Origin: a virus
IMG/VR virus record: IMGVR_UViG_3300003319_000462
Span: 1-44,253 of that record
DNA: 44,253 nt
Strand: one strand, 5' to 3'
Shown here: positions 1-44,253 of the stretch, in pieces
Layout: each line of letters starts with the position of its first letter
Position numbering within the stretch: the stretch's first letter is position 1
Program-made: the position numbers and the translations under genes
Notes under the pieces: generated by a model
Databases searched by the model: none
What the model was told of the DNA's origin: nothing
What the model saw: the letters and a program-made list of their open reading frames with translations, nothing else

Positions 1-25
1 GGGGGGCCCGTCGACCGGCGGGGCG
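1..25. repeat. Left copy of 25-bp terminal direct repeat (assembly overlap)
   Basis: The first 25 bases are identical to the last 25 (44229-44253). A single reading frame runs through the repeat, so this is best read as the overlap of a circular or circularly permuted assembly and not as two biological copies. The unique genome would then be 44228 bp. Confidence 0.9.
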
Positions 26-310
26 GGGTCGCCGTCTCCCGTTCCTGCCGGCGCGGGCCCGCTTGATCAGGCGGTGCAGCACGCGGCCGCCATGCCCGCG
101 GTGTCCGGTATGGGCTTCGGGTCGCCGACGCGGCGCCCGGCCGAGCCGGTGACCGCGGGTCTCGGCGTGGGCGCCGGCGCCGGTCCCGAGGCTCTGGCCA
201 CCTTCAGGCCCCAGCCTTCGGTGTCGGGAGCCTACGCGATCTTGGCCAACCAGCTGCGTGACCCGTCGCTCCAGCGTCTCGCCGACACGGCGGCCGAGCA
301 GGGGCTCTGA
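2..310 (+). CDS. Small conserved virion-region protein, 3' part (5' part at the right end)
   Basis: This is the carboxy-terminal part of a protein that starts at 44071 and crosses the circle junction. Joined once across the 25-bp overlap it is 155 aa. The frame at base 2 is the frame used at 44227-44253. The middle is rich in Gly, Pro and Ala; the end, about residues 115-155, looks helical. The stop overlaps the ATG of the 2003-aa gene (TGATG at 308-312), which suggests coupled translation. A GTG at 74 could be mistaken for the start, but the frame is open upstream. The gene lies between the portal and the giant virion protein, so a structural or packaging role is inferred. I do not know its function. 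Confidence 0.8.
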   Translation, partial: GGPSTGGAGSPSPVPAGAGPLDQAVQHAAAMPAVSGMGFGSPTRRPAEPVTAGLGVGAGAGPEALATFRPQPSVSGAYAILANQLRDPSLQRLADTAAEQGL

Positions 311-3300
311 TGGCCGAGCCCGGCTTATCGTTCGGCCTCGGCGGCTACGACTTCGCCTCCCCGGTAGAGACCGCGCGTCAGCTCGCTGTGGCGCAACAGG
401 TGCTGCCTCCGGGGTACAACGACCCCCGGCTGGTGGCGGCGTTCACCGGCCAGGGGATGTCTGACGATCAAGTCGCCGAGGCGCTCCAGGGCGTGCAGGC
501 CCACAGCTCCATGGCCCAGGTCGCCCAGCTCCTCAACGCCATGCCGGAGAGATCCCGGGCGCAGTACTGGCGCCAGCTGACCTCCGATCAGCGGAGCCAG
601 TTGTCTCAGCTGGGCCTGACCGTGCCCACCTCCCCGCACCGAGGACTGTTCGGTTCTGTCGCTCATCTCGCCGGTCAGGTCCTCAGTCCGATTGAAGGCG
701 TCGTCTCCGACATCGCCCGGCCGGTCACGTCCGCCGTCGGAGCAGGACTCCATGGCCTGGGGGCTGGGATGCGCGCCGCCCAGCATGGGTACCGGGCCTC
801 GGTCGCTCTGGAAGACGAACTCGGCGCCGCAAGCCTTCCTGGTCCGGCGCGGGGGCTGGTGCATCTCGCCGCGCCGATTCTCGGCGCCGTCGGGGCGGTC
901 GCCGCCGCCCCTGAGGGCGTGGTGGCTGGGTCGGTGGCCGCCGGCGCTGGGCTCGCGGCTCCCGGTCTGGCGGCTGGGTTGGGAAACGTACTGCATGTCG
1001 GGACTCTGCGTCGGGTGTGGCAGGAGACCTCCGACGGCTCGATGACTTTCGACCGGGCGCATACCTCCAAGGCGCTGGAGCTGGTGGGCGGCGACACGGG
1101 AGCGTTGGAGCTGGCGCGCTACATGGCCAAGGCCGGAGACCCGATCAAGGGCGTCCAGGCCTACGTGGACGAAGTGAGACCGCCCGGCGATCCCAAGGCT
1201 GTGTTCGCCTCTTTGATGGCGCACGCGCAGAGCGCGCCGGCTCTTCAGGATGCGGCCCGAGTGCTGGCTCAGGGGCGGATCTCGCCCGGCCGCGATCTCG
1301 CCCATTCCGTCGGTCTGAACGCCGGTCCGCTCTTCACGGTGGTCTCCGGGTCGGGCGACGCCGCGTTCGACTGGTTCGCCGATCCGCTGATGTGGGGGGC
1401 CAAGGGCGTGCAGACTCTCCGGCTGGCCAGACGGGCCTTGCCGTGGAGCGACTTGGAGGCGGCTGTCGAGGCGCAGCGGGGCCCGGACCTCGCCGCCCGC
1501 GCCGCCGCCAGGTCGGTCACGAGCCTGCGCGCGCCTGGTTACGCGACTGCGCTGGCTCGCTTCCAGGGCAGTGAGCCCGAGCGCATGGCCGTCCTCATCG
1601 CCGATGCGGTGCGAGAGGGCGACCTCGCACGGGCCACGCGTCTGGAGCCTCGCATCGCGTCATCGCTCGACGCGCTGCTGGATTGGCACAACGACCTGGC
1701 CGCCCAGGACCTGCTGGCTGGGGGCGTTGGTGAGGGTGTGCGCAGCGCGGACGACGTGTTCGACTTCTACAAGTCCTCGTTGGGCAAGAGCCTCTTGGCC
1801 GCGGGCAAGTTCGGCCAGTACACCTCCAAGAACGTCTTCGAGCTCCCCCATCTCTCCGCCGTGGGGGCGCTGAAGATCGGCGCCAAGGTGAATCTGGGTG
1901 AGGCGTTGAACACTCTGGCTTCTAAGGGGGCGATCTTGTCCTCGCCCTTGGAGCCCGGCGACGTGGTCGACACGCAGTCTGGGTTGTGGGCCGGGGCGAG
2001 ACAGCTCATCCGGGCGCCGGCTCGCTTCGTGGAGACGATGCTTCAGAACGTCCCGCGCAGCCGGTTGCTGGACCTGCGTTCCGACGAGGCCCCCGGCGAG
2101 GTCATGCGGCTGTTGGACCTGGCCGGCGACCGAGGGTTCTCGGACCAGATGTTCAACCGCTTCATGGCTGAGAGCACCGACGCCGGCCGTCGCGCCGTGC
2201 TCCATGACGCTCTCTCCGCCTGGGCCGACAGCACGGGGTGGCATGGCACGGAAGAAGGCCGCGAGGCCATCCATCGACTCATCCAGCGCGGCGAGCAGAA
2301 GTACGCGCCGGGGGGCATGGACAGGTTCGGAGAAGGTCAGATCCCCACCGCCGTCACCCCCCAGTCCCAGTCGGCTCATGAGTTCGCTGTCCCCGACACC
2401 CGCGAAGCCGTTCGGGCGGCGGCGTCTAACAACGTGCTGCGCACGATCAACCGCGGGATCAACAACGAGTGGCTCGACGCTTCCATGGGGCGCATCTGGA
2501 AGCCGGCGGTGCTGATGCGGCTGGGTTTCATACCCCGGGCGATTTCCGAAGAGCTGATCCAGACGGTGCTGCGCTATGGGCCCAAGGCTCTGGCCAACAA
2601 CGTGATCGGCGAGCCTGCCGCTTTCGCCGTGCTAGAGGGCCAGCCCTGGGGTCCGTTCCGCCCTATCGCCTGGGCGGCCAAGCACATCGACGACAAGATC
2701 CCGTTGGCCATGAAGGGGGCCGAGGAAGGCCCCGTCGCACGTTTCGGCGACTTCCTCGCCGCCCACGCCACGGCCTACACCGCCCGAGCGTTCGCCCCTC
2801 TGGTCACCCGCGAGGGTATGGAGGGCTTCTCAGCGTGGAAGCGGGCCCAGTCGAATCTCCGGGCCCGCGACGACGCCTACCGAGCTTTGGCCGGCGCCGA
2901 GGAGCTGAAGGCGACGGACCCCGAGGCCTATGTGGCTCTGCACCTCGCGGCAAGAGAAGCGGCTCTGACGGCGGCGCGTGACCCGGTGCTCCAGCGCACG
3001 CTCGGGGGTCAGCTCTTCTCCACGATGAAGGGCTACGGGGTGTCCAACCCCACCGACGAGGTGCTGTTCGACCGGACGGGCCAGCCCTACCAGATCGGGA
3101 CCAAGGGGTCAGGGTTCGTCGAGACTCAGAAGTTCGACTGGCGGGGCAACCTCGACCCCCGCTTCATCGCCGACGCCGATCTCTTCTATCACTCGCACTG
3201 GCGGGACGGCATGGTCCGGGCTATGAGCGAACAGGTCGAGCGCTATGTGGGGGGGCCCGAAACGCTGGGCCCGCTGCGCGACATCGTCGGCGGAGACCCG

Positions 3301-6300
3301 GCTCAGTTCATCGCCGAGGCCCGAGCTGGGCTGCGGGAGGCGCCGAGATCGGTGGGCGAGGACTTCGAGGCGTTCATCCGGACTGGAGACTTGGAGCGAC
3401 TGGACCACGCCAAGCTCGCTCTCGCCGAGGCGGGCGAGTTCCCGGGCTCGCAGCGTGTGGCTCAGCTCATTGACCACGCCGACGCCATCGGCACGATCAA
3501 CAACGGTCGGGCCTTGCACTCCGTGCTGGCCCCGGGTGAGGCGATCTTCGATCCCGAAGCCGCTCATCGCGCTGCTGTCGAAGCCGGGGAGCGTTGGCTC
3601 AACAGCGAACATGGCGCAAGGTTCGCCTCTCGCTGGGACCGCACCCGTGACGACACGCTGGTCCCCAGGGGCCATGTTCGAGTGTGGTCCGTCCACGTCA
3701 CTCCGGACCAGGCCCGCCCCTTCCTCACCGACGCGCCGAGCGCGCCGGCGGCGCCGGACGGCGCTGTGTCCAGGTCGCTGCAAGCCAGTGCGCGTCTGCA
3801 CGACCCCGGTGAGATGGCGTCTCAGGCCGAGTTGGCCGCGGCTCGGGGCAAGGGGCATGTGCTGGCTTCGGCCGTGGGCACGACCGACCGGGATCACGCG
3901 GCGCAGATGATGGCCGAGTTGCAGCGGCGCTACCCCGGATTCGACTTCCACATGCGCTACAACGATGTGGCCGAAGAAGTCATCGACGCCCGCCGGCTCA
4001 ACGGCCCGAGGGCTCCCGAAGACCCCTTCTCCGCGGCCTTCGACCGTGCCCGGATCGAGTATGTGAACGCGCGCACATTGCTGGGTGAGGCGATGGACGC
4101 GTACGGGCCTCTGCCGGCGCTTCAGCGTCACGAGGTGCTCATGGACCACGCCTTGGGCACGGCGGCCGAGCACGTCGACAGACTCGTTCCTTTGGACGAA
4201 AAGACCCGGGAGGCCGTCGACAATGCGTATGCGGTCATGCGCAAGTGGATGTGGGCGTCTGACGCCGCCGACGTGGAGAAGCCCGAGGTAATGCACGAGA
4301 TCCTTCGCCCGCTGCGGGTCGATGTGGCCGGCTTCGGGCAAGAACACTTCCTGCCTTCCATCACGGATCTGCCCGGTCTGTCGTTCGGCCCGATCCCCGT
4401 GACCATCCCGCCTGAGGGCATGTGGGGCAAGATGACCAAGGGCTGGTGGGAGCGCGTGGTCGGCCCGTCGGTGGACGCCATGAGCCGCCGCCCTCTTTTC
4501 ATAGAGAGCTACGTCAAAACGGCTTCTCCTGTCCGGGAAGTGATGGAGCCGTTGTTGGTGGACTCCGAACTTCGGGCCGAAGGCCGGAGAATCGCCAGAG
4601 CGCTGGGGGTCAGCCCCACCGCGCTGCGAGAGGCCGCTTCTCTCCCCGACGAGGGATTGTTCAGCGAGTTGGACCGCGCCACGCAGGCGACGATCCGGCG
4701 GTGGGACGCCATGGAGGAGCGGGTGGATCGCGCCGTGCAGGGCGTGGCTTTCGACCGGGCCATGGCCGACTCGGTGCCGTTCATCGACGACCACTCGGTC
4801 CGCAGCCAGTTCGCCGAAAACGTGCAGAACCTCTCCCCCTTCTACTGGGCCCAAGAAGCGTTTCTGCGTCGGTGGGCGCGCACGCTGACCCACTCACCCG
4901 AAGCTGTCCGCGAGGCGCAGCTGCTCGTTATGGGCTTCCGCCACGCCGGGATCACCCGTCAGAACGAGTACGGCGAAGACGTCTTCATCTACCCGGGCAG
5001 CTCGGAGTTGCAAGATCTGCTGGCTCACACCGCCGAGCTCATCACCGGTAAGCCGTTCGTCATGCCCATCTCGGTGCCCATGTCGGGGCAGGTGAAGATG
5101 GCGTCCCCCGGCTTCGACCGCATCGGCGTACCGGGGGCCGGGCCGCTTCTGGGCGTGCCCATGAATCTGTTGGCCCGGCGCTTCCCGGAACTGGCTCCGG
5201 TGAACGAGGCCGTGCTCGGTCCTCAGGGATCGGGCCGCTCGATCTCCGACGGCTTCTTCCCCACTTCGGTCATGCGGGTGTACCACGCCTTCAACGACAG
5301 CCCGGAGAAGTCTTCGCAGTACGCCTCGGCCATGATGCAGGCCAACGCGTTCCTGGAGACGTCTGGGCACGGGTTGCCGGACAACGCCACGCCGCGGGAG
5401 AAGGAGCTGTTCTTGGAGCGGCTCAGCAATTGGACCCGCACGCTGGTGATAAACCGCGCCGTCTTCGGGATGGTCGGGCCCGCGTCGCCCTCTCCGCAGT
5501 TCCCTGTGAGACTGCACACCGAGTACCTCAGCTTGCTGCGGTCGCTGGGCCCGGAAGAAGGAACCAACGAGTTCATCCGCCGGAATCCCGACGCCACCGC
5601 CTATACGGTGTTCGGCACCAAGAACGAGGCCGGCGCGCCGCTGCCGGCCACCACCGCAGCGTTCAGGTTCATCACCAAGCATGACGCGTTCCTGTCCAAC
5701 TACCCGCAGGCCGCGGCGTGGTTCTTCCCCCAGGCCAGAACCGACGACCCCTTTGACCGCGCCGCCTACAGCGAGCAGATCGCGCTGGGGCTGCGCACCC
5801 GTAAGACGCCCGAGGAGTACGTCGACGACGTCAAGTACCAGAAGGCCGCGGTCCAATACTTCCCCAACTTCGACGCCTACGAGGCGGCCAAGCTCCGGGC
5901 CAGAGGGAACCCGGTCGCGCTCCAGCAGGTGGAGCGGCAGTGGGGGGACTGGAAGCGGGCGTTCTTGTCCCAGCACCCTATCTTTGCCGACGAGATCCAA
6001 AACCCGAAGGCGCACCTGCGCCGGACCGAGACGCTGCGCCAGATGAGAGAAGCCCTCCAAGATCCGCGGCTGCCCAGAACCTCTCAGAACCGGGCGCTTG
6101 CCCAGCTCGTAGACGGCTTCCGCAGCTTCTCGGACACCCGAGCGGCGCTGGCTTACAGACGGGATTCGTACTCCCAGATGCGGCGCAAAGACCTTGACGC
6201 CCGCTTCATCAACTTCGCCCAGGCGACAGCCTCCACCGATCCAGGGGCGCTGGGTTTCTACAATCGGGTCATACGCCCGGAGGTCGAGACGATGACGAAC

Positions 6301-6321
6301 CTGAACTTGGGGACGCTCTAG
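310..6321 (+). CDS. Giant (2003 aa) putative internal virion or DNA-ejection protein
   Basis: This is the largest gene of the genome, at 2003 residues, with its ATG overlapping the previous stop. It lies directly after the portal region and before a virion NlpC/P60 hydrolase, where podoviruses and relatives keep internal core or ejection proteins. Residues about 178-225 form a long Gly/Ala/Val hydrophobic stretch that could enter a membrane. Around residues 725-775 there is a segment with WKPAVLMRLGF and EEL motifs of a kind I associate with very large phage structural proteins. The C-terminal 200 residues are charged and helical. I looked for catalytic signatures of T7-like RNA polymerase (as in N4 virion RNAP), transglycosylase and ADP-ribosyltransferase and found none that hold. 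The stop shares its G with the next GTG (TAGTG). An ejection role is inference from size and position. Confidence 0.8.
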   Translation: MAEPGLSFGLGGYDFASPVETARQLAVAQQVLPPGYNDPRLVAAFTGQGMSDDQVAEALQGVQAHSSMAQVAQLLNAMPERSRAQYWRQLTSDQRSQLSQLGLTVPTSPHRGLFGSVAHLAGQVLSPIEGVVSDIARPVTSAVGAGLHGLGAGMRAAQHGYRASVALEDELGAASLPGPARGLVHLAAPILGAVGAVAAAPEGVVAGSVAAGAGLAAPGLAAGLGNVLHVGTLRRVWQETSDGSMTFDRAHTSKALELVGGDTGALELARYMAKAGDPIKGVQAYVDEVRPPGDPKAVFASLMAHAQSAPALQDAARVLAQGRISPGRDLAHSVGLNAGPLFTVVSGSGDAAFDWFADPLMWGAKGVQTLRLARRALPWSDLEAAVEAQRGPDLAARAAARSVTSLRAPGYATALARFQGSEPERMAVLIADAVREGDLARATRLEPRIASSLDALLDWHNDLAAQDLLAGGVGEGVRSADDVFDFYKSSLGKSLLAAGKFGQYTSKNVFELPHLSAVGALKIGAKVNLGEALNTLASKGAILSSPLEPGDVVDTQSGLWAGARQLIRAPARFVETMLQNVPRSRLLDLRSDEAPGEVMRLLDLAGDRGFSDQMFNRFMAESTDAGRRAVLHDALSAWADSTGWHGTEEGREAIHRLIQRGEQKYAPGGMDRFGEGQIPTAVTPQSQSAHEFAVPDTREAVRAAASNNVLRTINRGINNEWLDASMGRIWKPAVLMRLGFIPRAISEELIQTVLRYGPKALANNVIGEPAAFAVLEGQPWGPFRPIAWAAKHIDDKIPLAMKGAEEGPVARFGDFLAAHATAYTARAFAPLVTREGMEGFSAWKRAQSNLRARDDAYRALAGAEELKATDPEAYVALHLAAREAALTAARDPVLQRTLGGQLFSTMKGYGVSNPTDEVLFDRTGQPYQIGTKGSGFVETQKFDWRGNLDPRFIADADLFYHSHWRDGMVRAMSEQVERYVGGPETLGPLRDIVGGDPAQFIAEARAGLREAPRSVGEDFEAFIRTGDLERLDHAKLALAEAGEFPGSQRVAQLIDHADAIGTINNGRALHSVLAPGEAIFDPEAAHRAAVEAGERWLNSEHGARFASRWDRTRDDTLVPRGHVRVWSVHVTPDQARPFLTDAPSAPAAPDGAVSRSLQASARLHDPGEMASQAELAAARGKGHVLASAVGTTDRDHAAQMMAELQRRYPGFDFHMRYNDVAEEVIDARRLNGPRAPEDPFSAAFDRARIEYVNARTLLGEAMDAYGPLPALQRHEVLMDHALGTAAEHVDRLVPLDEKTREAVDNAYAVMRKWMWASDAADVEKPEVMHEILRPLRVDVAGFGQEHFLPSITDLPGLSFGPIPVTIPPEGMWGKMTKGWWERVVGPSVDAMSRRPLFIESYVKTASPVREVMEPLLVDSELRAEGRRIARALGVSPTALREAASLPDEGLFSELDRATQATIRRWDAMEERVDRAVQGVAFDRAMADSVPFIDDHSVRSQFAENVQNLSPFYWAQEAFLRRWARTLTHSPEAVREAQLLVMGFRHAGITRQNEYGEDVFIYPGSSELQDLLAHTAELITGKPFVMPISVPMSGQVKMASPGFDRIGVPGAGPLLGVPMNLLARRFPELAPVNEAVLGPQGSGRSISDGFFPTSVMRVYHAFNDSPEKSSQYASAMMQANAFLETSGHGLPDNATPREKELFLERLSNWTRTLVINRAVFGMVGPASPSPQFPVRLHTEYLSLLRSLGPEEGTNEFIRRNPDATAYTVFGTKNEAGAPLPATTAAFRFITKHDAFLSNYPQAAAWFFPQARTDDPFDRAAYSEQIALGLRTRKTPEEYVDDVKYQKAAVQYFPNFDAYEAAKLRARGNPVALQQVERQWGDWKRAFLSQHPIFADEIQNPKAHLRRTETLRQMREALQDPRLPRTSQNRALAQLVDGFRSFSDTRAALAYRRDSYSQMRRKDLDARFINFAQATASTDPGALGFYNRVIRPEVETMTNLNLGTL

Positions 6322-7745
6322 TGCCTGTAACCACTCAGGGCAGACCGCTGGTCTACGGAGCGTCGAGACGTGCGAGAGCCGCCAGAGCCGCCAGAGGCTC
6401 CGGTCCTGCGGCCGTGCCGTACGGCGCCACGCCGCCGCCGCCGTCGAGCGCGACCCTCAACTTCGGTGACACGGACAATGTCGGTGGTTTGACGAACGAG
6501 CAGCTCCTCCAGCTCATGGCGGTGACGCACTACTCCGCGTCCGAATTGCAGACGCCGTTCAACGCCAACCCGGGCGTGTTAGATCCCACCGCTCCGCCGT
6601 GGTCTCGGTATGGCCAACGGACGCACCCCGTTTCCACCACAGTGGCCCAGTCCCTCCAACACTTGGCTGACATGGACCCCGACAGTCGGGCCGCTCTCCA
6701 GTCCAAGCTGTGGGGGGCTGGCTACTACGGCGGCCGGGTTCCGTTGTGGGGCGAGGTGGACGGCCTCACTGTCACCGCCTTCAAGAAGCTGATCGACGAA
6801 GCGATCATGGTCTCCGCCGGCGGCGGGGACATGCAGACGTTCCTCGACAGAAAGATCCTGGCCAACCAGTCCCAGCCCGGCAGAGGCAAGGGGCCGGTGT
6901 TCCTGGAGGGCAAGGACTACACGATCAACACTTCGGACCCGAACGAGATCCGGCTCCTGGCGGACAAGGTGGGCCAGGCGGTGCTCGGGCGCAAGTTGAC
7001 CAAAGCCGAGCACGCCAAGGCCCTGGCCCAGGTCACGGGGGCCCAGACCGCTCAGCAGCAGAAGACCATCGCTGCGGACAAGGCGACCCGTCTGGCCAAC
7101 GCGCAGTTGCGGGCCGACGTCGTCACCGATCCGACGACGGGCGAGGTTCTTTCTGTCGGAGAGGCCCAGCTCGGCGGCGCCCCCTCGGGCAGTCGGGCTG
7201 TCTCAGACGCCATGAGATACATCGGAATTCCGTATGTGTACGGAGCTGGCCATGGGGCGGAGATGACGCCGGGACGGCCGGCCGCGCTCGACTGCTCCTC
7301 GTTCGTGGGCAAGGTCTACGGGGACATGGGAATCAACATCGCCGGCACGACAGCGACCCAGGTGAGACAGGGCCAGCCGGTGGCCAGCCTGGACCAGGCC
7401 ATGCCCGGCGATCTCGTCTTCTTCGGGGACGCCTCCAGTCCCTCCCATGTCGGGCTCTACATCGGCGGCGGCAAGATGATCGCCGCTCCTCATACCGGCG
7501 ATCACGTCCGAGTGCAGCCGGTGTACGAGAACCCCTCGGCCATTCGCCGCGTCGTGGACGGCGCCGGCGCTCCTCTCGGCGGCCGGCAGCTTCTCTCCGC
7601 CCCTGACACACTGACTTCTGTGCAGGGCGTCAACCCCACCGCCGACGTGGAGACGATGCTGCGTGAGCAGAACCCGGTCGAAGCCGGCGCGCATGACATG
7701 AGCGCCGCGTTCTTACTCTTCAGCGATCTGCTGAGAGGCGTGTGA
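6321..7745 (+). CDS. Virion-associated NlpC/P60 peptidoglycan hydrolase
   Basis: The protein has 474 residues. The N-terminal half is unassigned and begins with a low-complexity R/A/P tail. Residues about 290-415 form an NlpC/P60 cysteine peptidase domain: YIGIPYVYG, the nucleophile in ALDCSSF (Cys about 325), MPGDLVFFG, and the catalytic His in SHVGLYIGGGKM (about 376). Family members cut the stem peptides of peptidoglycan. It sits among virion genes and not in the lysis cassette, so it probably opens the cell wall during DNA entry. Its GTG start shares a base with the stop of the giant protein, and its own stop overlaps the next ATG (TGATG), so the block is translationally coupled. A separate M15 endolysin at 18860 probably serves lysis. 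Confidence 0.85.
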   Translation: MPVTTQGRPLVYGASRRARAARAARGSGPAAVPYGATPPPPSSATLNFGDTDNVGGLTNEQLLQLMAVTHYSASELQTPFNANPGVLDPTAPPWSRYGQRTHPVSTTVAQSLQHLADMDPDSRAALQSKLWGAGYYGGRVPLWGEVDGLTVTAFKKLIDEAIMVSAGGGDMQTFLDRKILANQSQPGRGKGPVFLEGKDYTINTSDPNEIRLLADKVGQAVLGRKLTKAEHAKALAQVTGAQTAQQQKTIAADKATRLANAQLRADVVTDPTTGEVLSVGEAQLGGAPSGSRAVSDAMRYIGIPYVYGAGHGAEMTPGRPAALDCSSFVGKVYGDMGINIAGTTATQVRQGQPVASLDQAMPGDLVFFGDASSPSHVGLYIGGGKMIAAPHTGDHVRVQPVYENPSAIRRVVDGAGAPLGGRQLLSAPDTLTSVQGVNPTADVETMLREQNPVEAGAHDMSAAFLLFSDLLRGV

Positions 7746-8773
7746 TGGCCACGCTCACCCCGTTAGATCAGGCGGCGGTCAGACAGACCAGAAGAGCCCC
7801 GGCTCCCGCCGCCACGCCGACGAGAAGACCCGCGGCGAGAAGACCTGCGCCGGCGTCAAGACCGGCCGCCCCGGCGTCGCCGGCGGCGGCTGCGCCTCCC
7901 GCCACCATCGAGGAGGAGGTCCGCAGAAACTACGGCTACATGGCTTGGGCCCTGGCCGTCCCCGAGCTGCGTGCGATTCTCACTCAGGCCGCCCAGGAGG
8001 GATGGGACCGCAACCGTCTCCAGGGGGCGCTGAGCGCGACGGACTGGTGGAGAGCCACCTCCAACACCGTCCGGGAGTGGACGCAGCGCAAGGCCGAGGA
8101 CCCGGCGTCCGCTCAGCAGATGCTGGCCCAGGCCACTCTGAAGCTGCGGGTGCAGGCCCAACGCATCGGTGGAGGCGAGATCGCCGATGCCCGGCTGTCC
8201 CAGATCGCCGAGGACTCTCTCCGCTTCGGGTGGGACGACACGCAGACACTGGCGGCTTTGACCGGAGAACTGCGCTACGACCCGGCCAGACCGACAGGCG
8301 GGGACATTGGGGCCATCGCCGGGAAGTTCGCCACGCTGGCGAAGTTATATCTGGTGCCCATCGCTCCCGACGTCCTCTACGACAAAGCCAGGCAGGTCGT
8401 GGCCGGCACATCGGACGAGGCCACGTTCTTGCAGTACGTGGTCGATCAGGCCCGCTCTCTGCATCCCACCATCGCCAGATTCATCGACGAGCAGAACTCC
8501 ACGAGGAGATACTTCGATCCCTACGTGGGCCTGGCCGCCCATGATCTGGAGATCCCGGCCGACTCCATCGACCTCATGGACCCCAAGTGGTCCCGGGCCA
8601 TCAACACCATCGACCCGACCACTGGAGATCGTCGGGCTATGGGCTTGTCGGAGTGGCAGACGATGTTCCGATCCGATCCGATCTATGGCTACCAGTACAC
8701 CGCGGGCGGGCGCCAGCAGAGCTACGAGCTGGCCAACACCATTGAGCAGACCTTCGGGAAGGTGGCCGTCTGA
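7745..8773 (+). CDS. Putative internal virion protein (Arg/Pro/Ala-rich N terminus)
   Basis: This 342-aa protein starts at the ATG that overlaps the previous stop; a GTG three bases upstream is the alternative. Residues 1-52 are a basic Pro/Ala/Arg tail with no regular structure. Every arginine I read in its first 40 residues is AGA. Residues about 55-130 carry a helical segment with the pattern GWDRNRLQGAL then TDWWRATS, which I have seen in large virion proteins of other phages but cannot name. The rest is helical. It is coupled by TGATG to the next gene, which has a related layout (disordered Pro-rich N terminus, then a helical body). A virion role alongside the giant protein is inferred. 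Confidence 0.7.
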   Translation: MATLTPLDQAAVRQTRRAPAPAATPTRRPAARRPAPASRPAAPASPAAAAPPATIEEEVRRNYGYMAWALAVPELRAILTQAAQEGWDRNRLQGALSATDWWRATSNTVREWTQRKAEDPASAQQMLAQATLKLRVQAQRIGGGEIADARLSQIAEDSLRFGWDDTQTLAALTGELRYDPARPTGGDIGAIAGKFATLAKLYLVPIAPDVLYDKARQVVAGTSDEATFLQYVVDQARSLHPTIARFIDEQNSTRRYFDPYVGLAAHDLEIPADSIDLMDPKWSRAINTIDPTTGDRRAMGLSEWQTMFRSDPIYGYQYTAGGRQQSYELANTIEQTFGKVAV

Positions 8774-9810
8774 TGGCCGAGCCGTGGTATGAGGCGGGGT
8801 TCCCCGATCAGCAGTCGTTCGAGGCGGTGTACGGCAGAGGCGCCACCTCCACGGCCTCCAATGCTGGGCCCGGGCCCTTCGGCGCTCCGGCGCCGACTCC
8901 TTCGCCGCCCCCGACGCAGCAGCCCTCTCCTGCCCCTCCACCGCCTCCCGCTCCGACTCCGGCGACTGGACCCACCGCGTTACAGCGTGACTCGCGCCAG
9001 ATCATCAACAACCTCCTCAATCAGTACGGCCTGGGGTCGCTCAGCGACTGGGCCTGGGGGCTCATCACCACCGGAGCCAGCCCGGCCGAGGTGCAGGCGC
9101 AGCTGCGACAACGTCCTGAGTTCGGGCAACGCTTTCCCGGCATCGCCGAGCGTGAGCGCAGAGGATTGCCACCCATCTCTCCTGGCGAGTACGTGAGCTA
9201 TGAGAACGCGGCCCGCCAGCTTTTCCACGCGGCTGCGCTCCCTTCCGGGTTCTACGACTCGCAGGAGGCGCTGGGGAGATTCATCGGCGACGACGTGTCG
9301 GTGGCCGAACTGTCCCAGCGAATCAGCAACGGCTACTCCCGGGTAGCCGAGGCCCCCCAGGCTGTGCGCGACGCCTTTGCTTCGTACTTTGGCGCCGCGG
9401 GACCCGGCGCCCTCGCCGCCTTGTTCCTTGACCCCAACGAGTCGGCTCCGCATCTGGAGGCCATGGCCGACGCCGCCATGGCCGGCGGTATCGCCGCGCA
9501 GTCCGGCATTCATCTGAGCCAGGCTCAGGCCATGGACCTGGGGGAGCAGCACGTCACCGACTACCGGCTGCACCTGGGCTTCGGGCAGCTGGCTTCCCAG
9601 GCGCAGCTCTTCTCCTCCACCATCGGAGAGCGGGGAACGAGTATCACCGCCTTAGAGGAGGGCGTGCAGTCCGTCTTCGACCACAACGCCGAGGCCACGG
9701 CTGAGATCGAGCAGCGCCGCCAGGCTCGGATCGCCGCATTCCAGGGCGCGGGTGGGGCGGCGGCGACCCAGAGCGGAGTCATCGGCCTCGGGTCCGCGCG
9801 CCCGGGCTGA
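8773..9810 (+). CDS. Putative internal virion protein (Pro-rich N terminus)
   Basis: The protein has 345 residues. Residues about 30-70 are a proline-rich linker. The segment after it contains LNQYGLGSLSDWAW, QLRQRPEFGQRFPGI and GLPPISPGEYVSYE motifs (about residues 78-140), which look like a repeated helical module of phage internal proteins. The C-terminal 200 residues are Ala-rich helix with an ALEEGVQSVFDHNAEATAEIE coiled-coil-like stretch. It is coupled to the upstream gene by TGATG and followed within 3 bases by the next ORF. The role is inferred from position in the block that follows the 2003-aa protein and the NlpC/P60 hydrolase. No enzyme signature is seen. Confidence 0.7.
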   Translation: MAEPWYEAGFPDQQSFEAVYGRGATSTASNAGPGPFGAPAPTPSPPPTQQPSPAPPPPPAPTPATGPTALQRDSRQIINNLLNQYGLGSLSDWAWGLITTGASPAEVQAQLRQRPEFGQRFPGIAERERRGLPPISPGEYVSYENAARQLFHAAALPSGFYDSQEALGRFIGDDVSVAELSQRISNGYSRVAEAPQAVRDAFASYFGAAGPGALAALFLDPNESAPHLEAMADAAMAGGIAAQSGIHLSQAQAMDLGEQHVTDYRLHLGFGQLASQAQLFSSTIGERGTSITALEEGVQSVFDHNAEATAEIEQRRQARIAAFQGAGGAAATQSGVIGLGSARPG

Positions 9811-9812
9811 GA

Positions 9813-9995
9813 ATGAGGCAAGCTATGCCCATGGCAGAATTCGATCCCTCCCCGACGAGTCAGTACGCCAAAGCGATCGCCGAGCTGAGAGCCGGGTACA
9901 GAAGCGACAAGCACCGCCAGTTGGGCGAGGCGGCCAACAGAAGATTGGGGGGCGACTCCAAGACGGTCGGCCCTGACCGAGTGAAGGGAGCCTGA
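9813..9995 (+). CDS. Small hypothetical protein
   Basis: The protein is 60 aa from the ATG at 9813, or 56 aa from the ATG at 9825, which has a GAGG seven bases upstream. It is hydrophilic and helical, with a YAKAIAELRAGYRSDKHRQ stretch. It lies between virion genes and 2 bases before the next start. No family is recognised. Confidence 0.55.
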   Translation: MRQAMPMAEFDPSPTSQYAKAIAELRAGYRSDKHRQLGEAANRRLGGDSKTVGPDRVKGA

Positions 9996-9996
9996 C

Positions 9997-10251
9997 ATGG
10001 CCCACAACGAGGGCTACGACAGCGACTCGGAGAAGATGTACGGGGAGGACGACGAGAACCCCGCTCCGAGACCGAACAGCAAGGTGGTCGAGCCGCCCTT
10101 TGCCGGACCGCGCGCCTCGTTCACTGAGCACACCTCGGTGAGAAGCGGGACCACGGGCAACTCCAAGCAGGTGCAGCCGCCTCCTGTTCCGAGAGCGGGC
10201 CCGTCCGCCGGCCCGCTGAAGAACATGGCCGCTGACCCCCGGGCGGGTTGA
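9997..10251 (+). CDS. Small acidic, Pro-rich hypothetical protein
   Basis: This 84-aa protein is preceded by a good GGGAG ribosome site. The N terminus is acidic (DSDSE, GEDDE) and the rest is Pro/Ser/Gly-rich, so it is probably disordered. It sits between the internal virion proteins and the scaffold and capsid genes. The function is unknown. Confidence 0.6.
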   Translation: MAHNEGYDSDSEKMYGEDDENPAPRPNSKVVEPPFAGPRASFTEHTSVRSGTTGNSKQVQPPPVPRAGPSAGPLKNMAADPRAG

Positions 10252-10252
10252 C

Positions 10253-10474
10253 GTGTCCAAGCTCACAGCGAGACAGCGCAGAGCTCTCCCGAAGAGAACC
10301 TTCGCTGTGCCGTCGAAGGCTCCGGGCAGTGGGTCGTACCCACTGAACGACAGGAGCCATGCCAAGAACGCCTTGGCCCGCGCTTCCGGCAGACCAGTGG
10401 AGGCGAGAGTCCGCGCCGCCGTGGCCAAGAAGTACCCGGGCCTGGTGAGCAGAAGAGCCAAGAAAAAGAGCTAG
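10253..10474 (+). CDS. Small basic conserved phage protein (DUF6582-like)
   Basis: This 73-aa basic protein starts with GTG. It opens with a KLTARQRRALPKRTFAVP pattern, followed by YPLNDRSHAKNALARAS. Many actinophages and bacteria carry this small family, with a conserved 'lysine/arginine-rich, xALPxxxFA, YPIxDxxHAxNALAR' layout, and its function is not established. By my reading seven of eleven arginine codons are AGA, odd for such GC-rich DNA. It is followed by a 232-base gap before the scaffold gene. Confidence 0.7.
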   Translation: MSKLTARQRRALPKRTFAVPSKAPGSGSYPLNDRSHAKNALARASGRPVEARVRAAVAKKYPGLVSRRAKKKS

Positions 10475-10706
10475 ATCCACCCCAGGGCTTGACAGCTCTG
10501 GCATACTGATCCACAGCAGGCCGTCGGCCCCAGGCATGGGTGAGCTGATGAGAGCCAGCGAAGCAGGACCCTCTGCCTGGTTTCCGAGCGGCCAGGTGTG
10601 CCGGGACAGCTCGTAGGGGCCAGCCCCCCGATCTGCGGGGCGGCGGTTGACCTGTGCAGTTCCCTTTCCCCGCTACGCCGCATTCGCGGCAGAAGGAGCC
10701 ACCACC
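10475..10706 (+). promoter_or_regulatory. Intergenic leader upstream of the scaffold and capsid genes
   Basis: This is a 232-base gap in an otherwise tightly packed late operon. It holds a TTGACA hexamer (10489-10494) without a well-spaced -10, and several short inverted repeats, for example CCCC/GGGG arms around 10625-10640 and CCTGG/CCAGG around 10580-10600. It ends in a strong AAGGAG site 8 bases before the ATG at 10707. A separate promoter or structured leader for high capsid expression is inferred. No tRNA fold was seen. Confidence 0.4.
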
Positions 10707-11243
10707 ATGCCCGACGACGACCTCCACGACCAGGACACGGACGACGAGAGATTCGTGCGCGTCCCCAGGGCGGTCATCCGAGACCTGGAGGACAGAGCCA
10801 GAGGCGCCGCCGGCGCTCAGGCCATGCAGCGTGAGCTGAGCTTCATCAAGGCCGGCGTGGACGTCGAGTCCAGAGCCGGGCAGCTGCTCCTCAGAGCCTA
10901 CGACGGAGATCTCACGACCGAGGCCATCCGCGCCTACGCCGCCGAGATCCCCGGTGCGATGAGAGAAGAGCCCAGATCGCCTGAGGGCGCCGATGGCTCA
11001 CAGAGCAGAAGAGACGGGCCCACCGAGGAGGAGCTGGCGCTCAGCCGCCAGCGCAGCGAGCTGGCCAACGGAGCCAGCGGCGACATCCCCCCTGAAGTGG
11101 ACGTGAAGGAAACGGCCAAGAGAGTGGCGCTGGAATCAATGCAGAAGGGCGCCACCGAAGAAGAGGCTGTGGGCCACTTCGTGGCCACCATGGCCGACGC
11201 GGCCATGAGAGGCGACCGGCGCGTGCTGGTTCAGGACAGGTAG
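10707..11243 (+). CDS. Putative capsid scaffolding protein
   Basis: The protein is 178 aa from the ATG at 10707, chosen because AAGGAG lies 8 bases upstream; the open frame extends to 10647. It is highly charged and mostly helical, opens with an acidic patch (DDDLHDQDTDDE), has a long polar linker in the middle and an Ala/Glu-rich C-terminal helix. These traits and its place two genes before the major capsid gene fit a scaffold, but the family is not recognisable by motif. By my count eleven of 21 arginine codons are AGA. Confidence 0.6.
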   Translation: MPDDDLHDQDTDDERFVRVPRAVIRDLEDRARGAAGAQAMQRELSFIKAGVDVESRAGQLLLRAYDGDLTTEAIRAYAAEIPGAMREEPRSPEGADGSQSRRDGPTEEELALSRQRSELANGASGDIPPEVDVKETAKRVALESMQKGATEEEAVGHFVATMADAAMRGDRRVLVQDR

Positions 11244-11247
11244 AGCG

Positions 11248-11532
11248 ATGGCCGAGGTCATGTCACTCAGAGAGAAGCTGGCGTACTGGAGGACCTCCAG
11301 CGCGCTGAACATCTCCCCGAGCGCCATGCCCTCGCGCCGGAACTCGATTCCCCCCCGTGTGTCGGAGGGGGCCAACGCCTGGGAGCGCGGCGTCGCCACG
11401 GATCATCGGGGCTTGCCCTACCTGGACATGTCCGGGCAGCCAATCCCCATCAAGAAGTTCGCTGAGAAGCGGCACGTTTACGAAGAGGCCATCCGGGCGA
11501 ACGCCAACGGGGCCCTGAGCGCCAAGGAGTAA
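11248..11532 (+). CDS. Small protein between scaffold and capsid genes
   Basis: The protein has 94 residues. It begins MAEVMSLREKLAYWRTSS and has a central HRGLPYLDMSGQPIPIKKF segment. It is basic and probably partly disordered. It starts 4 bases after the scaffold stop and ends 3 bases before the capsid ATG, so it belongs to the head-assembly block. I do not recognise a family; a head-assembly or decoration role is only inference. Confidence 0.65.
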   Translation: MAEVMSLREKLAYWRTSSALNISPSAMPSRRNSIPPRVSEGANAWERGVATDHRGLPYLDMSGQPIPIKKFAEKRHVYEEAIRANANGALSAKE

Positions 11533-11535
11533 CCC

Positions 11536-12654
11536 ATGGCAGTCCCCACCGGCACCAAGACCACCTACCTGCTGACCACCGGCGTCAAGCTCGACTTCGA
11601 GGACGCCGTCTTCCTCATCTCTCCCTACGACGTGCCCCTCCAGGGCACTTCGGACGCGGCCGGACGCTCGGCCCTGCCTACCGGGATCGCCACGGAGAAG
11701 AAAGTGGAATGGCAGGACGAGACCCTGCTCATCGCCCGCACGACCCTGAGAACCACGATTAGAAGATTAGACACCTCGGTCGTGGTGGCCACCGGCGACG
11801 GCACCAAGTTCCAGGCCGGCGACCTCATCATCATCGACTCGGAAGTCATCCGGGTGTCCTCGGTGTCCACCGACACCCTGACCGTGGTGCGGGCGTACGG
11901 CTTAACCACCGCCGCCTTACACACCTCCGCCGCCATCATGATCGGCCTCGGCCAGGCCCTCCCCGAAGGCTCGGACCCCGAGCCCACGCGAGCCATCGAC
12001 CGCACCAACCGCTTCAACTACACCCAGATCTTCGGCCCCATCGCCGTGCAGACCTCGGGTTCGGAGGACGCGGTGCAGAAGTACGGCCTGTCCGGCACCG
12101 AGTTCGACCATCAGGTGGCCAACCGGATGAAGGAGATGTCGGTCTCCCTGGAGCAGGATCTCCTCTACGGGGTCCGCGCCGAGGACACCTCCAACTTCTG
12201 GCGGTCGATGGGTGGCCTGGAGTACTGGATCACGACCAATGTGGACAGCTCCACCACCACCCTCACCGAGACGGCGCTGCTCAACTCGCTCCAGGCCTGC
12301 TTCGACGCAGGCGGGGCGCCGGACCGCATCGTCACCGGGTCAAGACAGAAGCGGGTGATCTCGAACTTCAACGCCTCCCTCATCCGCTACGCCAACCAGG
12401 ACATGCTGCGCGGCCAGATCGTCGAGTCCTACGACTCGGACTTCGGCCGCCAGGCCGTCATCCTGGACCGCTGGTGCCACCCGAACGACCTGTTCATCTT
12501 CAACCGTGACCAGGCCGAGCTGGTGACGCTGCGGCCGATGCAGTTCGAGATGCTGGCCAAGACCGGCGACTCGACCAAGGGCCAGGTGCTGATGGAGAAG
12601 AGCTTCAAGTTCAAGCGCCAGCAGCACGCGAGCCGTTTTAGCGCCCTCACCTAG
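11536..12654 (+). CDS. Major capsid protein, SU10-like (DUF5309-type, HK97 fold)
   Basis: The protein is 372 aa. The layout matches SU10-like major capsid proteins: a short N-terminal strand region, then FEDAVFLISPYDVPL, a beta insertion at about residues 95-138 (GDLIIIDSEVIRVSSV, then RAYGLTTAALHTSA), the long helix region NRFNYTQIFGPIAVQTSGSE, and a C-terminal stretch containing DRIVTGSRQKRVISNF, ILDRWCHPNDLF and LRPMQFEMLAKTGDSTKG. It would form the icosahedral shell. It is preceded by scaffold and a 94-aa gene and followed by a strong hairpin (12669-12701). The beta insertion resembles one in the adaptor at 14765. The identification rests on recalled family features, not on a search. Confidence 0.85.
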   Translation: MAVPTGTKTTYLLTTGVKLDFEDAVFLISPYDVPLQGTSDAAGRSALPTGIATEKKVEWQDETLLIARTTLRTTIRRLDTSVVVATGDGTKFQAGDLIIIDSEVIRVSSVSTDTLTVVRAYGLTTAALHTSAAIMIGLGQALPEGSDPEPTRAIDRTNRFNYTQIFGPIAVQTSGSEDAVQKYGLSGTEFDHQVANRMKEMSVSLEQDLLYGVRAEDTSNFWRSMGGLEYWITTNVDSSTTTLTETALLNSLQACFDAGGAPDRIVTGSRQKRVISNFNASLIRYANQDMLRGQIVESYDSDFGRQAVILDRWCHPNDLFIFNRDQAELVTLRPMQFEMLAKTGDSTKGQVLMEKSFKFKRQQHASRFSALT

Positions 12655-12668
12655 GACACCTGAAAGAG

Positions 12669-12701
12669 CTGGGCCAGGGGTTACTCTGGCCCCTGGCCCA
12701 G
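12669..12701 (+). terminator. Perfect 12-bp stem-loop after the capsid gene
   Basis: The arms at 12669-12680 and 12690-12701 pair perfectly over 12 bp (CTGGGCCAGGGG) around a 9-base loop. There is no U-tract, so it may act as an intrinsic terminator of the U-less kind reported in actinobacteria, as an attenuator, or as a 3' stabiliser of capsid mRNA. It lies 15 bases after the capsid stop. Confidence 0.75.
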
Positions 12702-12723
12702 CCGATTACCCGAGAGGACGCAC

Positions 12724-13059
12724 ATGGCCGGCAGCGATTTCATCCGCCCCAGAATCTTCACCCAGACCAGCGCTGTGGTGAGAAGAAGCGCCTCGGTCAC
12801 ACTGGGCCCGGTCGACTGTGACCGCTTCCGTCGGATCACCGGCCGGGTCTTTGCTGACCAGGCGGGCACGCTCACTATTGAGCAGTCAGACGACAACTTA
12901 ACGTGGGACACCACCTTCTCGAACGCCACAGTGGCCAGCACCTCGTTCGCCTACGATCAGGTGGTGTACCTCAGATTCGTCCGACTGAGATGGGCCAACG
13001 GGTCAGCCATCACTGACACCACGGTCTTTCGGGCCTCCGGGTACGCCAACATCGTCTAA
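12724..13059 (+). CDS. Small beta-rich head or tail protein
   Basis: This 111-aa protein is predicted to be nearly all beta strand. It has a SDDNLTWDTTF segment followed by VVYLRFVRLRWANGS, the pattern of a jelly-roll or discoidin-like sandwich. A similar module (VRVEFSNDG, then FRVRYTNG) occurs in the next gene. It could be a capsid decoration protein or a tail or fibre adaptor. The gene stands alone after the capsid hairpin, with GAGAGGACGCAC before the ATG. Confidence 0.65.
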   Translation: MAGSDFIRPRIFTQTSAVVRRSASVTLGPVDCDRFRRITGRVFADQAGTLTIEQSDDNLTWDTTFSNATVASTSFAYDQVVYLRFVRLRWANGSAITDTTVFRASGYANIV

Positions 13060-13073
13060 CCGGGAACGTCTTC

Positions 13074-14765
13074 ATGGCCATCGAGCAGGTCCAAGCGGAC
13101 ATCCGAGACCTGCTCTATGAACAGGGCCAGTCGCTGGACGCCTTGCAGCTGGGCGTCTGGGCCATGTTGGAGGCCGTCAACAGAATCCAGCTGAGCCCGG
13201 TCATCAACGTCGAGCCGCCGTTGATCTCTCTGCCTGACGGTCCTCAGACGGCTTCTCCTGAGCAAGGGGCGGCGGCGGTCGCCCTGGCCATCAGAGCGTC
13301 GCTGGAGCCGGCTCTGGCCGCTCTGGGCGGACTGCTGGAGAACCTCCAGAGAAGCACCGTCACCCTGGCGGAGAAGGTAGCTACGCCCCCGCCCACCATG
13401 ATGCGCGGCGGGTCTCTCTCCCGGGTGTCCCTGACCGACGAGACCGGCACCCAGACGGTGCCCATCAACACCGACGGGGGCCTCCAGGTCCACCTCACCG
13501 GTCAGACTGTCACCCCGACGAATGGGTTGGTGGACGCGAACAACTCGTTCGACACGACGCTCCTTGCGTACCAGGGCGTCCCGTACGTCCCCAACGTGGG
13601 GGGCGCTCCTGGCGCGATCCCCAGAGACGCCGTCGCTGGGAACTGGACCGAGATCACCGGCTACGCCGGGTTCTCCATCTCTCCCCTGGCCACCCGATTG
13701 GGTCAGGGTTTCGCCGAGTGGTCCAACGACGGCGGGGCGACGGTCCATCACTACGAGACCACCGCCTTCGCCGGTTCCGGCGCCTTCACCGACCCGGCCA
13801 CCGGAAGCACGCACTACCGGATCGTGTTCCAGAATCGAGACCCGTCGGGCACGAGTCGCTTCATCGCCAAGACGATCCTGCGGCCCCAGTCGGTGGCCCC
13901 GTTCATCTTTCCTGTGGCGGCGCCCATCGACCCGTCCTTCCCGGCCGCTCTGGGCCGGGCGGTCATCACGGGCCAACAGCCTGACGGCGACTACGAGAAC
14001 CAGCGCGTATCGGGTTCGATCCCGGGGGACACGACCACCGCGCTGCTGAGAGCCGGCGCGACGTTTACGGGGGAGGTCTTTGACGCCACGGGGTTCGTGA
14101 GCATCCTCGTCGTGGTCATCGCCAGCCATCCCTCAGCGACCGACGGCGTCAGAGTCGAGTTCTCCAACGACGGGTTCGTCACCGTCAACAAGAGCCACGT
14201 GTTCACCTATACCGCGGCTGATGCCGGAGCCGGCCGGTCCTACTCCGTGCCCGCCAACCAGGGCGAGCAGTTTCGGGTGAGGTACACCAACGGCGCGACC
14301 AATCAGACGGCCTTCGATCTCCGGACGGAGCTGTCGGTCACCATCATCCAGCCGATGACCGACAACATCGGCAAGGGGACCTTGATGGTGTCGCCCGGGC
14401 TCCGGCTGAGCCAGGTGTTCAAGCGAACCCCGTTCCATTATGCGCTGGAGTCCTTGACCGCCGACAGACTCCTTCACACTACCAGCGCCGGCCGGATCGC
14501 TTACGTCACCGACATGGTCCTGACGCTGACCAACACGAACCTCGTGGTCGGGGCCTCGGCGGTGTTCCGGGACGGGACCGGCGTCTTAGGGACGCCCAAG
14601 ATCCCGCTCATCACCGAGCCGGCCACCAACCAGGGCAACGCCCGGGCTGACCACGAGATCGCTCTCGCCGACCCCATCGCGATGACCAGAGGCATCTTCC
14701 TCGACTTCACCGGGGGCACGCCTGCTCTCGCCGGGTTCATCCACGGCTACGAGGAGGACGCCTGA
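13074..14765 (+). CDS. Beta-rich structural protein (tail or receptor-binding candidate)
   Basis: The protein has 563 residues. An N-terminal helical segment (about 1-110) is followed by beta-rich domains. Residues about 325-425 contain an ATGFVSILVVVIASH, VRVEFSNDGFVTV, FRVRYTNG series that resembles the 111-aa protein upstream, so it probably carries one discoidin-like sandwich. The last third is also beta-rich (SQVFKRTPFHYALES onward). Such layouts are common in phage adsorption or tail proteins. It starts 14 bases after the previous stop and is coupled to the adaptor by TGATG. The precise role is uncertain. Confidence 0.65.
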   Translation: MAIEQVQADIRDLLYEQGQSLDALQLGVWAMLEAVNRIQLSPVINVEPPLISLPDGPQTASPEQGAAAVALAIRASLEPALAALGGLLENLQRSTVTLAEKVATPPPTMMRGGSLSRVSLTDETGTQTVPINTDGGLQVHLTGQTVTPTNGLVDANNSFDTTLLAYQGVPYVPNVGGAPGAIPRDAVAGNWTEITGYAGFSISPLATRLGQGFAEWSNDGGATVHHYETTAFAGSGAFTDPATGSTHYRIVFQNRDPSGTSRFIAKTILRPQSVAPFIFPVAAPIDPSFPAALGRAVITGQQPDGDYENQRVSGSIPGDTTTALLRAGATFTGEVFDATGFVSILVVVIASHPSATDGVRVEFSNDGFVTVNKSHVFTYTAADAGAGRSYSVPANQGEQFRVRYTNGATNQTAFDLRTELSVTIIQPMTDNIGKGTLMVSPGLRLSQVFKRTPFHYALESLTADRLLHTTSAGRIAYVTDMVLTLTNTNLVVGASAVFRDGTGVLGTPKIPLITEPATNQGNARADHEIALADPIAMTRGIFLDFTGGTPALAGFIHGYEEDA

Positions 14766-15667
14766 TGACTCTCGTCTCAGACCTCATCAACGACACGAAG
14801 CGCCACCTCTACGGCACCTACCGCGCTGAGATGAACCAGCTGGCCTCCACCGCCGTCAGCGGGGACACGACGCTGACCTTTGCCTACGACCTCCAGGGGT
14901 TGACCCGAGGCAGCTACGTCTCCATCGAGGACGAGGTGGTCTACGTCTGGTCCGTGAACTCGTCCACCAAGACCGCCGTCGTCCAGCGAGGACAGTTGGG
15001 CACGACTGCCGCGACGCACGCCGCCGGGGTCATGGCAGAGGTGAACCCGCGCTTCCCGACGTTCTCCATTCGCGACGCTGTGCGGGACGAGATTCGCTCT
15101 TGGCCCGCCACGCTCTTCTCGGTCCCCGCGCCGGTCACGGTCGCGACTTCCTCCTATGTGCGGGCCTACGATCTGGCCGGGATCGGGCCGTTCCTGTATG
15201 TGATCGACGTGCGGATCTCCCCGGTCGCCGGCGCTCTTCAGAACTCCAGGACCTGGCCGCGGGTAACGGGCTGGCAGGTCATGCGCAACGCCGACCTCAC
15301 CGCCTTCCCATCAGGGTTCGCCCTCTTCATCCCCGCCACCTACCGGACCGGCCGGACGCTCCGGGTGCAGTACGCCCGGCCGTTCGACGTGTCTGTCTTC
15401 ACCGACTCCACCGATGTGATCGCCACGGTCGGGCTGTCCGACACCATGGTCGACATCCCCTCCATCGGCGCCGCCGCCCGGCTGGTCACCTCTCGGGAGA
15501 TCAAGCGCACCTTTACCGAGGGGCAGGGGGAGGCGCGACGGGCGGAAGAGGTGCAGGCCGGGGCGGCGACCAATGTGGGGCGCAACCTGATGGCCTTGCG
15601 GGACAAGCGTGTGGCCGAAGAGGGCGTCCGTCTGATGGCTCTCTACCCTCGTCATCAGGTGGTCTGA
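14765..15667 (+). CDS. Putative head-tail adaptor (gp11-like)
   Basis: The 300-aa protein has helical ends and a beta centre. The N-terminal helix (DLINDTKRHLYG) is followed by a beta module at about residues 30-90 with SIEDEVVYVWSV and RGQLGTTAATHAAG, very like the insertion in the capsid protein. The C-terminal helix runs through EVQAGAATNVGRNLMALRDKRV. This arrangement is typical of adaptor proteins that bind below the portal in short-tailed phages, and the next gene encodes a nozzle-like protein. The start overlaps the preceding stop (TGATG). Confidence 0.65.
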   Translation: MTLVSDLINDTKRHLYGTYRAEMNQLASTAVSGDTTLTFAYDLQGLTRGSYVSIEDEVVYVWSVNSSTKTAVVQRGQLGTTAATHAAGVMAEVNPRFPTFSIRDAVRDEIRSWPATLFSVPAPVTVATSSYVRAYDLAGIGPFLYVIDVRISPVAGALQNSRTWPRVTGWQVMRNADLTAFPSGFALFIPATYRTGRTLRVQYARPFDVSVFTDSTDVIATVGLSDTMVDIPSIGAAARLVTSREIKRTFTEGQGEARRAEEVQAGAATNVGRNLMALRDKRVAEEGVRLMALYPRHQVV

Positions 15668-15668
15668 G

Positions 15669-17498
15669 GTGCCGGCCATGGGGATCTCTTCCCCCTTCGA
15701 CGCCCCGTTCTACACAGGACCCAGCCTGGCCGCCGACGTCCCGTACTTCTTCCAGGTGGCGCTCGGGGACCGCTCCTACCTCATCGAGCCCTCGCTGTAC
15801 CGCCGGCGCACCATCGAGAACCTGCGCGAAACGCAGGACCAGAGCAGCGACTTCGGGGAGCAGAGCCTCAACCCCCTCTCCATGCCGCGCCGCGTGGGCA
15901 TCGACTGGTTCTACGGAGCGGGACAGACGTACTTCGACGACAAGGCGTCAGACCGGAACCGCTTCCGGGTGTCCAAGGGGGCCGACCCCTGGACGTTCCG
16001 GCGGCTGGGGATGCTGAAGGACACGACGAGAGTCCTGGCCACCACGACCGGGACCCTGCTGCTCTCAGTCAACGGGTACTTCTACGTGGTCGACGGGTCC
16101 ACGGTGAAGTTCTCCACCAACCCCGACGGCGGGACGTTCACCACCTGCACGGGGATCACCGGGACGCCCACCGCCATCACGACGGACGGCGCGAACGTCT
16201 ACATCGCCTCGAACGGCAGAGTGTGGTCAGCGGCCGTGGGCACGGCCGCCCTCACCGCGTTCGGGACTCTGGCCAACATCTCCCAGCTGGCCTACTGCAA
16301 TGGCCGGCTCGTGGCTTCGGCCACACAGAGCTTGTACGAGATCAGAGCGGGCGGCTTAAACACCCTGATCTTCACCCACCCCTGGGCCACGTATCGCTGG
16401 GTCTACATCACTGGCGCCCCGCACGGCATCGTGTACGTGGGCACCAACAACGACCGCTCGGAGATGTACTGCTCGGCCGTGGGCGACGCCACAGGCGCCA
16501 TCACCGCCCCCCGCTACTGCGGGGGCGTGCCCACCGGGGAAACCATCAACACGGTGGCCTTCTATGAGGGCTTCGCCGTCCTGGGCACCTCGCTCGGCGC
16601 GCGCATGGGGACGGTGGCGGCCACCACCAACGCCGTGAGCCACGGGCCCCTCATCGCCGTTCCCGGGGGCGTCACCGCGCTCGATCCCGAGGGGGAGTTC
16701 GTCTGGTTCTCCTGGTCGAACTACGACTCGGTCTCCACCGGGCTCGGGCGGTTGGCTCCCGGGCGCTTCACCGACACCCTCGTCCCGGCCTACGCGTCGG
16801 ACCTGATGGCCACGGGCCAGGGGACGGTGTCGGCCGTGGCCACGTTCGGGGGCCGCCGGTTCTTCCTGGTCAAGTTAGGGACGGGGGCGGGCCTGTGGGC
16901 CGAGCACGCCACCCAGTTGGTTCCCACGGCCACGCTCTCGACAGGCTACATCCGCTTCGGCGCCTACGACTACAAGCTCTTCGCGTCTCTCGACGTCCAT
17001 CATCTCCCCCTCTCCGGCTCCATCGGGCTCTCCGCGGTGGCCGACGACGGTTTCTCCGTGGTCGTGGGCACGTCGAACCTGGCCTCCAGCGTGAGCCCTG
17101 GGTCGCCCTTCTCCATGGGCGGCATGAGCGCCGAGGCTGTCGAGCTGACCTTCACGCTGACGCGCGGGACGACGCCGTCCACCGGCCCGACGTTGACCCG
17201 CTGGGTGCTTCGTGGGCTCCCCACCCCGCCCCCGGTGGACGAGATCACCCTCCCCATCATCCTGCGCACCTTCGTGGTCAACGACGTCGGCGAGGGCCAG
17301 CAGGTGTACGAAGACATCCGCTCCCAGTTCGACTACTTGCACAGCTTGGTGTCCACCCGGCGCATCATCCGCTACCAGGAGGGGCTGACCAGCGAGAATG
17401 TGTACGTGGATGGCTTGGAAGTACAGCCGGAGAAGTGGAGTTCTGACCGAGTATTCTTCGAGGGCATGGTCATGGTGCGCTTGAAGACTGTTGTATAG
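15669..17498 (+). CDS. Putative tail nozzle protein (beta-propeller-like)
   Basis: The protein is 609 aa from GTG 15669, or 606 from ATG 15678, which has GAGG at a better distance. The N terminus (about 1-110) is extended. Residues about 115-480 show repeated short beta units with VNGYFYVVDG, TDGANVYIASNGRVWSA, YCNGRLVASATQSLYEI, and similar, the look of a propeller. The C terminus is beta sandwich with a final FFEGMVMVRLKTVV strand. Position between adaptor and fibre fits the tail tube or nozzle (gp12-like) of podoviruses. The assignment is from fold pattern and order only. Confidence 0.6.
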   Translation: MPAMGISSPFDAPFYTGPSLAADVPYFFQVALGDRSYLIEPSLYRRRTIENLRETQDQSSDFGEQSLNPLSMPRRVGIDWFYGAGQTYFDDKASDRNRFRVSKGADPWTFRRLGMLKDTTRVLATTTGTLLLSVNGYFYVVDGSTVKFSTNPDGGTFTTCTGITGTPTAITTDGANVYIASNGRVWSAAVGTAALTAFGTLANISQLAYCNGRLVASATQSLYEIRAGGLNTLIFTHPWATYRWVYITGAPHGIVYVGTNNDRSEMYCSAVGDATGAITAPRYCGGVPTGETINTVAFYEGFAVLGTSLGARMGTVAATTNAVSHGPLIAVPGGVTALDPEGEFVWFSWSNYDSVSTGLGRLAPGRFTDTLVPAYASDLMATGQGTVSAVATFGGRRFFLVKLGTGAGLWAEHATQLVPTATLSTGYIRFGAYDYKLFASLDVHHLPLSGSIGLSAVADDGFSVVVGTSNLASSVSPGSPFSMGGMSAEAVELTFTLTRGTTPSTGPTLTRWVLRGLPTPPPVDEITLPIILRTFVVNDVGEGQQVYEDIRSQFDYLHSLVSTRRIIRYQEGLTSENVYVDGLEVQPEKWSSDRVFFEGMVMVRLKTVV

Positions 17499-17510
17499 GA
17501 GGGCGGTCCT

Positions 17511-18632
17511 ATGGCCTCAGGAGGAGCGAAGCAGTATGTCGGGGGGGCGGCCCCGGCCACGCTGTCCGGCTCGATCAGTGCGGTGGACACCACCTTCACC
17601 ATCTCCCCCTTCATCTCCATGCCCACGGGCGGGGCCAACGGCGACTTCATCTTGGTGATCGGGCGGGGCACCGCCTCAGAGGAGAAGATCCGCTGCTCCA
17701 GCCGGGTCAACGGTCTGGTTACCGTAGCCGCCGGCGGGCGCGGCTTCGACAACACGGTGGCCATTCTCCACACCCTGGGCGACGTGGTCGAGCATGTGCT
17801 CGACGCCGACAGTCTCCAGGACGACAACAGACACCTCTACGACACGACTCGGGACGACCACACGCAGTACGCGCGGACGGATGGATCACGGGCTATCACC
17901 GGGGCCCAGACGTTCAGAGCCGGGGCGATCTTTACGGGGACTGTGCTCCCGCTCGATCTGAGCGGCGTCACCGTCAACGCCACGACCCGGCCGCAGATGG
18001 TGAAGCTTCCCTTCGCCACCTCCGTTGCCGTCAGCAACGGGCTCTCCGGTTTTGCTCGCCTCGGCAGCTACGGGGGCGGGGTCACACACCTCATGGCGAA
18101 CGCCTACTGGGACGGCTTAGCGTGGCAGCGAGACACCACTGGCCAAGGTTCGGTGAAGATCGAGGCGGACCCTGCGGGGAACGTTCTCAAGGTTTCTCGG
18201 GCCGCTGCCGGCGCTGGTGCCATCACATGGACCGATGTTCTCACCACGACTACCACTGGTGCGCTCGCTGCTACTGGGGTGGAGAGCTTCTTCGGAGCTG
18301 GGGCAGTATCGGGGACCGGCAGTTATGTGAGCATCGGCGACCAGGGTGACTCGGCGATCGGGAATGTCTATGTTGCTGGCAAAGGGTCGGGCACCAACGT
18401 CAATCTGATCCTGCGAGCCAAGGGCACGTCGGCCACCGCGTCCACGATTCAGTTCCAGAGTTCGGGGGGCAATGTTCTTGGATACTTCCGACCGGACAGT
18501 GGCCTGCTGTTAGGACAGACTCCTCTGTTTGTTGGGAAACAGATAGGGGCCTTATACAGAGTCGTCCAGGTCTTGTTCGGGGCGGACAGAAGTGGCCCTG
18601 GTGGGGTGGGTCGTGCGCTCTACATATCCTAG
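17511..18632 (+). CDS. Tail fibre or fibre-like adhesin
   Basis: The protein has 373 residues. Residues about 15-100 form an attachment-type beta domain (GDFILVIGRG, EEKIRCSSR, GGRGFDNTVA). They are followed at about 105-135 by RHLYDTTRDDHTQYARTDG, the DDHTQY motif common at the neck of phage fibres, and ITGAQTF. The distal part (about 150-373) is Gly/Ser/Ala beta repeat. From about 18000 on, third codon positions look less GC-biased than in the neighbouring structural genes, which suggests exchange of the tip. No chaperone or catalytic site is seen. GGAGGGCGGTCCT precedes the ATG. Confidence 0.8.
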   Translation: MASGGAKQYVGGAAPATLSGSISAVDTTFTISPFISMPTGGANGDFILVIGRGTASEEKIRCSSRVNGLVTVAAGGRGFDNTVAILHTLGDVVEHVLDADSLQDDNRHLYDTTRDDHTQYARTDGSRAITGAQTFRAGAIFTGTVLPLDLSGVTVNATTRPQMVKLPFATSVAVSNGLSGFARLGSYGGGVTHLMANAYWDGLAWQRDTTGQGSVKIEADPAGNVLKVSRAAAGAGAITWTDVLTTTTTGALAATGVESFFGAGAVSGTGSYVSIGDQGDSAIGNVYVAGKGSGTNVNLILRAKGTSATASTIQFQSSGGNVLGYFRPDSGLLLGQTPLFVGKQIGALYRVVQVLFGADRSGPGGVGRALYIS

Positions 18633-18656
18633 CCTCTTAGCGAAAGAGTCCTGCAC

Positions 18657-18863
18657 ATGACTGACGCCGAGCGCATGGCCAACGCGGCCCTGGTCTCCGG
18701 GGAACTGATGGGAATGGTGCGCGAGCGCGAGAGCGTCATCGCCCAGCAGGCCGCCCAGATCGAGCATCTCACTGAGACCGTGACTCAGCAGGGGGAACGG
18801 CTCGCTGAGATGGCGGCGGAGCTCGACCTTCTGAGGGCCCCCCAGGGCGAGGAGACGGCATGA
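18657..18863 (+). CDS. Small coiled-coil protein at the start of the lysis cassette
   Basis: The protein has 68 residues and is almost entirely helical with heptad character (ERESVIAQQAAQIEHLTETV, then RLAEMAAELDLL). There is no membrane segment. The stop overlaps the endolysin ATG (ATGA). It could be a fibre- or lysis-associated accessory protein. The function is unknown. Confidence 0.6.
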   Translation: MTDAERMANAALVSGELMGMVRERESVIAQQAAQIEHLTETVTQQGERLAEMAAELDLLRAPQGEETA

Positions 18864-19501
18864 GTGGCTGGCGCGACATCGACAATGAGCTGGCGGCCCA
18901 CGGCATCCGCATGGGCCCGGTCACTCCCTGCTCCACCGACGGCTCTCGCGCGCAATGCCCATTACACAGAGAACACTCGCTCCACTACCTAGGCCGCGCG
19001 CGCGACTACGGGGACAAGAGGTCCGACTGCCTGGCCATCGTCGAGCACCTGCGGCCCTTCGCCCAGGGCCGGTCCCCGGTCCTCTGCCAGCTGTTCTACG
19101 CTCCCACCAACGACTGGTGGGTGAACGGCCGGAACCTCAACCGCGGCGCCATCGGAGACCACGACGACCACGTCCACGCGGCCATCAGCGAAGGCGCGGC
19201 CTTCCCCCACCCCGTCCAGGAGGACGACATGCCCATCACCATCCTCGACCCCAAGGCCCTCCCCGACGCCGTGGGCCGCCAGCCCAACTGGGAGATCGAT
19301 GCCAAGGGCGACATCTACTGCTGGGACGGAGCCCGACAGCTGAAGTCGCTCAGCCAAGTGGCCAGAGACTTCCCCGCCATCTCCGGGGCGGTGCTGCACC
19401 CCAGCGATGACGGGGTCATCCTCTTCGGCGCCGACGGCCACTTCGAGAGAGACAGGGGCGAGTGGGGGCGGTCAAGTTACACCATCCTCGTCGGCGACTA
19501 G
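18860..19501 (+). CDS. Endolysin, M15-like D-Ala-D-Ala peptidase
   Basis: The protein has 213 residues. Residues about 35-110 match the zinc peptidase M15 pattern: H42-x-x-G-x-A-x-D49 (HYLGRARD) and a terminal H104-x-H106 (DHDDHVHAAI). These enzymes cut D-alanyl peptide bonds in peptidoglycan. Residues about 115-213 are a separate domain with NWEIDAKGDIYCWDGARQL and VILFGADGHFERDRG, possibly for wall binding. There is no signal peptide, so export by a holin is expected, and small membrane proteins follow. ATGA overlap with the 68-aa gene. This is the main lysis enzyme candidate; the NlpC/P60 protein is more likely virion-borne. Confidence 0.8.
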   Translation: MSGWRDIDNELAAHGIRMGPVTPCSTDGSRAQCPLHREHSLHYLGRARDYGDKRSDCLAIVEHLRPFAQGRSPVLCQLFYAPTNDWWVNGRNLNRGAIGDHDDHVHAAISEGAAFPHPVQEDDMPITILDPKALPDAVGRQPNWEIDAKGDIYCWDGARQLKSLSQVARDFPAISGAVLHPSDDGVILFGADGHFERDRGEWGRSSYTILVGD

Positions 19502-19504
19502 CTG

Positions 19505-19924
19505 ATGTTCCAGCTCGTGGCGGACGCCGCCTCCGATGTGGCCGCCGCCAGACTGCCGCTGTGGGTTCTGATCCTCCCCACGGTCATCACCGTGGGCGGA
19601 GTGATCTATCAGGCTCGGTCGAGAGCCAAGACGGCCACTGTGGCCTCAGAGGTCTCGGCTGAAGCCGCCCAGGTGACGGCCGCCTTCGGGGCCTGGCAGG
19701 GCATCGTGGCCGCTCAGGGCCAGATCATCTCCGACAACAACTCCCGCATCGGCGTGATGGAGAGAGAGCACCGCTTGTGCCAGCAGCGCCTGGCCGAGCA
19801 CGAGGCGTACCTGCTCCGCCTTGGCATCAGATTCGAGCGGCGCCGCAGAGCCGAGCCGCGCCTGACCGTGGAAGAGACCGCCCGGCAGATCGCCGAGGCC
19901 CAAGAGGAAACGAGAATGCCGTGA
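19505..19924 (+). CDS. Membrane-anchored coiled-coil protein (holin- or spanin-like candidate)
   Basis: The protein has 139 residues. One transmembrane segment lies at about residues 17-37 (PLWVLILPTVITVGGVIYQ). It is followed by a long charged helix (EVSAEAAQVTAAF, then NNSRIGVMEREHRLCQQRLAEHEAYLLRLG). This design is seen in holin-like accessory proteins next to phage endolysins. It starts 3 bases after the endolysin stop and overlaps the next gene by GTGA. Confidence 0.65.
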   Translation: MFQLVADAASDVAAARLPLWVLILPTVITVGGVIYQARSRAKTATVASEVSAEAAQVTAAFGAWQGIVAAQGQIISDNNSRIGVMEREHRLCQQRLAEHEAYLLRLGIRFERRRRAEPRLTVEETARQIAEAQEETRMP

Positions 19925-20061
19925 CTCTTTCCCTGAGAGTGCTGTGCGCCGTCATCGGCGTGATCCTCGCCGTCGTGGTGCTGCTCAACGACCCCGGCAG
20001 GGTCGACGTCCTGGAAGCGGTGGCCCTCGTGGTCGTCTCGGTGGGGCTTGTCGCTCCGTGA
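19921..20061 (+). CDS. Tiny two-helix membrane protein, probable holin
   Basis: The protein has 46 residues with GTG start. Two hydrophobic segments, about residues 5-22 (LRVLCAVIGVILAVVVLL) and 30-45 (EAVALVVVSVGLVAP), are joined by a short polar turn (NDPGRVD). Size and layout suit a small holin. GTGA overlaps join it to genes on both sides. Confidence 0.65.
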   Translation: MTLSLRVLCAVIGVILAVVVLLNDPGRVDVLEAVALVVVSVGLVAP

Positions 20062-20405
20062 CCCGGCGTGAGATGCTGGAAGCCCTGGCAATCGACTCAT
20101 GGGAGGACCTCGTGCCAAAGCCCAACCCCGTCCACGTGAACGTGATCTGCTCCGAGTGCGGCCTGTCCTGGGACGCGCACGGCCCCAGACCCACTCTGGA
20201 TGACTGCGTACGTCTGCTGCGCGCAGAGCTGGCTCGGCGGCCGGTCGTGGTCAACCACCCGCTCCCCTGGCCGGTGGTCCCTTACCGCCCGTGGTGGGAC
20301 CGAACGTCGGCTCCGTACTTCTCCGGGACCCGCTACGCCACCACCTGCTCCGGGGTGGAGACGCCCGGCCGCTCGACCACCACTCTCAGGGCGGTGAACG
20401 CGTGA
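20058..20405 (+). CDS. Small soluble protein in the lysis cassette
   Basis: The protein has 115 residues and starts with GTG overlapping the holin candidate stop. It has a short CSECGLSWD motif near residue 30, a helix with DDCVRLLRAEL, and a C-terminal aromatic segment (PWPVVPYRPWWD). Only one CxxC is present, so zinc binding is doubtful. Function unknown. Confidence 0.6.
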   Translation: MTRREMLEALAIDSWEDLVPKPNPVHVNVICSECGLSWDAHGPRPTLDDCVRLLRAELARRPVVVNHPLPWPVVPYRPWWDRTSAPYFSGTRYATTCSGVETPGRSTTTLRAVNA

Positions 20406-20602
20406 CCGCCCATCAGAAGACCCAGCTGGCCCGCTTCGTGCGGCTGTTCGTGGCCATGTTCGTACCCACCCTCATCGCCTACGACGGAGCGTGGACCCGC
20501 CAGGCGTTGCTCGCCCTTGTCGTCCCGAGTATTGAGACCGCGTGGAGGCAAATCTTCCCCGCCGTCCCCGCCACCGACATCGCCGGCTTCCCCCGCGGGT
20601 AG
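20402..20602 (+). CDS. Small membrane protein ending the late operon
   Basis: The protein has 66 residues, GTG start by GTGA overlap. A hydrophobic helix covers about residues 12-27 (RLFVAMFVPTLIAYDG) and a second weaker one about 33-46. It could be a second holin or an antiholin. It is the last rightward gene before the bidirectional terminator. Confidence 0.6.
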   Translation: MTAHQKTQLARFVRLFVAMFVPTLIAYDGAWTRQALLALVVPSIETAWRQIFPAVPATDIAGFPRG

Positions 20603-20677
20603 CCAGTCCTGTCAGGAGCCGGCGCGGGAGTCGCCGACCCCCCGAGCCTCATTATCCAGCCATTCCACCAGGAGAAA

Positions 20678-20712
20678 AAAAGGGCCAGGGTGTCTACCAC
20701 CCTGGCCCTTTT
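20678..20712. terminator. Strong bidirectional intrinsic terminator between convergent operons
   Basis: A perfect 15-bp stem (20678-20692 with 20698-20712, core AGGGCCAGGGTG) has a 5-base loop, a run of A before it and of T after it. It therefore has a U-tract on both strands. It ends the rightward late operon (last stop 20602) and the leftward early operon (last stop 20724). Confidence 0.95.
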
Positions 20713-20723
20713 CCGTACGTCTG

Positions 20724-20890
20724 TTACAGACCGCTGGTGCTTGAAGGTCTCGCGCTCGGGTCGATAGTAACCAGGGGCGCGCTCGCCACCTTCAGCGGGG
20801 CGTCCGCGAGTATGTACTTCCCGTTCCACTGGACGAACACGCCTTCGGTCTGTACGAGTGGATGAGGTGGACCCAGTCGCGCGTTCTCAC
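20724..20890 (-). pseudogene. Last leftward small gene, apparently frameshifted
   Basis: A GTG at 20890 overlaps the previous stop (GTGA), the usual start style here, and opens VRTRDWVHLIHSYRPK. That frame then runs into low-complexity Ser/Thr and stops at 20792. A second frame, one base off, opens near 20850 and gives VFVQWNGKYILADAPLKV, then ends in TAA at 20724-20726 just before the terminator. The two halves together read like one protein of about 55 aa. A one-base deletion, a sequencing error or a -1 frameshift would explain it. If not, the real genes are a 32-aa ORF (20792-20890) and a 38-aa ORF (20724-20840). No function is suggested. Confidence 0.4.
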
Positions 20891-21015
20891 TCCTTCAGCT
20901 CCTCGACGTCCATCTCCCACTCCGGCTTGGAGAACAGGAGGCTGGCTTCCAGGACGGCCTCGTCCTCGTTCTCCGCCCAGACGGCGGCCTCGGCCGTCAC
21001 TTTCCACTGCTTCAC
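20887..21015 (-). CDS. Small acidic hypothetical protein
   Basis: The protein has 42 residues, GTG start by GTGA overlap with the 92-aa gene. It reads VKQWKVTAEAAVWAENEDEAV and then an acidic tail, a strand-helix pattern seen in many small phage proteins. Function unknown. Confidence 0.65.
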   Translation of the reverse strand: MKQWKVTAEAAVWAENEDEAVLEASLLFSKPEWEMDVEELKE

Positions 21016-21290
21016 AGCTCTTCCTCCGGCCCGAGGTAGCAGGCCCAGATGTATGGCTCGGTCAGCGAGCCGCGGAACGACCAGCGCCCGGCGGCCAGTC
21101 TGATCTTGCCGGCACGCAGGTTGCACAGCGTGGCCTGAGCGGAGTTGAGGTTCTTCAGCTCCCGCACCCGTGCCCACTCGCCCGGTCTCTCCAGCAGGGG
21201 GGCGAGCAGCCTCTCCCACGGTCCTCTGCGGACGCGCGGCTCCTCGGGGGGCGGCTCTTCCCAGATCAGGCCTTCGTCGATGACAGTCAT
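21012..21290 (-). CDS. Hypothetical protein, helix-rich
   Basis: The protein has 92 residues. AAAGGA lies 8 bases before the ATG. After an acidic Pro-rich N terminus (WEEPPPEEP) comes RRGPWERLLAPLLERPGEW, then RVRELKNLNSAQATLCNLRAG, a possible helix-turn-helix-like segment, and a beta end (AGRWSFRGSL). This looks like small phage DNA-binding proteins of the 'xxxARVxxxxxxxxAxxxAxxLRxG' kind, but I cannot name a family. Confidence 0.65.
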   Translation of the reverse strand: MTVIDEGLIWEEPPPEEPRVRRGPWERLLAPLLERPGEWARVRELKNLNSAQATLCNLRAGKIRLAAGRWSFRGSLTEPYIWACYLGPEEEL

Positions 21291-21419
21291 TGCGGCGGTT
21301 CCTTTCTTCGGTGTGAACGGTCCTACGGGGCGGGGGTCCTTCAGAATGGAGAGATAGGTACACTCTGTTGACGCCGAGCAGTTAGCGCAGGAACCCCCTT
21401 CACCTCAGGAGATGTGAGG

Positions 21420-21596
21420 CTAGCCCCGCAGATCTTCGAGGGTCCATGTCCCTCGTACATCTCTGGTCTTGACTCTGCCGCACTCGGTGCAGCGGTACAG
21501 AATCCGGGTGTAGTAGTAGACGACCATTAAGCCGGTTAAGTCCAGATGCGTCCCCGGGTTCACCGCCACCATCTCGTATCTGTGCCGATGGAACAT
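21420..21596 (-). CDS. Small zinc-ribbon-like protein
   Basis: The protein has 58 residues. The ATG shares a base with the previous stop (TGATG). It has HRHRYE at residues 3-8 and YRCTECGRVKTR near residue 39, so a His/Cys zinc site is plausible. A 129-base gap with a short hairpin (CCTCA/TGAGG, 21403-21419) follows before the 92-aa gene. Confidence 0.6.
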   Translation of the reverse strand: MFHRHRYEMVAVNPGTHLDLTGLMVVYYYTRILYRCTECGRVKTRDVRGTWTLEDLRG

Positions 21597-21748
21597 CACG
21601 CCACCTCGTCGTAGGGAGCGACCTTCGATCTCCGCTTCGTCGGCGCTCTCGGAGGCGGAGCCGCCCGACAGTCGCCGCTGATCTCGTGGTCGAACTGGTT
21701 GGTCCTGATCGGGCGATAGCACTTCTCACAACGCACGTGTCTTATCAT
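21596..21748 (-). CDS. Small Cys-containing basic protein
   Basis: The protein has 50 residues, overlapping the metallophosphoesterase stop (ATGA) and the next ATG. It carries CEKCYRPIR near the N terminus and a further Cys about 17 residues on (SGDCRA), with a basic tail (RAPTKRRSK). A small zinc-binding protein is likely. Function unknown. Confidence 0.6.
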   Translation of the reverse strand: MIRHVRCEKCYRPIRTNQFDHEISGDCRAAPPPRAPTKRRSKVAPYDEVA

Positions 21749-22485
21749 GCCGCCAGCTCCTTCACCCAGAACGCGTGGGGCCTGTCGTCGCAGTTAAGCC
21801 CCTCCACCTGGACCTCCCAGCCGTCTCTGAGCCGCAGCAGGGCGGAGTTCCGGTGATGGTAGTGGCCATGCACCAGGAGAGAAGGGCGCACCTCTTCCAC
21901 CACGGACAGCAGGACCTTCCGGTTGGCCTGGGACTCGGGGAAGAAGTCTTTGTTCCCGGCGGTGCCTGACCCGATGATTCCGTCCACACCCCAGGGGCAG
22001 TCGTGGGTGACCATCACGTCGGCCTTGCCGCCGCTGGCCGCCAGCTCGGCCTCGGCCATGGAGATGGTCTCTAACGGCCACCAAGACACCATGGGGTGGC
22101 GCCACTCCTTGTCGATGGAGAAAGCCCCTCCCAGAGCGAGGTACCTCAGGCCGTCCCACTCCCAGCGATGGGCGCGTGCGGCGTAGGCCAGCCGGGGCCG
22201 GATGATCCAGAACCCCTCGTCGTCCTGGGTCCCGTTCTCCATGTAGACGTTGCGGAGCACCTCGTGGTTCTCGTGGTTGCCGTCCACCCACACGCAGCGC
22301 ATCTCGGTGGCGGCGAGAGCGGCCGAGGCGGCGTCGAGGAAGGCTGACCCCTTCGGGGTGTGGGCCCAGAAGCCGAAGTCCCCGCACTGGACGATGACGT
22401 CACAGCCCATGAGTCTGGCGTCTGCGCACATGGCGGCGAACCACCGCGCGTTCCCATGAACATCGCCTAGGAAAAAGACTCTCAC
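21745..22485 (-). CDS. Calcineurin-like metallophosphoesterase
   Basis: The protein has 246 residues from a GTG that overlaps the previous stop. All five motifs of the family are visible: FFLGDVHGN (residues about 4-12), CGDFGFW (about 34-40), VWVDGNHENH (about 66-75), VTHDCPWG (about 170-177) and LLVHGHYHHR (about 209-218). These bind two metal ions. The family includes phosphodiesterases, nucleotidases and protein phosphatases, so the substrate is not known. In phages such enzymes may process nucleic acids or signalling nucleotides. It lies in the distal early operon with several small zinc-ribbon-like genes. Confidence 0.85.
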   Translation of the reverse strand: MRVFFLGDVHGNARWFAAMCADARLMGCDVIVQCGDFGFWAHTPKGSAFLDAASAALAATEMRCVWVDGNHENHEVLRNVYMENGTQDDEGFWIIRPRLAYAARAHRWEWDGLRYLALGGAFSIDKEWRHPMVSWWPLETISMAEAELAASGGKADVMVTHDCPWGVDGIIGSGTAGNKDFFPESQANRKVLLSVVEEVRPSLLVHGHYHHRNSALLRLRDGWEVQVEGLNCDDRPHAFWVKELAA

Positions 22486-22715
22486 ATCGCGTGGGCCACG
22501 AGCGGCCGCTCCTCCTCTCTCAGGTTCTCTTCCAGCGCTAATCCTCCGCCTCGCCGAGGCGGGCGTCTTCTGAGGGGAAGGACAGCGCCGCCTCTGTGGC
22601 ACCAGCAGTTGCAGTAGATGGGCGTGTCCCCCATGTAGACGTTGGGGATGATCCCGCCGCACTCACGGTGCCCGCCGTTAGAGCACTGCAGGCTCCTGCC
22701 GGGGATGCTGTCCAT
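22482..22715 (-). CDS. Small zinc-binding protein
   Basis: The protein has 77 residues. A strong AGGAGGAGG precedes the ATG. Residues about 10-41 hold Cys/His pairs (LQCSNGGHRECGG, then YCNCWCHRGG), so it probably binds one or two zinc ions. The basic C terminus (LRRRPPRRGG) suggests nucleic-acid contact. It is coupled by GTGA to the metallophosphoesterase. Confidence 0.65.
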   Translation of the reverse strand: MDSIPGRSLQCSNGGHRECGGIIPNVYMGDTPIYCNCWCHRGGAVLPLRRRPPRRGGGLALEENLREEERPLVAHAM

Positions 22716-22727
22716 CGCCTCCTCCTC

Positions 22728-23078
22728 TTATCGCCGCCAGCATGAAGCTGACGAGGACCATGGCCGCGTCCCGAGCCGGGCAAGGTCCTGTCGGGCTCGC
22801 CGCTCTTGTACCTCAGGCGGGGCGTCGCCAGCGTGAGCGTACCCCTCAAAGTTGTTCCACGTGGTATCCAGGTACTGGAAAGCGCCCGAGGCCGTAGATC
22901 GTGGGTTTCTCGCCCTCCAGTTTCCTCTTGACTCACACCACTTAATCCTCTCCAGGATGTCGGGCGGCAGGGGACGGTGGGCCGCAGCTGAGCGGCTCGT
23001 CCGCTGTGGTGTCCTGTGATGGGCAGGCGTGGGCCACAGCGAGGCGAGCAGCATGAGGCACGTCTTCAAGAAGGGCAT
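22728..23078 (-). CDS. Secreted Rpf-like transglycosylase or lysozyme
   Basis: The protein has 116 residues. Residues 1-18 are a hydrophobic signal sequence (FLKTCLMLLASLW). Residues about 40-114 match the resuscitation-promoting-factor transglycosylase-like domain: WCESRGNW with the catalytic Glu at about 49, then STASGAFQYLDTTW, and a GTRPWSSSASCW end. Rpf domains are muralytic enzymes of Actinobacteria. It is unusual that a phage keeps it in the early, leftward operon and not with its lysis genes. It could loosen the wall, remodel it, or help DNA spread, but these are guesses. AGGA lies 8 bases before the start. Confidence 0.8.
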   Translation of the reverse strand: MPFLKTCLMLLASLWPTPAHHRTPQRTSRSAAAHRPLPPDILERIKWCESRGNWRARNPRSTASGAFQYLDTTWNNFEGYAHAGDAPPEVQERRARQDLARLGTRPWSSSASCWRR

Positions 23079-23087
23079 CAGGAAATC

Positions 23088-23447
23088 CTAGGTGGGCTTT
23101 CTGTTGCAGTCACAGCGCACAGCGCCGGCCGGATGGTCCAGCCATCCGTCGCCGTGGCACATCTCGAACGGGCAGGGTCTGGTGGGGGGCTGGGAGCCCG
23201 ACCAGTGCGACGTCGGGCCCACGCCCGAGCGCTTGGCCGTGAGCGTCTTGCGCAGGGCGTACTCCAGGGCGTTGACGGTGAACGCCGAGGTCTGGCGCAG
23301 GCCCTCGGCGATCTCGTCGGACGACCAGCCGCGCCCCAGGGCCCAGCGAGCCAGGGCCTCGATCCGCTGCACCGACGCCGAGGGCTTCGGGCGCTCCAGG
23401 TCGAGGAACCTTCTGGCTATTGAGCGAGCGCCGGCGTCAGCGGGCAC
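23088..23447 (-). CDS. HTH-like protein with C-terminal zinc cluster
   Basis: The protein has 119 residues. GTG 23447 is chosen because GGGAGG lies just upstream; the gene overlaps the previous one by 31 bases. Residues about 30-66 form a helical HTH-like unit (IEALARWALGRGWSSDEIAEGL). Residues about 93-114 hold CPFEMCHGDGW and VRCDC, a four-Cys zinc site that resembles small DnaJ-like zinc units. A DNA-binding or regulatory role is inferred. Confidence 0.6.
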   Translation of the reverse strand: MPADAGARSIARRFLDLERPKPSASVQRIEALARWALGRGWSSDEIAEGLRQTSAFTVNALEYALRKTLTAKRSGVGPTSHWSGSQPPTRPCPFEMCHGDGWLDHPAGAVRCDCNRKPT

Positions 23448-23743
23448 GCGTCCTCCCATGCGGCGAGTCTCTGTTCCACCATCTGCTGGACGATGGCCAG
23501 CGCCGAGGACTCGTCCCCGCGGATGGCGCACTCCACCAGGCGCATCAGGCTTCTGTTCAGCGTGCGAGGCGTGAGCGCCCATCTCCCCCTGATCTCGACC
23601 GGCTGGCTGTAGTCGTGTGCGCAGACATGCGGGACGACACCGGACACCTCTCCCCACCACATCCGTCTCTCCTCGTCGTAGGTGATGGCGAGGGCGACCT
23701 TGTCCAGATAGCCAGGGCCCATGCTGGGCCACTGTCGGATCAT
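23417..23743 (-). CDS. Hypothetical protein
   Basis: The protein has 108 residues from the ATG that overlaps the VRR-NUC stop (TGATG). It begins with beta strands (KVALAITYDEERRMWWGEVSG), followed by a helical half (LNRSLMRLVECAIRGDESS). The pattern 'ITYDEE..WWG' recalls HicB-like small domains, but the residues do not allow an assignment. Function unknown. Confidence 0.6.
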   Translation of the reverse strand: MIRQWPSMGPGYLDKVALAITYDEERRMWWGEVSGVVPHVCAHDYSQPVEIRGRWALTPRTLNRSLMRLVECAIRGDESSALAIVQQMVEQRLAAWEDACPLTPALAQ

Positions 23744-24201
23744 CACTGGCGGGTCCTTTCTGCCGTGTGGCACTCACAGCCACACTGCACCGGGGAAGAG
23801 CAGCGCTGGTGGAAGCCCATGCGGCACAGCGGGAACACCGGGTTGGGGTTGGAAGCGGACAATCGCCGGCGTCTCAGCCGGGCCGAGATCTGGTCGAACT
23901 GCGCCGGGCGCCACACGTAGCTTTCGATCCCACACGCCGAGAAGCTGTCGATCCACACCGCCTGCTCTCTGGTGACCTTGCCCCGGTTGGTCTTCAGCTC
24001 GGCCACGATCAACTCTGGCGGGCGTAGGAGCACGAGATCGGGGAACCCCACCCCGTCCCCTTGGACGGGGGTGGACCAACTTCCCCTGCGATTCATGCCG
24101 GGGCGGAAATGAGCGACAACCCAACCGTAGAGGTGAGCTAGGTCAAGGACCTGACTGAGCCAGTCTCTTTCGGCGATTGTCTTCCCTCCTACACTCTCCA
24201 C
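23743..24201 (-). CDS. VRR-NUC domain nuclease
   Basis: The protein is 152 aa from GTG 24201; ATG 24267 would add 22 residues that lie over the HNH gene. Residues about 8-105 form the VRR-NUC domain of the PD-(D/E)XK class: WLSQVLDLAHLYGWVVAHF, then GVGFPDLVLLR with D55, IVAELKT with E68 and K70, and a conserved Gln80 (KVTREQ). The C-terminal 45 residues hold several Cys (PVQCGCECH) for zinc. Such nucleases act on branched or viral replication DNA. The gene is disturbed at its 5' end by an HNH gene, whose 3' end overlaps it in another frame, and the true start is uncertain. Confidence 0.75.
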   Translation of the reverse strand: MESVGGKTIAERDWLSQVLDLAHLYGWVVAHFRPGMNRRGSWSTPVQGDGVGFPDLVLLRPPELIVAELKTNRGKVTREQAVWIDSFSACGIESYVWRPAQFDQISARLRRRRLSASNPNPVFPLCRMGFHQRCSSPVQCGCECHTAERTRQ

Positions 24202-24622
24202 AGTTGAACGAGCCCTTTCGATCTTTGCGGGCGTAGCCGTAGAGGGCGCGTTCATGACCACGCGCACATCGGCCGGATAGATGGATCTTCATGGAGGGGA
24301 CTGAGCCACGGCGCAAGTTCTCCACATGAGCGACGTCTTCCAAATGGTCTGGGTTCACACAATGGCGGACGCGGCACAGGTGGTCTAGCTCTCCAGGGAC
24401 CACCCCGCAGAAGAGCTCGTAGCTCACCCGATGGGCGTATCCCACTCTCTCCGCGCGGCCTCCTAGCTGGATGCGACCGTACCCTCCTCTGTCTACAAAG
24501 CCAGTCCAAATCCAACAGGGTCCGAGATCCGGCCGGTCTTCGGGCAACGGTCCTTGTCGGTTGACCTTCATTTCCCAGCGGTCTCTGAGCGGGGTCCTTT
24601 TCCGAGGCATGTGTGGTAACAT
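24143..24622 (-). CDS. HNH homing-type endonuclease (mobile gene)
   Basis: The protein is 159 aa from ATG 24622, or 155 from ATG 24610; no clear ribosome site decides. It has CWIWTGFVDRGGYGRI, AHRVSYELF and then the HNH core: ELDHLC with D80/H81, then HCVNPDHLE with N90 and H93, and four Cys in the C-terminal part (CARGHE, NCGECR). This matches phage HNH_3-type homing endonucleases. The gene is visibly less GC-rich than its neighbours and sits inside or across a VRR-NUC gene. It is a selfish insertion by family knowledge. Confidence 0.85.
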   Translation of the reverse strand: MLPHMPRKRTPLRDRWEMKVNRQGPLPEDRPDLGPCWIWTGFVDRGGYGRIQLGGRAERVGYAHRVSYELFCGVVPGELDHLCRVRHCVNPDHLEDVAHVENLRRGSVPSMKIHLSGRCARGHERALYGYARKDRKGSFNCGECRREDNRRKRLAQSGP

Positions 24623-24698
24623 ACCAGCTTACGGTCCACCCGGTGTACTGGGCCAGTAACTTGACCTGGCCCATGAACTCCTTCTCGGTGAGGCTCAT
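24609..24698 (-). pseudogene. Displaced N-terminal fragment of a VRR-NUC gene
   Basis: The ATG at 24698 overlaps the previous stop (ATGA), as for a normal gene of this operon. It encodes about 30 residues (TEKEFMGQVKLLAQYTGWTV) that align with the start of the intact VRR-NUC domain (AERDWLSQVLDLAHLYGWVV). At about 24620 the sequence runs into the HNH gene. The frame stays open to 24252 but the rest is noise. It is probably the old 5' end of the gene, cut off by the HNH insertion. Confidence 0.65.
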
Positions 24699-24865
24699 CG
24701 CCGCCATCTCTTCGGGTCGGGCCCATTCCTGATCCGCTCGACCACCGCACTCACCAGTTTCTCCAGAGACGTTGAGGGCAGAGACGCGAGCAGGAGTCCT
24801 ACGAGCACGATCCCCACGAGGTTCAGAAGAAAGAGGCACCCGACGATGAGACTTAGCGGATTCAT
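24695..24865 (-). CDS. Small single-span membrane protein
   Basis: The protein has 56 residues. A transmembrane segment spans residues about 4-27 (LSLIVGCLFLLNLVGIVLVG), followed by an amphipathic tail (SLEKLVSAVVERIRNG). ATGA overlaps join it to the Gp3-like gene and to the VRR-NUC fragment. Function unknown. Confidence 0.65.
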   Translation of the reverse strand: MNPLSLIVGCLFLLNLVGIVLVGLLLASLPSTSLEKLVSAVVERIRNGPDPKRWRR

Positions 24866-26016
24866 AGCCGCTCTGCTCGTTCCAACAATGCCGCTCCGCC
24901 GTCGCTGACCCCGACGTATCTCCACTCCCCGCGCTTCAGCCCCCGCACGACAGCCAGCAGTCTCTCCCGCTCGGCGTCCTCCAGCTCCCTGGTGGAGTCC
25001 GTACGCCCATGGCTGGCGGCCAGGGCCATGGCGTCGCGCGGAATGCCTAGGTCTCGACAGCACATGGCGATCTGTTGTAGCTCGTAGGCCCGGGAGACGG
25101 AGGCCGCAGCGGGCTCGGCCTCCACGATCTCGGCCTCCACGACCTCGTCGTCGAGGGCGGAGGAGGGAGCGGCGTCAGCCGTTTCGCTTCCGAGAGATGT
25201 GCCCTGAGAGGAGTCATGAAGGGTCTTACCACCCGTCCCGGTCCCGAGCGGTCTCTGCTCGCCGCCCCCACCACTGCCCTCGGTCAGAGCCGGGGCTTCC
25301 TGCGCGCTGCCTATCTGGCCCCGCAGCCGGGCTTCCCCTGATGCGATGGCCTCGATGCTCTCGTCCACCAACAGCGTGGGCACGTTGAACTTCTTGGTCT
25401 GGCCGGCGACGACGGTCACTCTCGGTCTGATGGCCAGCCGCGCCACAGTGAGGCCGTGGGTCTGGAGCCCCAGGATGAGATCCACCATCCCCGGCAGCTC
25501 TTGCGCCGCGTTCCAGCTGTGGGTGTCCAACCGCCAGACCCCACCGAAGCGGATCTCGGGGAGGATGACGTTGAGCCGGGTGGTGACCTTGCAGTCCTGT
25601 CTGTCCGCCGCCAGGCACAGGCATGGGCCATCCATCCACTCCATCCCGTCGGGCGTTCTCTGGGGCGTGGCGCAGGTCTCCCCGTCGCAGCGACGCGCGC
25701 AGCCGCCGGCGGACCACAGCTCATAGATGGGGCTTCCCCCGAGCGGGTCGGGCGGCAGGACGATGCGGATGGTGTCGGCGTCGGTGACCACTTCGAGCTG
25801 ACCCTTGACTCTGCCGTCCTCCCAGGGCTTCACCACACCGCCGTAGAGCATGGCCAGCGCGTTGACGGCTTCGTGGTCGGAGCTGGTGAAGCGGAAGGTC
25901 TCGATGCTGGCGGGGTGCTCTCTGCCGCCTCTGGTCGTGGCCTTGACCCCGATGCGGATGCGCCCATGTTCAGCGAGCCGGCGATTCATGTCACGAGTAG
26001 GCGTGATCCTCGTCAT
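24862..26016 (-). CDS. phiC31 Gp3-like protein (recombination directionality factor family)
   Basis: The protein has 384 residues. Residues about 15-220 match the Gp3-like domain as I recall it: EHGRIRIG, ETFRFTSSDHEAVNALAMLYGG, VVKPW, IRIVLPPDPLGGSP, YELWSAGGCARRCDGETC, then a Cys pair (PCLCL) and a beta end. In phiC31, Gp3 turns serine integrase towards excision. The C-terminal 150 residues (acidic linker, then a helical segment from about 318) are extra. No serine integrase is seen in this genome, so the protein may have another role, such as replication or recombination, or act on a host element. It has AGGAGG only 3 bases from its ATG, which overlaps the preceding stop. Confidence 0.75.
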   Translation of the reverse strand: MTRITPTRDMNRRLAEHGRIRIGVKATTRGGREHPASIETFRFTSSDHEAVNALAMLYGGVVKPWEDGRVKGQLEVVTDADTIRIVLPPDPLGGSPIYELWSAGGCARRCDGETCATPQRTPDGMEWMDGPCLCLAADRQDCKVTTRLNVILPEIRFGGVWRLDTHSWNAAQELPGMVDLILGLQTHGLTVARLAIRPRVTVVAGQTKKFNVPTLLVDESIEAIASGEARLRGQIGSAQEAPALTEGSGGGGEQRPLGTGTGGKTLHDSSQGTSLGSETADAAPSSALDDEVVEAEIVEAEPAAASVSRAYELQQIAMCCRDLGIPRDAMALAASHGRTDSTRELEDAERERLLAVVRGLKRGEWRYVGVSDGGAALLERAERL

Positions 26017-26204
26017 CTTCCTCCTCTCGTGATGTGAAAAGAACGGTAGTGGTCCAGACCCCAGCTCAGAGCGGTCTCAGCCGAGTCTCGTGGCCAGTCC
26101 CTGTCGAAGATGTACCCGGCGCCACAGGTGGTGCAGAACGCCCGCACCCGGTCCGTCTCCTCATACATGAACCCGTCCGTCCCGTAGGACAGGAGCGGCT
26201 CCAT
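26013..26204 (-). CDS. Small Cys-containing hypothetical protein
   Basis: The protein has 63 residues with one CTTCGAGY motif at about residue 24 and a helical tail (DSAETALSWGLDHYRSFH). Coupled by ATGA to the Gp3-like gene. It looks like a one-finger zinc protein. The start is the first ATG after the preceding stop; ribosome site weak. Confidence 0.55.
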   Translation of the reverse strand: MEPLLSYGTDGFMYEETDRVRAFCTTCGAGYIFDRDWPRDSAETALSWGLDHYRSFHITRGGR

Positions 26205-26215
26205 GAGGACCAGGG

Positions 26216-26419
26216 CTACTGGTTGAACCGCAGCCGCATCTGTCCCGCCGCCCGCAGTCTCTCCTCCGTCGCCCTCATGCGGGCCAGCTGTCGCCGCTCT
26301 CGTCGGAGCCATCGCTGGCGCTCCCTTCTGCATCTGATCGAGCAACTCTTGCGCTCCCTGCCGTGCCGGTGGCCGGCGTAGTCGGTCCTAGGGTCGAACG
26401 TCGTGTCGCAGCTACACAG
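26216..26419 (-). CDS. Small basic zinc-finger-like protein, start uncertain
   Basis: The open frame from about 26419 to 26216 gives a very basic protein of about 67 residues with SCDTTFDPRTDYAGHRHG, then CSIRC and a long Arg/Glu helix (RRERQRWLRRERRQLARM). The Cys and His pattern suggests a single zinc finger. No ATG or GTG is well placed: the only candidate at the gene edge is a CTG at 26419 overlapping the nuclease stop. Expression may depend on translational coupling from the nuclease gene. Confidence 0.45.
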   Translation of the reverse strand: MCSCDTTFDPRTDYAGHRHGRERKSCSIRCRRERQRWLRRERRQLARMRATEERLRAAGQMRLRFNQ

Positions 26420-27290
26420 GGTCGGAGGCGCAGTGTCTCTGGTGGGAGCAGTACAGACAAAACCATGCGGTTCCAGTGTCAATGACGTCCCCCTCCTCGC
26501 TTCTGCGCTCCCAGCGCCCCGACATGGGGTCCACGATGACCGCCCCCCTGGGCAGTTCGGGGTCGGGGATCTTGCGGGCGATACGGACACCTTCGTCCAC
26601 GCCTCTGAGGATCTTGTTCCATCGCTCGATCTCCGCTGCGGCAATGGGCTCGTACTCCTCTCGGGTCCAGGTCCACTGCGCGGCGATGCGCCCGATCTCC
26701 CCCAGCCCGCTCTTCGCCGCGGCCTGGATGGACACCGCTTCGAGGGAGAGGTACACGACGCACACCTCGTCGGCGTCCACGGCCTTGGCGTTGAGAGCGG
26801 CCTGGACGACAGCCGACCAGCGGGGTCCTCTCGCCGCTCCCCGCTCTCCGATGGCTGTCTTGTAGCCGTAGCCGTTGATGGTCTTGAGCTCGATGAGCGT
26901 GGTCTTGCCGTCCTGCTCGACGAGGGCGTCGGCGTGGCCTGACGCATCGAGGCCATCCACCCTCAGTCTGAGCTCGATTCTCGCCGTGGGGTAGAGGCGC
27001 GCCAGCTCTTCCTGGAACCACCCGTGGATCTCCGAGCCCAGCCGCACGCTCCACCAGAAGGTGACGTCGGGCGGGTCCGACGCCGGAACGCCGGTGAGGC
27101 GGTACTCCAGCAGCCGCCCGCACGAGGCCGCCCAGGAGTGACGCAGGCGGGTGTCGAAGGCGAACTCCAGCTCGTCGCGCTCGCGGCCTTCCGCCGCGGT
27201 TCTCTCTACAAGGAGACGGGCGAAGACCGGGTCGTCGTCGGGACGGCGACCGCCGGCGATGACCGGAGCGTGGAACGACTTGATGGCCAC
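26412..27290 (-). CDS. Cas4/AddB-like PD-(D/E)XK nuclease with Fe-S-type cysteines
   Basis: The protein is 292 aa from GTG 27290, chosen because GGAGG lies 8 bases upstream; upstream frame continues but is noise. The nuclease core is HADALVEQDG (D121) followed by TLIELKT (E134, K136). A cysteine at residue 57 (AASCGRLLEY) and C278-x2-C281-x5-C287 near the end (FCLYCSHQRHC) form the four-Cys set that holds a 4Fe-4S cluster in Cas4 and AddB. Such enzymes degrade single-stranded or duplex ends and act in recombination or replication. In this genome it may partner the SSB and the host replisome. No polymerase, exonuclease partner or CRISPR genes are near. Confidence 0.85.
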   Translation of the reverse strand: MAIKSFHAPVIAGGRRPDDDPVFARLLVERTAAEGRERDELEFAFDTRLRHSWAASCGRLLEYRLTGVPASDPPDVTFWWSVRLGSEIHGWFQEELARLYPTARIELRLRVDGLDASGHADALVEQDGKTTLIELKTINGYGYKTAIGERGAARGPRWSAVVQAALNAKAVDADEVCVVYLSLEAVSIQAAAKSGLGEIGRIAAQWTWTREEYEPIAAAEIERWNKILRGVDEGVRIARKIPDPELPRGAVIVDPMSGRWERRSEEGDVIDTGTAWFCLYCSHQRHCASDPV

Positions 27291-27398
27291 GAAGATCCTC
27301 CTCGAACACCAGGGCGTGACCATCGTAGCGCACTGGCGGCTCCGCCGCGCCGTGTACTGTGGATCTGCGGCCGTTCCTCTGAGCGACGCGCCAGGGCT

Positions 27399-27426
27399 GA
27401 GGGCCGGGGAGCGATCCCCGGCCCTC
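27399..27426 (-). terminator. Perfect 11-bp stem-loop after the phosphatase operon
   Basis: The arms 27399-27409 and 27416-27426 (GAGGGCCGGGG) pair perfectly with a 6-base loop. There is no U-run. It lies 15 bases after the stop of the 95-aa gene and about 110 bases before the nuclease start, so it most likely ends the three-gene block 27441-30924. Confidence 0.75.
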
Positions 27427-27440
27427 ATGGTTCCCAGGTC

Positions 27441-27728
27441 CTAGGGAGCGATGCTCACCAGGGCGGCGTCGTACCCCAGGTCCGAGGCCCAGGCCTTCAG
27501 GGCCTCGGCCTTGTCGCCCACGCCGTCGTCGACGGAGGCGCTGGCCCCCCACGGGGTGATCGAGCTGCCGGTCACCCGGAACACGTCCACCTTGATGTTG
27601 GAGCCGTTGACGGACTGGAGCAGACGCTCGGTCCGCTCCCGGTAGGCGCCCCCGGCGTCGTAGCTGGGGCCGTCGATGAACAGCGCGGTGCGGTGCTTTC
27701 TGACCACGCCTTGCGAGTTGAAGCTCAT
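27441..27728 (-). CDS. Third gene of the Cys-rich/phosphatase block; possible NYN-like start
   Basis: The protein has 95 residues. GGAGG precedes the ATG, which also overlaps the phosphatase stop (ATGA). The start HRTALFIDGPSYDAG recalls the first strand of NYN/PIN nucleases, and the end LGYDAALVS recalls a late NYN strand, but the other acidic residues expected for catalysis are missing and the protein is short. It may be a truncated or degenerate NYN domain, or something else. It is the last gene of a three-gene coupled block and is followed by a hairpin. Confidence 0.6.
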   Translation of the reverse strand: MSFNSQGVVRKHRTALFIDGPSYDAGGAYRERTERLLQSVNGSNIKVDVFRVTGSSITPWGASASVDDGVGDKAEALKAWASDLGYDAALVSIAP

Positions 27729-29056
27729 GTACTACCTCCATGGAGCGCTTTGGGCCGCAGGTCTTTCCTGTGGCGCCGTATTGCCTTCCCGGCCGACGCG
27801 TCGGCCGGTGCCGTCTTCGGTGTGGAGACCGCCTTGGTGATGACGGTCGTCCCTCCGAAGGACTTCTTGCCCAACTCTCTTCTCTCCCCTGGCTTGTAGC
27901 CGAGGACCGTCCCGTAGCCCGATTCGACTCTCGTGGACTTGTCCGACGTCCAGACCTTCTTCGGCGGCTTCTCCCGGCATCTCGTGCCCTTGAGCCTGGA
28001 CTCGAACCACTCCGAGAACCACTCCTGCTCCTCGCCCTCCACCGCGTGGGTGCAGTAGTTGGCCCGAACCCACTTCACCGCCTCCACACCGCCGTCCACG
28101 CCGCAGAGCTGGGCCATGGCGGCCATGACCGCCCCGGTGCGCCCGTGCCCGCCCATGCAGCCGATCTCCACGACGTCGCCGGCCTTGGCCAGCGTCACCG
28201 CCGTCTCGATGGCCCAGTAGGTCCACTCATCGGAGACCTTGGACAGGCCGAAGTCGTTCCACGGCAGCATCATGTGGAGATAGTCGGGGCACCACGTCGA
28301 GCACATGTAGAGCCCGAAGTCGGGCTCCGGCTCGTCGTCTCTGCGTCTGTGGTGCGACGAGGCCCAGATCTTGGTCCCGTCGGGGAACACCACCTCCTGG
28401 CCGTAGTGACGGTCTCTCTGCCAGGCCTCCCAACCGTCGTCGGACCATCTGCTGCCGCTCCATCTCCCGACACGCGCTCTCGGCGGCGGGTACATGTCCC
28501 ACTCTCTGTCGGTCATGGGCCGCCAGTGGTCACCGTTGACGGGGTCTCTCTCCATCATCAGCCGGCTCACGTGGCAGACGAATCTGTGGTTCGGCGTGCA
28601 GTTGCACTTTCTCGGGGCGATCCACGTGTCGTCTAAGACGTAGTCCGCGATCCCCCAGGAGCGGAGGAGGTCCTGGTAGTCCCACCACTCGTTGTTGCTG
28701 AGCTTTCTGGGGTCGGCGTCGCAGAGATAGTTCTGGTAGTCCTCGGTGAACTCGGCCACGTTTCTTGCGACGATGGCGTCGAGCTCCGCTTCGCTTATCT
28801 CGCTCTCTTCGGCGTCGAAAGGATCCCCCATGCCCTGCCCGTCGGCGCCGTTGCCCAGCCTGTCCAGCAGCGTGCCGTCGCCGGACACCCGGTCGATGCT
28901 GGCTTCCCGAAGGGTCTCCGAGTCGTCGTCCCACCACCGCAAACCCCAGGCGAAGTCGGTGTCGAACAGCAGCTCGCACTCTCTGGAGTGGTCCTCCGCC
29001 CACCTTCCTTTCGGGTTTTCACAATCGCACTTGACCATGGACATGAGACTCGTCAT
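27725..29056 (-). CDS. Dual-specificity/tyrosine-type protein phosphatase
   Basis: The protein has 443 residues from the ATG that overlaps the preceding stop (ATGA); AAGGAGG lies 11 bases upstream. The signature EIGCMGGHGRTGAV holds the Cys nucleophile at about residue 300 and Arg at 306 (C-x5-R), followed by a helix (VMAAMAQLCGV). Upstream of it MLPWNDFGLSKVSDEW can supply the general acid. The N-terminal 270 residues are unusual: acidic, Trp-rich, with CDCENPKGRW, CNCTPNHRFVCH and WDMYPPP motifs that may bind metal. The C-terminal tail is basic (about 390-443). Targets are unknown. It lies between the Cys-rich 623-aa gene and the 95-aa gene, which suggests one function for all three. Confidence 0.8.
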   Translation of the reverse strand: MTSLMSMVKCDCENPKGRWAEDHSRECELLFDTDFAWGLRWWDDDSETLREASIDRVSGDGTLLDRLGNGADGQGMGDPFDAEESEISEAELDAIVARNVAEFTEDYQNYLCDADPRKLSNNEWWDYQDLLRSWGIADYVLDDTWIAPRKCNCTPNHRFVCHVSRLMMERDPVNGDHWRPMTDREWDMYPPPRARVGRWSGSRWSDDGWEAWQRDRHYGQEVVFPDGTKIWASSHHRRRDDEPEPDFGLYMCSTWCPDYLHMMLPWNDFGLSKVSDEWTYWAIETAVTLAKAGDVVEIGCMGGHGRTGAVMAAMAQLCGVDGGVEAVKWVRANYCTHAVEGEEQEWFSEWFESRLKGTRCREKPPKKVWTSDKSTRVESGYGTVLGYKPGERRELGKKSFGGTTVITKAVSTPKTAPADASAGKAIRRHRKDLRPKALHGGST

Positions 29057-30924
29057 ACGAGCAAGGCCCTCCTTTGTTCTTCTCGACGGGCGGCGTCGGG
29101 GAAATCGAACCGACTCCGGGGGGAGGTGTAGCCGTTTCTGACCTCCCAGTCCCTGATGACATCGGGCCCGCTGCGCAGCGTCGGGCCGCCCCAATCGCGC
29201 CGCACAGCGTTGGAGACGTTGAGGTACTCGGACCACAGCGCGTTGACGGTTCTGCCGCTGTGCAGCGCCAGGGTGGCGAAGTCGGCTTCGACCGCGCTGT
29301 GGGCGGGCCCGATGAACATCTGGATGGCCTGGAGGCCGACGTTGCGCCAGGTCGGACGGTCCTTCCAGGGAAGCTTGTTGAAGAAACAGCCCCCGTTGTG
29401 CTCCAGCGTGAAGCAGCGGTCCACGAAGATCTCCGGGTTGATGAGCCCTTCGAGCCGGTCGGCCAGAATCCGGCACGGCTGGGCCCATCTCTCCCCGCCA
29501 TAGCCGCTTCTCTCGCCGAACTCCAAGAACATGTCGCTGAGGTCCCGGTACGCCTGCACGGCTCCGACCTGTTCTTCGACCTGCTTGCCCAGCACCCACG
29601 CGGTCGGGCGTAACGACCGGCCCAGGCTGGCCCCGCCGTCATACCGCTTCATGGCCATGTGGTGGCGGATCTCTCCCCATGCGGCCAGGGCCACGTATCT
29701 GCGCAATACGCTGTCCCAGGTCGAGATCAGCTCCCTGCGCACGAGGCGGGCCTCAGAGACAAGGTGGGACACGTACCCGTGCCGCTGGACGGCGTCGCGG
29801 TGCGGCCCGGCGCAGGACTCCAACAGGGACAGGAGATAGAACTCGGCGCAGGCGGTGACCGGGTCGTAGTGCTTGGAGTCGAACCCCCACACCTCGTCGT
29901 ACTCCCGCGTGTCCGGTACTAGGTGGAGTGACAGACCGCGTTCCACCCACGGCGGCTCTTCGCGCATTGTGGAGACCCGCCCGGGGCCTAATAATAACGA
30001 GCAGTCGCAGCCCCCACAGGTCTGGTGCTCTTCGCAGCCTTCGACCATTGTGTCGAACTTCTTTAAGCAGGAGACGCAGTACACGCACGAGCACGACGAG
30101 CCTGATCTCTCGCAGATTTCGCAGCACGTGCAGTCGTCGACCTCTTCCCCACAGGTGGGGCACTCCTCACAGAGGCAGGTCCCGGCTTCTTCTCCGCAGA
30201 ACTTGCACTCTTCGAGCTCCGCCTCCTCCTCGTCTTTTACCGTGGCCACCTCCCCTCCCCCCTTTCTTCTCGTGCGCTTGAACGCCTCTTTCACCGGCAC
30301 GCTGGGGTCGACGGGGTAGCCGATTTCGACCTCCATCAGCAGAGGGCTGGGCTCAACCGAAACGGCGGCCTTCGTGCTGGGTATGGTTCTCGGCTTCAGC
30401 TCAGTCGGGAAGCCCATTGGCGTCGGAGCCCATGGAGTGGTGAAGTTGGTCTTAACGGCCACCTTCTGAGCCCAGTCGTTGTACGCTCTGAACGAAACGT
30501 GGTCCGCCGGTCTGTAGACCAAGAGGGGTGGGAGATCCCAAAGAGCCCCGGCTCCCAAAAATCTTTGATGTGGTTTCGGAGCGCCTACAGGGCCGAAGAT
30601 GAAGGAGAGGTCACCCGTGACCAGCGGGGCATGCTGGACCTGCTTGGCCGGTCTTTGGGGCGACGTGATCTCGATGTCGTCGAAGACGATCAGGTCACTG
30701 GGACACGCGACGGGGTAGACGGTCTGTTGCTCTGCTTCGAGACCGACGTACGCGTCGAGATAATCGGAGTATCTGAGGACAGATCTCTGCCCATGGATCT
30801 GCGCGTGCGCTCTTCTTCTGAGATTTTTCATGAGGAGGGCGAACTCCTCCTCAGCCTCTTCCGCCAGCTGCTTTTTCCATTCGGCTTCGCTCATCCACTC
30901 CGGCCATCTCTCCGTCGTCACCAT
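29053..30924 (-). CDS. Large Cys-rich protein of unknown function (first gene of the phosphatase block)
   Basis: The protein has 623 residues. GGAGGAG precedes the ATG. The N-terminal 230 residues (WPEWMSEAEWKKQL, later VFDDIEITSP) are of unknown fold and come from visibly less GC-rich DNA. Residues about 245-320 form a Cys-rich block with many close Cys pairs (CKFCGEEAGTC, CPTCGEEVDDC, CCEICERSGSSCSC, YCVSCLKKF, CGGCDC), probably several zinc sites. The C-terminal 300 residues are helical and hold the motif DRCFTLEHNGGCFFNKLPW. I have seen 'DxxxxLxHNxGxxxxK'-type motifs in uncharacterised bacterial proteins, but I cannot name this one. Its stop overlaps the phosphatase start. Function unknown. 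Confidence 0.8.
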   Translation of the reverse strand: MVTTERWPEWMSEAEWKKQLAEEAEEEFALLMKNLRRRAHAQIHGQRSVLRYSDYLDAYVGLEAEQQTVYPVACPSDLIVFDDIEITSPQRPAKQVQHAPLVTGDLSFIFGPVGAPKPHQRFLGAGALWDLPPLLVYRPADHVSFRAYNDWAQKVAVKTNFTTPWAPTPMGFPTELKPRTIPSTKAAVSVEPSPLLMEVEIGYPVDPSVPVKEAFKRTRRKGGGEVATVKDEEEAELEECKFCGEEAGTCLCEECPTCGEEVDDCTCCEICERSGSSCSCVYCVSCLKKFDTMVEGCEEHQTCGGCDCSLLLGPGRVSTMREEPPWVERGLSLHLVPDTREYDEVWGFDSKHYDPVTACAEFYLLSLLESCAGPHRDAVQRHGYVSHLVSEARLVRRELISTWDSVLRRYVALAAWGEIRHHMAMKRYDGGASLGRSLRPTAWVLGKQVEEQVGAVQAYRDLSDMFLEFGERSGYGGERWAQPCRILADRLEGLINPEIFVDRCFTLEHNGGCFFNKLPWKDRPTWRNVGLQAIQMFIGPAHSAVEADFATLALHSGRTVNALWSEYLNVSNAVRRDWGGPTLRSGPDVIRDWEVRNGYTSPRSRFDFPDAARREEQRRALLV

Positions 30925-30939
30925 CTCCTCCTTTCACAC

Positions 30940-31032
30940 GAGAAGCCCGGCCCCTGACCCCCGGCGAGGGGCAGGAACCGGGCTTTCTCATGGGGGCTGG
31001 CCAGCTGACGGGCGCGAATCCCTACCAGCCCC
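30940..31032 (-). terminator. Structured intergenic region with two long stems
   Basis: The 149-base gap between 31074 and 30924 has two strong stems. The first pairs 30940-30950 (GAGAAGCCCGG) with 30978-30989 (one bulge) and encloses an inner CCCCT/AGGGG stem. The second pairs 30993-31000 (GGGGCTGG) with 31025-31032 perfectly. Either could end the wHTH-SSB block; U-tracts are weak. A leader with regulatory role for the 623-aa gene is the alternative. Confidence 0.6.
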
Positions 31033-31073
31033 TGCTCCTGCTCCCCCCGTTGCAGTAGGGGAAGAGGAGGTTC

Positions 31074-32066
31074 TTAGACGCGCGCCGGCGCCTCCCGCAT
31101 GAGGCGGTCGAGGGCCTCACGGGACCCGTTGTCGATCAGATCCTTGACCTGATAGCCGCGCCGCTCCATGCGGGCGATCTCCGCTTGCAGGCTGGCATTG
31201 ACGACCCACAGGTTGGAGTTTTCCTGCTCCTGCGCATCCAGCCGTGCCCGCAAGGAGGCGAGTTCCGCGTCGGCTTCTCGCAGCAGTTGATTCGCTGCGG
31301 CCGCGCTCGCTCCCCACTCCTCGCCTCTCGGCGCCGGAGGCTGGGAGAGGACCTCGACGACCTGCTTGAGCAGATGCGCCGCCAGGGCGTCGTAGTCGGG
31401 CCCTACGGTGACTCTGACGCTCGGAAAGTGGGCAGCCTCGGCCTCCTTCTCCTGCTCCCGGCGGGCTGCGACCTGCTCCTTGAACTCCTCCAGCGTCGTG
31501 GGCGGCGCGGCTCTCGGCGCCGCTCTGACACGTGGCTGGTAGTTGCCGCTCAGGGTGATGGAGTACGTCCGCTTCTCTCTGCCGCGGCTGTCCCGCTTGA
31601 TGACCCGCTCCGCCTGGAATCTCTTCAGCAGGCCCGAGGCCGAGGGCACGCTCATGCCCTCCCAGGGGCCGCCAGGAGCGACGAGGAGGCCCACCGCTCT
31701 GCCGCCCTCGTGGGTGAGCGTGCAGTCCTCCTGCTGGGCCAGGAACGCGACGAGAGCGGCCCGTCGGGCGTTGGTGATTCTGTAGACCTTCGTTCTCTTG
31801 GGCGCCGCGGTGTTGCCGGCGGCTCTCGAAAGGGCGACGGACAGGATCTTCAGGCCGTCACGCTGGACGACGATGAGCCCTTCGTCCTGCGCTCTGCGCA
31901 GCAGACGGCTGCTGATCGCGCCCGATAACAGCTCTGCCCAGGGGCCTTCGGGCGACGCCAGCTGTCTGACGACGTCGCCTGTGGCCGTGCAGTGTGGCTG
32001 TCTTTGCAGCCAGTCGGAGAGCTGCTCCTTGCGGACCTGCCAGGACAGCTTGACGTGGGTCTTCAT
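31074..32066 (-). CDS. Duplicated winged-helix-like protein (possible replication or regulatory protein)
   Basis: The protein has 330 residues. AGGAG lies before the ATG. Two related units of about 65 residues lie in tandem, about residues 13-80 and 100-170. Both run from L/F-x-x-Q through CTxT, GPW, a second helix ending LL(K/R)R-x-Q, then an I-x-R-D wing, to a strand ending (A/T)LS. This fits two winged-helix domains. After a Pro/Ala linker the C terminus is coiled coil (about 255-305, ASLRARLDAQEQENSNLW). Next to it lies SSB and the origin region is leftward-unit upstream. A replication initiator or global regulator is inferred. It is not a match I can name. Confidence 0.7.
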   Translation of the reverse strand: MKTHVKLSWQVRKEQLSDWLQRQPHCTATGDVVRQLASPEGPWAELLSGAISSRLLRRAQDEGLIVVQRDGLKILSVALSRAAGNTAAPKRTKVYRITNARRAALVAFLAQQEDCTLTHEGGRAVGLLVAPGGPWEGMSVPSASGLLKRFQAERVIKRDSRGREKRTYSITLSGNYQPRVRAAPRAAPPTTLEEFKEQVAARREQEKEAEAAHFPSVRVTVGPDYDALAAHLLKQVVEVLSQPPAPRGEEWGASAAAANQLLREADAELASLRARLDAQEQENSNLWVVNASLQAEIARMERRGYQVKDLIDNGSREALDRLMREAPARV

Positions 32067-32111
32067 TGACGCTCCTTCTGTACGCCAGGGTTGGCGAGTT
32101 GATTGTAGCTG

Positions 32112-32531
32112 CTAGAACGGGTCGTCGACAAACCCCGCGTCCCGGGCCGACGCCACGGCCTCCTTGGCCGGATCGGACGCTCTCTGGTTCTTCTCGACGC
32201 CGGACACGGTGGCCCAGCGCAGGGCCACGCCGATCTCGTCGGCGATGATATGGACCTTCGAGCGTCTCTCGCCCTGGTCGTTCTCCCACCGCTGCTGTTC
32301 CAGCCGGCCGCTCACGACGACGCGGTCGCCCTTGTGGAGGGAGGCGGCGACGTTCTCGGCCTGCTGCTGCCAGACGTCGACGTCGAAGAAGCTGGTCTCC
32401 TCGACCCACTCGTCGCCCTGTCTGCGGTTGCGGTTCACGGCCACCCCGAGGGTGACCACGGCCGCCCCGTTGGGGGTGAACCGCAGGTCCGGGTCCGCCG
32501 TGATGTTGCCGGTGATGGTGACTGCGCTCAT
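32112..32531 (-). CDS. ssb: Single-stranded DNA-binding protein
   Basis: The protein is 139 aa from ATG 32531, which has AGGAG upstream and overlaps the previous stop. Residues about 1-100 are an OB fold: SAVTITGNITADPDLRFTPNG, then VAVNR, FFDVDVWQQQAENVA, LHKGDRVVVSGRL. The end DDAG is followed by FVDDPF, the acidic, Phe-terminated tip that bacterial SSBs use to bind partner proteins. It would protect phage single-stranded DNA in replication and recombination. It is the only clear replication protein in the genome. Confidence 0.95.
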   Translation of the reverse strand: MSAVTITGNITADPDLRFTPNGAAVVTLGVAVNRNRRQGDEWVEETSFFDVDVWQQQAENVAASLHKGDRVVVSGRLEQQRWENDQGERRSKVHIIADEIGVALRWATVSGVEKNQRASDPAKEAVASARDAGFVDDPF

Positions 32532-32821
32532 GTCTCTTTCTCCTGTTCGTGTGTTTGTCTTGTTGGGTACTCGGGGTGCTGCTTGGCCCACTCCACCCAG
32601 TCGGTGAGCTCAGGGCCCATGCCGGTGACCAGTTCTCCCACCGCGGCGATGACCTCGGCGAGGGAGCGGTTCTGATGGACCATGGCGTCCCGCAGCATCT
32701 TTAGGTCGTAGCTGACGGTCGTCTTCCATCTGGCGTCGTGCTCCATGAACTCGGCCAGAGTGCGTTGGAGGGTGTTCAGACGTGTGGAGGTGGACTCGAA
32801 GCTGAAGTCCTCGGCGGCCAT
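32528..32821 (-). CDS. Small helical protein upstream of ssb
   Basis: The protein has 97 residues, mostly helix (RLNTLQRTLAEFMEHD, KMLRDAMVHQNRSLAEVIAAVG) and acidic. It shares its start with the stop of the 213-aa gene (TGATG) and its stop with the ssb ATG. Function unknown. Confidence 0.65.
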   Translation of the reverse strand: MAAEDFSFESTSTRLNTLQRTLAEFMEHDARWKTTVSYDLKMLRDAMVHQNRSLAEVIAAVGELVTGMGPELTDWVEWAKQHPEYPTRQTHEQEKET

Positions 32822-33462
32822 CACAGGTCCTCCGCGTCGACGAGATCCTCGTCCTCCATGGCGGCCTTGGCCTCGTCCATGAGGGCGTCCAGCTGCTCGT
32901 CGAGGCCTTCTGCGGTCTCGGTTCTGGCGTTGGCGGTCTCCAGCAGTCTGTCGATGACGGCTTCTCGGAGCGATCTGAGCTCGGCCTCCAGGGCCTGCGT
33001 CTTGGCCCACGCTCCGCTCGCCCTGCCGACCAGCTCCTGCATGGATGAGACCATGTAGTAGCCCCCGTCCGGGCTCATGCCTAAGAGCTCGAACTCACTG
33101 AAGGTGATGTACCGCGTGGGATAGCGGCACACCTTCTTGATGTAGGCATAGACCTCGGCAATCTGCTCCTTCACCGCAGCGGGCTCCATGGTGGCGACGG
33201 ATCTCTCCGCTCTCTCCAGCAGGATCTCCAGCCGCGCGTCGAGGTGCTCTTCCAGCCACGTTGTGCAGGCGAGCTTGATGACGGCGTCGTCTTCGAGGGC
33301 TTGGCGCACCGCCTCGTCGATGTCGTCGCGCACCACAGCGAGCGCGTTGTGCAGCTCTTCCAGCTCCGGGTGGTCGTGCTCGGCGCCGGCCATCGCTTCA
33401 GCGACGCGCTCACGGACAAGGTCACCGATCAGCTCCTCGAAGTTAGGTCTCGTTCTTTCCAT
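32821..33462 (-). CDS. Acidic helical protein
   Basis: The protein has 213 residues, strongly acidic, with long helices (ERVAEAMAGAEHDHPELEEL, and a final coil through LEAELRSLREAVIDRLLETA). A central segment CRYPTRYITFSEFELLGM may be a small beta unit. GAGAGGAGAGAC precedes the ATG, a purine-rich leader also seen before ssb and the 36967 start. Function unknown. Confidence 0.65.
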   Translation of the reverse strand: MERTRPNFEELIGDLVRERVAEAMAGAEHDHPELEELHNALAVVRDDIDEAVRQALEDDAVIKLACTTWLEEHLDARLEILLERAERSVATMEPAAVKEQIAEVYAYIKKVCRYPTRYITFSEFELLGMSPDGGYYMVSSMQELVGRASGAWAKTQALEAELRSLREAVIDRLLETANARTETAEGLDEQLDALMDEAKAAMEDEDLVDAEDL

Positions 33463-33472
33463 GTCTCTCCTC

Positions 33473-33814
33473 TCAGAGCCCCTTCACGCGAGGGAGCACA
33501 GAGCTGATCACTTCCTTGATCGTACAGGGGCCTAAATAATGGACCTCCACCGCGTCACGAATCTGCCGCAACGCCTCCATCGCTGAGAGCGGGGGATGAA
33601 GCGGGCGCCAGTCTTCCCACAGGCACAGCACGTTCTCGGGCTTAAAGACCCGGCCGGACGGCTCGAAGGTGACGTACTCCTGTAGCCCGTAGGTCTTGGT
33701 CCGCCGCCACTCAACAAGACGGCAAGTGAGCCGTTCAACGGGCTCGCCTGGACCCCGGGTCGGGCCTACCCCCACCGCGTACTCTCTGCCTGGCTCGATG
33801 TCCTCGATCCTCAC
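33473..33814 (-). CDS. Hypothetical protein with DIxPGxEYAV start
   Basis: The protein is 113 aa from GTG 33814, which overlaps the previous stop and has a GGGAG ribosome site; ATG 33829 is the alternative. It opens IEDIEPGREYAV, like the 29-aa ORF at 35874-35963 (FRDIKPGQEYAV). The centre is beta-rich (RVFKPENVLCLW) and the end helical (AMEALRQIRDAVEV). It looks like a small SH3-like or beta-barrel adaptor. Function unknown. Confidence 0.65.
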   Translation of the reverse strand: MRIEDIEPGREYAVGVGPTRGPGEPVERLTCRLVEWRRTKTYGLQEYVTFEPSGRVFKPENVLCLWEDWRPLHPPLSAMEALRQIRDAVEVHYLGPCTIKEVISSVLPRVKGL

Positions 33815-34002
33815 TGGGCTCTCTCCCATCTCTCGATGGCGTCGTCGATCTCGAAGATCTTCTCGACCAACTCCAGGGCCTCGTCCTCCAAGCGCCAGAT
33901 CTCTCTGAGCTTGGACTCGCGCAGGCGGTACAACGCGTCGCGGTGCACGCGGTAGTGGTCGATAGTGGCTCTGTCCACCCTCACGGGGATGACGAGGGTC
34001 AT
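33811..34002 (-). CDS. Small helical protein
   Basis: The protein has 63 residues, ATGA overlap with its upstream neighbour. An N-terminal strand (MTLVIPVRVDRATI) is followed by a highly charged helix (LRESKLREIWRLEDEALELV), perhaps a coiled coil. Function unknown. Confidence 0.6.
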   Translation of the reverse strand: MTLVIPVRVDRATIDHYRVHRDALYRLRESKLREIWRLEDEALELVEKIFEIDDAIERWERAQ

Positions 34003-34202
34003 CTGGCGTCTCTCTTCACTAAGTCGGGCAAGGCCGCATATTTCTTGGCCACTGCGATGAGGGCCAGGATCACCGTCCGCCAGTAATCGGTGAGTCCGTC
34101 GATCCCACGTATCCGGGCTGTGCGGGAGAGCACGCCTTCCAGGTAGGCCAGGCCCTCCAGGTCATCGGCGTAGCGCATTGGCTGATCGTTCACGTGATCC
34201 AT
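33999..34202 (-). CDS. Small hypothetical protein
   Basis: The protein has 67 residues from ATG 34202; GTG 34193 with GTGA overlap is the alternative. It is helical (EGLAYLEGVLSRTARIRG, then ILALIAVAKKYAAL). Function unknown. Confidence 0.6.
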   Translation of the reverse strand: MDHVNDQPMRYADDLEGLAYLEGVLSRTARIRGIDGLTDYWRTVILALIAVAKKYAALPDLVKRDAR

Positions 34203-34474
34203 TGTCCCGGGTGGTCGTTGTTGTAGAGATCGACGAGGAATCTCCATCTGCTCGCGTCAGTGAGGTATCTGTCGAAGATCTCTCTGGCCTCCCGGGAGAG
34301 TCTTTTCTCGTAGTCTCTTACGTCTTCATGCAGCTGGCACAAGTCCAGCACTCTTTGGGCGGTGGCCCTGGCTGTAGCTACGGTTTGGGCAGTGGCGAGT
34401 AAGGCCATGCCTCCACTGACGATTCTGAAAGCGATGCGCCCGTCGGTCCCAAAGCTGACTCTCAGGTCGCTCAT
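34190..34474 (-). CDS. Small helical protein
   Basis: The protein has 94 residues, ATGA overlap with the zinc-finger gene. A short beta hairpin (MSDLRVSFGTDGRIAFRIV) is followed by two helices with AEAR-like repeats (AQTVATARATAQRVLDL, YEKRLSREAREIF). Function unknown. Confidence 0.6.
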   Translation of the reverse strand: MSDLRVSFGTDGRIAFRIVSGGMALLATAQTVATARATAQRVLDLCQLHEDVRDYEKRLSREAREIFDRYLTDASRWRFLVDLYNNDHPGQWIT

Positions 34475-34692
34475 CGTGCCGCCAGCCCGTGGGCGAAGAC
34501 GTCGGCCTCGATGCCGGCCAGGCCGTGAGCCAGGAGCTGAGCGCAGCCGTAGCAGCACCACTCTCTGTCGTCGGGCCCGTGCTCCACCTCGATGTCGCCG
34601 TCGTCGCCGCAGTACACACACTCCGGCGGGCCCATCCGGGCCAGCAGGTCGGCGACCGCCGCTCCGCGGCCTCCTCCTTCGATCATGTCCAT
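34471..34692 (-). CDS. Small zinc-finger-like protein
   Basis: The protein has 73 residues from the ATG with GGAGGAGAG upstream. CVYCGDDGDIEVEHG (about residue 25) and CCYGCAQLL (about 48) give two CxxC pairs about 20 residues apart, a treble-clef or zinc-ribbon pattern. It starts just after a terminator, so it may have its own promoter. Nucleic-acid or protein binding is inferred. Confidence 0.65.
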   Translation of the reverse strand: MDMIEGGGRGAAVADLLARMGPPECVYCGDDGDIEVEHGPDDREWCCYGCAQLLAHGLAGIEADVFAHGLAAR

Positions 34693-34724
34693 GACTCTCC
34701 TCCTCTCTCGCTGTCGGTCACGCG

Positions 34725-34749
34725 AAAAGCCCTGACCGAAGCCAGGGCT
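34725..34749 (-). terminator. Intrinsic terminator inside the leftward operon
   Basis: A 7-bp stem (AGCCCTG at 34728-34734 with CAGGGCT at 34743-34749) is followed, on the leftward strand, by T residues (four A at 34725-34728 on the top strand). It sits between the stop of the 73-aa gene at 34770 and the start at 34692. It splits the early operon. Confidence 0.75.
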
Positions 34750-34769
34750 ATCGCGGATCGTGTGCGGGC

Positions 34770-34991
34770 TCAGGCCCACTGACTGCGGTTCAGCTGGAAG
34801 CCGACGCCGCCGGGCCCGAGCTCGAAGATCTGCATGATCTCGATGTGGATGTCTATGTCAGTCCCGCCGTTTTGCTCTGCTTGTTTCAATATTTCTTCGA
34901 GGTTGAGACATCTCTTGATCGCGGCAAGCATCGCCTCTCTGGGGCTCGCCGCCTCCACCAACACGGGTGGGTCGTCGTCCATCTCCACCAT
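34770..34991 (-). CDS. Hypothetical protein downstream of a (GA)n tract
   Basis: From ATG 34991 it encodes 73 aa (VEMDDDPPVLVEAASPREAM, then a helix and a beta end FELGPGGVGFQLNRS). No ribosome site lies before this ATG. The same frame is open upstream through EESAALKQYIV and the (GA)21 tract to 35097, where a stop lies, and that stretch reads like the true protein start (DGHTEESAALKQYIV). The start seems to have been disturbed by the repeat. A change of the repeat could join the frame to ATG 35100. Function unknown. Confidence 0.6.
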   Translation of the reverse strand: MVEMDDDPPVLVEAASPREAMLAAIKRCLNLEEILKQAEQNGGTDIDIHIEIMQIFELGPGGVGFQLNRSQWA

Positions 34992-35030
34992 GACGATGTA
35001 CTGCTTGAGCGCGGCGCTCTCTTCGGTGTG

Positions 35031-35080
<50 letters not shown>

Positions 35081-35152
35081 TTAGGGGTGCAGAAGCTCAT
35101 CAGCCCACGGTTCCGCGCCGGCGGCGATGGCCCGCAGGCTCGACTTCTTCAT
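35081..35152 (-). CDS. Very small ORF (23 aa)
   Basis: The ATG overlaps the previous stop (ATGA). It encodes MKKSSLRAIAAGAEPW and stops in TAA 35081-35083, four bases before the GA tract. It may be a leader peptide or a real micro-protein. No function is suggested. Confidence 0.4.
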   Translation of the reverse strand: MKKSSLRAIAAGAEPWADELLHP

Positions 35153-35346
35153 CTGGCGGTCCTTTCGACGCAGGGGATGGTCGGGGTGCGTGGGTGCGCC
35201 TGGCCCCAGAAGACGCCGGCGCTGAGAGCCAGTACGAGCATTCCCATAACCCCGAGGACGAGAAGGACAGGCTCGGTCTTACGCTCTCGTCGCATTTTGC
35301 GTGGAGTGTTGGTCAGGATGGCGTGGAGGACGGGGTCGTTCTTCAC
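35149..35346 (-). CDS. Small single-span membrane protein
   Basis: The protein has 65 residues from a GTG that overlaps the previous stop (GTGA). A basic N-terminal part (NTPRKMRRERK) precedes a transmembrane helix at about residues 26-44 (PVLLVLGVMGMLVLALSAGV), a signal-anchor layout. Function unknown. Confidence 0.6.
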   Translation of the reverse strand: MKNDPVLHAILTNTPRKMRRERKTEPVLLVLGVMGMLVLALSAGVFWGQAHPRTPTIPCVERTAR

Positions 35347-35414
35347 GCTCTCATCCCCATGTAGACGAGGGTGGCCACCCACATGGCGTAAGCGGCTACC
35401 ACGAGCCACCTCAT
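35343..35414 (-). CDS. Very small membrane protein (23 aa)
   Basis: The ATG overlaps the stop of the gene before (ATGA). Most of the 23 residues form one hydrophobic helix (RWLVVAAYAMWVATLVYMG). Its stop overlaps the next GTG. Part of a run of three tiny membrane ORFs. Confidence 0.5.
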   Translation of the reverse strand: MRWLVVAAYAMWVATLVYMGMRA

Positions 35415-35500
35415 GGCCGCCCCGCCAACCATGAGATGAACGCCAGGTACGCGCAGAGGATGACCATGAAGAGGACGATGAATCGCGCCGCTACGCCCAT
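35411..35500 (-). CDS. Very small membrane protein (29 aa)
   Basis: The ATG lies inside the end of the 128-aa gene. It encodes a short basic start then a hydrophobic helix (FIVLFMVILCAYLAFISW). First of three coupled tiny membrane ORFs. Confidence 0.5.
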   Translation of the reverse strand: MGVAARFIVLFMVILCAYLAFISWLAGRP

Positions 35501-35877
35501 GCGTACTCTTCCTCGTCCGAACCGACTCTGAACGAGTACGGCCACCCCTCGGGCCATGAGACGGAGGGGCCGTGGCTCTCGCAGATCTCCTTCGCCTCGG
35601 CGTCGTAGCGGTCCAGGAGGTCCTGGAGGGCCGCCGGGTCGGTCAGGACCTCCTGGGCCAGCGGCTCGGCGAAGACCCACACAGGCCCGTCAAGGGTCTC
35701 CACGAGCTTCTCGTCGTCGTAGAGGAGATACTCCACGGCCGGGTAGCCGAACTCGTCCATGGCCACGACGCCCATCTCGGCCACGTGGTCCCAGTCGATC
35801 TCGGCGTCGCCCATGCGGGCCCACTCGCACTCCTCGTCGGCCGCGTCGAGCACGGCCTTCAGCACATCCAAGCTCAC
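35491..35877 (-). CDS. Acidic hypothetical protein
   Basis: The protein has 128 residues from a GTG with AGGAG upstream, overlapping the stop of the 29-aa ORF (GTGA). It is strongly acidic, with helical (DVLKAVLDAADEECEW) and mixed segments (YDDEKLVETLDGPVWVFAEP). It has the look of a DNA-mimic or small regulator but no family match is claimed. Confidence 0.65.
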   Translation of the reverse strand: MSLDVLKAVLDAADEECEWARMGDAEIDWDHVAEMGVVAMDEFGYPAVEYLLYDDEKLVETLDGPVWVFAEPLAQEVLTDPAALQDLLDRYDAEAKEICESHGPSVSWPEGWPYSFRVGSDEEEYAWA

Positions 35878-35963
35878 AGGCCTTCTCCTTCTTGTCGTTC
35901 TTGTTTGTAGCCGGGGAGGGCGACGGCGTATTCCTGGCCGGGCTTGATGTCGCGGAAGTTCAT
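35874..35963 (-). CDS. Micro-protein (29 aa) with DIxPGxEYAV motif
   Basis: AGGAG lies 7 bases before the ATG, and both ends overlap neighbours (ATGA/GTGA style). It encodes FRDIKPGQEYAVALPGY and a short charged tail. The first part is like the start of the 113-aa protein at 33473 (IEDIEPGREYAV), so it may be a truncated paralogue or a stand-alone domain start. Confidence 0.6.
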   Translation of the reverse strand: MNFRDIKPGQEYAVALPGYKQERQEGEGL

Positions 35964-36307
35964 GGCTCGCTCCTGATGATCGTGGTCGGGATGAGGCGCC
36001 GGAGCGCCCCCTCGATGGCGCTCTTCGTCCCCCGGCTGGAGCCGTCCCAGAATGCGATGACCTTGTCGGGTCTGGACTCCAGCATGGCGATGTTGCGCTT
36101 GGGCCCGGCCGCGCGCCCGTGTTTGGCCCAATCCGCCGGCCAGACCTCGATCGTGGCTCTCCTGGCCTCGGCGAAGGCGGCGCAGAGCTCGTCGGCGCCG
36201 TGACAGCCGCCGTGGATGAGCGTGTCGTCTCTGGTGAGGAAGGACAGGGCCTCGGCGACGGTGTCTATGTCTCTCCAACTGCGTGATCCTGTGACCATGA
36301 CGCGCAT
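35960..36307 (-). CDS. SLOG-family Rossmann protein (YspA-like, DUF2493)
   Basis: The protein is 115 aa from ATG 36307, chosen over ATG 36313 because AGGAG lies 6 bases upstream of it. It has MVTGSRSW, HGGCHGADELC, EVWPADW, AGPKRNIAML and DKVIAFWDG, the run typical of the YspA-like SLOG family. SLOG domains bind nucleotide-derived signals, and members often act in phage-host conflicts or nucleotide signalling. Which ligand is used here is unknown. Confidence 0.85.
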   Translation of the reverse strand: MRVMVTGSRSWRDIDTVAEALSFLTRDDTLIHGGCHGADELCAAFAEARRATIEVWPADWAKHGRAAGPKRNIAMLESRPDKVIAFWDGSSRGTKSAIEGALRRLIPTTIIRSEP

Positions 36308-36427
36308 GAACATCTCCTGGCAGGCGTTGGCTGTTATCTGGGCCTCACGCCCGACTGTGGGCGAGGCTGGTGGGGCCCTGCTCGGGGTGTGGAGTGTGGG
36401 ACGGGCAGTTAGGGCCCCATGGGTGAA

Positions 36428-36461
36428 GGGGAGAGCCAGGCTGGGGGACCTGACTCTCCCC
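36428..36461 (-). terminator. Strong hairpin after the first leftward gene
   Basis: Arms of 13 bp (36428-36440 and 36449-36461) pair with one mismatch (GGGGAGAGCCAGG). It lies just after the stop at 36470 on the leftward strand and has a short T-run. A second perfect 9-bp inverted repeat (TGGGGCCCT 36371-36379, AGGGCCCCA 36411-36419) follows, and a third imperfect one about 36342-36366. The 156-base gap to the next start is thus highly structured. Confidence 0.7.
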
Positions 36462-36469
36462 TGAGGGGA

Positions 36470-36967
36470 TCAGAAGTCGTCGTCACCCCCGTCGTAGGTG
36501 GTCTCTGCGTGGGTGTCGGTGAACGGCGTGTCGTCGTCGTAGAGGCCGACCGGCTCGGCTGTCTGGGCGATGCGCTCGCGCATCTCGTCGGCCAGGAGGT
36601 TGATGAACCGCTTCGCTCTCATCTTGCCGACGGCGGTGAGAGGGAAGGTGCGGATCATCTCGACGGTGTACTCGGGCCAGACCACCTCGCCGGTGGGGCT
36701 GTCGGCCGCCGCTACGTACTCGCCCAGCTGCTCGGCGAGGACCACGGCGGCCCGCTGGCGCCAGATCACGATGCGGAGCGCTTCGACGCGCCCGTTGCCG
36801 TGGTCGGTGACGGTGAAGCGGCAGCCAGGCGCTCGCACAGCGCGGAACTGGAACTCCTCGGAGAGTTCCTCCAGGTGCTCGGGGTCGATCCACTTCAAGC
36901 TGGAGAGCAGTGGGCTCTCGGACTCGACGGCGAGGCGGTGCTGCTGGACGGTCTCTGTGATGGTCAT
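36470..36967 (-). CDS. Hypothetical protein, first gene of the leftward unit
   Basis: The protein is 165 aa from ATG 36967, which has AGGAG upstream; ATG 37129 with GGAG would add 54 residues. The added stretch uses codons (ATA, CTA, TCA, AGG) unlike the rest, and a TTGACA hexamer lies inside it (about 37010-37015 on the lower strand), so it is more likely leader DNA. The protein is acidic with QFRAVRAPGCRFTVTDHGNGR, EALRIVIWRQRA and a tail rich in Asp. Family unknown. It would be the first early gene next to the origin. Confidence 0.65.
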   Translation of the reverse strand: MTITETVQQHRLAVESESPLLSSLKWIDPEHLEELSEEFQFRAVRAPGCRFTVTDHGNGRVEALRIVIWRQRAAVVLAEQLGEYVAAADSPTGEVVWPEYTVEMIRTFPLTAVGKMRAKRFINLLADEMRERIAQTAEPVGLYDDDTPFTDTHAETTYDGGDDDF

Positions 36968-37202
36968 GTCTCTGTCTCCTGTGTGTCGGGCGAGAATGGC
37001 TTTCACTCCCGCTGTCAAACGAGCGGACCTCTCGGAACGCTCGAATCGTGCTGGGATTATGCTGTCGGTCTCCCAGGTCTCGAAATATCGCTCTTCTGCT
37101 GACGGCTCTAGGTAGTCGGTTTCTATCATCTCATTCTCCTCAGTGTGGGTGTGGTCTTAGCCTTTAGACGCCGGCGCAGCACGCTCACGTCACTCCTCAT
37201 CC

Positions 37203-37316
37203 AACAAGCGGCGAGGGGCGGGTCAAGGCTTGAAGGAGCGGCGGGAGCGGTTGGCCGCTAGGCGTGAAGAGGGTAGGTGCGACTGAGCCTTGAGGCGCAG
37301 AGGCTCGCCGCTTGTT
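37203..37316. repeat. Three nested inverted repeats
   Basis: The outer arms are 13 bp and perfect (AACAAGCGGCGAG 37203-37215, CTCGCCGCTTGTT 37304-37316). The middle arms are 8 bp (TCAAGGCT 37223-37230, AGCCTTGA 37286-37293). The inner hairpin is 5 bp (AGCGG 37246-37250, CCGCT 37255-37259) with a TTGG loop. Such nesting is hard to get by chance and suggests a folded RNA or an extruded DNA structure. Confidence 0.75.
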
Positions 37317-37334
37317 AGGCTGAGGAGACGTGTG

Positions 37335-37473
37335 TGTGCATAACTTTACGCACGCCAGGCTTTTGACTTTGCCCGTTTGTGAACAGCTTGGTTGGAGGGG
37401 CTGTGGATAACTGTGTGGGTTTTCCACAGGGCTGAGCAGGGAGGATGGTAGACTACGCGAGCGGTTATCCACA
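37335..37473. promoter_or_regulatory. Cluster of four DnaA-box-like sites
   Basis: Lower strand: TTATGCACA (37343-37335) and TTATCCACA (37410-37402). Upper strand: TTTTCCACA (37420-37428) and TTATCCACA (37465-37473). Two are perfect copies of the classic box, one fits TTATNCACA, and one has a single mismatch. They lie in 139 bases next to AT-rich DNA. Confidence 0.8.
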
Positions 37474-37561
37474 GGAGCTCTCTTGCAACCCGGGATGTGC
37501 CAGGACCCCCTTTAGTCTTAAAGAGTCTCTAGGCAGAACCCTTTTTACTGACAAACGCTCA

Positions 37562-37578
37562 CACTTTTTGAAAAAGTG
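37562..37578. repeat. AT-rich palindrome in the origin region
   Basis: CACTTTTT and AAAAAGTG flank a single G. It lies in the AT-rich part. It could assist unwinding or act as a small terminator. Confidence 0.6.
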
Positions 37579-37916
37579 CGAGCTCTCGTTAAACAGTAGA
37601 AAGGCTTGCTCTCTTTAGTCAGCCTCTTTGCGCTTTTCCCCTTCCATTTCAACCAGACAGAAGCTGCGGTAGGTTTTCAGAGCTTGTTGACCCCTTCTCT
37701 CTGGTTGAAGAGGGAAAAGAGAAGATCAAGGTCAAAGGCGAACAGCCAGCCTTTTGGCGTTTTTACCAAGGGCCTGAAAAAAGGCATGACTTGATCCCCA
37801 CCCCCTTTACATGCGGGGTGCACGTAAGTTGCATGATCCCCTGGCGCGAAGCCCGTCCAGCGGCCCGAGTCCTTGCGACGGGCGGGTGGCGGAGTCGGCG
37901 GAGGCCAGGGTGTATG

Positions 37917-38354
37917 TCAGCCCTTCGCTTCCTCCTCGCCCAGGATCTCCACGACTACGGCCGCCTGTCTCAGCGAGGGCAGCCATCGCGCGTCGGCGCG
38001 GGCAAGTCGCTGGAGACGGCGCATGAACTCATTCTGCCCTCTGTACGCCGTCACTGCATCGAGGGCGATCTCCCGGGCCCCGGGCCCGCCGGAGAGGACC
38101 CGATCTCGGGAGGGAAGCCGCTGGCCCCCGCGCCGGACCGATCTCATGAACGCCTCGTACTCTCTGGAGCCGGGCCTGCGGTCCTGTACCCGCCCGCACC
38201 GTCTGCACCGCCGGGTGATCGACTCCACCAGCATGGGCTTGAGCCAGGGGGTCCACTTGTGCCCTCTGGAGCACGACCGTCTCTGACCGCCGACCACGAT
38301 CATGCCGGAGCCGAAGGTCCTGCCCTTGGCGCGGTCCCAGTTCATCCTCGTCAT
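37917..38354 (-). CDS. Basic protein with a Cys/His cluster
   Basis: The protein has 145 residues, Arg-rich. Residues about 27-55 hold CSRGH then CRRCGRVQ, one zinc-finger-like unit of the kind found in small phage DNA-binding proteins. The tail is helical (NEFMRRLQRLARADARWL). It reads toward the origin and ends at its edge, which suggests early regulation or replication. No ribosome site is clear; the ATG overlaps a 17-aa ORF (ATGA). Confidence 0.65.
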   Translation of the reverse strand: MTRMNWDRAKGRTFGSGMIVVGGQRRSCSRGHKWTPWLKPMLVESITRRCRRCGRVQDRRPGSREYEAFMRSVRRGGQRLPSRDRVLSGGPGAREIALDAVTAYRGQNEFMRRLQRLARADARWLPSLRQAAVVVEILGEEEAKG

Positions 38355-38404
38355 GGGATGGGGTGGCGCTCGGGCCGGGGATGTGATTCACTGGAGCTGT
38401 TCAT
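38351..38404 (-). CDS. Possible 17-aa leader ORF
   Basis: An ATG at 38404 opens a 17-residue frame (MNSSSESHPRPERHPIP) whose TGA overlaps the ATG of the 145-aa gene. On the lower strand a TACGAT -10-like box (38420-38415) lies 10 bases upstream. Because the 145-aa gene lacks a ribosome site, a short coupled leader is plausible, but the ORF is very small. Confidence 0.3.
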   Translation of the reverse strand: MNSSSESHPRPERHPIP

Positions 38405-38419
38405 AGCCACGAACATCGT

Positions 38420-38462
38420 ATGGCCCCCCGCCGGTTCCGTCCAGTGGGGGGCCATGCTTTTT
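38420..38462 (+). terminator. Rightward intrinsic terminator in the divergent gap
   Basis: A perfect 10-bp stem (ATGGCCCCCC 38420-38429, GGGGGGCCAT 38446-38455) is followed by GCTTTTTC. The U-tract is only on the upper strand, so it would stop rightward transcripts coming from the origin side. No rightward gene ends here. Confidence 0.75.
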
Positions 38463-38504
38463 CTGAGAATCTCCTCACGAGACAGATCCGTCCCAGCGTC
38501 TCAC

Positions 38505-38530
38505 CCGCCTGAAGGCGGTACAGTCAGGCC
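38505..38530 (+). promoter_or_regulatory. Probable leaderless promoter with palindromic operator
   Basis: A -10 box TACAGT (38519-38524, TANNNT type) lies six bases before the ATG at 38531, so transcription would start at or near the ATG. Directly upstream lies the palindrome CCGCCTGAAGGCGG (38505-38518), which could bind a repressor. No -35 box is evident. It would drive the late unit. Confidence 0.5.
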
Positions 38531-38719
38531 ATGCCCTCAGCGCCCGTCGATCCTGTCCACGCCGAATGTCACCTCTGCGGCGGGGTGCGCGACCCCATCG
38601 GCGTCGGCTCCTTGATGGCCTGCCCCCACTGCGACTCCCTCTGCTTCAGAGGCTTTGGCTTCTGCGCCCGCTGCCAGTCCGGCGCCTCCAGAGACGGCAT
38701 CGGCCCGGCACGGCGATGA
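38531..38719 (+). CDS. Small zinc-ribbon protein, first rightward gene
   Basis: The protein has 62 residues with CHLCGG (about 14-19), CPHCDSLC (about 32-39) and CARCQSG (about 47-53), enough Cys for two zinc sites. It probably is translated from a leaderless mRNA. Coupled by ATGA to the Acb2/Tad1-like gene. Confidence 0.7.
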   Translation: MPSAPVDPVHAECHLCGGVRDPIGVGSLMACPHCDSLCFRGFGFCARCQSGASRDGIGPARR

Positions 38720-39057
38720 GCCTCACCCTCTCGACTCTCATGTCCTTGACCCAGGAGATGACCCGCCTCGCCGATGAGCAGGCGGCGGAGGAATGGGCCA
38801 TACTGGACGCCATGACCGACGCCCGCGAAGACCTCAAAGCCCGTGTAGAGCACGACCTGACCCTTCACCCGCCGGGCGAGCCCTACGTCAACGAGGCCAT
38901 GGACTGTCTGCGCGCAGCGGCCAAGGCGTTCGCGCTGGAGGTGGTGGACCGGGCGCCGACCTGCCGGGAGCAGTCCCTGGCGCTGACCAAGATCGAGGAG
39001 GCCCTCTTCTTCGCCATCGCTGGGGTCGCCCGGAACCAGGGTACGCTCTCCTCATGA
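38716..39057 (+). CDS. Acb2/Tad1-like anti-defence protein (putative cyclic-nucleotide sponge)
   Basis: The protein has 113 residues. Residues about 45-107 match the pattern I recall for the Acb2/Tad1 hairpin-domain family: HPPGEPYV, a helix (MDCLRAAAKAFALEVV), then P81-x-x-R84-E85-x-S87-L-A-L-T91-K-I-E94-E95-A and a final FFAIAGVARN. Known members trap the second messengers of CBASS or Thoeris immunity and so protect phages. The N-terminal 40 residues add a helix (LTQEMTRLADEQAAEEWAIL). The start overlaps the previous stop (ATGA), and the stop overlaps the next ATG. The family call is from recalled sequence patterns and the ligand is not known. Many relatives with this motif are untested. 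Confidence 0.7.
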   Translation: MSLTLSTLMSLTQEMTRLADEQAAEEWAILDAMTDAREDLKARVEHDLTLHPPGEPYVNEAMDCLRAAAKAFALEVVDRAPTCREQSLALTKIEEALFFAIAGVARNQGTLSS

Positions 39058-39347
39058 CCGACACCCCTGACGAAGTCATCGATTCCCGCCCGCCCGACAC
39101 GCCTCTCCAAGCCGCCCGCGACTTGACCCAGCTCGCCGAGGAGTTGACCGCCAGATACCCCGGCCTCGACGTGAGAATCAAGGACCCTCTCCCCGAGGGT
39201 CTTCCCGGTTCGGACGGCGAGCTCACCGGCGAGAACCCTCCGCCCGCCGCGCCGGCGGAGCCGACGGCGAGATCCGGCGCGAGCTCCGCCGACACCGGCT
39301 CGGGAGCCGCGACGAGCGAACCTGCCTCCTCCCCGGCCAGCCCGTAG
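39054..39347 (+). CDS. Hypothetical protein with disordered tail
   Basis: The protein has 97 residues. Residues about 17-45 are helical and ordered (LQAARDLTQLAEELTARYPG, then DVRIKDP). The last 50 residues are Ala, Ser, Pro and Glu-rich and probably disordered. It overlaps neighbours by ATGA and TAGTG. Function unknown. Confidence 0.6.
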   Translation: MTDTPDEVIDSRPPDTPLQAARDLTQLAEELTARYPGLDVRIKDPLPEGLPGSDGELTGENPPPAAPAEPTARSGASSADTGSGAATSEPASSPASP

Positions 39348-39616
39348 TGGGCGACTTCCGCGTCGTCGTCGAGGCTGTCGGCGGCCACGGCTGTCAGCGC
39401 GACGTCGGCGACGGGGAGGACCTGATCGGCTGCGGCCAGCCGTTCTGCCCCGACTGCATGGCCCGGGACTTCGTGCGCTGGCTCAAGCGCTCCGGCGCCG
39501 ATGTGAGACGCGCCGAGATCCAGCACTGGCCCGCGGACTTGCCCGGGTACGACGAGGAAAGCCAGGTGACCGACGACCTCCTGGCCAACGTGCGCCACGG
39601 CTCGTTCTCCACGTGA
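39347..39616 (+). CDS. Conserved phage protein with GGHGC motif
   Basis: The protein has 89 residues, GTG start sharing a base with the prior stop (TAGTG). It has VVEAVGGHGCQR, later GCGQPFCPDCMARDFV, HWPADLPG and a DDLLANVRHGSFS end. I know this as a recurrent small protein in actinophages and related phages, with Cys pairs for one zinc ion. The function is not established. Confidence 0.7.
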   Translation: MGDFRVVVEAVGGHGCQRDVGDGEDLIGCGQPFCPDCMARDFVRWLKRSGADVRRAEIQHWPADLPGYDEESQVTDDLLANVRHGSFST

Positions 39617-39954
39617 GCGTTCTCGACGAGCTGTTCACCGTCCCCAACGCCGACGAGGCGGGCCGAATCCCCAGCGACGAGCGGGTGGTCTTCGTGCCCG
39701 GCCCGACCTTGGCCACCTGCGCTCAGGAGAACTGGACCCCGGTGGTGAAGAGACCAAGCGTCGTCTACATGCGCCGGTTGATGATCCCTTTCGAGGTCGA
39801 GACGCCTCATGGCGTGGTGACGGGAAGACCGGGCGATGTTGTGGCCCATGACCCTGTATCTGGTGAGTTCTGGCCGGTCAACGCCGCCTTCGTCGAGCGG
39901 TGGTACACGCCCCTGCCAGGAGAGACAAACATGGGAGACGCTTACAGCGGGTAA
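39613..39954 (+). CDS. Hypothetical protein before the terminase
   Basis: The protein has 113 residues, GTG start by GTGA overlap. A central VKRPSVVYMRRL then FEVETPHGVVTGRPGDVVAHD segment is beta-rich, like the small 'PGDVVAxD' barrel seen in some phage and bacterial proteins. Its stop lies inside the loop of a palindrome (39941-39962). Function unknown. Confidence 0.6.
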   Translation: MSVLDELFTVPNADEAGRIPSDERVVFVPGPTLATCAQENWTPVVKRPSVVYMRRLMIPFEVETPHGVVTGRPGDVVAHDPVSGEFWPVNAAFVERWYTPLPGETNMGDAYSG

Positions 39955-39962
39955 GCTGTAAG
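39941..39962 (+). promoter_or_regulatory. 22-base palindrome around the stop codon
   Basis: CTTACAGC (39941-39948) and GCTGTAAG (39955-39962) are perfect inverted arms; the stop TAA (39952-39954) is in the loop. It might be an operator, or a stem that ends the small-gene block. Confidence 0.55.
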
Positions 39963-39996
39963 TGGGCCACGAGCCCTTAAACGACATGTCATGCGG

Positions 39997-40034
39997 CGAG
40001 AGGGCTTCTCCGGGGAGGCCCTCTCGTGCATACT
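39997..40034 (+). promoter_or_regulatory. Hairpin and possible promoter just before terL
   Basis: A 9-bp perfect stem (CGAGAGGGC 39997-40005, GCCCTCTCG 40018-40026) is followed by CATACT (40029-40034), which lies six bases before the ATG at 40041. That is the same spacing as TACAGT before 38531. The site may be a terminator-promoter junction, or a packaging site. Confidence 0.45.
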
Positions 40035-40040
40035 GGGCTC

Positions 40041-41867
40041 ATGCCGGCCAGCACGCTGGGGAAAGAGATCCGCGGCAACGGGGGCCACAAAGACCCTGCG
40101 ATGTTCGCCCGGAGACCTCCGGCAAACGAGCAGGAGGCCGCTGACGACGCGCTGAGCGCCGCAGTGCAGAATGAGCTCGGCACCAGAGCCCGCAGCCGAC
40201 AGGCCGCCCGGCGCAAGGAGACCTTCCTGTCCTGGCTGGCCAACGGGGCCAACGTCGCGGAGTGCTGCGAGGCCGCCGGCGTCTCGATCAACACCTATTA
40301 CCAGTGGCGCAGCCGGGACCGGGACTTCCGCCGGGAGCAGGACTCCATCCGCGCCGCGCAGCTCGGCGTGTTGCCCGAGGCCAGATGGACCGGCACTTTC
40401 ACCACCTTCCGCAAGGAGTTCTTCGGGTACGACACCTACTTCCACCAGCGCGAGATCGTCCGGGCCATCGAGACGGCCAGGCCGATGAGCGTAACGATGA
40501 TCCTCTGCCCCCCCTTACACGGCAAGACCACCGTGATGGAGGACTTCATCTCCTACAAGCTGGCGGTGAATCCCAACTTCCGCATCACCGTGGTCTCCGA
40601 GGGCCAGGCTCACGCCAAGAAGGTCCTGGGGCGCGTGGCCCGGCGCATGACCGATCCTCACATCGGCGGCAAGTACATCCGCCGCTTCGGCCCGTTCCAC
40701 AACCCCATGTCCCAGCGTCCCTGGGCCGCGGAGTTCCTCACCGTGGAGAAGGCCAGCCACGACGAGCGGGACTTCAGCTTGGAGACCCGGGGCTCGACCG
40801 CCGCCATCGCCGGCACCCGCACCGACATGATGATCATTGACGACATCCAGTCGCTGCGGAACTACAGCCAGACCGCCCTGCTTGTCGGGAAGTTCCGCCA
40901 GGACTTCCTCACTCGCCCGGGCAGAGACGGCATCGTCGTCATCGTCGGCACCCGGGTGGAGAACGACGACTTCTACGAGACCCTCCTCGACGCCGAAGTC
41001 ATCGACACCCTGGTGTGCCTGCCCGCTGTGTCCGACGACGCCGAGGTGGTCGAGTGCCCCAAGGGCGACGCCTGCGACGTGCGCGACGTCCCCCACCACG
41101 CCACGCTGTGCCCGGAGCTGTGGCCGCCCCACGAGCTGGCCAAGCGGCGCAAGCAGGTCGGCGAGGCGGTGTGGTGGCGCAACTACCAGCAGAAGCCCAG
41201 ACTCGCCGGTGACGCCACCTTCGCCGAGGAGTGGCTGGAGCGCTGCAAGTCCAAGCTGCACAGAGTGGGCAGAGCCCAGCCCGGCCACCACGTCGTGGTC
41301 GGGGTGGACCCCGCCCTCTCGGGCGGCAACGCCCTGTGGGCCTGGGGCTATGACGCCGAGACGATGCAGATTCTCGACGTGGTGCGGGACTTCAACCTGA
41401 CCCACACCGAGCAGATCCTCAACCGGCTCGAAGAGTTCGCGCTGCGCTACAAGCCGAACGACGTCATCATCGAGATCAACGCGTTCCAGCGGGCCCTGGC
41501 CCGCGACGCCCGGCTGGTCGAGATGTCCAGACGCTACGGCTTCCGGGTGCGCGAACACGTCACTGGACATAACAAAGCTGATCCGATCCTCGGCGTCGGG
41601 TCCATGGCCGGTTCCTTCGAGCGGGGTGAGGTCATCATCCCCTGGGCCGACGACTTCTCCCGCCGGCGCATGGAGCCCGTGTTGGCCGAGCTGCGGTCTT
41701 GGCGTCCCGACCTGACCGCGGCCAAGTTGCGCCAGGACATGGTCATGGCCGGGTGGTTCGGCTGGCGGTTTATCATGGAGCGCCGCGCCGTCCTCGCCGC
41801 CGGGGGCGCCAGCTGGAAACGCCAGGGCCTCCCGTGGCGTCCAACGACCTGGCGGCGCGCGTCATGA
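40041..41867 (+). CDS. terL: Terminase large subunit with N-terminal HTH (TerS-like fusion)
   Basis: The protein is 608 aa from ATG 40041; GTG 40026 is in the hairpin and less likely. Residues about 60-95 form an HTH of the small-terminase type (WLANGANVAECCEAAGVSIN then TYYQWRSRD). The ATPase has a Walker-A-like CPPLHGKTT (K162, T163), Walker B MMIIDD (D267, D268), and motif III-like VIVGTR. The C-terminal RNase-H-type nuclease has GVDPALSGG (first Asp), DVIIEINAF (Glu) and a late Asp in LRQDMVMAG. It drives DNA packaging. No separate small subunit gene was found nearby, so the HTH may recognise the DNA. Confidence 0.9.
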   Translation: MPASTLGKEIRGNGGHKDPAMFARRPPANEQEAADDALSAAVQNELGTRARSRQAARRKETFLSWLANGANVAECCEAAGVSINTYYQWRSRDRDFRREQDSIRAAQLGVLPEARWTGTFTTFRKEFFGYDTYFHQREIVRAIETARPMSVTMILCPPLHGKTTVMEDFISYKLAVNPNFRITVVSEGQAHAKKVLGRVARRMTDPHIGGKYIRRFGPFHNPMSQRPWAAEFLTVEKASHDERDFSLETRGSTAAIAGTRTDMMIIDDIQSLRNYSQTALLVGKFRQDFLTRPGRDGIVVIVGTRVENDDFYETLLDAEVIDTLVCLPAVSDDAEVVECPKGDACDVRDVPHHATLCPELWPPHELAKRRKQVGEAVWWRNYQQKPRLAGDATFAEEWLERCKSKLHRVGRAQPGHHVVVGVDPALSGGNALWAWGYDAETMQILDVVRDFNLTHTEQILNRLEEFALRYKPNDVIIEINAFQRALARDARLVEMSRRYGFRVREHVTGHNKADPILGVGSMAGSFERGEVIIPWADDFSRRRMEPVLAELRSWRPDLTAAKLRQDMVMAGWFGWRFIMERRAVLAAGGASWKRQGLPWRPTTWRRAS

Positions 41868-42160
41868 GCGAGAGCATTGGAGTCGACTGGCGCTGGACCT
41901 CACAGAAGGTCGCGCCTGAGGGGCGCGAAGGGTGGCGCGGCCGCACCGCCAGGCCCAGACCGGACGCCAAGGCGGACCGGCCTTGGCGCAATGACTGGCG
42001 GCGCCGGCCGTTCATCCGCTTACGGTGGGTAGCCCACGCCGAGGGTTGTCCGGGGGAAGACCCGGAGGCCGTGCGGATGTCCGACAAGATGTTGGACTGC
42101 TCGTTCTGTTCCCCCGAGGTTCGCTCGCTGCGCGATCCTCCCGATGACACGTTCGTGTAG
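41864..42160 (+). CDS. Small basic protein between terminase and portal
   Basis: The protein has 98 residues, ATGA overlap with terL. It is Arg/Trp-rich (GREGWRGRTARP, DWRRRPFIRLRW), and has AHAEGCPGED and DCSFCSPEV Cys sites. Perhaps a small DNA-binding or packaging protein. Function unknown. Confidence 0.6.
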   Translation: MSESIGVDWRWTSQKVAPEGREGWRGRTARPRPDAKADRPWRNDWRRRPFIRLRWVAHAEGCPGEDPEAVRMSDKMLDCSFCSPEVRSLRDPPDDTFV

Positions 42161-42177
42161 GGCAGACTGGAGCTGAC

Positions 42178-44070
42178 ATGGCCGCTTACGGAACCCGCGC
42201 CCCCGACGTCGTCCCCTTCAAGGAGCTGAAGACCGCCTCGTCGGCGACGTACCTGCACTCCTGGGACGCCATCGTCCACCTCATGCACACCCGGCGGTCC
42301 CAGGACTCGGTGCTCATCCGCCAGATGCAGGACATCCGCGACCGCTACAACGGCGACGTCGTGGTGCCCGTCCCCGACATCGCCACCGAGGACACGCGGC
42401 CCCCGCCCTCTCCCCGCCTGATCGCCGACGCCATCGACAACCTGGCCATGCGCGCGGCCAGCTCTCGGCCCACCATCACCTGCCCGGCTCTTGATCCCAC
42501 ATCAGTGCGCAGCCAGTTACGCGCCGCCGTGCGCCGGCGCGCCCTCTACGCCGCGTGGCACCGGTCCGCTCTCCATGACGTGATCCTGCGCCGGGCCTAC
42601 CGGCACTTCATCGGGTACGGCACGTGCTCGTTTGTGGTGACCCCCGACGCCGAGAAGGGCTGCGCCCGCATCGAGTTGCGCGACCCTCTCACCTCCTACC
42701 CTGAGCTGCGCACCCCCGAGTTCATCGAAGAGCCCCGCAACGTGGGCTTCGTGTACGGCCGCAGCCCGGAGTGGGTGTGGCGCAACTACCCCGAGGCCCG
42801 CGACCTGATCGACAACGTCCCGACCTGGAACACCATGTGGGACATGGTCGAGTGGATCGACGAGTTATCTATCGTCCTGGGGATTTTGGGCCCGCGCGCT
42901 CCCAGCTCGCACGACCAGCTCCTGCCCTACAACTCCCGCGAGTTGCGCCGAGTCCCCAATCGCGCCGGTATGGTCCCTGTCGCCGTGCCTCGCCGCGTCA
43001 CCCTCGACCGGGTGTTCGGCGCGGTGGCCACGATCATGGCCCAGACCGATCTGCTCGACCGGCTCACCGATCTGGACATCATGGCCGCCGAGCGGGCTAT
43101 CTTCCCCGACACGGTGGTGCTGGGCAAAGACGGCCGCGCCCCTCAGCTGGTCGGCGGCGTCTGGCACGACGGCCGTGAGGGCGAACCCAACTTCTTGATC
43201 GATGGCGACGTCAAGCTGCTCCAGTCCGCCCCGGGCCCGCTCACCCACCCCGTGATCGACCGGCTCACGCAGTCCATCAACGAGCACACCGGGCTGCTGC
43301 CCGCGATGCGGGGCCAGACGCCTGGCTCGTTGCGCACCGGCCGCGCCATCGACGCCATCACCGGCTTCTCCGTGGACCCCCGGGTCCAGGAGGCCCAAGA
43401 GGTCATGGCGCGCTCGCTGTCCACGGTGAACAAGAGCGTCATGGCCGTGGAGAAGGGGTACTGGCCGGACAAGAGATACACCGCGTTCACCGGCTGGGCC
43501 GGCGATCCGGACGTGGTCGAGTACACGCCGTCGGTCCACTTCGACAGCGATGAGAACGTCGTGAACTACACCTTCCCCGGGACCGACATCTCCCAGATGA
43601 CCGTGGCCGTGGGCCAGCTCATCGGCGCCGGGCTGATCTCGAAGTTCTCGGCCCGCAACAAGCACCCCTTCATCGAGGACGCCGAGCACGAGGAGAAGCG
43701 GGTCGTTATCGAGCGCATGACCGACGCCGCTCTCACAGCCACGCTCCAGCAGGCCGCGGCGGGCACGCTACCTCTTATCGATCTGGCCAACATGATGGAC
43801 CGCTTGGAAAGAGGAGCCTCTATCGTCGAGGCGATCACCGAGGCTCAAGCCGCCGCTCAAGCCCGACAGGCCGCTACGCCGCCGCCTCCCGCGCTGGGGC
43901 AGCAGGCCGCGCCCGAATCCCAGCCGGGCCTGGCCCAGCCGGGCATGGGAGTTGAGCCCGGGCCGCCGGCCATCAGAGGTCCGACCACGTCGCAGAACGA
44001 CTTCCGCAATCTCATCAAGACGTTGCGGGCTGGCTCCTCTCTCAGGGGCGGGCTCGGCGGGGCGCAGTAG
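42178..44070 (+). CDS. Portal protein
   Basis: The protein has 630 residues. GGAG lies 5 bases before the ATG. The N-terminal part has LIRQMQDIRDRYNGDVVVPV and PSPRLIADAIDNLAMRA, typical of portal entry helices. The middle has a KGCARIELRDPLTSYPE strand region, then TDLLDRLTDLDIMAAERAIFP and INEHTGLLPAMRGQTPGSLRTGRAIDA. The C-terminal 80 residues are a Gln/Ala/Pro-rich tail. Size, order after terL and motifs agree. The portal forms the ring for DNA packaging at the head vertex. The next gene starts directly after the stop (TAGATG). Confidence 0.85.
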   Translation: MAAYGTRAPDVVPFKELKTASSATYLHSWDAIVHLMHTRRSQDSVLIRQMQDIRDRYNGDVVVPVPDIATEDTRPPPSPRLIADAIDNLAMRAASSRPTITCPALDPTSVRSQLRAAVRRRALYAAWHRSALHDVILRRAYRHFIGYGTCSFVVTPDAEKGCARIELRDPLTSYPELRTPEFIEEPRNVGFVYGRSPEWVWRNYPEARDLIDNVPTWNTMWDMVEWIDELSIVLGILGPRAPSSHDQLLPYNSRELRRVPNRAGMVPVAVPRRVTLDRVFGAVATIMAQTDLLDRLTDLDIMAAERAIFPDTVVLGKDGRAPQLVGGVWHDGREGEPNFLIDGDVKLLQSAPGPLTHPVIDRLTQSINEHTGLLPAMRGQTPGSLRTGRAIDAITGFSVDPRVQEAQEVMARSLSTVNKSVMAVEKGYWPDKRYTAFTGWAGDPDVVEYTPSVHFDSDENVVNYTFPGTDISQMTVAVGQLIGAGLISKFSARNKHPFIEDAEHEEKRVVIERMTDAALTATLQQAAAGTLPLIDLANMMDRLERGASIVEAITEAQAAAQARQAATPPPPALGQQAAPESQPGLAQPGMGVEPGPPAIRGPTTSQNDFRNLIKTLRAGSSLRGGLGGAQ

Positions 44071-44253
44071 ATGCCGCGCGTCGGCAAGGGCGGCCGGGTG
44101 ATCGCCGGCGCCGGCGAGCCGAAGCCGAATCGCTCCGATCTTCAGGCCGTGAAGGTCCCCACCGGGGTCAGATACGGCGAGGGCAAAGAGCTCGCGGACG
44201 CGCAGCGAGCTCTTCCGCTCCCCTCCACGGGGGGCCCGTCGACCGGCGGGGCG
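44071..44253 (+). CDS. Small conserved virion-region protein, 5' part (continues at base 26)
   Basis: The ATG follows the portal stop at once. The first 61 codons lie here and the remaining 94 are at 26-307. The start (MPRVGKGGRVIAGAGEPKPN, then RSDLQ, VKVPTGVRYGEG) and DAQRALPLP look like a small protein that follows the portal in many phages of this type. The frame is open at the end of the window, which supports a circular genome. Function unknown. Confidence 0.8.
   Translation, partial: MPRVGKGGRVIAGAGEPKPNRSDLQAVKVPTGVRYGEGKELADAQRALPLPSTGGPSTGGA
44229..44253. repeat. Right copy of 25-bp terminal direct repeat (assembly overlap)
   Basis: This is identical to bases 1-25. The reading frame that opens at 44071 passes through it and is still open at the last base. 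A true short terminal repeat cannot be excluded from sequence alone, but the in-frame continuation favours a closed circle. Confidence 0.9.

Follow-up and report, generated by a model that had tools for sequence, protein, structure and literature searches.

An HNGG-domain protein and a CX5R phosphatase encoded side by side in a 44-kb phage: a recurrent gene pair with a possible role in phosphate handling

The window, the whole stretch of DNA that was analysed, is a 44,253-base virus record from IMG/VR with a GC content of 66%. An exact 25-bp direct repeat was common to both of its ends and points to a complete genome assembled as a circle, although the record is labelled linear in IMG/VR. PHROGs matches identified terminase and major head protein genes. 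A first-pass annotation, made from the sequence alone, had described a block of three genes coupled by ATGA; the open reading frames were confirmed, with overlaps at 29056/29053 and 27728/27725 (Table 1). It had also placed strong hairpins on either side of the block, and both stretches folded beyond all shuffles (27391-27446, z -3.9; 30925-31000, z -4.95), with no U-run accepted by a terminator scan at either hairpin on the minus strand. The lower GC content that it had noted in the N-terminal part of gene 1 was recovered as a modest drop, the first third of the gene having 59-61% GC compared to 64-69% around it.

Table 1. Features of the three-gene block and its flanks (window coordinates).
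Feature	Position	Strand	Description
Hairpins in transcript upstream of gene 1	30940..31032	-	fold z -4.56 to -4.95
Gene 1	29053..30924	-	623 aa; N-terminal extension with Cys-rich segment, C-terminal HNGG domain
Cys-rich segment	30001..30207	-	aa 240-308; repeated CxxC...CxC units, putative zinc ribbons
HNGG domain	29260..29901	-	about aa 342-555; predicted all-alpha; own HMM at aa ~342-552, E 2e-40
ExRH motif (E418, R420, H421)	29662..29673	-	alignment A6: E and R in 105/105, H in 103/105
HNGGCFFNK motif	29374..29400	-	aa 509-517; H, N and K invariant in family
Gene 2	27725..29056	-	443 aa; CX5R phosphatase domain at C terminus, about aa 195-355
Putative metal site 1, gene 2 N terminus	28976..29029	-	CDC...H...C, aa 10-27; from sequence; similar 'CNCEAGPDDDHDGQC' in L105/L159
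Putative metal site 2, gene 2	28571..28606	-	CNCTPNHRFVCH, aa 151-162; from sequence only
D268, general-acid Asp	28253..28255	-	WPD-like 'WNDFG' ('WPDFG' in relatives); invariant in alignment A5; aligns with PDB phosphatase loop
P-loop C300-x5-R306 (GCMGGHGRTG)	28139..28159	-	invariant in 8/8 clade members and 18/18 phage PTPs
Gene 3	27441..27728	-	95 aa; family: none
Hairpin directly 3' of gene 3	27399..27426	-	terminator-like stem without U-run; fold z -3.91

The C-terminal domain of gene 1, here called the HNGG domain, belongs to phrog_20946, a PHROGs family for which neither function nor partners are described, and whose profile matched aa 459-517 (E 9e-11). The window protein is a distant member of this family, with about 11-35% identity to 55 relatives (alignment A3), and differs from it in adding an extension of ~340 aa that holds the Cys-rich segment. 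Every one of the family motifs (ExRH, GGxxW, D, HN and K) was nevertheless found in it, and the HNGG string that had looked conserved in the window alone (aa 509-512) proved to lie inside a motif invariant family-wide. At 60% identity the HNGG proteins formed at least 107 clusters. Nine residues were invariant in 105/105 sequences (E108, R110, G180, G181, W184, D206, H213, N214 and K221 in the numbering of a canonical member, L073); they look like an active site, and from this pattern of conservation HNGG is probably an enzyme. AlphaFold modelled the canonical protein (L073, 105 sequences) with a mean pLDDT of 93.7 and a pTM of 0.89 as all alpha plus a small C-terminal hairpin; the model of the window's own domain reached a pLDDT of only 75, and the family model was built for the fold search instead. 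Foldseek returned no PDB match for this model (best E 0.30, top TM about 0.1-0.2) and a sequence profile likewise matched no PDB entry; the modelled fold is apparently new. The module is called new because no matches were obtained in the libraries searched.

The Cys-rich stretch of gene 1 had been described as about 20 Cys in 75 residues; the stretch stood and the count was corrected to 18 Cys in 70 aa. Comparable fusions to HNGG occurred in several other divergent phages, reaching 24 Cys per 80 aa in L049/L083/L178-182 and L105/L159, with 15 Cys in L163, 12 in L042, 10 in L175 and eight in L036 and L081. A typical HNGG family member is ~340 aa long and has no Cys-rich segment. This segment is an accessory fusion, and the core of gene 1 lies elsewhere.

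The clear C-x5-R site reported for gene 2 was present and invariant, and C300, R306, D268 and the distal Gln (Q344) were all conserved without exception within the gene 2 clade. A profile of this clade matched archaeal PTP structures (E 1e-12) as well as DUSP23, whereas the single-sequence Pfam match fell below the cut-off, so that the phosphatase assignment is carried by profile evidence. When aligned with archaeal/DUSP23-like CX5R phosphatases (5z59, 2i6i, 4erc), it has the P-loop, the general-acid Asp and the distal Gln in matching positions; the gene 2 type differs from them in its large N-terminal extension and, in phages, in its tie to HNGG. Judged by these motifs, gene 2 is a CX5R tyrosine/dual-specificity phosphatase with a complete catalytic motif. 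Cys/His motifs make metal binding by its N terminus plausible. The phosphatase domain also belongs to phrog_17568 (E 3e-17), a family labelled 'thymidylate synthase'; the members seen here, however, have the CX5R motif and match PTP structures, and for these proteins the label is apparently an annotation error. In a tree of PTPs the window protein grouped with cellular actinobacterial PTPs, at a weakly supported fork with long branches.

Gene 3 had been likened to a truncated NYN domain, which did not hold: PF01936 gave no match up to E = 10, which leaves a NYN/PIN-like nuclease unsupported, and no Pfam or NCBIfam family matched. A relative with 42% identity over 90 aa lay at the matching position in L105/L159 (one contig), and beyond this contig the IMG/VR scan returned no other. 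Both copies break off just ahead of the expected place of the final acidic motif of NYN, and because they end alike the short form is no recent truncation.

Similarity scans of IMG/VR with each full-length protein gave no match because the members are too divergent, and tblastn with the whole gene 1 protein and the gene 3 protein found no match in phage records. Motif patterns did recover loci: a PTP motif scan of IMG/VR provided the sample and an HNGG-motif scan provided further loci. Among the matches listed, a PTP lay directly downstream of HNGG in 139/147 loci and immediately upstream in seven of the remaining eight (as in L004, L008, L009 and L183), with second HNGG copies located after the PTP in L163, L175 and L189; L165 had HNGG and pieces of PPDK without a PTP. 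Viewed from the other gene, where the sequence upstream of a viral PTP2 was long enough to tell, an HNGG lay adjacent on that side in 123 of 125 cases (among the matches listed). The HNGG motif by itself found 18 loci missed by the PTP scan, and a PTP was present on all 18 contigs, for two of them in a neighbouring locus of the same contig. The HNGG-PTP linkage is very likely a genuine one. The full trio recurred, with its order kept, in one other, unrelated phage (L105/L159), the other genes of L159 showing no BLAST match to the window. The co-occurrence test proposed in the first-pass annotation was therefore positive for genes 1 and 2 and negative for the exact trio, a gene 3 relative being found in that one phage only, and its view of the block as an undescribed system survives as a unit with a different composition: HNGG plus PTP, usually with a PPDK-like dikinase.

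Among the matches listed, 45 loci had at least 5 kb of upstream sequence, and 41 of them had this dikinase gene there in the same orientation, nearly always within about 2 kb. Its phage products share the ATP-grasp (PPDK_N) and phospho-His (PEP-utilizers) domains of dikinases of the PPDK/PEP-synthase/rifampin-phosphotransferase type, and differ from these in the PEP-binding domain (PEP-utilizers_C, PF02896), which was absent at E 0.01 in L001 and L010 and clearly detected in a cellular control PPDK (L210). In small phages the two dikinase domains are separate genes flanking HNGG-PTP, with no third domain. The order PPDK-like gene, PTP1, HNGG, PTP2 was found in Stenotrophomonas phage Summit, Rhizobium phages RHph_TM16 and Y1_11, Rhodobacter phage RcZahn and Vibrio phages KarBoss, V-YDF132 and PG28; SIO-2-like Vibrio phages have a single PTP, upstream of HNGG. 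Summit/DLP3/DLP5, SIO-2, RcZahn and RHph_TM16 resemble the window in having HNGG and one or two PTPs, but they are proteobacterial phages of 80-101 kb that have a PPDK-like gene as well and an HNGG protein that is not Cys-rich, compared to the 44 kb and high GC content of the window. No PPDK, remote or split, was found in the window, where PPDK_N and PEP-utilizers were both missing, and searches over the full length of 11 other divergent records, some of them fragments, found no dikinase either. The window phage is a member of a divergent, dikinase-free branch, several members of which have a Cys-rich HNGG.

HNGG was rare in cellular genomes, occurring in 4/397 actinobacterial genomes and in 1/399 pseudomonadotal genomes, the latter being the seed itself. 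In two of the actinobacteria HNGG adjoins a PTP: in G043 a full DISARM locus lies beside the pair (L209), and in G186 the element that contains the pair (L208) also has restriction genes, a beta clamp and an ArdC-like gene. Another restriction-rich region (L211) contained a degenerate HNGG. G223 and G835 encode a cyclophilin-HNGG fusion that lacks a neighbouring PTP; a radical SAM gene is adjacent to it and ABC transporter genes are near. Conversely, standalone PTPs of the gene 2 clade, with 38-49% identity to gene 2, occurred in actinobacterial genomes without HNGG. PTP without HNGG and cyclophilin-HNGG without PTP show that the partners can exist apart in cells.

The reading we prefer, at a probability of roughly 0.4, is that HNGG and PTP form the central part of a phosphate-handling module, widespread in phages, whose parts share one common substrate. 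The dikinase, in most phages, would charge its His from ATP and supply the phosphate. HNGG, a probable enzyme with an all-alpha domain and conserved E, R, H, D, H, N and K, would act on the substrate and may stand in for the PEP/pyruvate-binding part that the dikinase lacks, and the adjacent CX5R phosphatase would later strip the phosphate from the substrate of HNGG. The window phage has no dikinase, so the host or a different kinase would provide the phosphorylation there, and the zinc-ribbon-like Cys-rich extensions on both window proteins may recruit the target. Four points of this reading are inferences: that HNGG is catalytic, that the parts have a substrate in common, in which order they act and what the Cys-rich segment does. 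The three-part dikinase-HNGG-PTP mechanism as a whole is offered tentatively, with the odds against it, and the same holds for the wider proposal that HNGG represents a novel class of enzymes whose all-alpha fold is also new, serving as an exchangeable dikinase substrate domain in a three-part phosphorylation-dephosphorylation system of many phages and some actinobacterial islands.

The same loci could be explained by the phosphatase alone acting as an effector that reprogrammes the cell by dephosphorylating host proteins, with HNGG as its targeting or regulatory partner, or its substrate, and no enzyme. The complete PTP motif, the Cys-rich, binding-type extensions of both proteins and the adjacency of HNGG to PTP in almost every phage locus are in keeping with this, but nine fully invariant and mainly polar residues suit an active site over a binding surface, the dikinase is usually phage-encoded too, and the HNGG domain occurs in cells without an adjacent PTP; we consider this explanation rather unlikely. 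Another explanation is auxiliary carbon metabolism, with the phage PPDK converting pyruvate to PEP and back and with PTP and HNGG being incidental. Published phage genomes are annotated in this way (PMC12038007, PMC10671443), but the missing match to the PEP-binding domain against a positive cellular control, the small-phage PPDK split into two genes that lack the third domain and a window with no PPDK make it very improbable.

Two further explanations concern the neighbourhood. HNGG-PTP might be a conflict module, either counter-defence or a defence borne by phages and islands, as the DISARM and the ArdC/beta clamp/restriction surroundings of the actinobacterial pairs and the degenerate HNGG of L211 would suggest. 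These are, however, just three cellular cases, and islands gather every kind of phage gene; no PADLOC model matched any member protein up to E 0.01, and large phages place the module amid packaging and replication genes, so that we regard a conflict module as improbable. The role in counter-defence or host take-over that had been guessed at from the window may still apply but gained no specific support. Alternatively, the genes might have unrelated functions and be neighbours by descent, kept together by conserved phage gene order. A DNA polymerase lay near HNGG-PTP in 35/43 clusters (among the matches listed), which means that shared phage ancestry explains part of the linkage, and one broad group of large phages apparently supplies most loci. 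On the other side, all 12 polymerase-free HNGG loci among the matches listed keep an adjacent PTP (10 downstream, two upstream), the pair persists in actinobacterial islands, and the trio was kept in L159 with its other genes unmatched to the window. The polymerase-free loci and the islands weaken pure co-inherited synteny as the origin of the HNGG-PTP2 pair, and descent as the whole explanation is quite improbable.

The HNGG-PTP pair was present in well over 100 phage contigs, and a phosphate-transfer enzyme usually lay next to it. If the phosphate-handling reading is true, a widespread and unannotated block of 80-117 kb phages would be one phosphate-transfer system built around an uncharacterised family. 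This would account for the repeated occurrence of PPDK and tyrosine phosphatase genes in phages, and their present annotation as auxiliary genes of carbon metabolism and signalling would be corrected; under the three-part system, phage 'PPDK' genes would not serve carbon metabolism. The PPDK-free, Cys-rich branch that includes the window would then display the minimal core, and cultured phages (Stenotrophomonas DLP5/Summit, Vibrio SIO-2) would offer testable genes. In the open-access journal papers searched, no link between HNGG, PTP and PPDK was found; phage PPDK and PTP appear there separately as auxiliary genes (PMC7326821, PMC12038007, PMC10671443). The hosts given for viral PPDK in PMC12038007 are Vibrio, Stenotrophomonas, Rhizobium and Rhodobacter, plus one Peptoclostridium, and the named phages in which HNGG-PTP was detected here make up nearly the same list.

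The CX5R phosphatases encoded beside the HNGG domain (PTP) fall under the PHROGs label 'thymidylate synthase' (phrog_17568), a mislabel that has been passed on to the records of phages DLP3, DLP5 and 29Fa.3. Among small phages (loci L161-L188) the PPDK-like enzyme, a dikinase, was encoded as two genes, a phospho-His domain and an ATP-grasp, located around HNGG-PTP, with the catalytic 'CHAA' His kept in the split enzyme. A single PTP was flanked by two divergent HNGG genes in L163 and L175/L189, and in one phage a gene lying between PPDK and PTP1, the phosphatase upstream of HNGG, had a weak CsrA-like match (L010; Table).

In two actinobacterial chromosomes (L210, L213) the HNGG domain was fused to a cyclophilin domain, with a short conserved stretch, 'GSLGCGSA', lying between the two. 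A radical SAM gene adjoined the fusion genes with ABC transporter genes nearby, and the neighbourhood resembles a gene cluster for a peptide or natural product. Elsewhere in actinobacteria, a DISARM locus (DrmMI, DrmA, DrmB, DrmC) immediately adjoined the HNGG-PTP pair (L209; G043:C78), and an element holding the pair (L208; G186:C2) also contained an ArdC-like gene, an additional DNA polymerase III beta clamp gene and type IIG/DUF262-like restriction genes.

Within the window, a Cas4/RecB-like nuclease gene adjoined the three-gene block on its downstream side. The start of its longest ORF overlaps the terminator-like hairpin, therefore the real start is probably internal. An identical direct repeat at each window end suggests that the genome is complete and was assembled as a circle; the record itself is classed linear.

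Coordinates of features in the window and compared loci
Feature	Locus	Position	Strand	Match
Direct repeat, 25 bp, exact	window	1-25 and 44229-44253		
Cas4/RecB-like nuclease	window	26412-27428	-	phrog_1706, E 2e-7
CsrA-like (weak)	L010	5626-6099		phrog_9500, E 1e-5
HNGG-cyclophilin fusion	L210	7208-9388		
HNGG-cyclophilin fusion	L213	7882-10113
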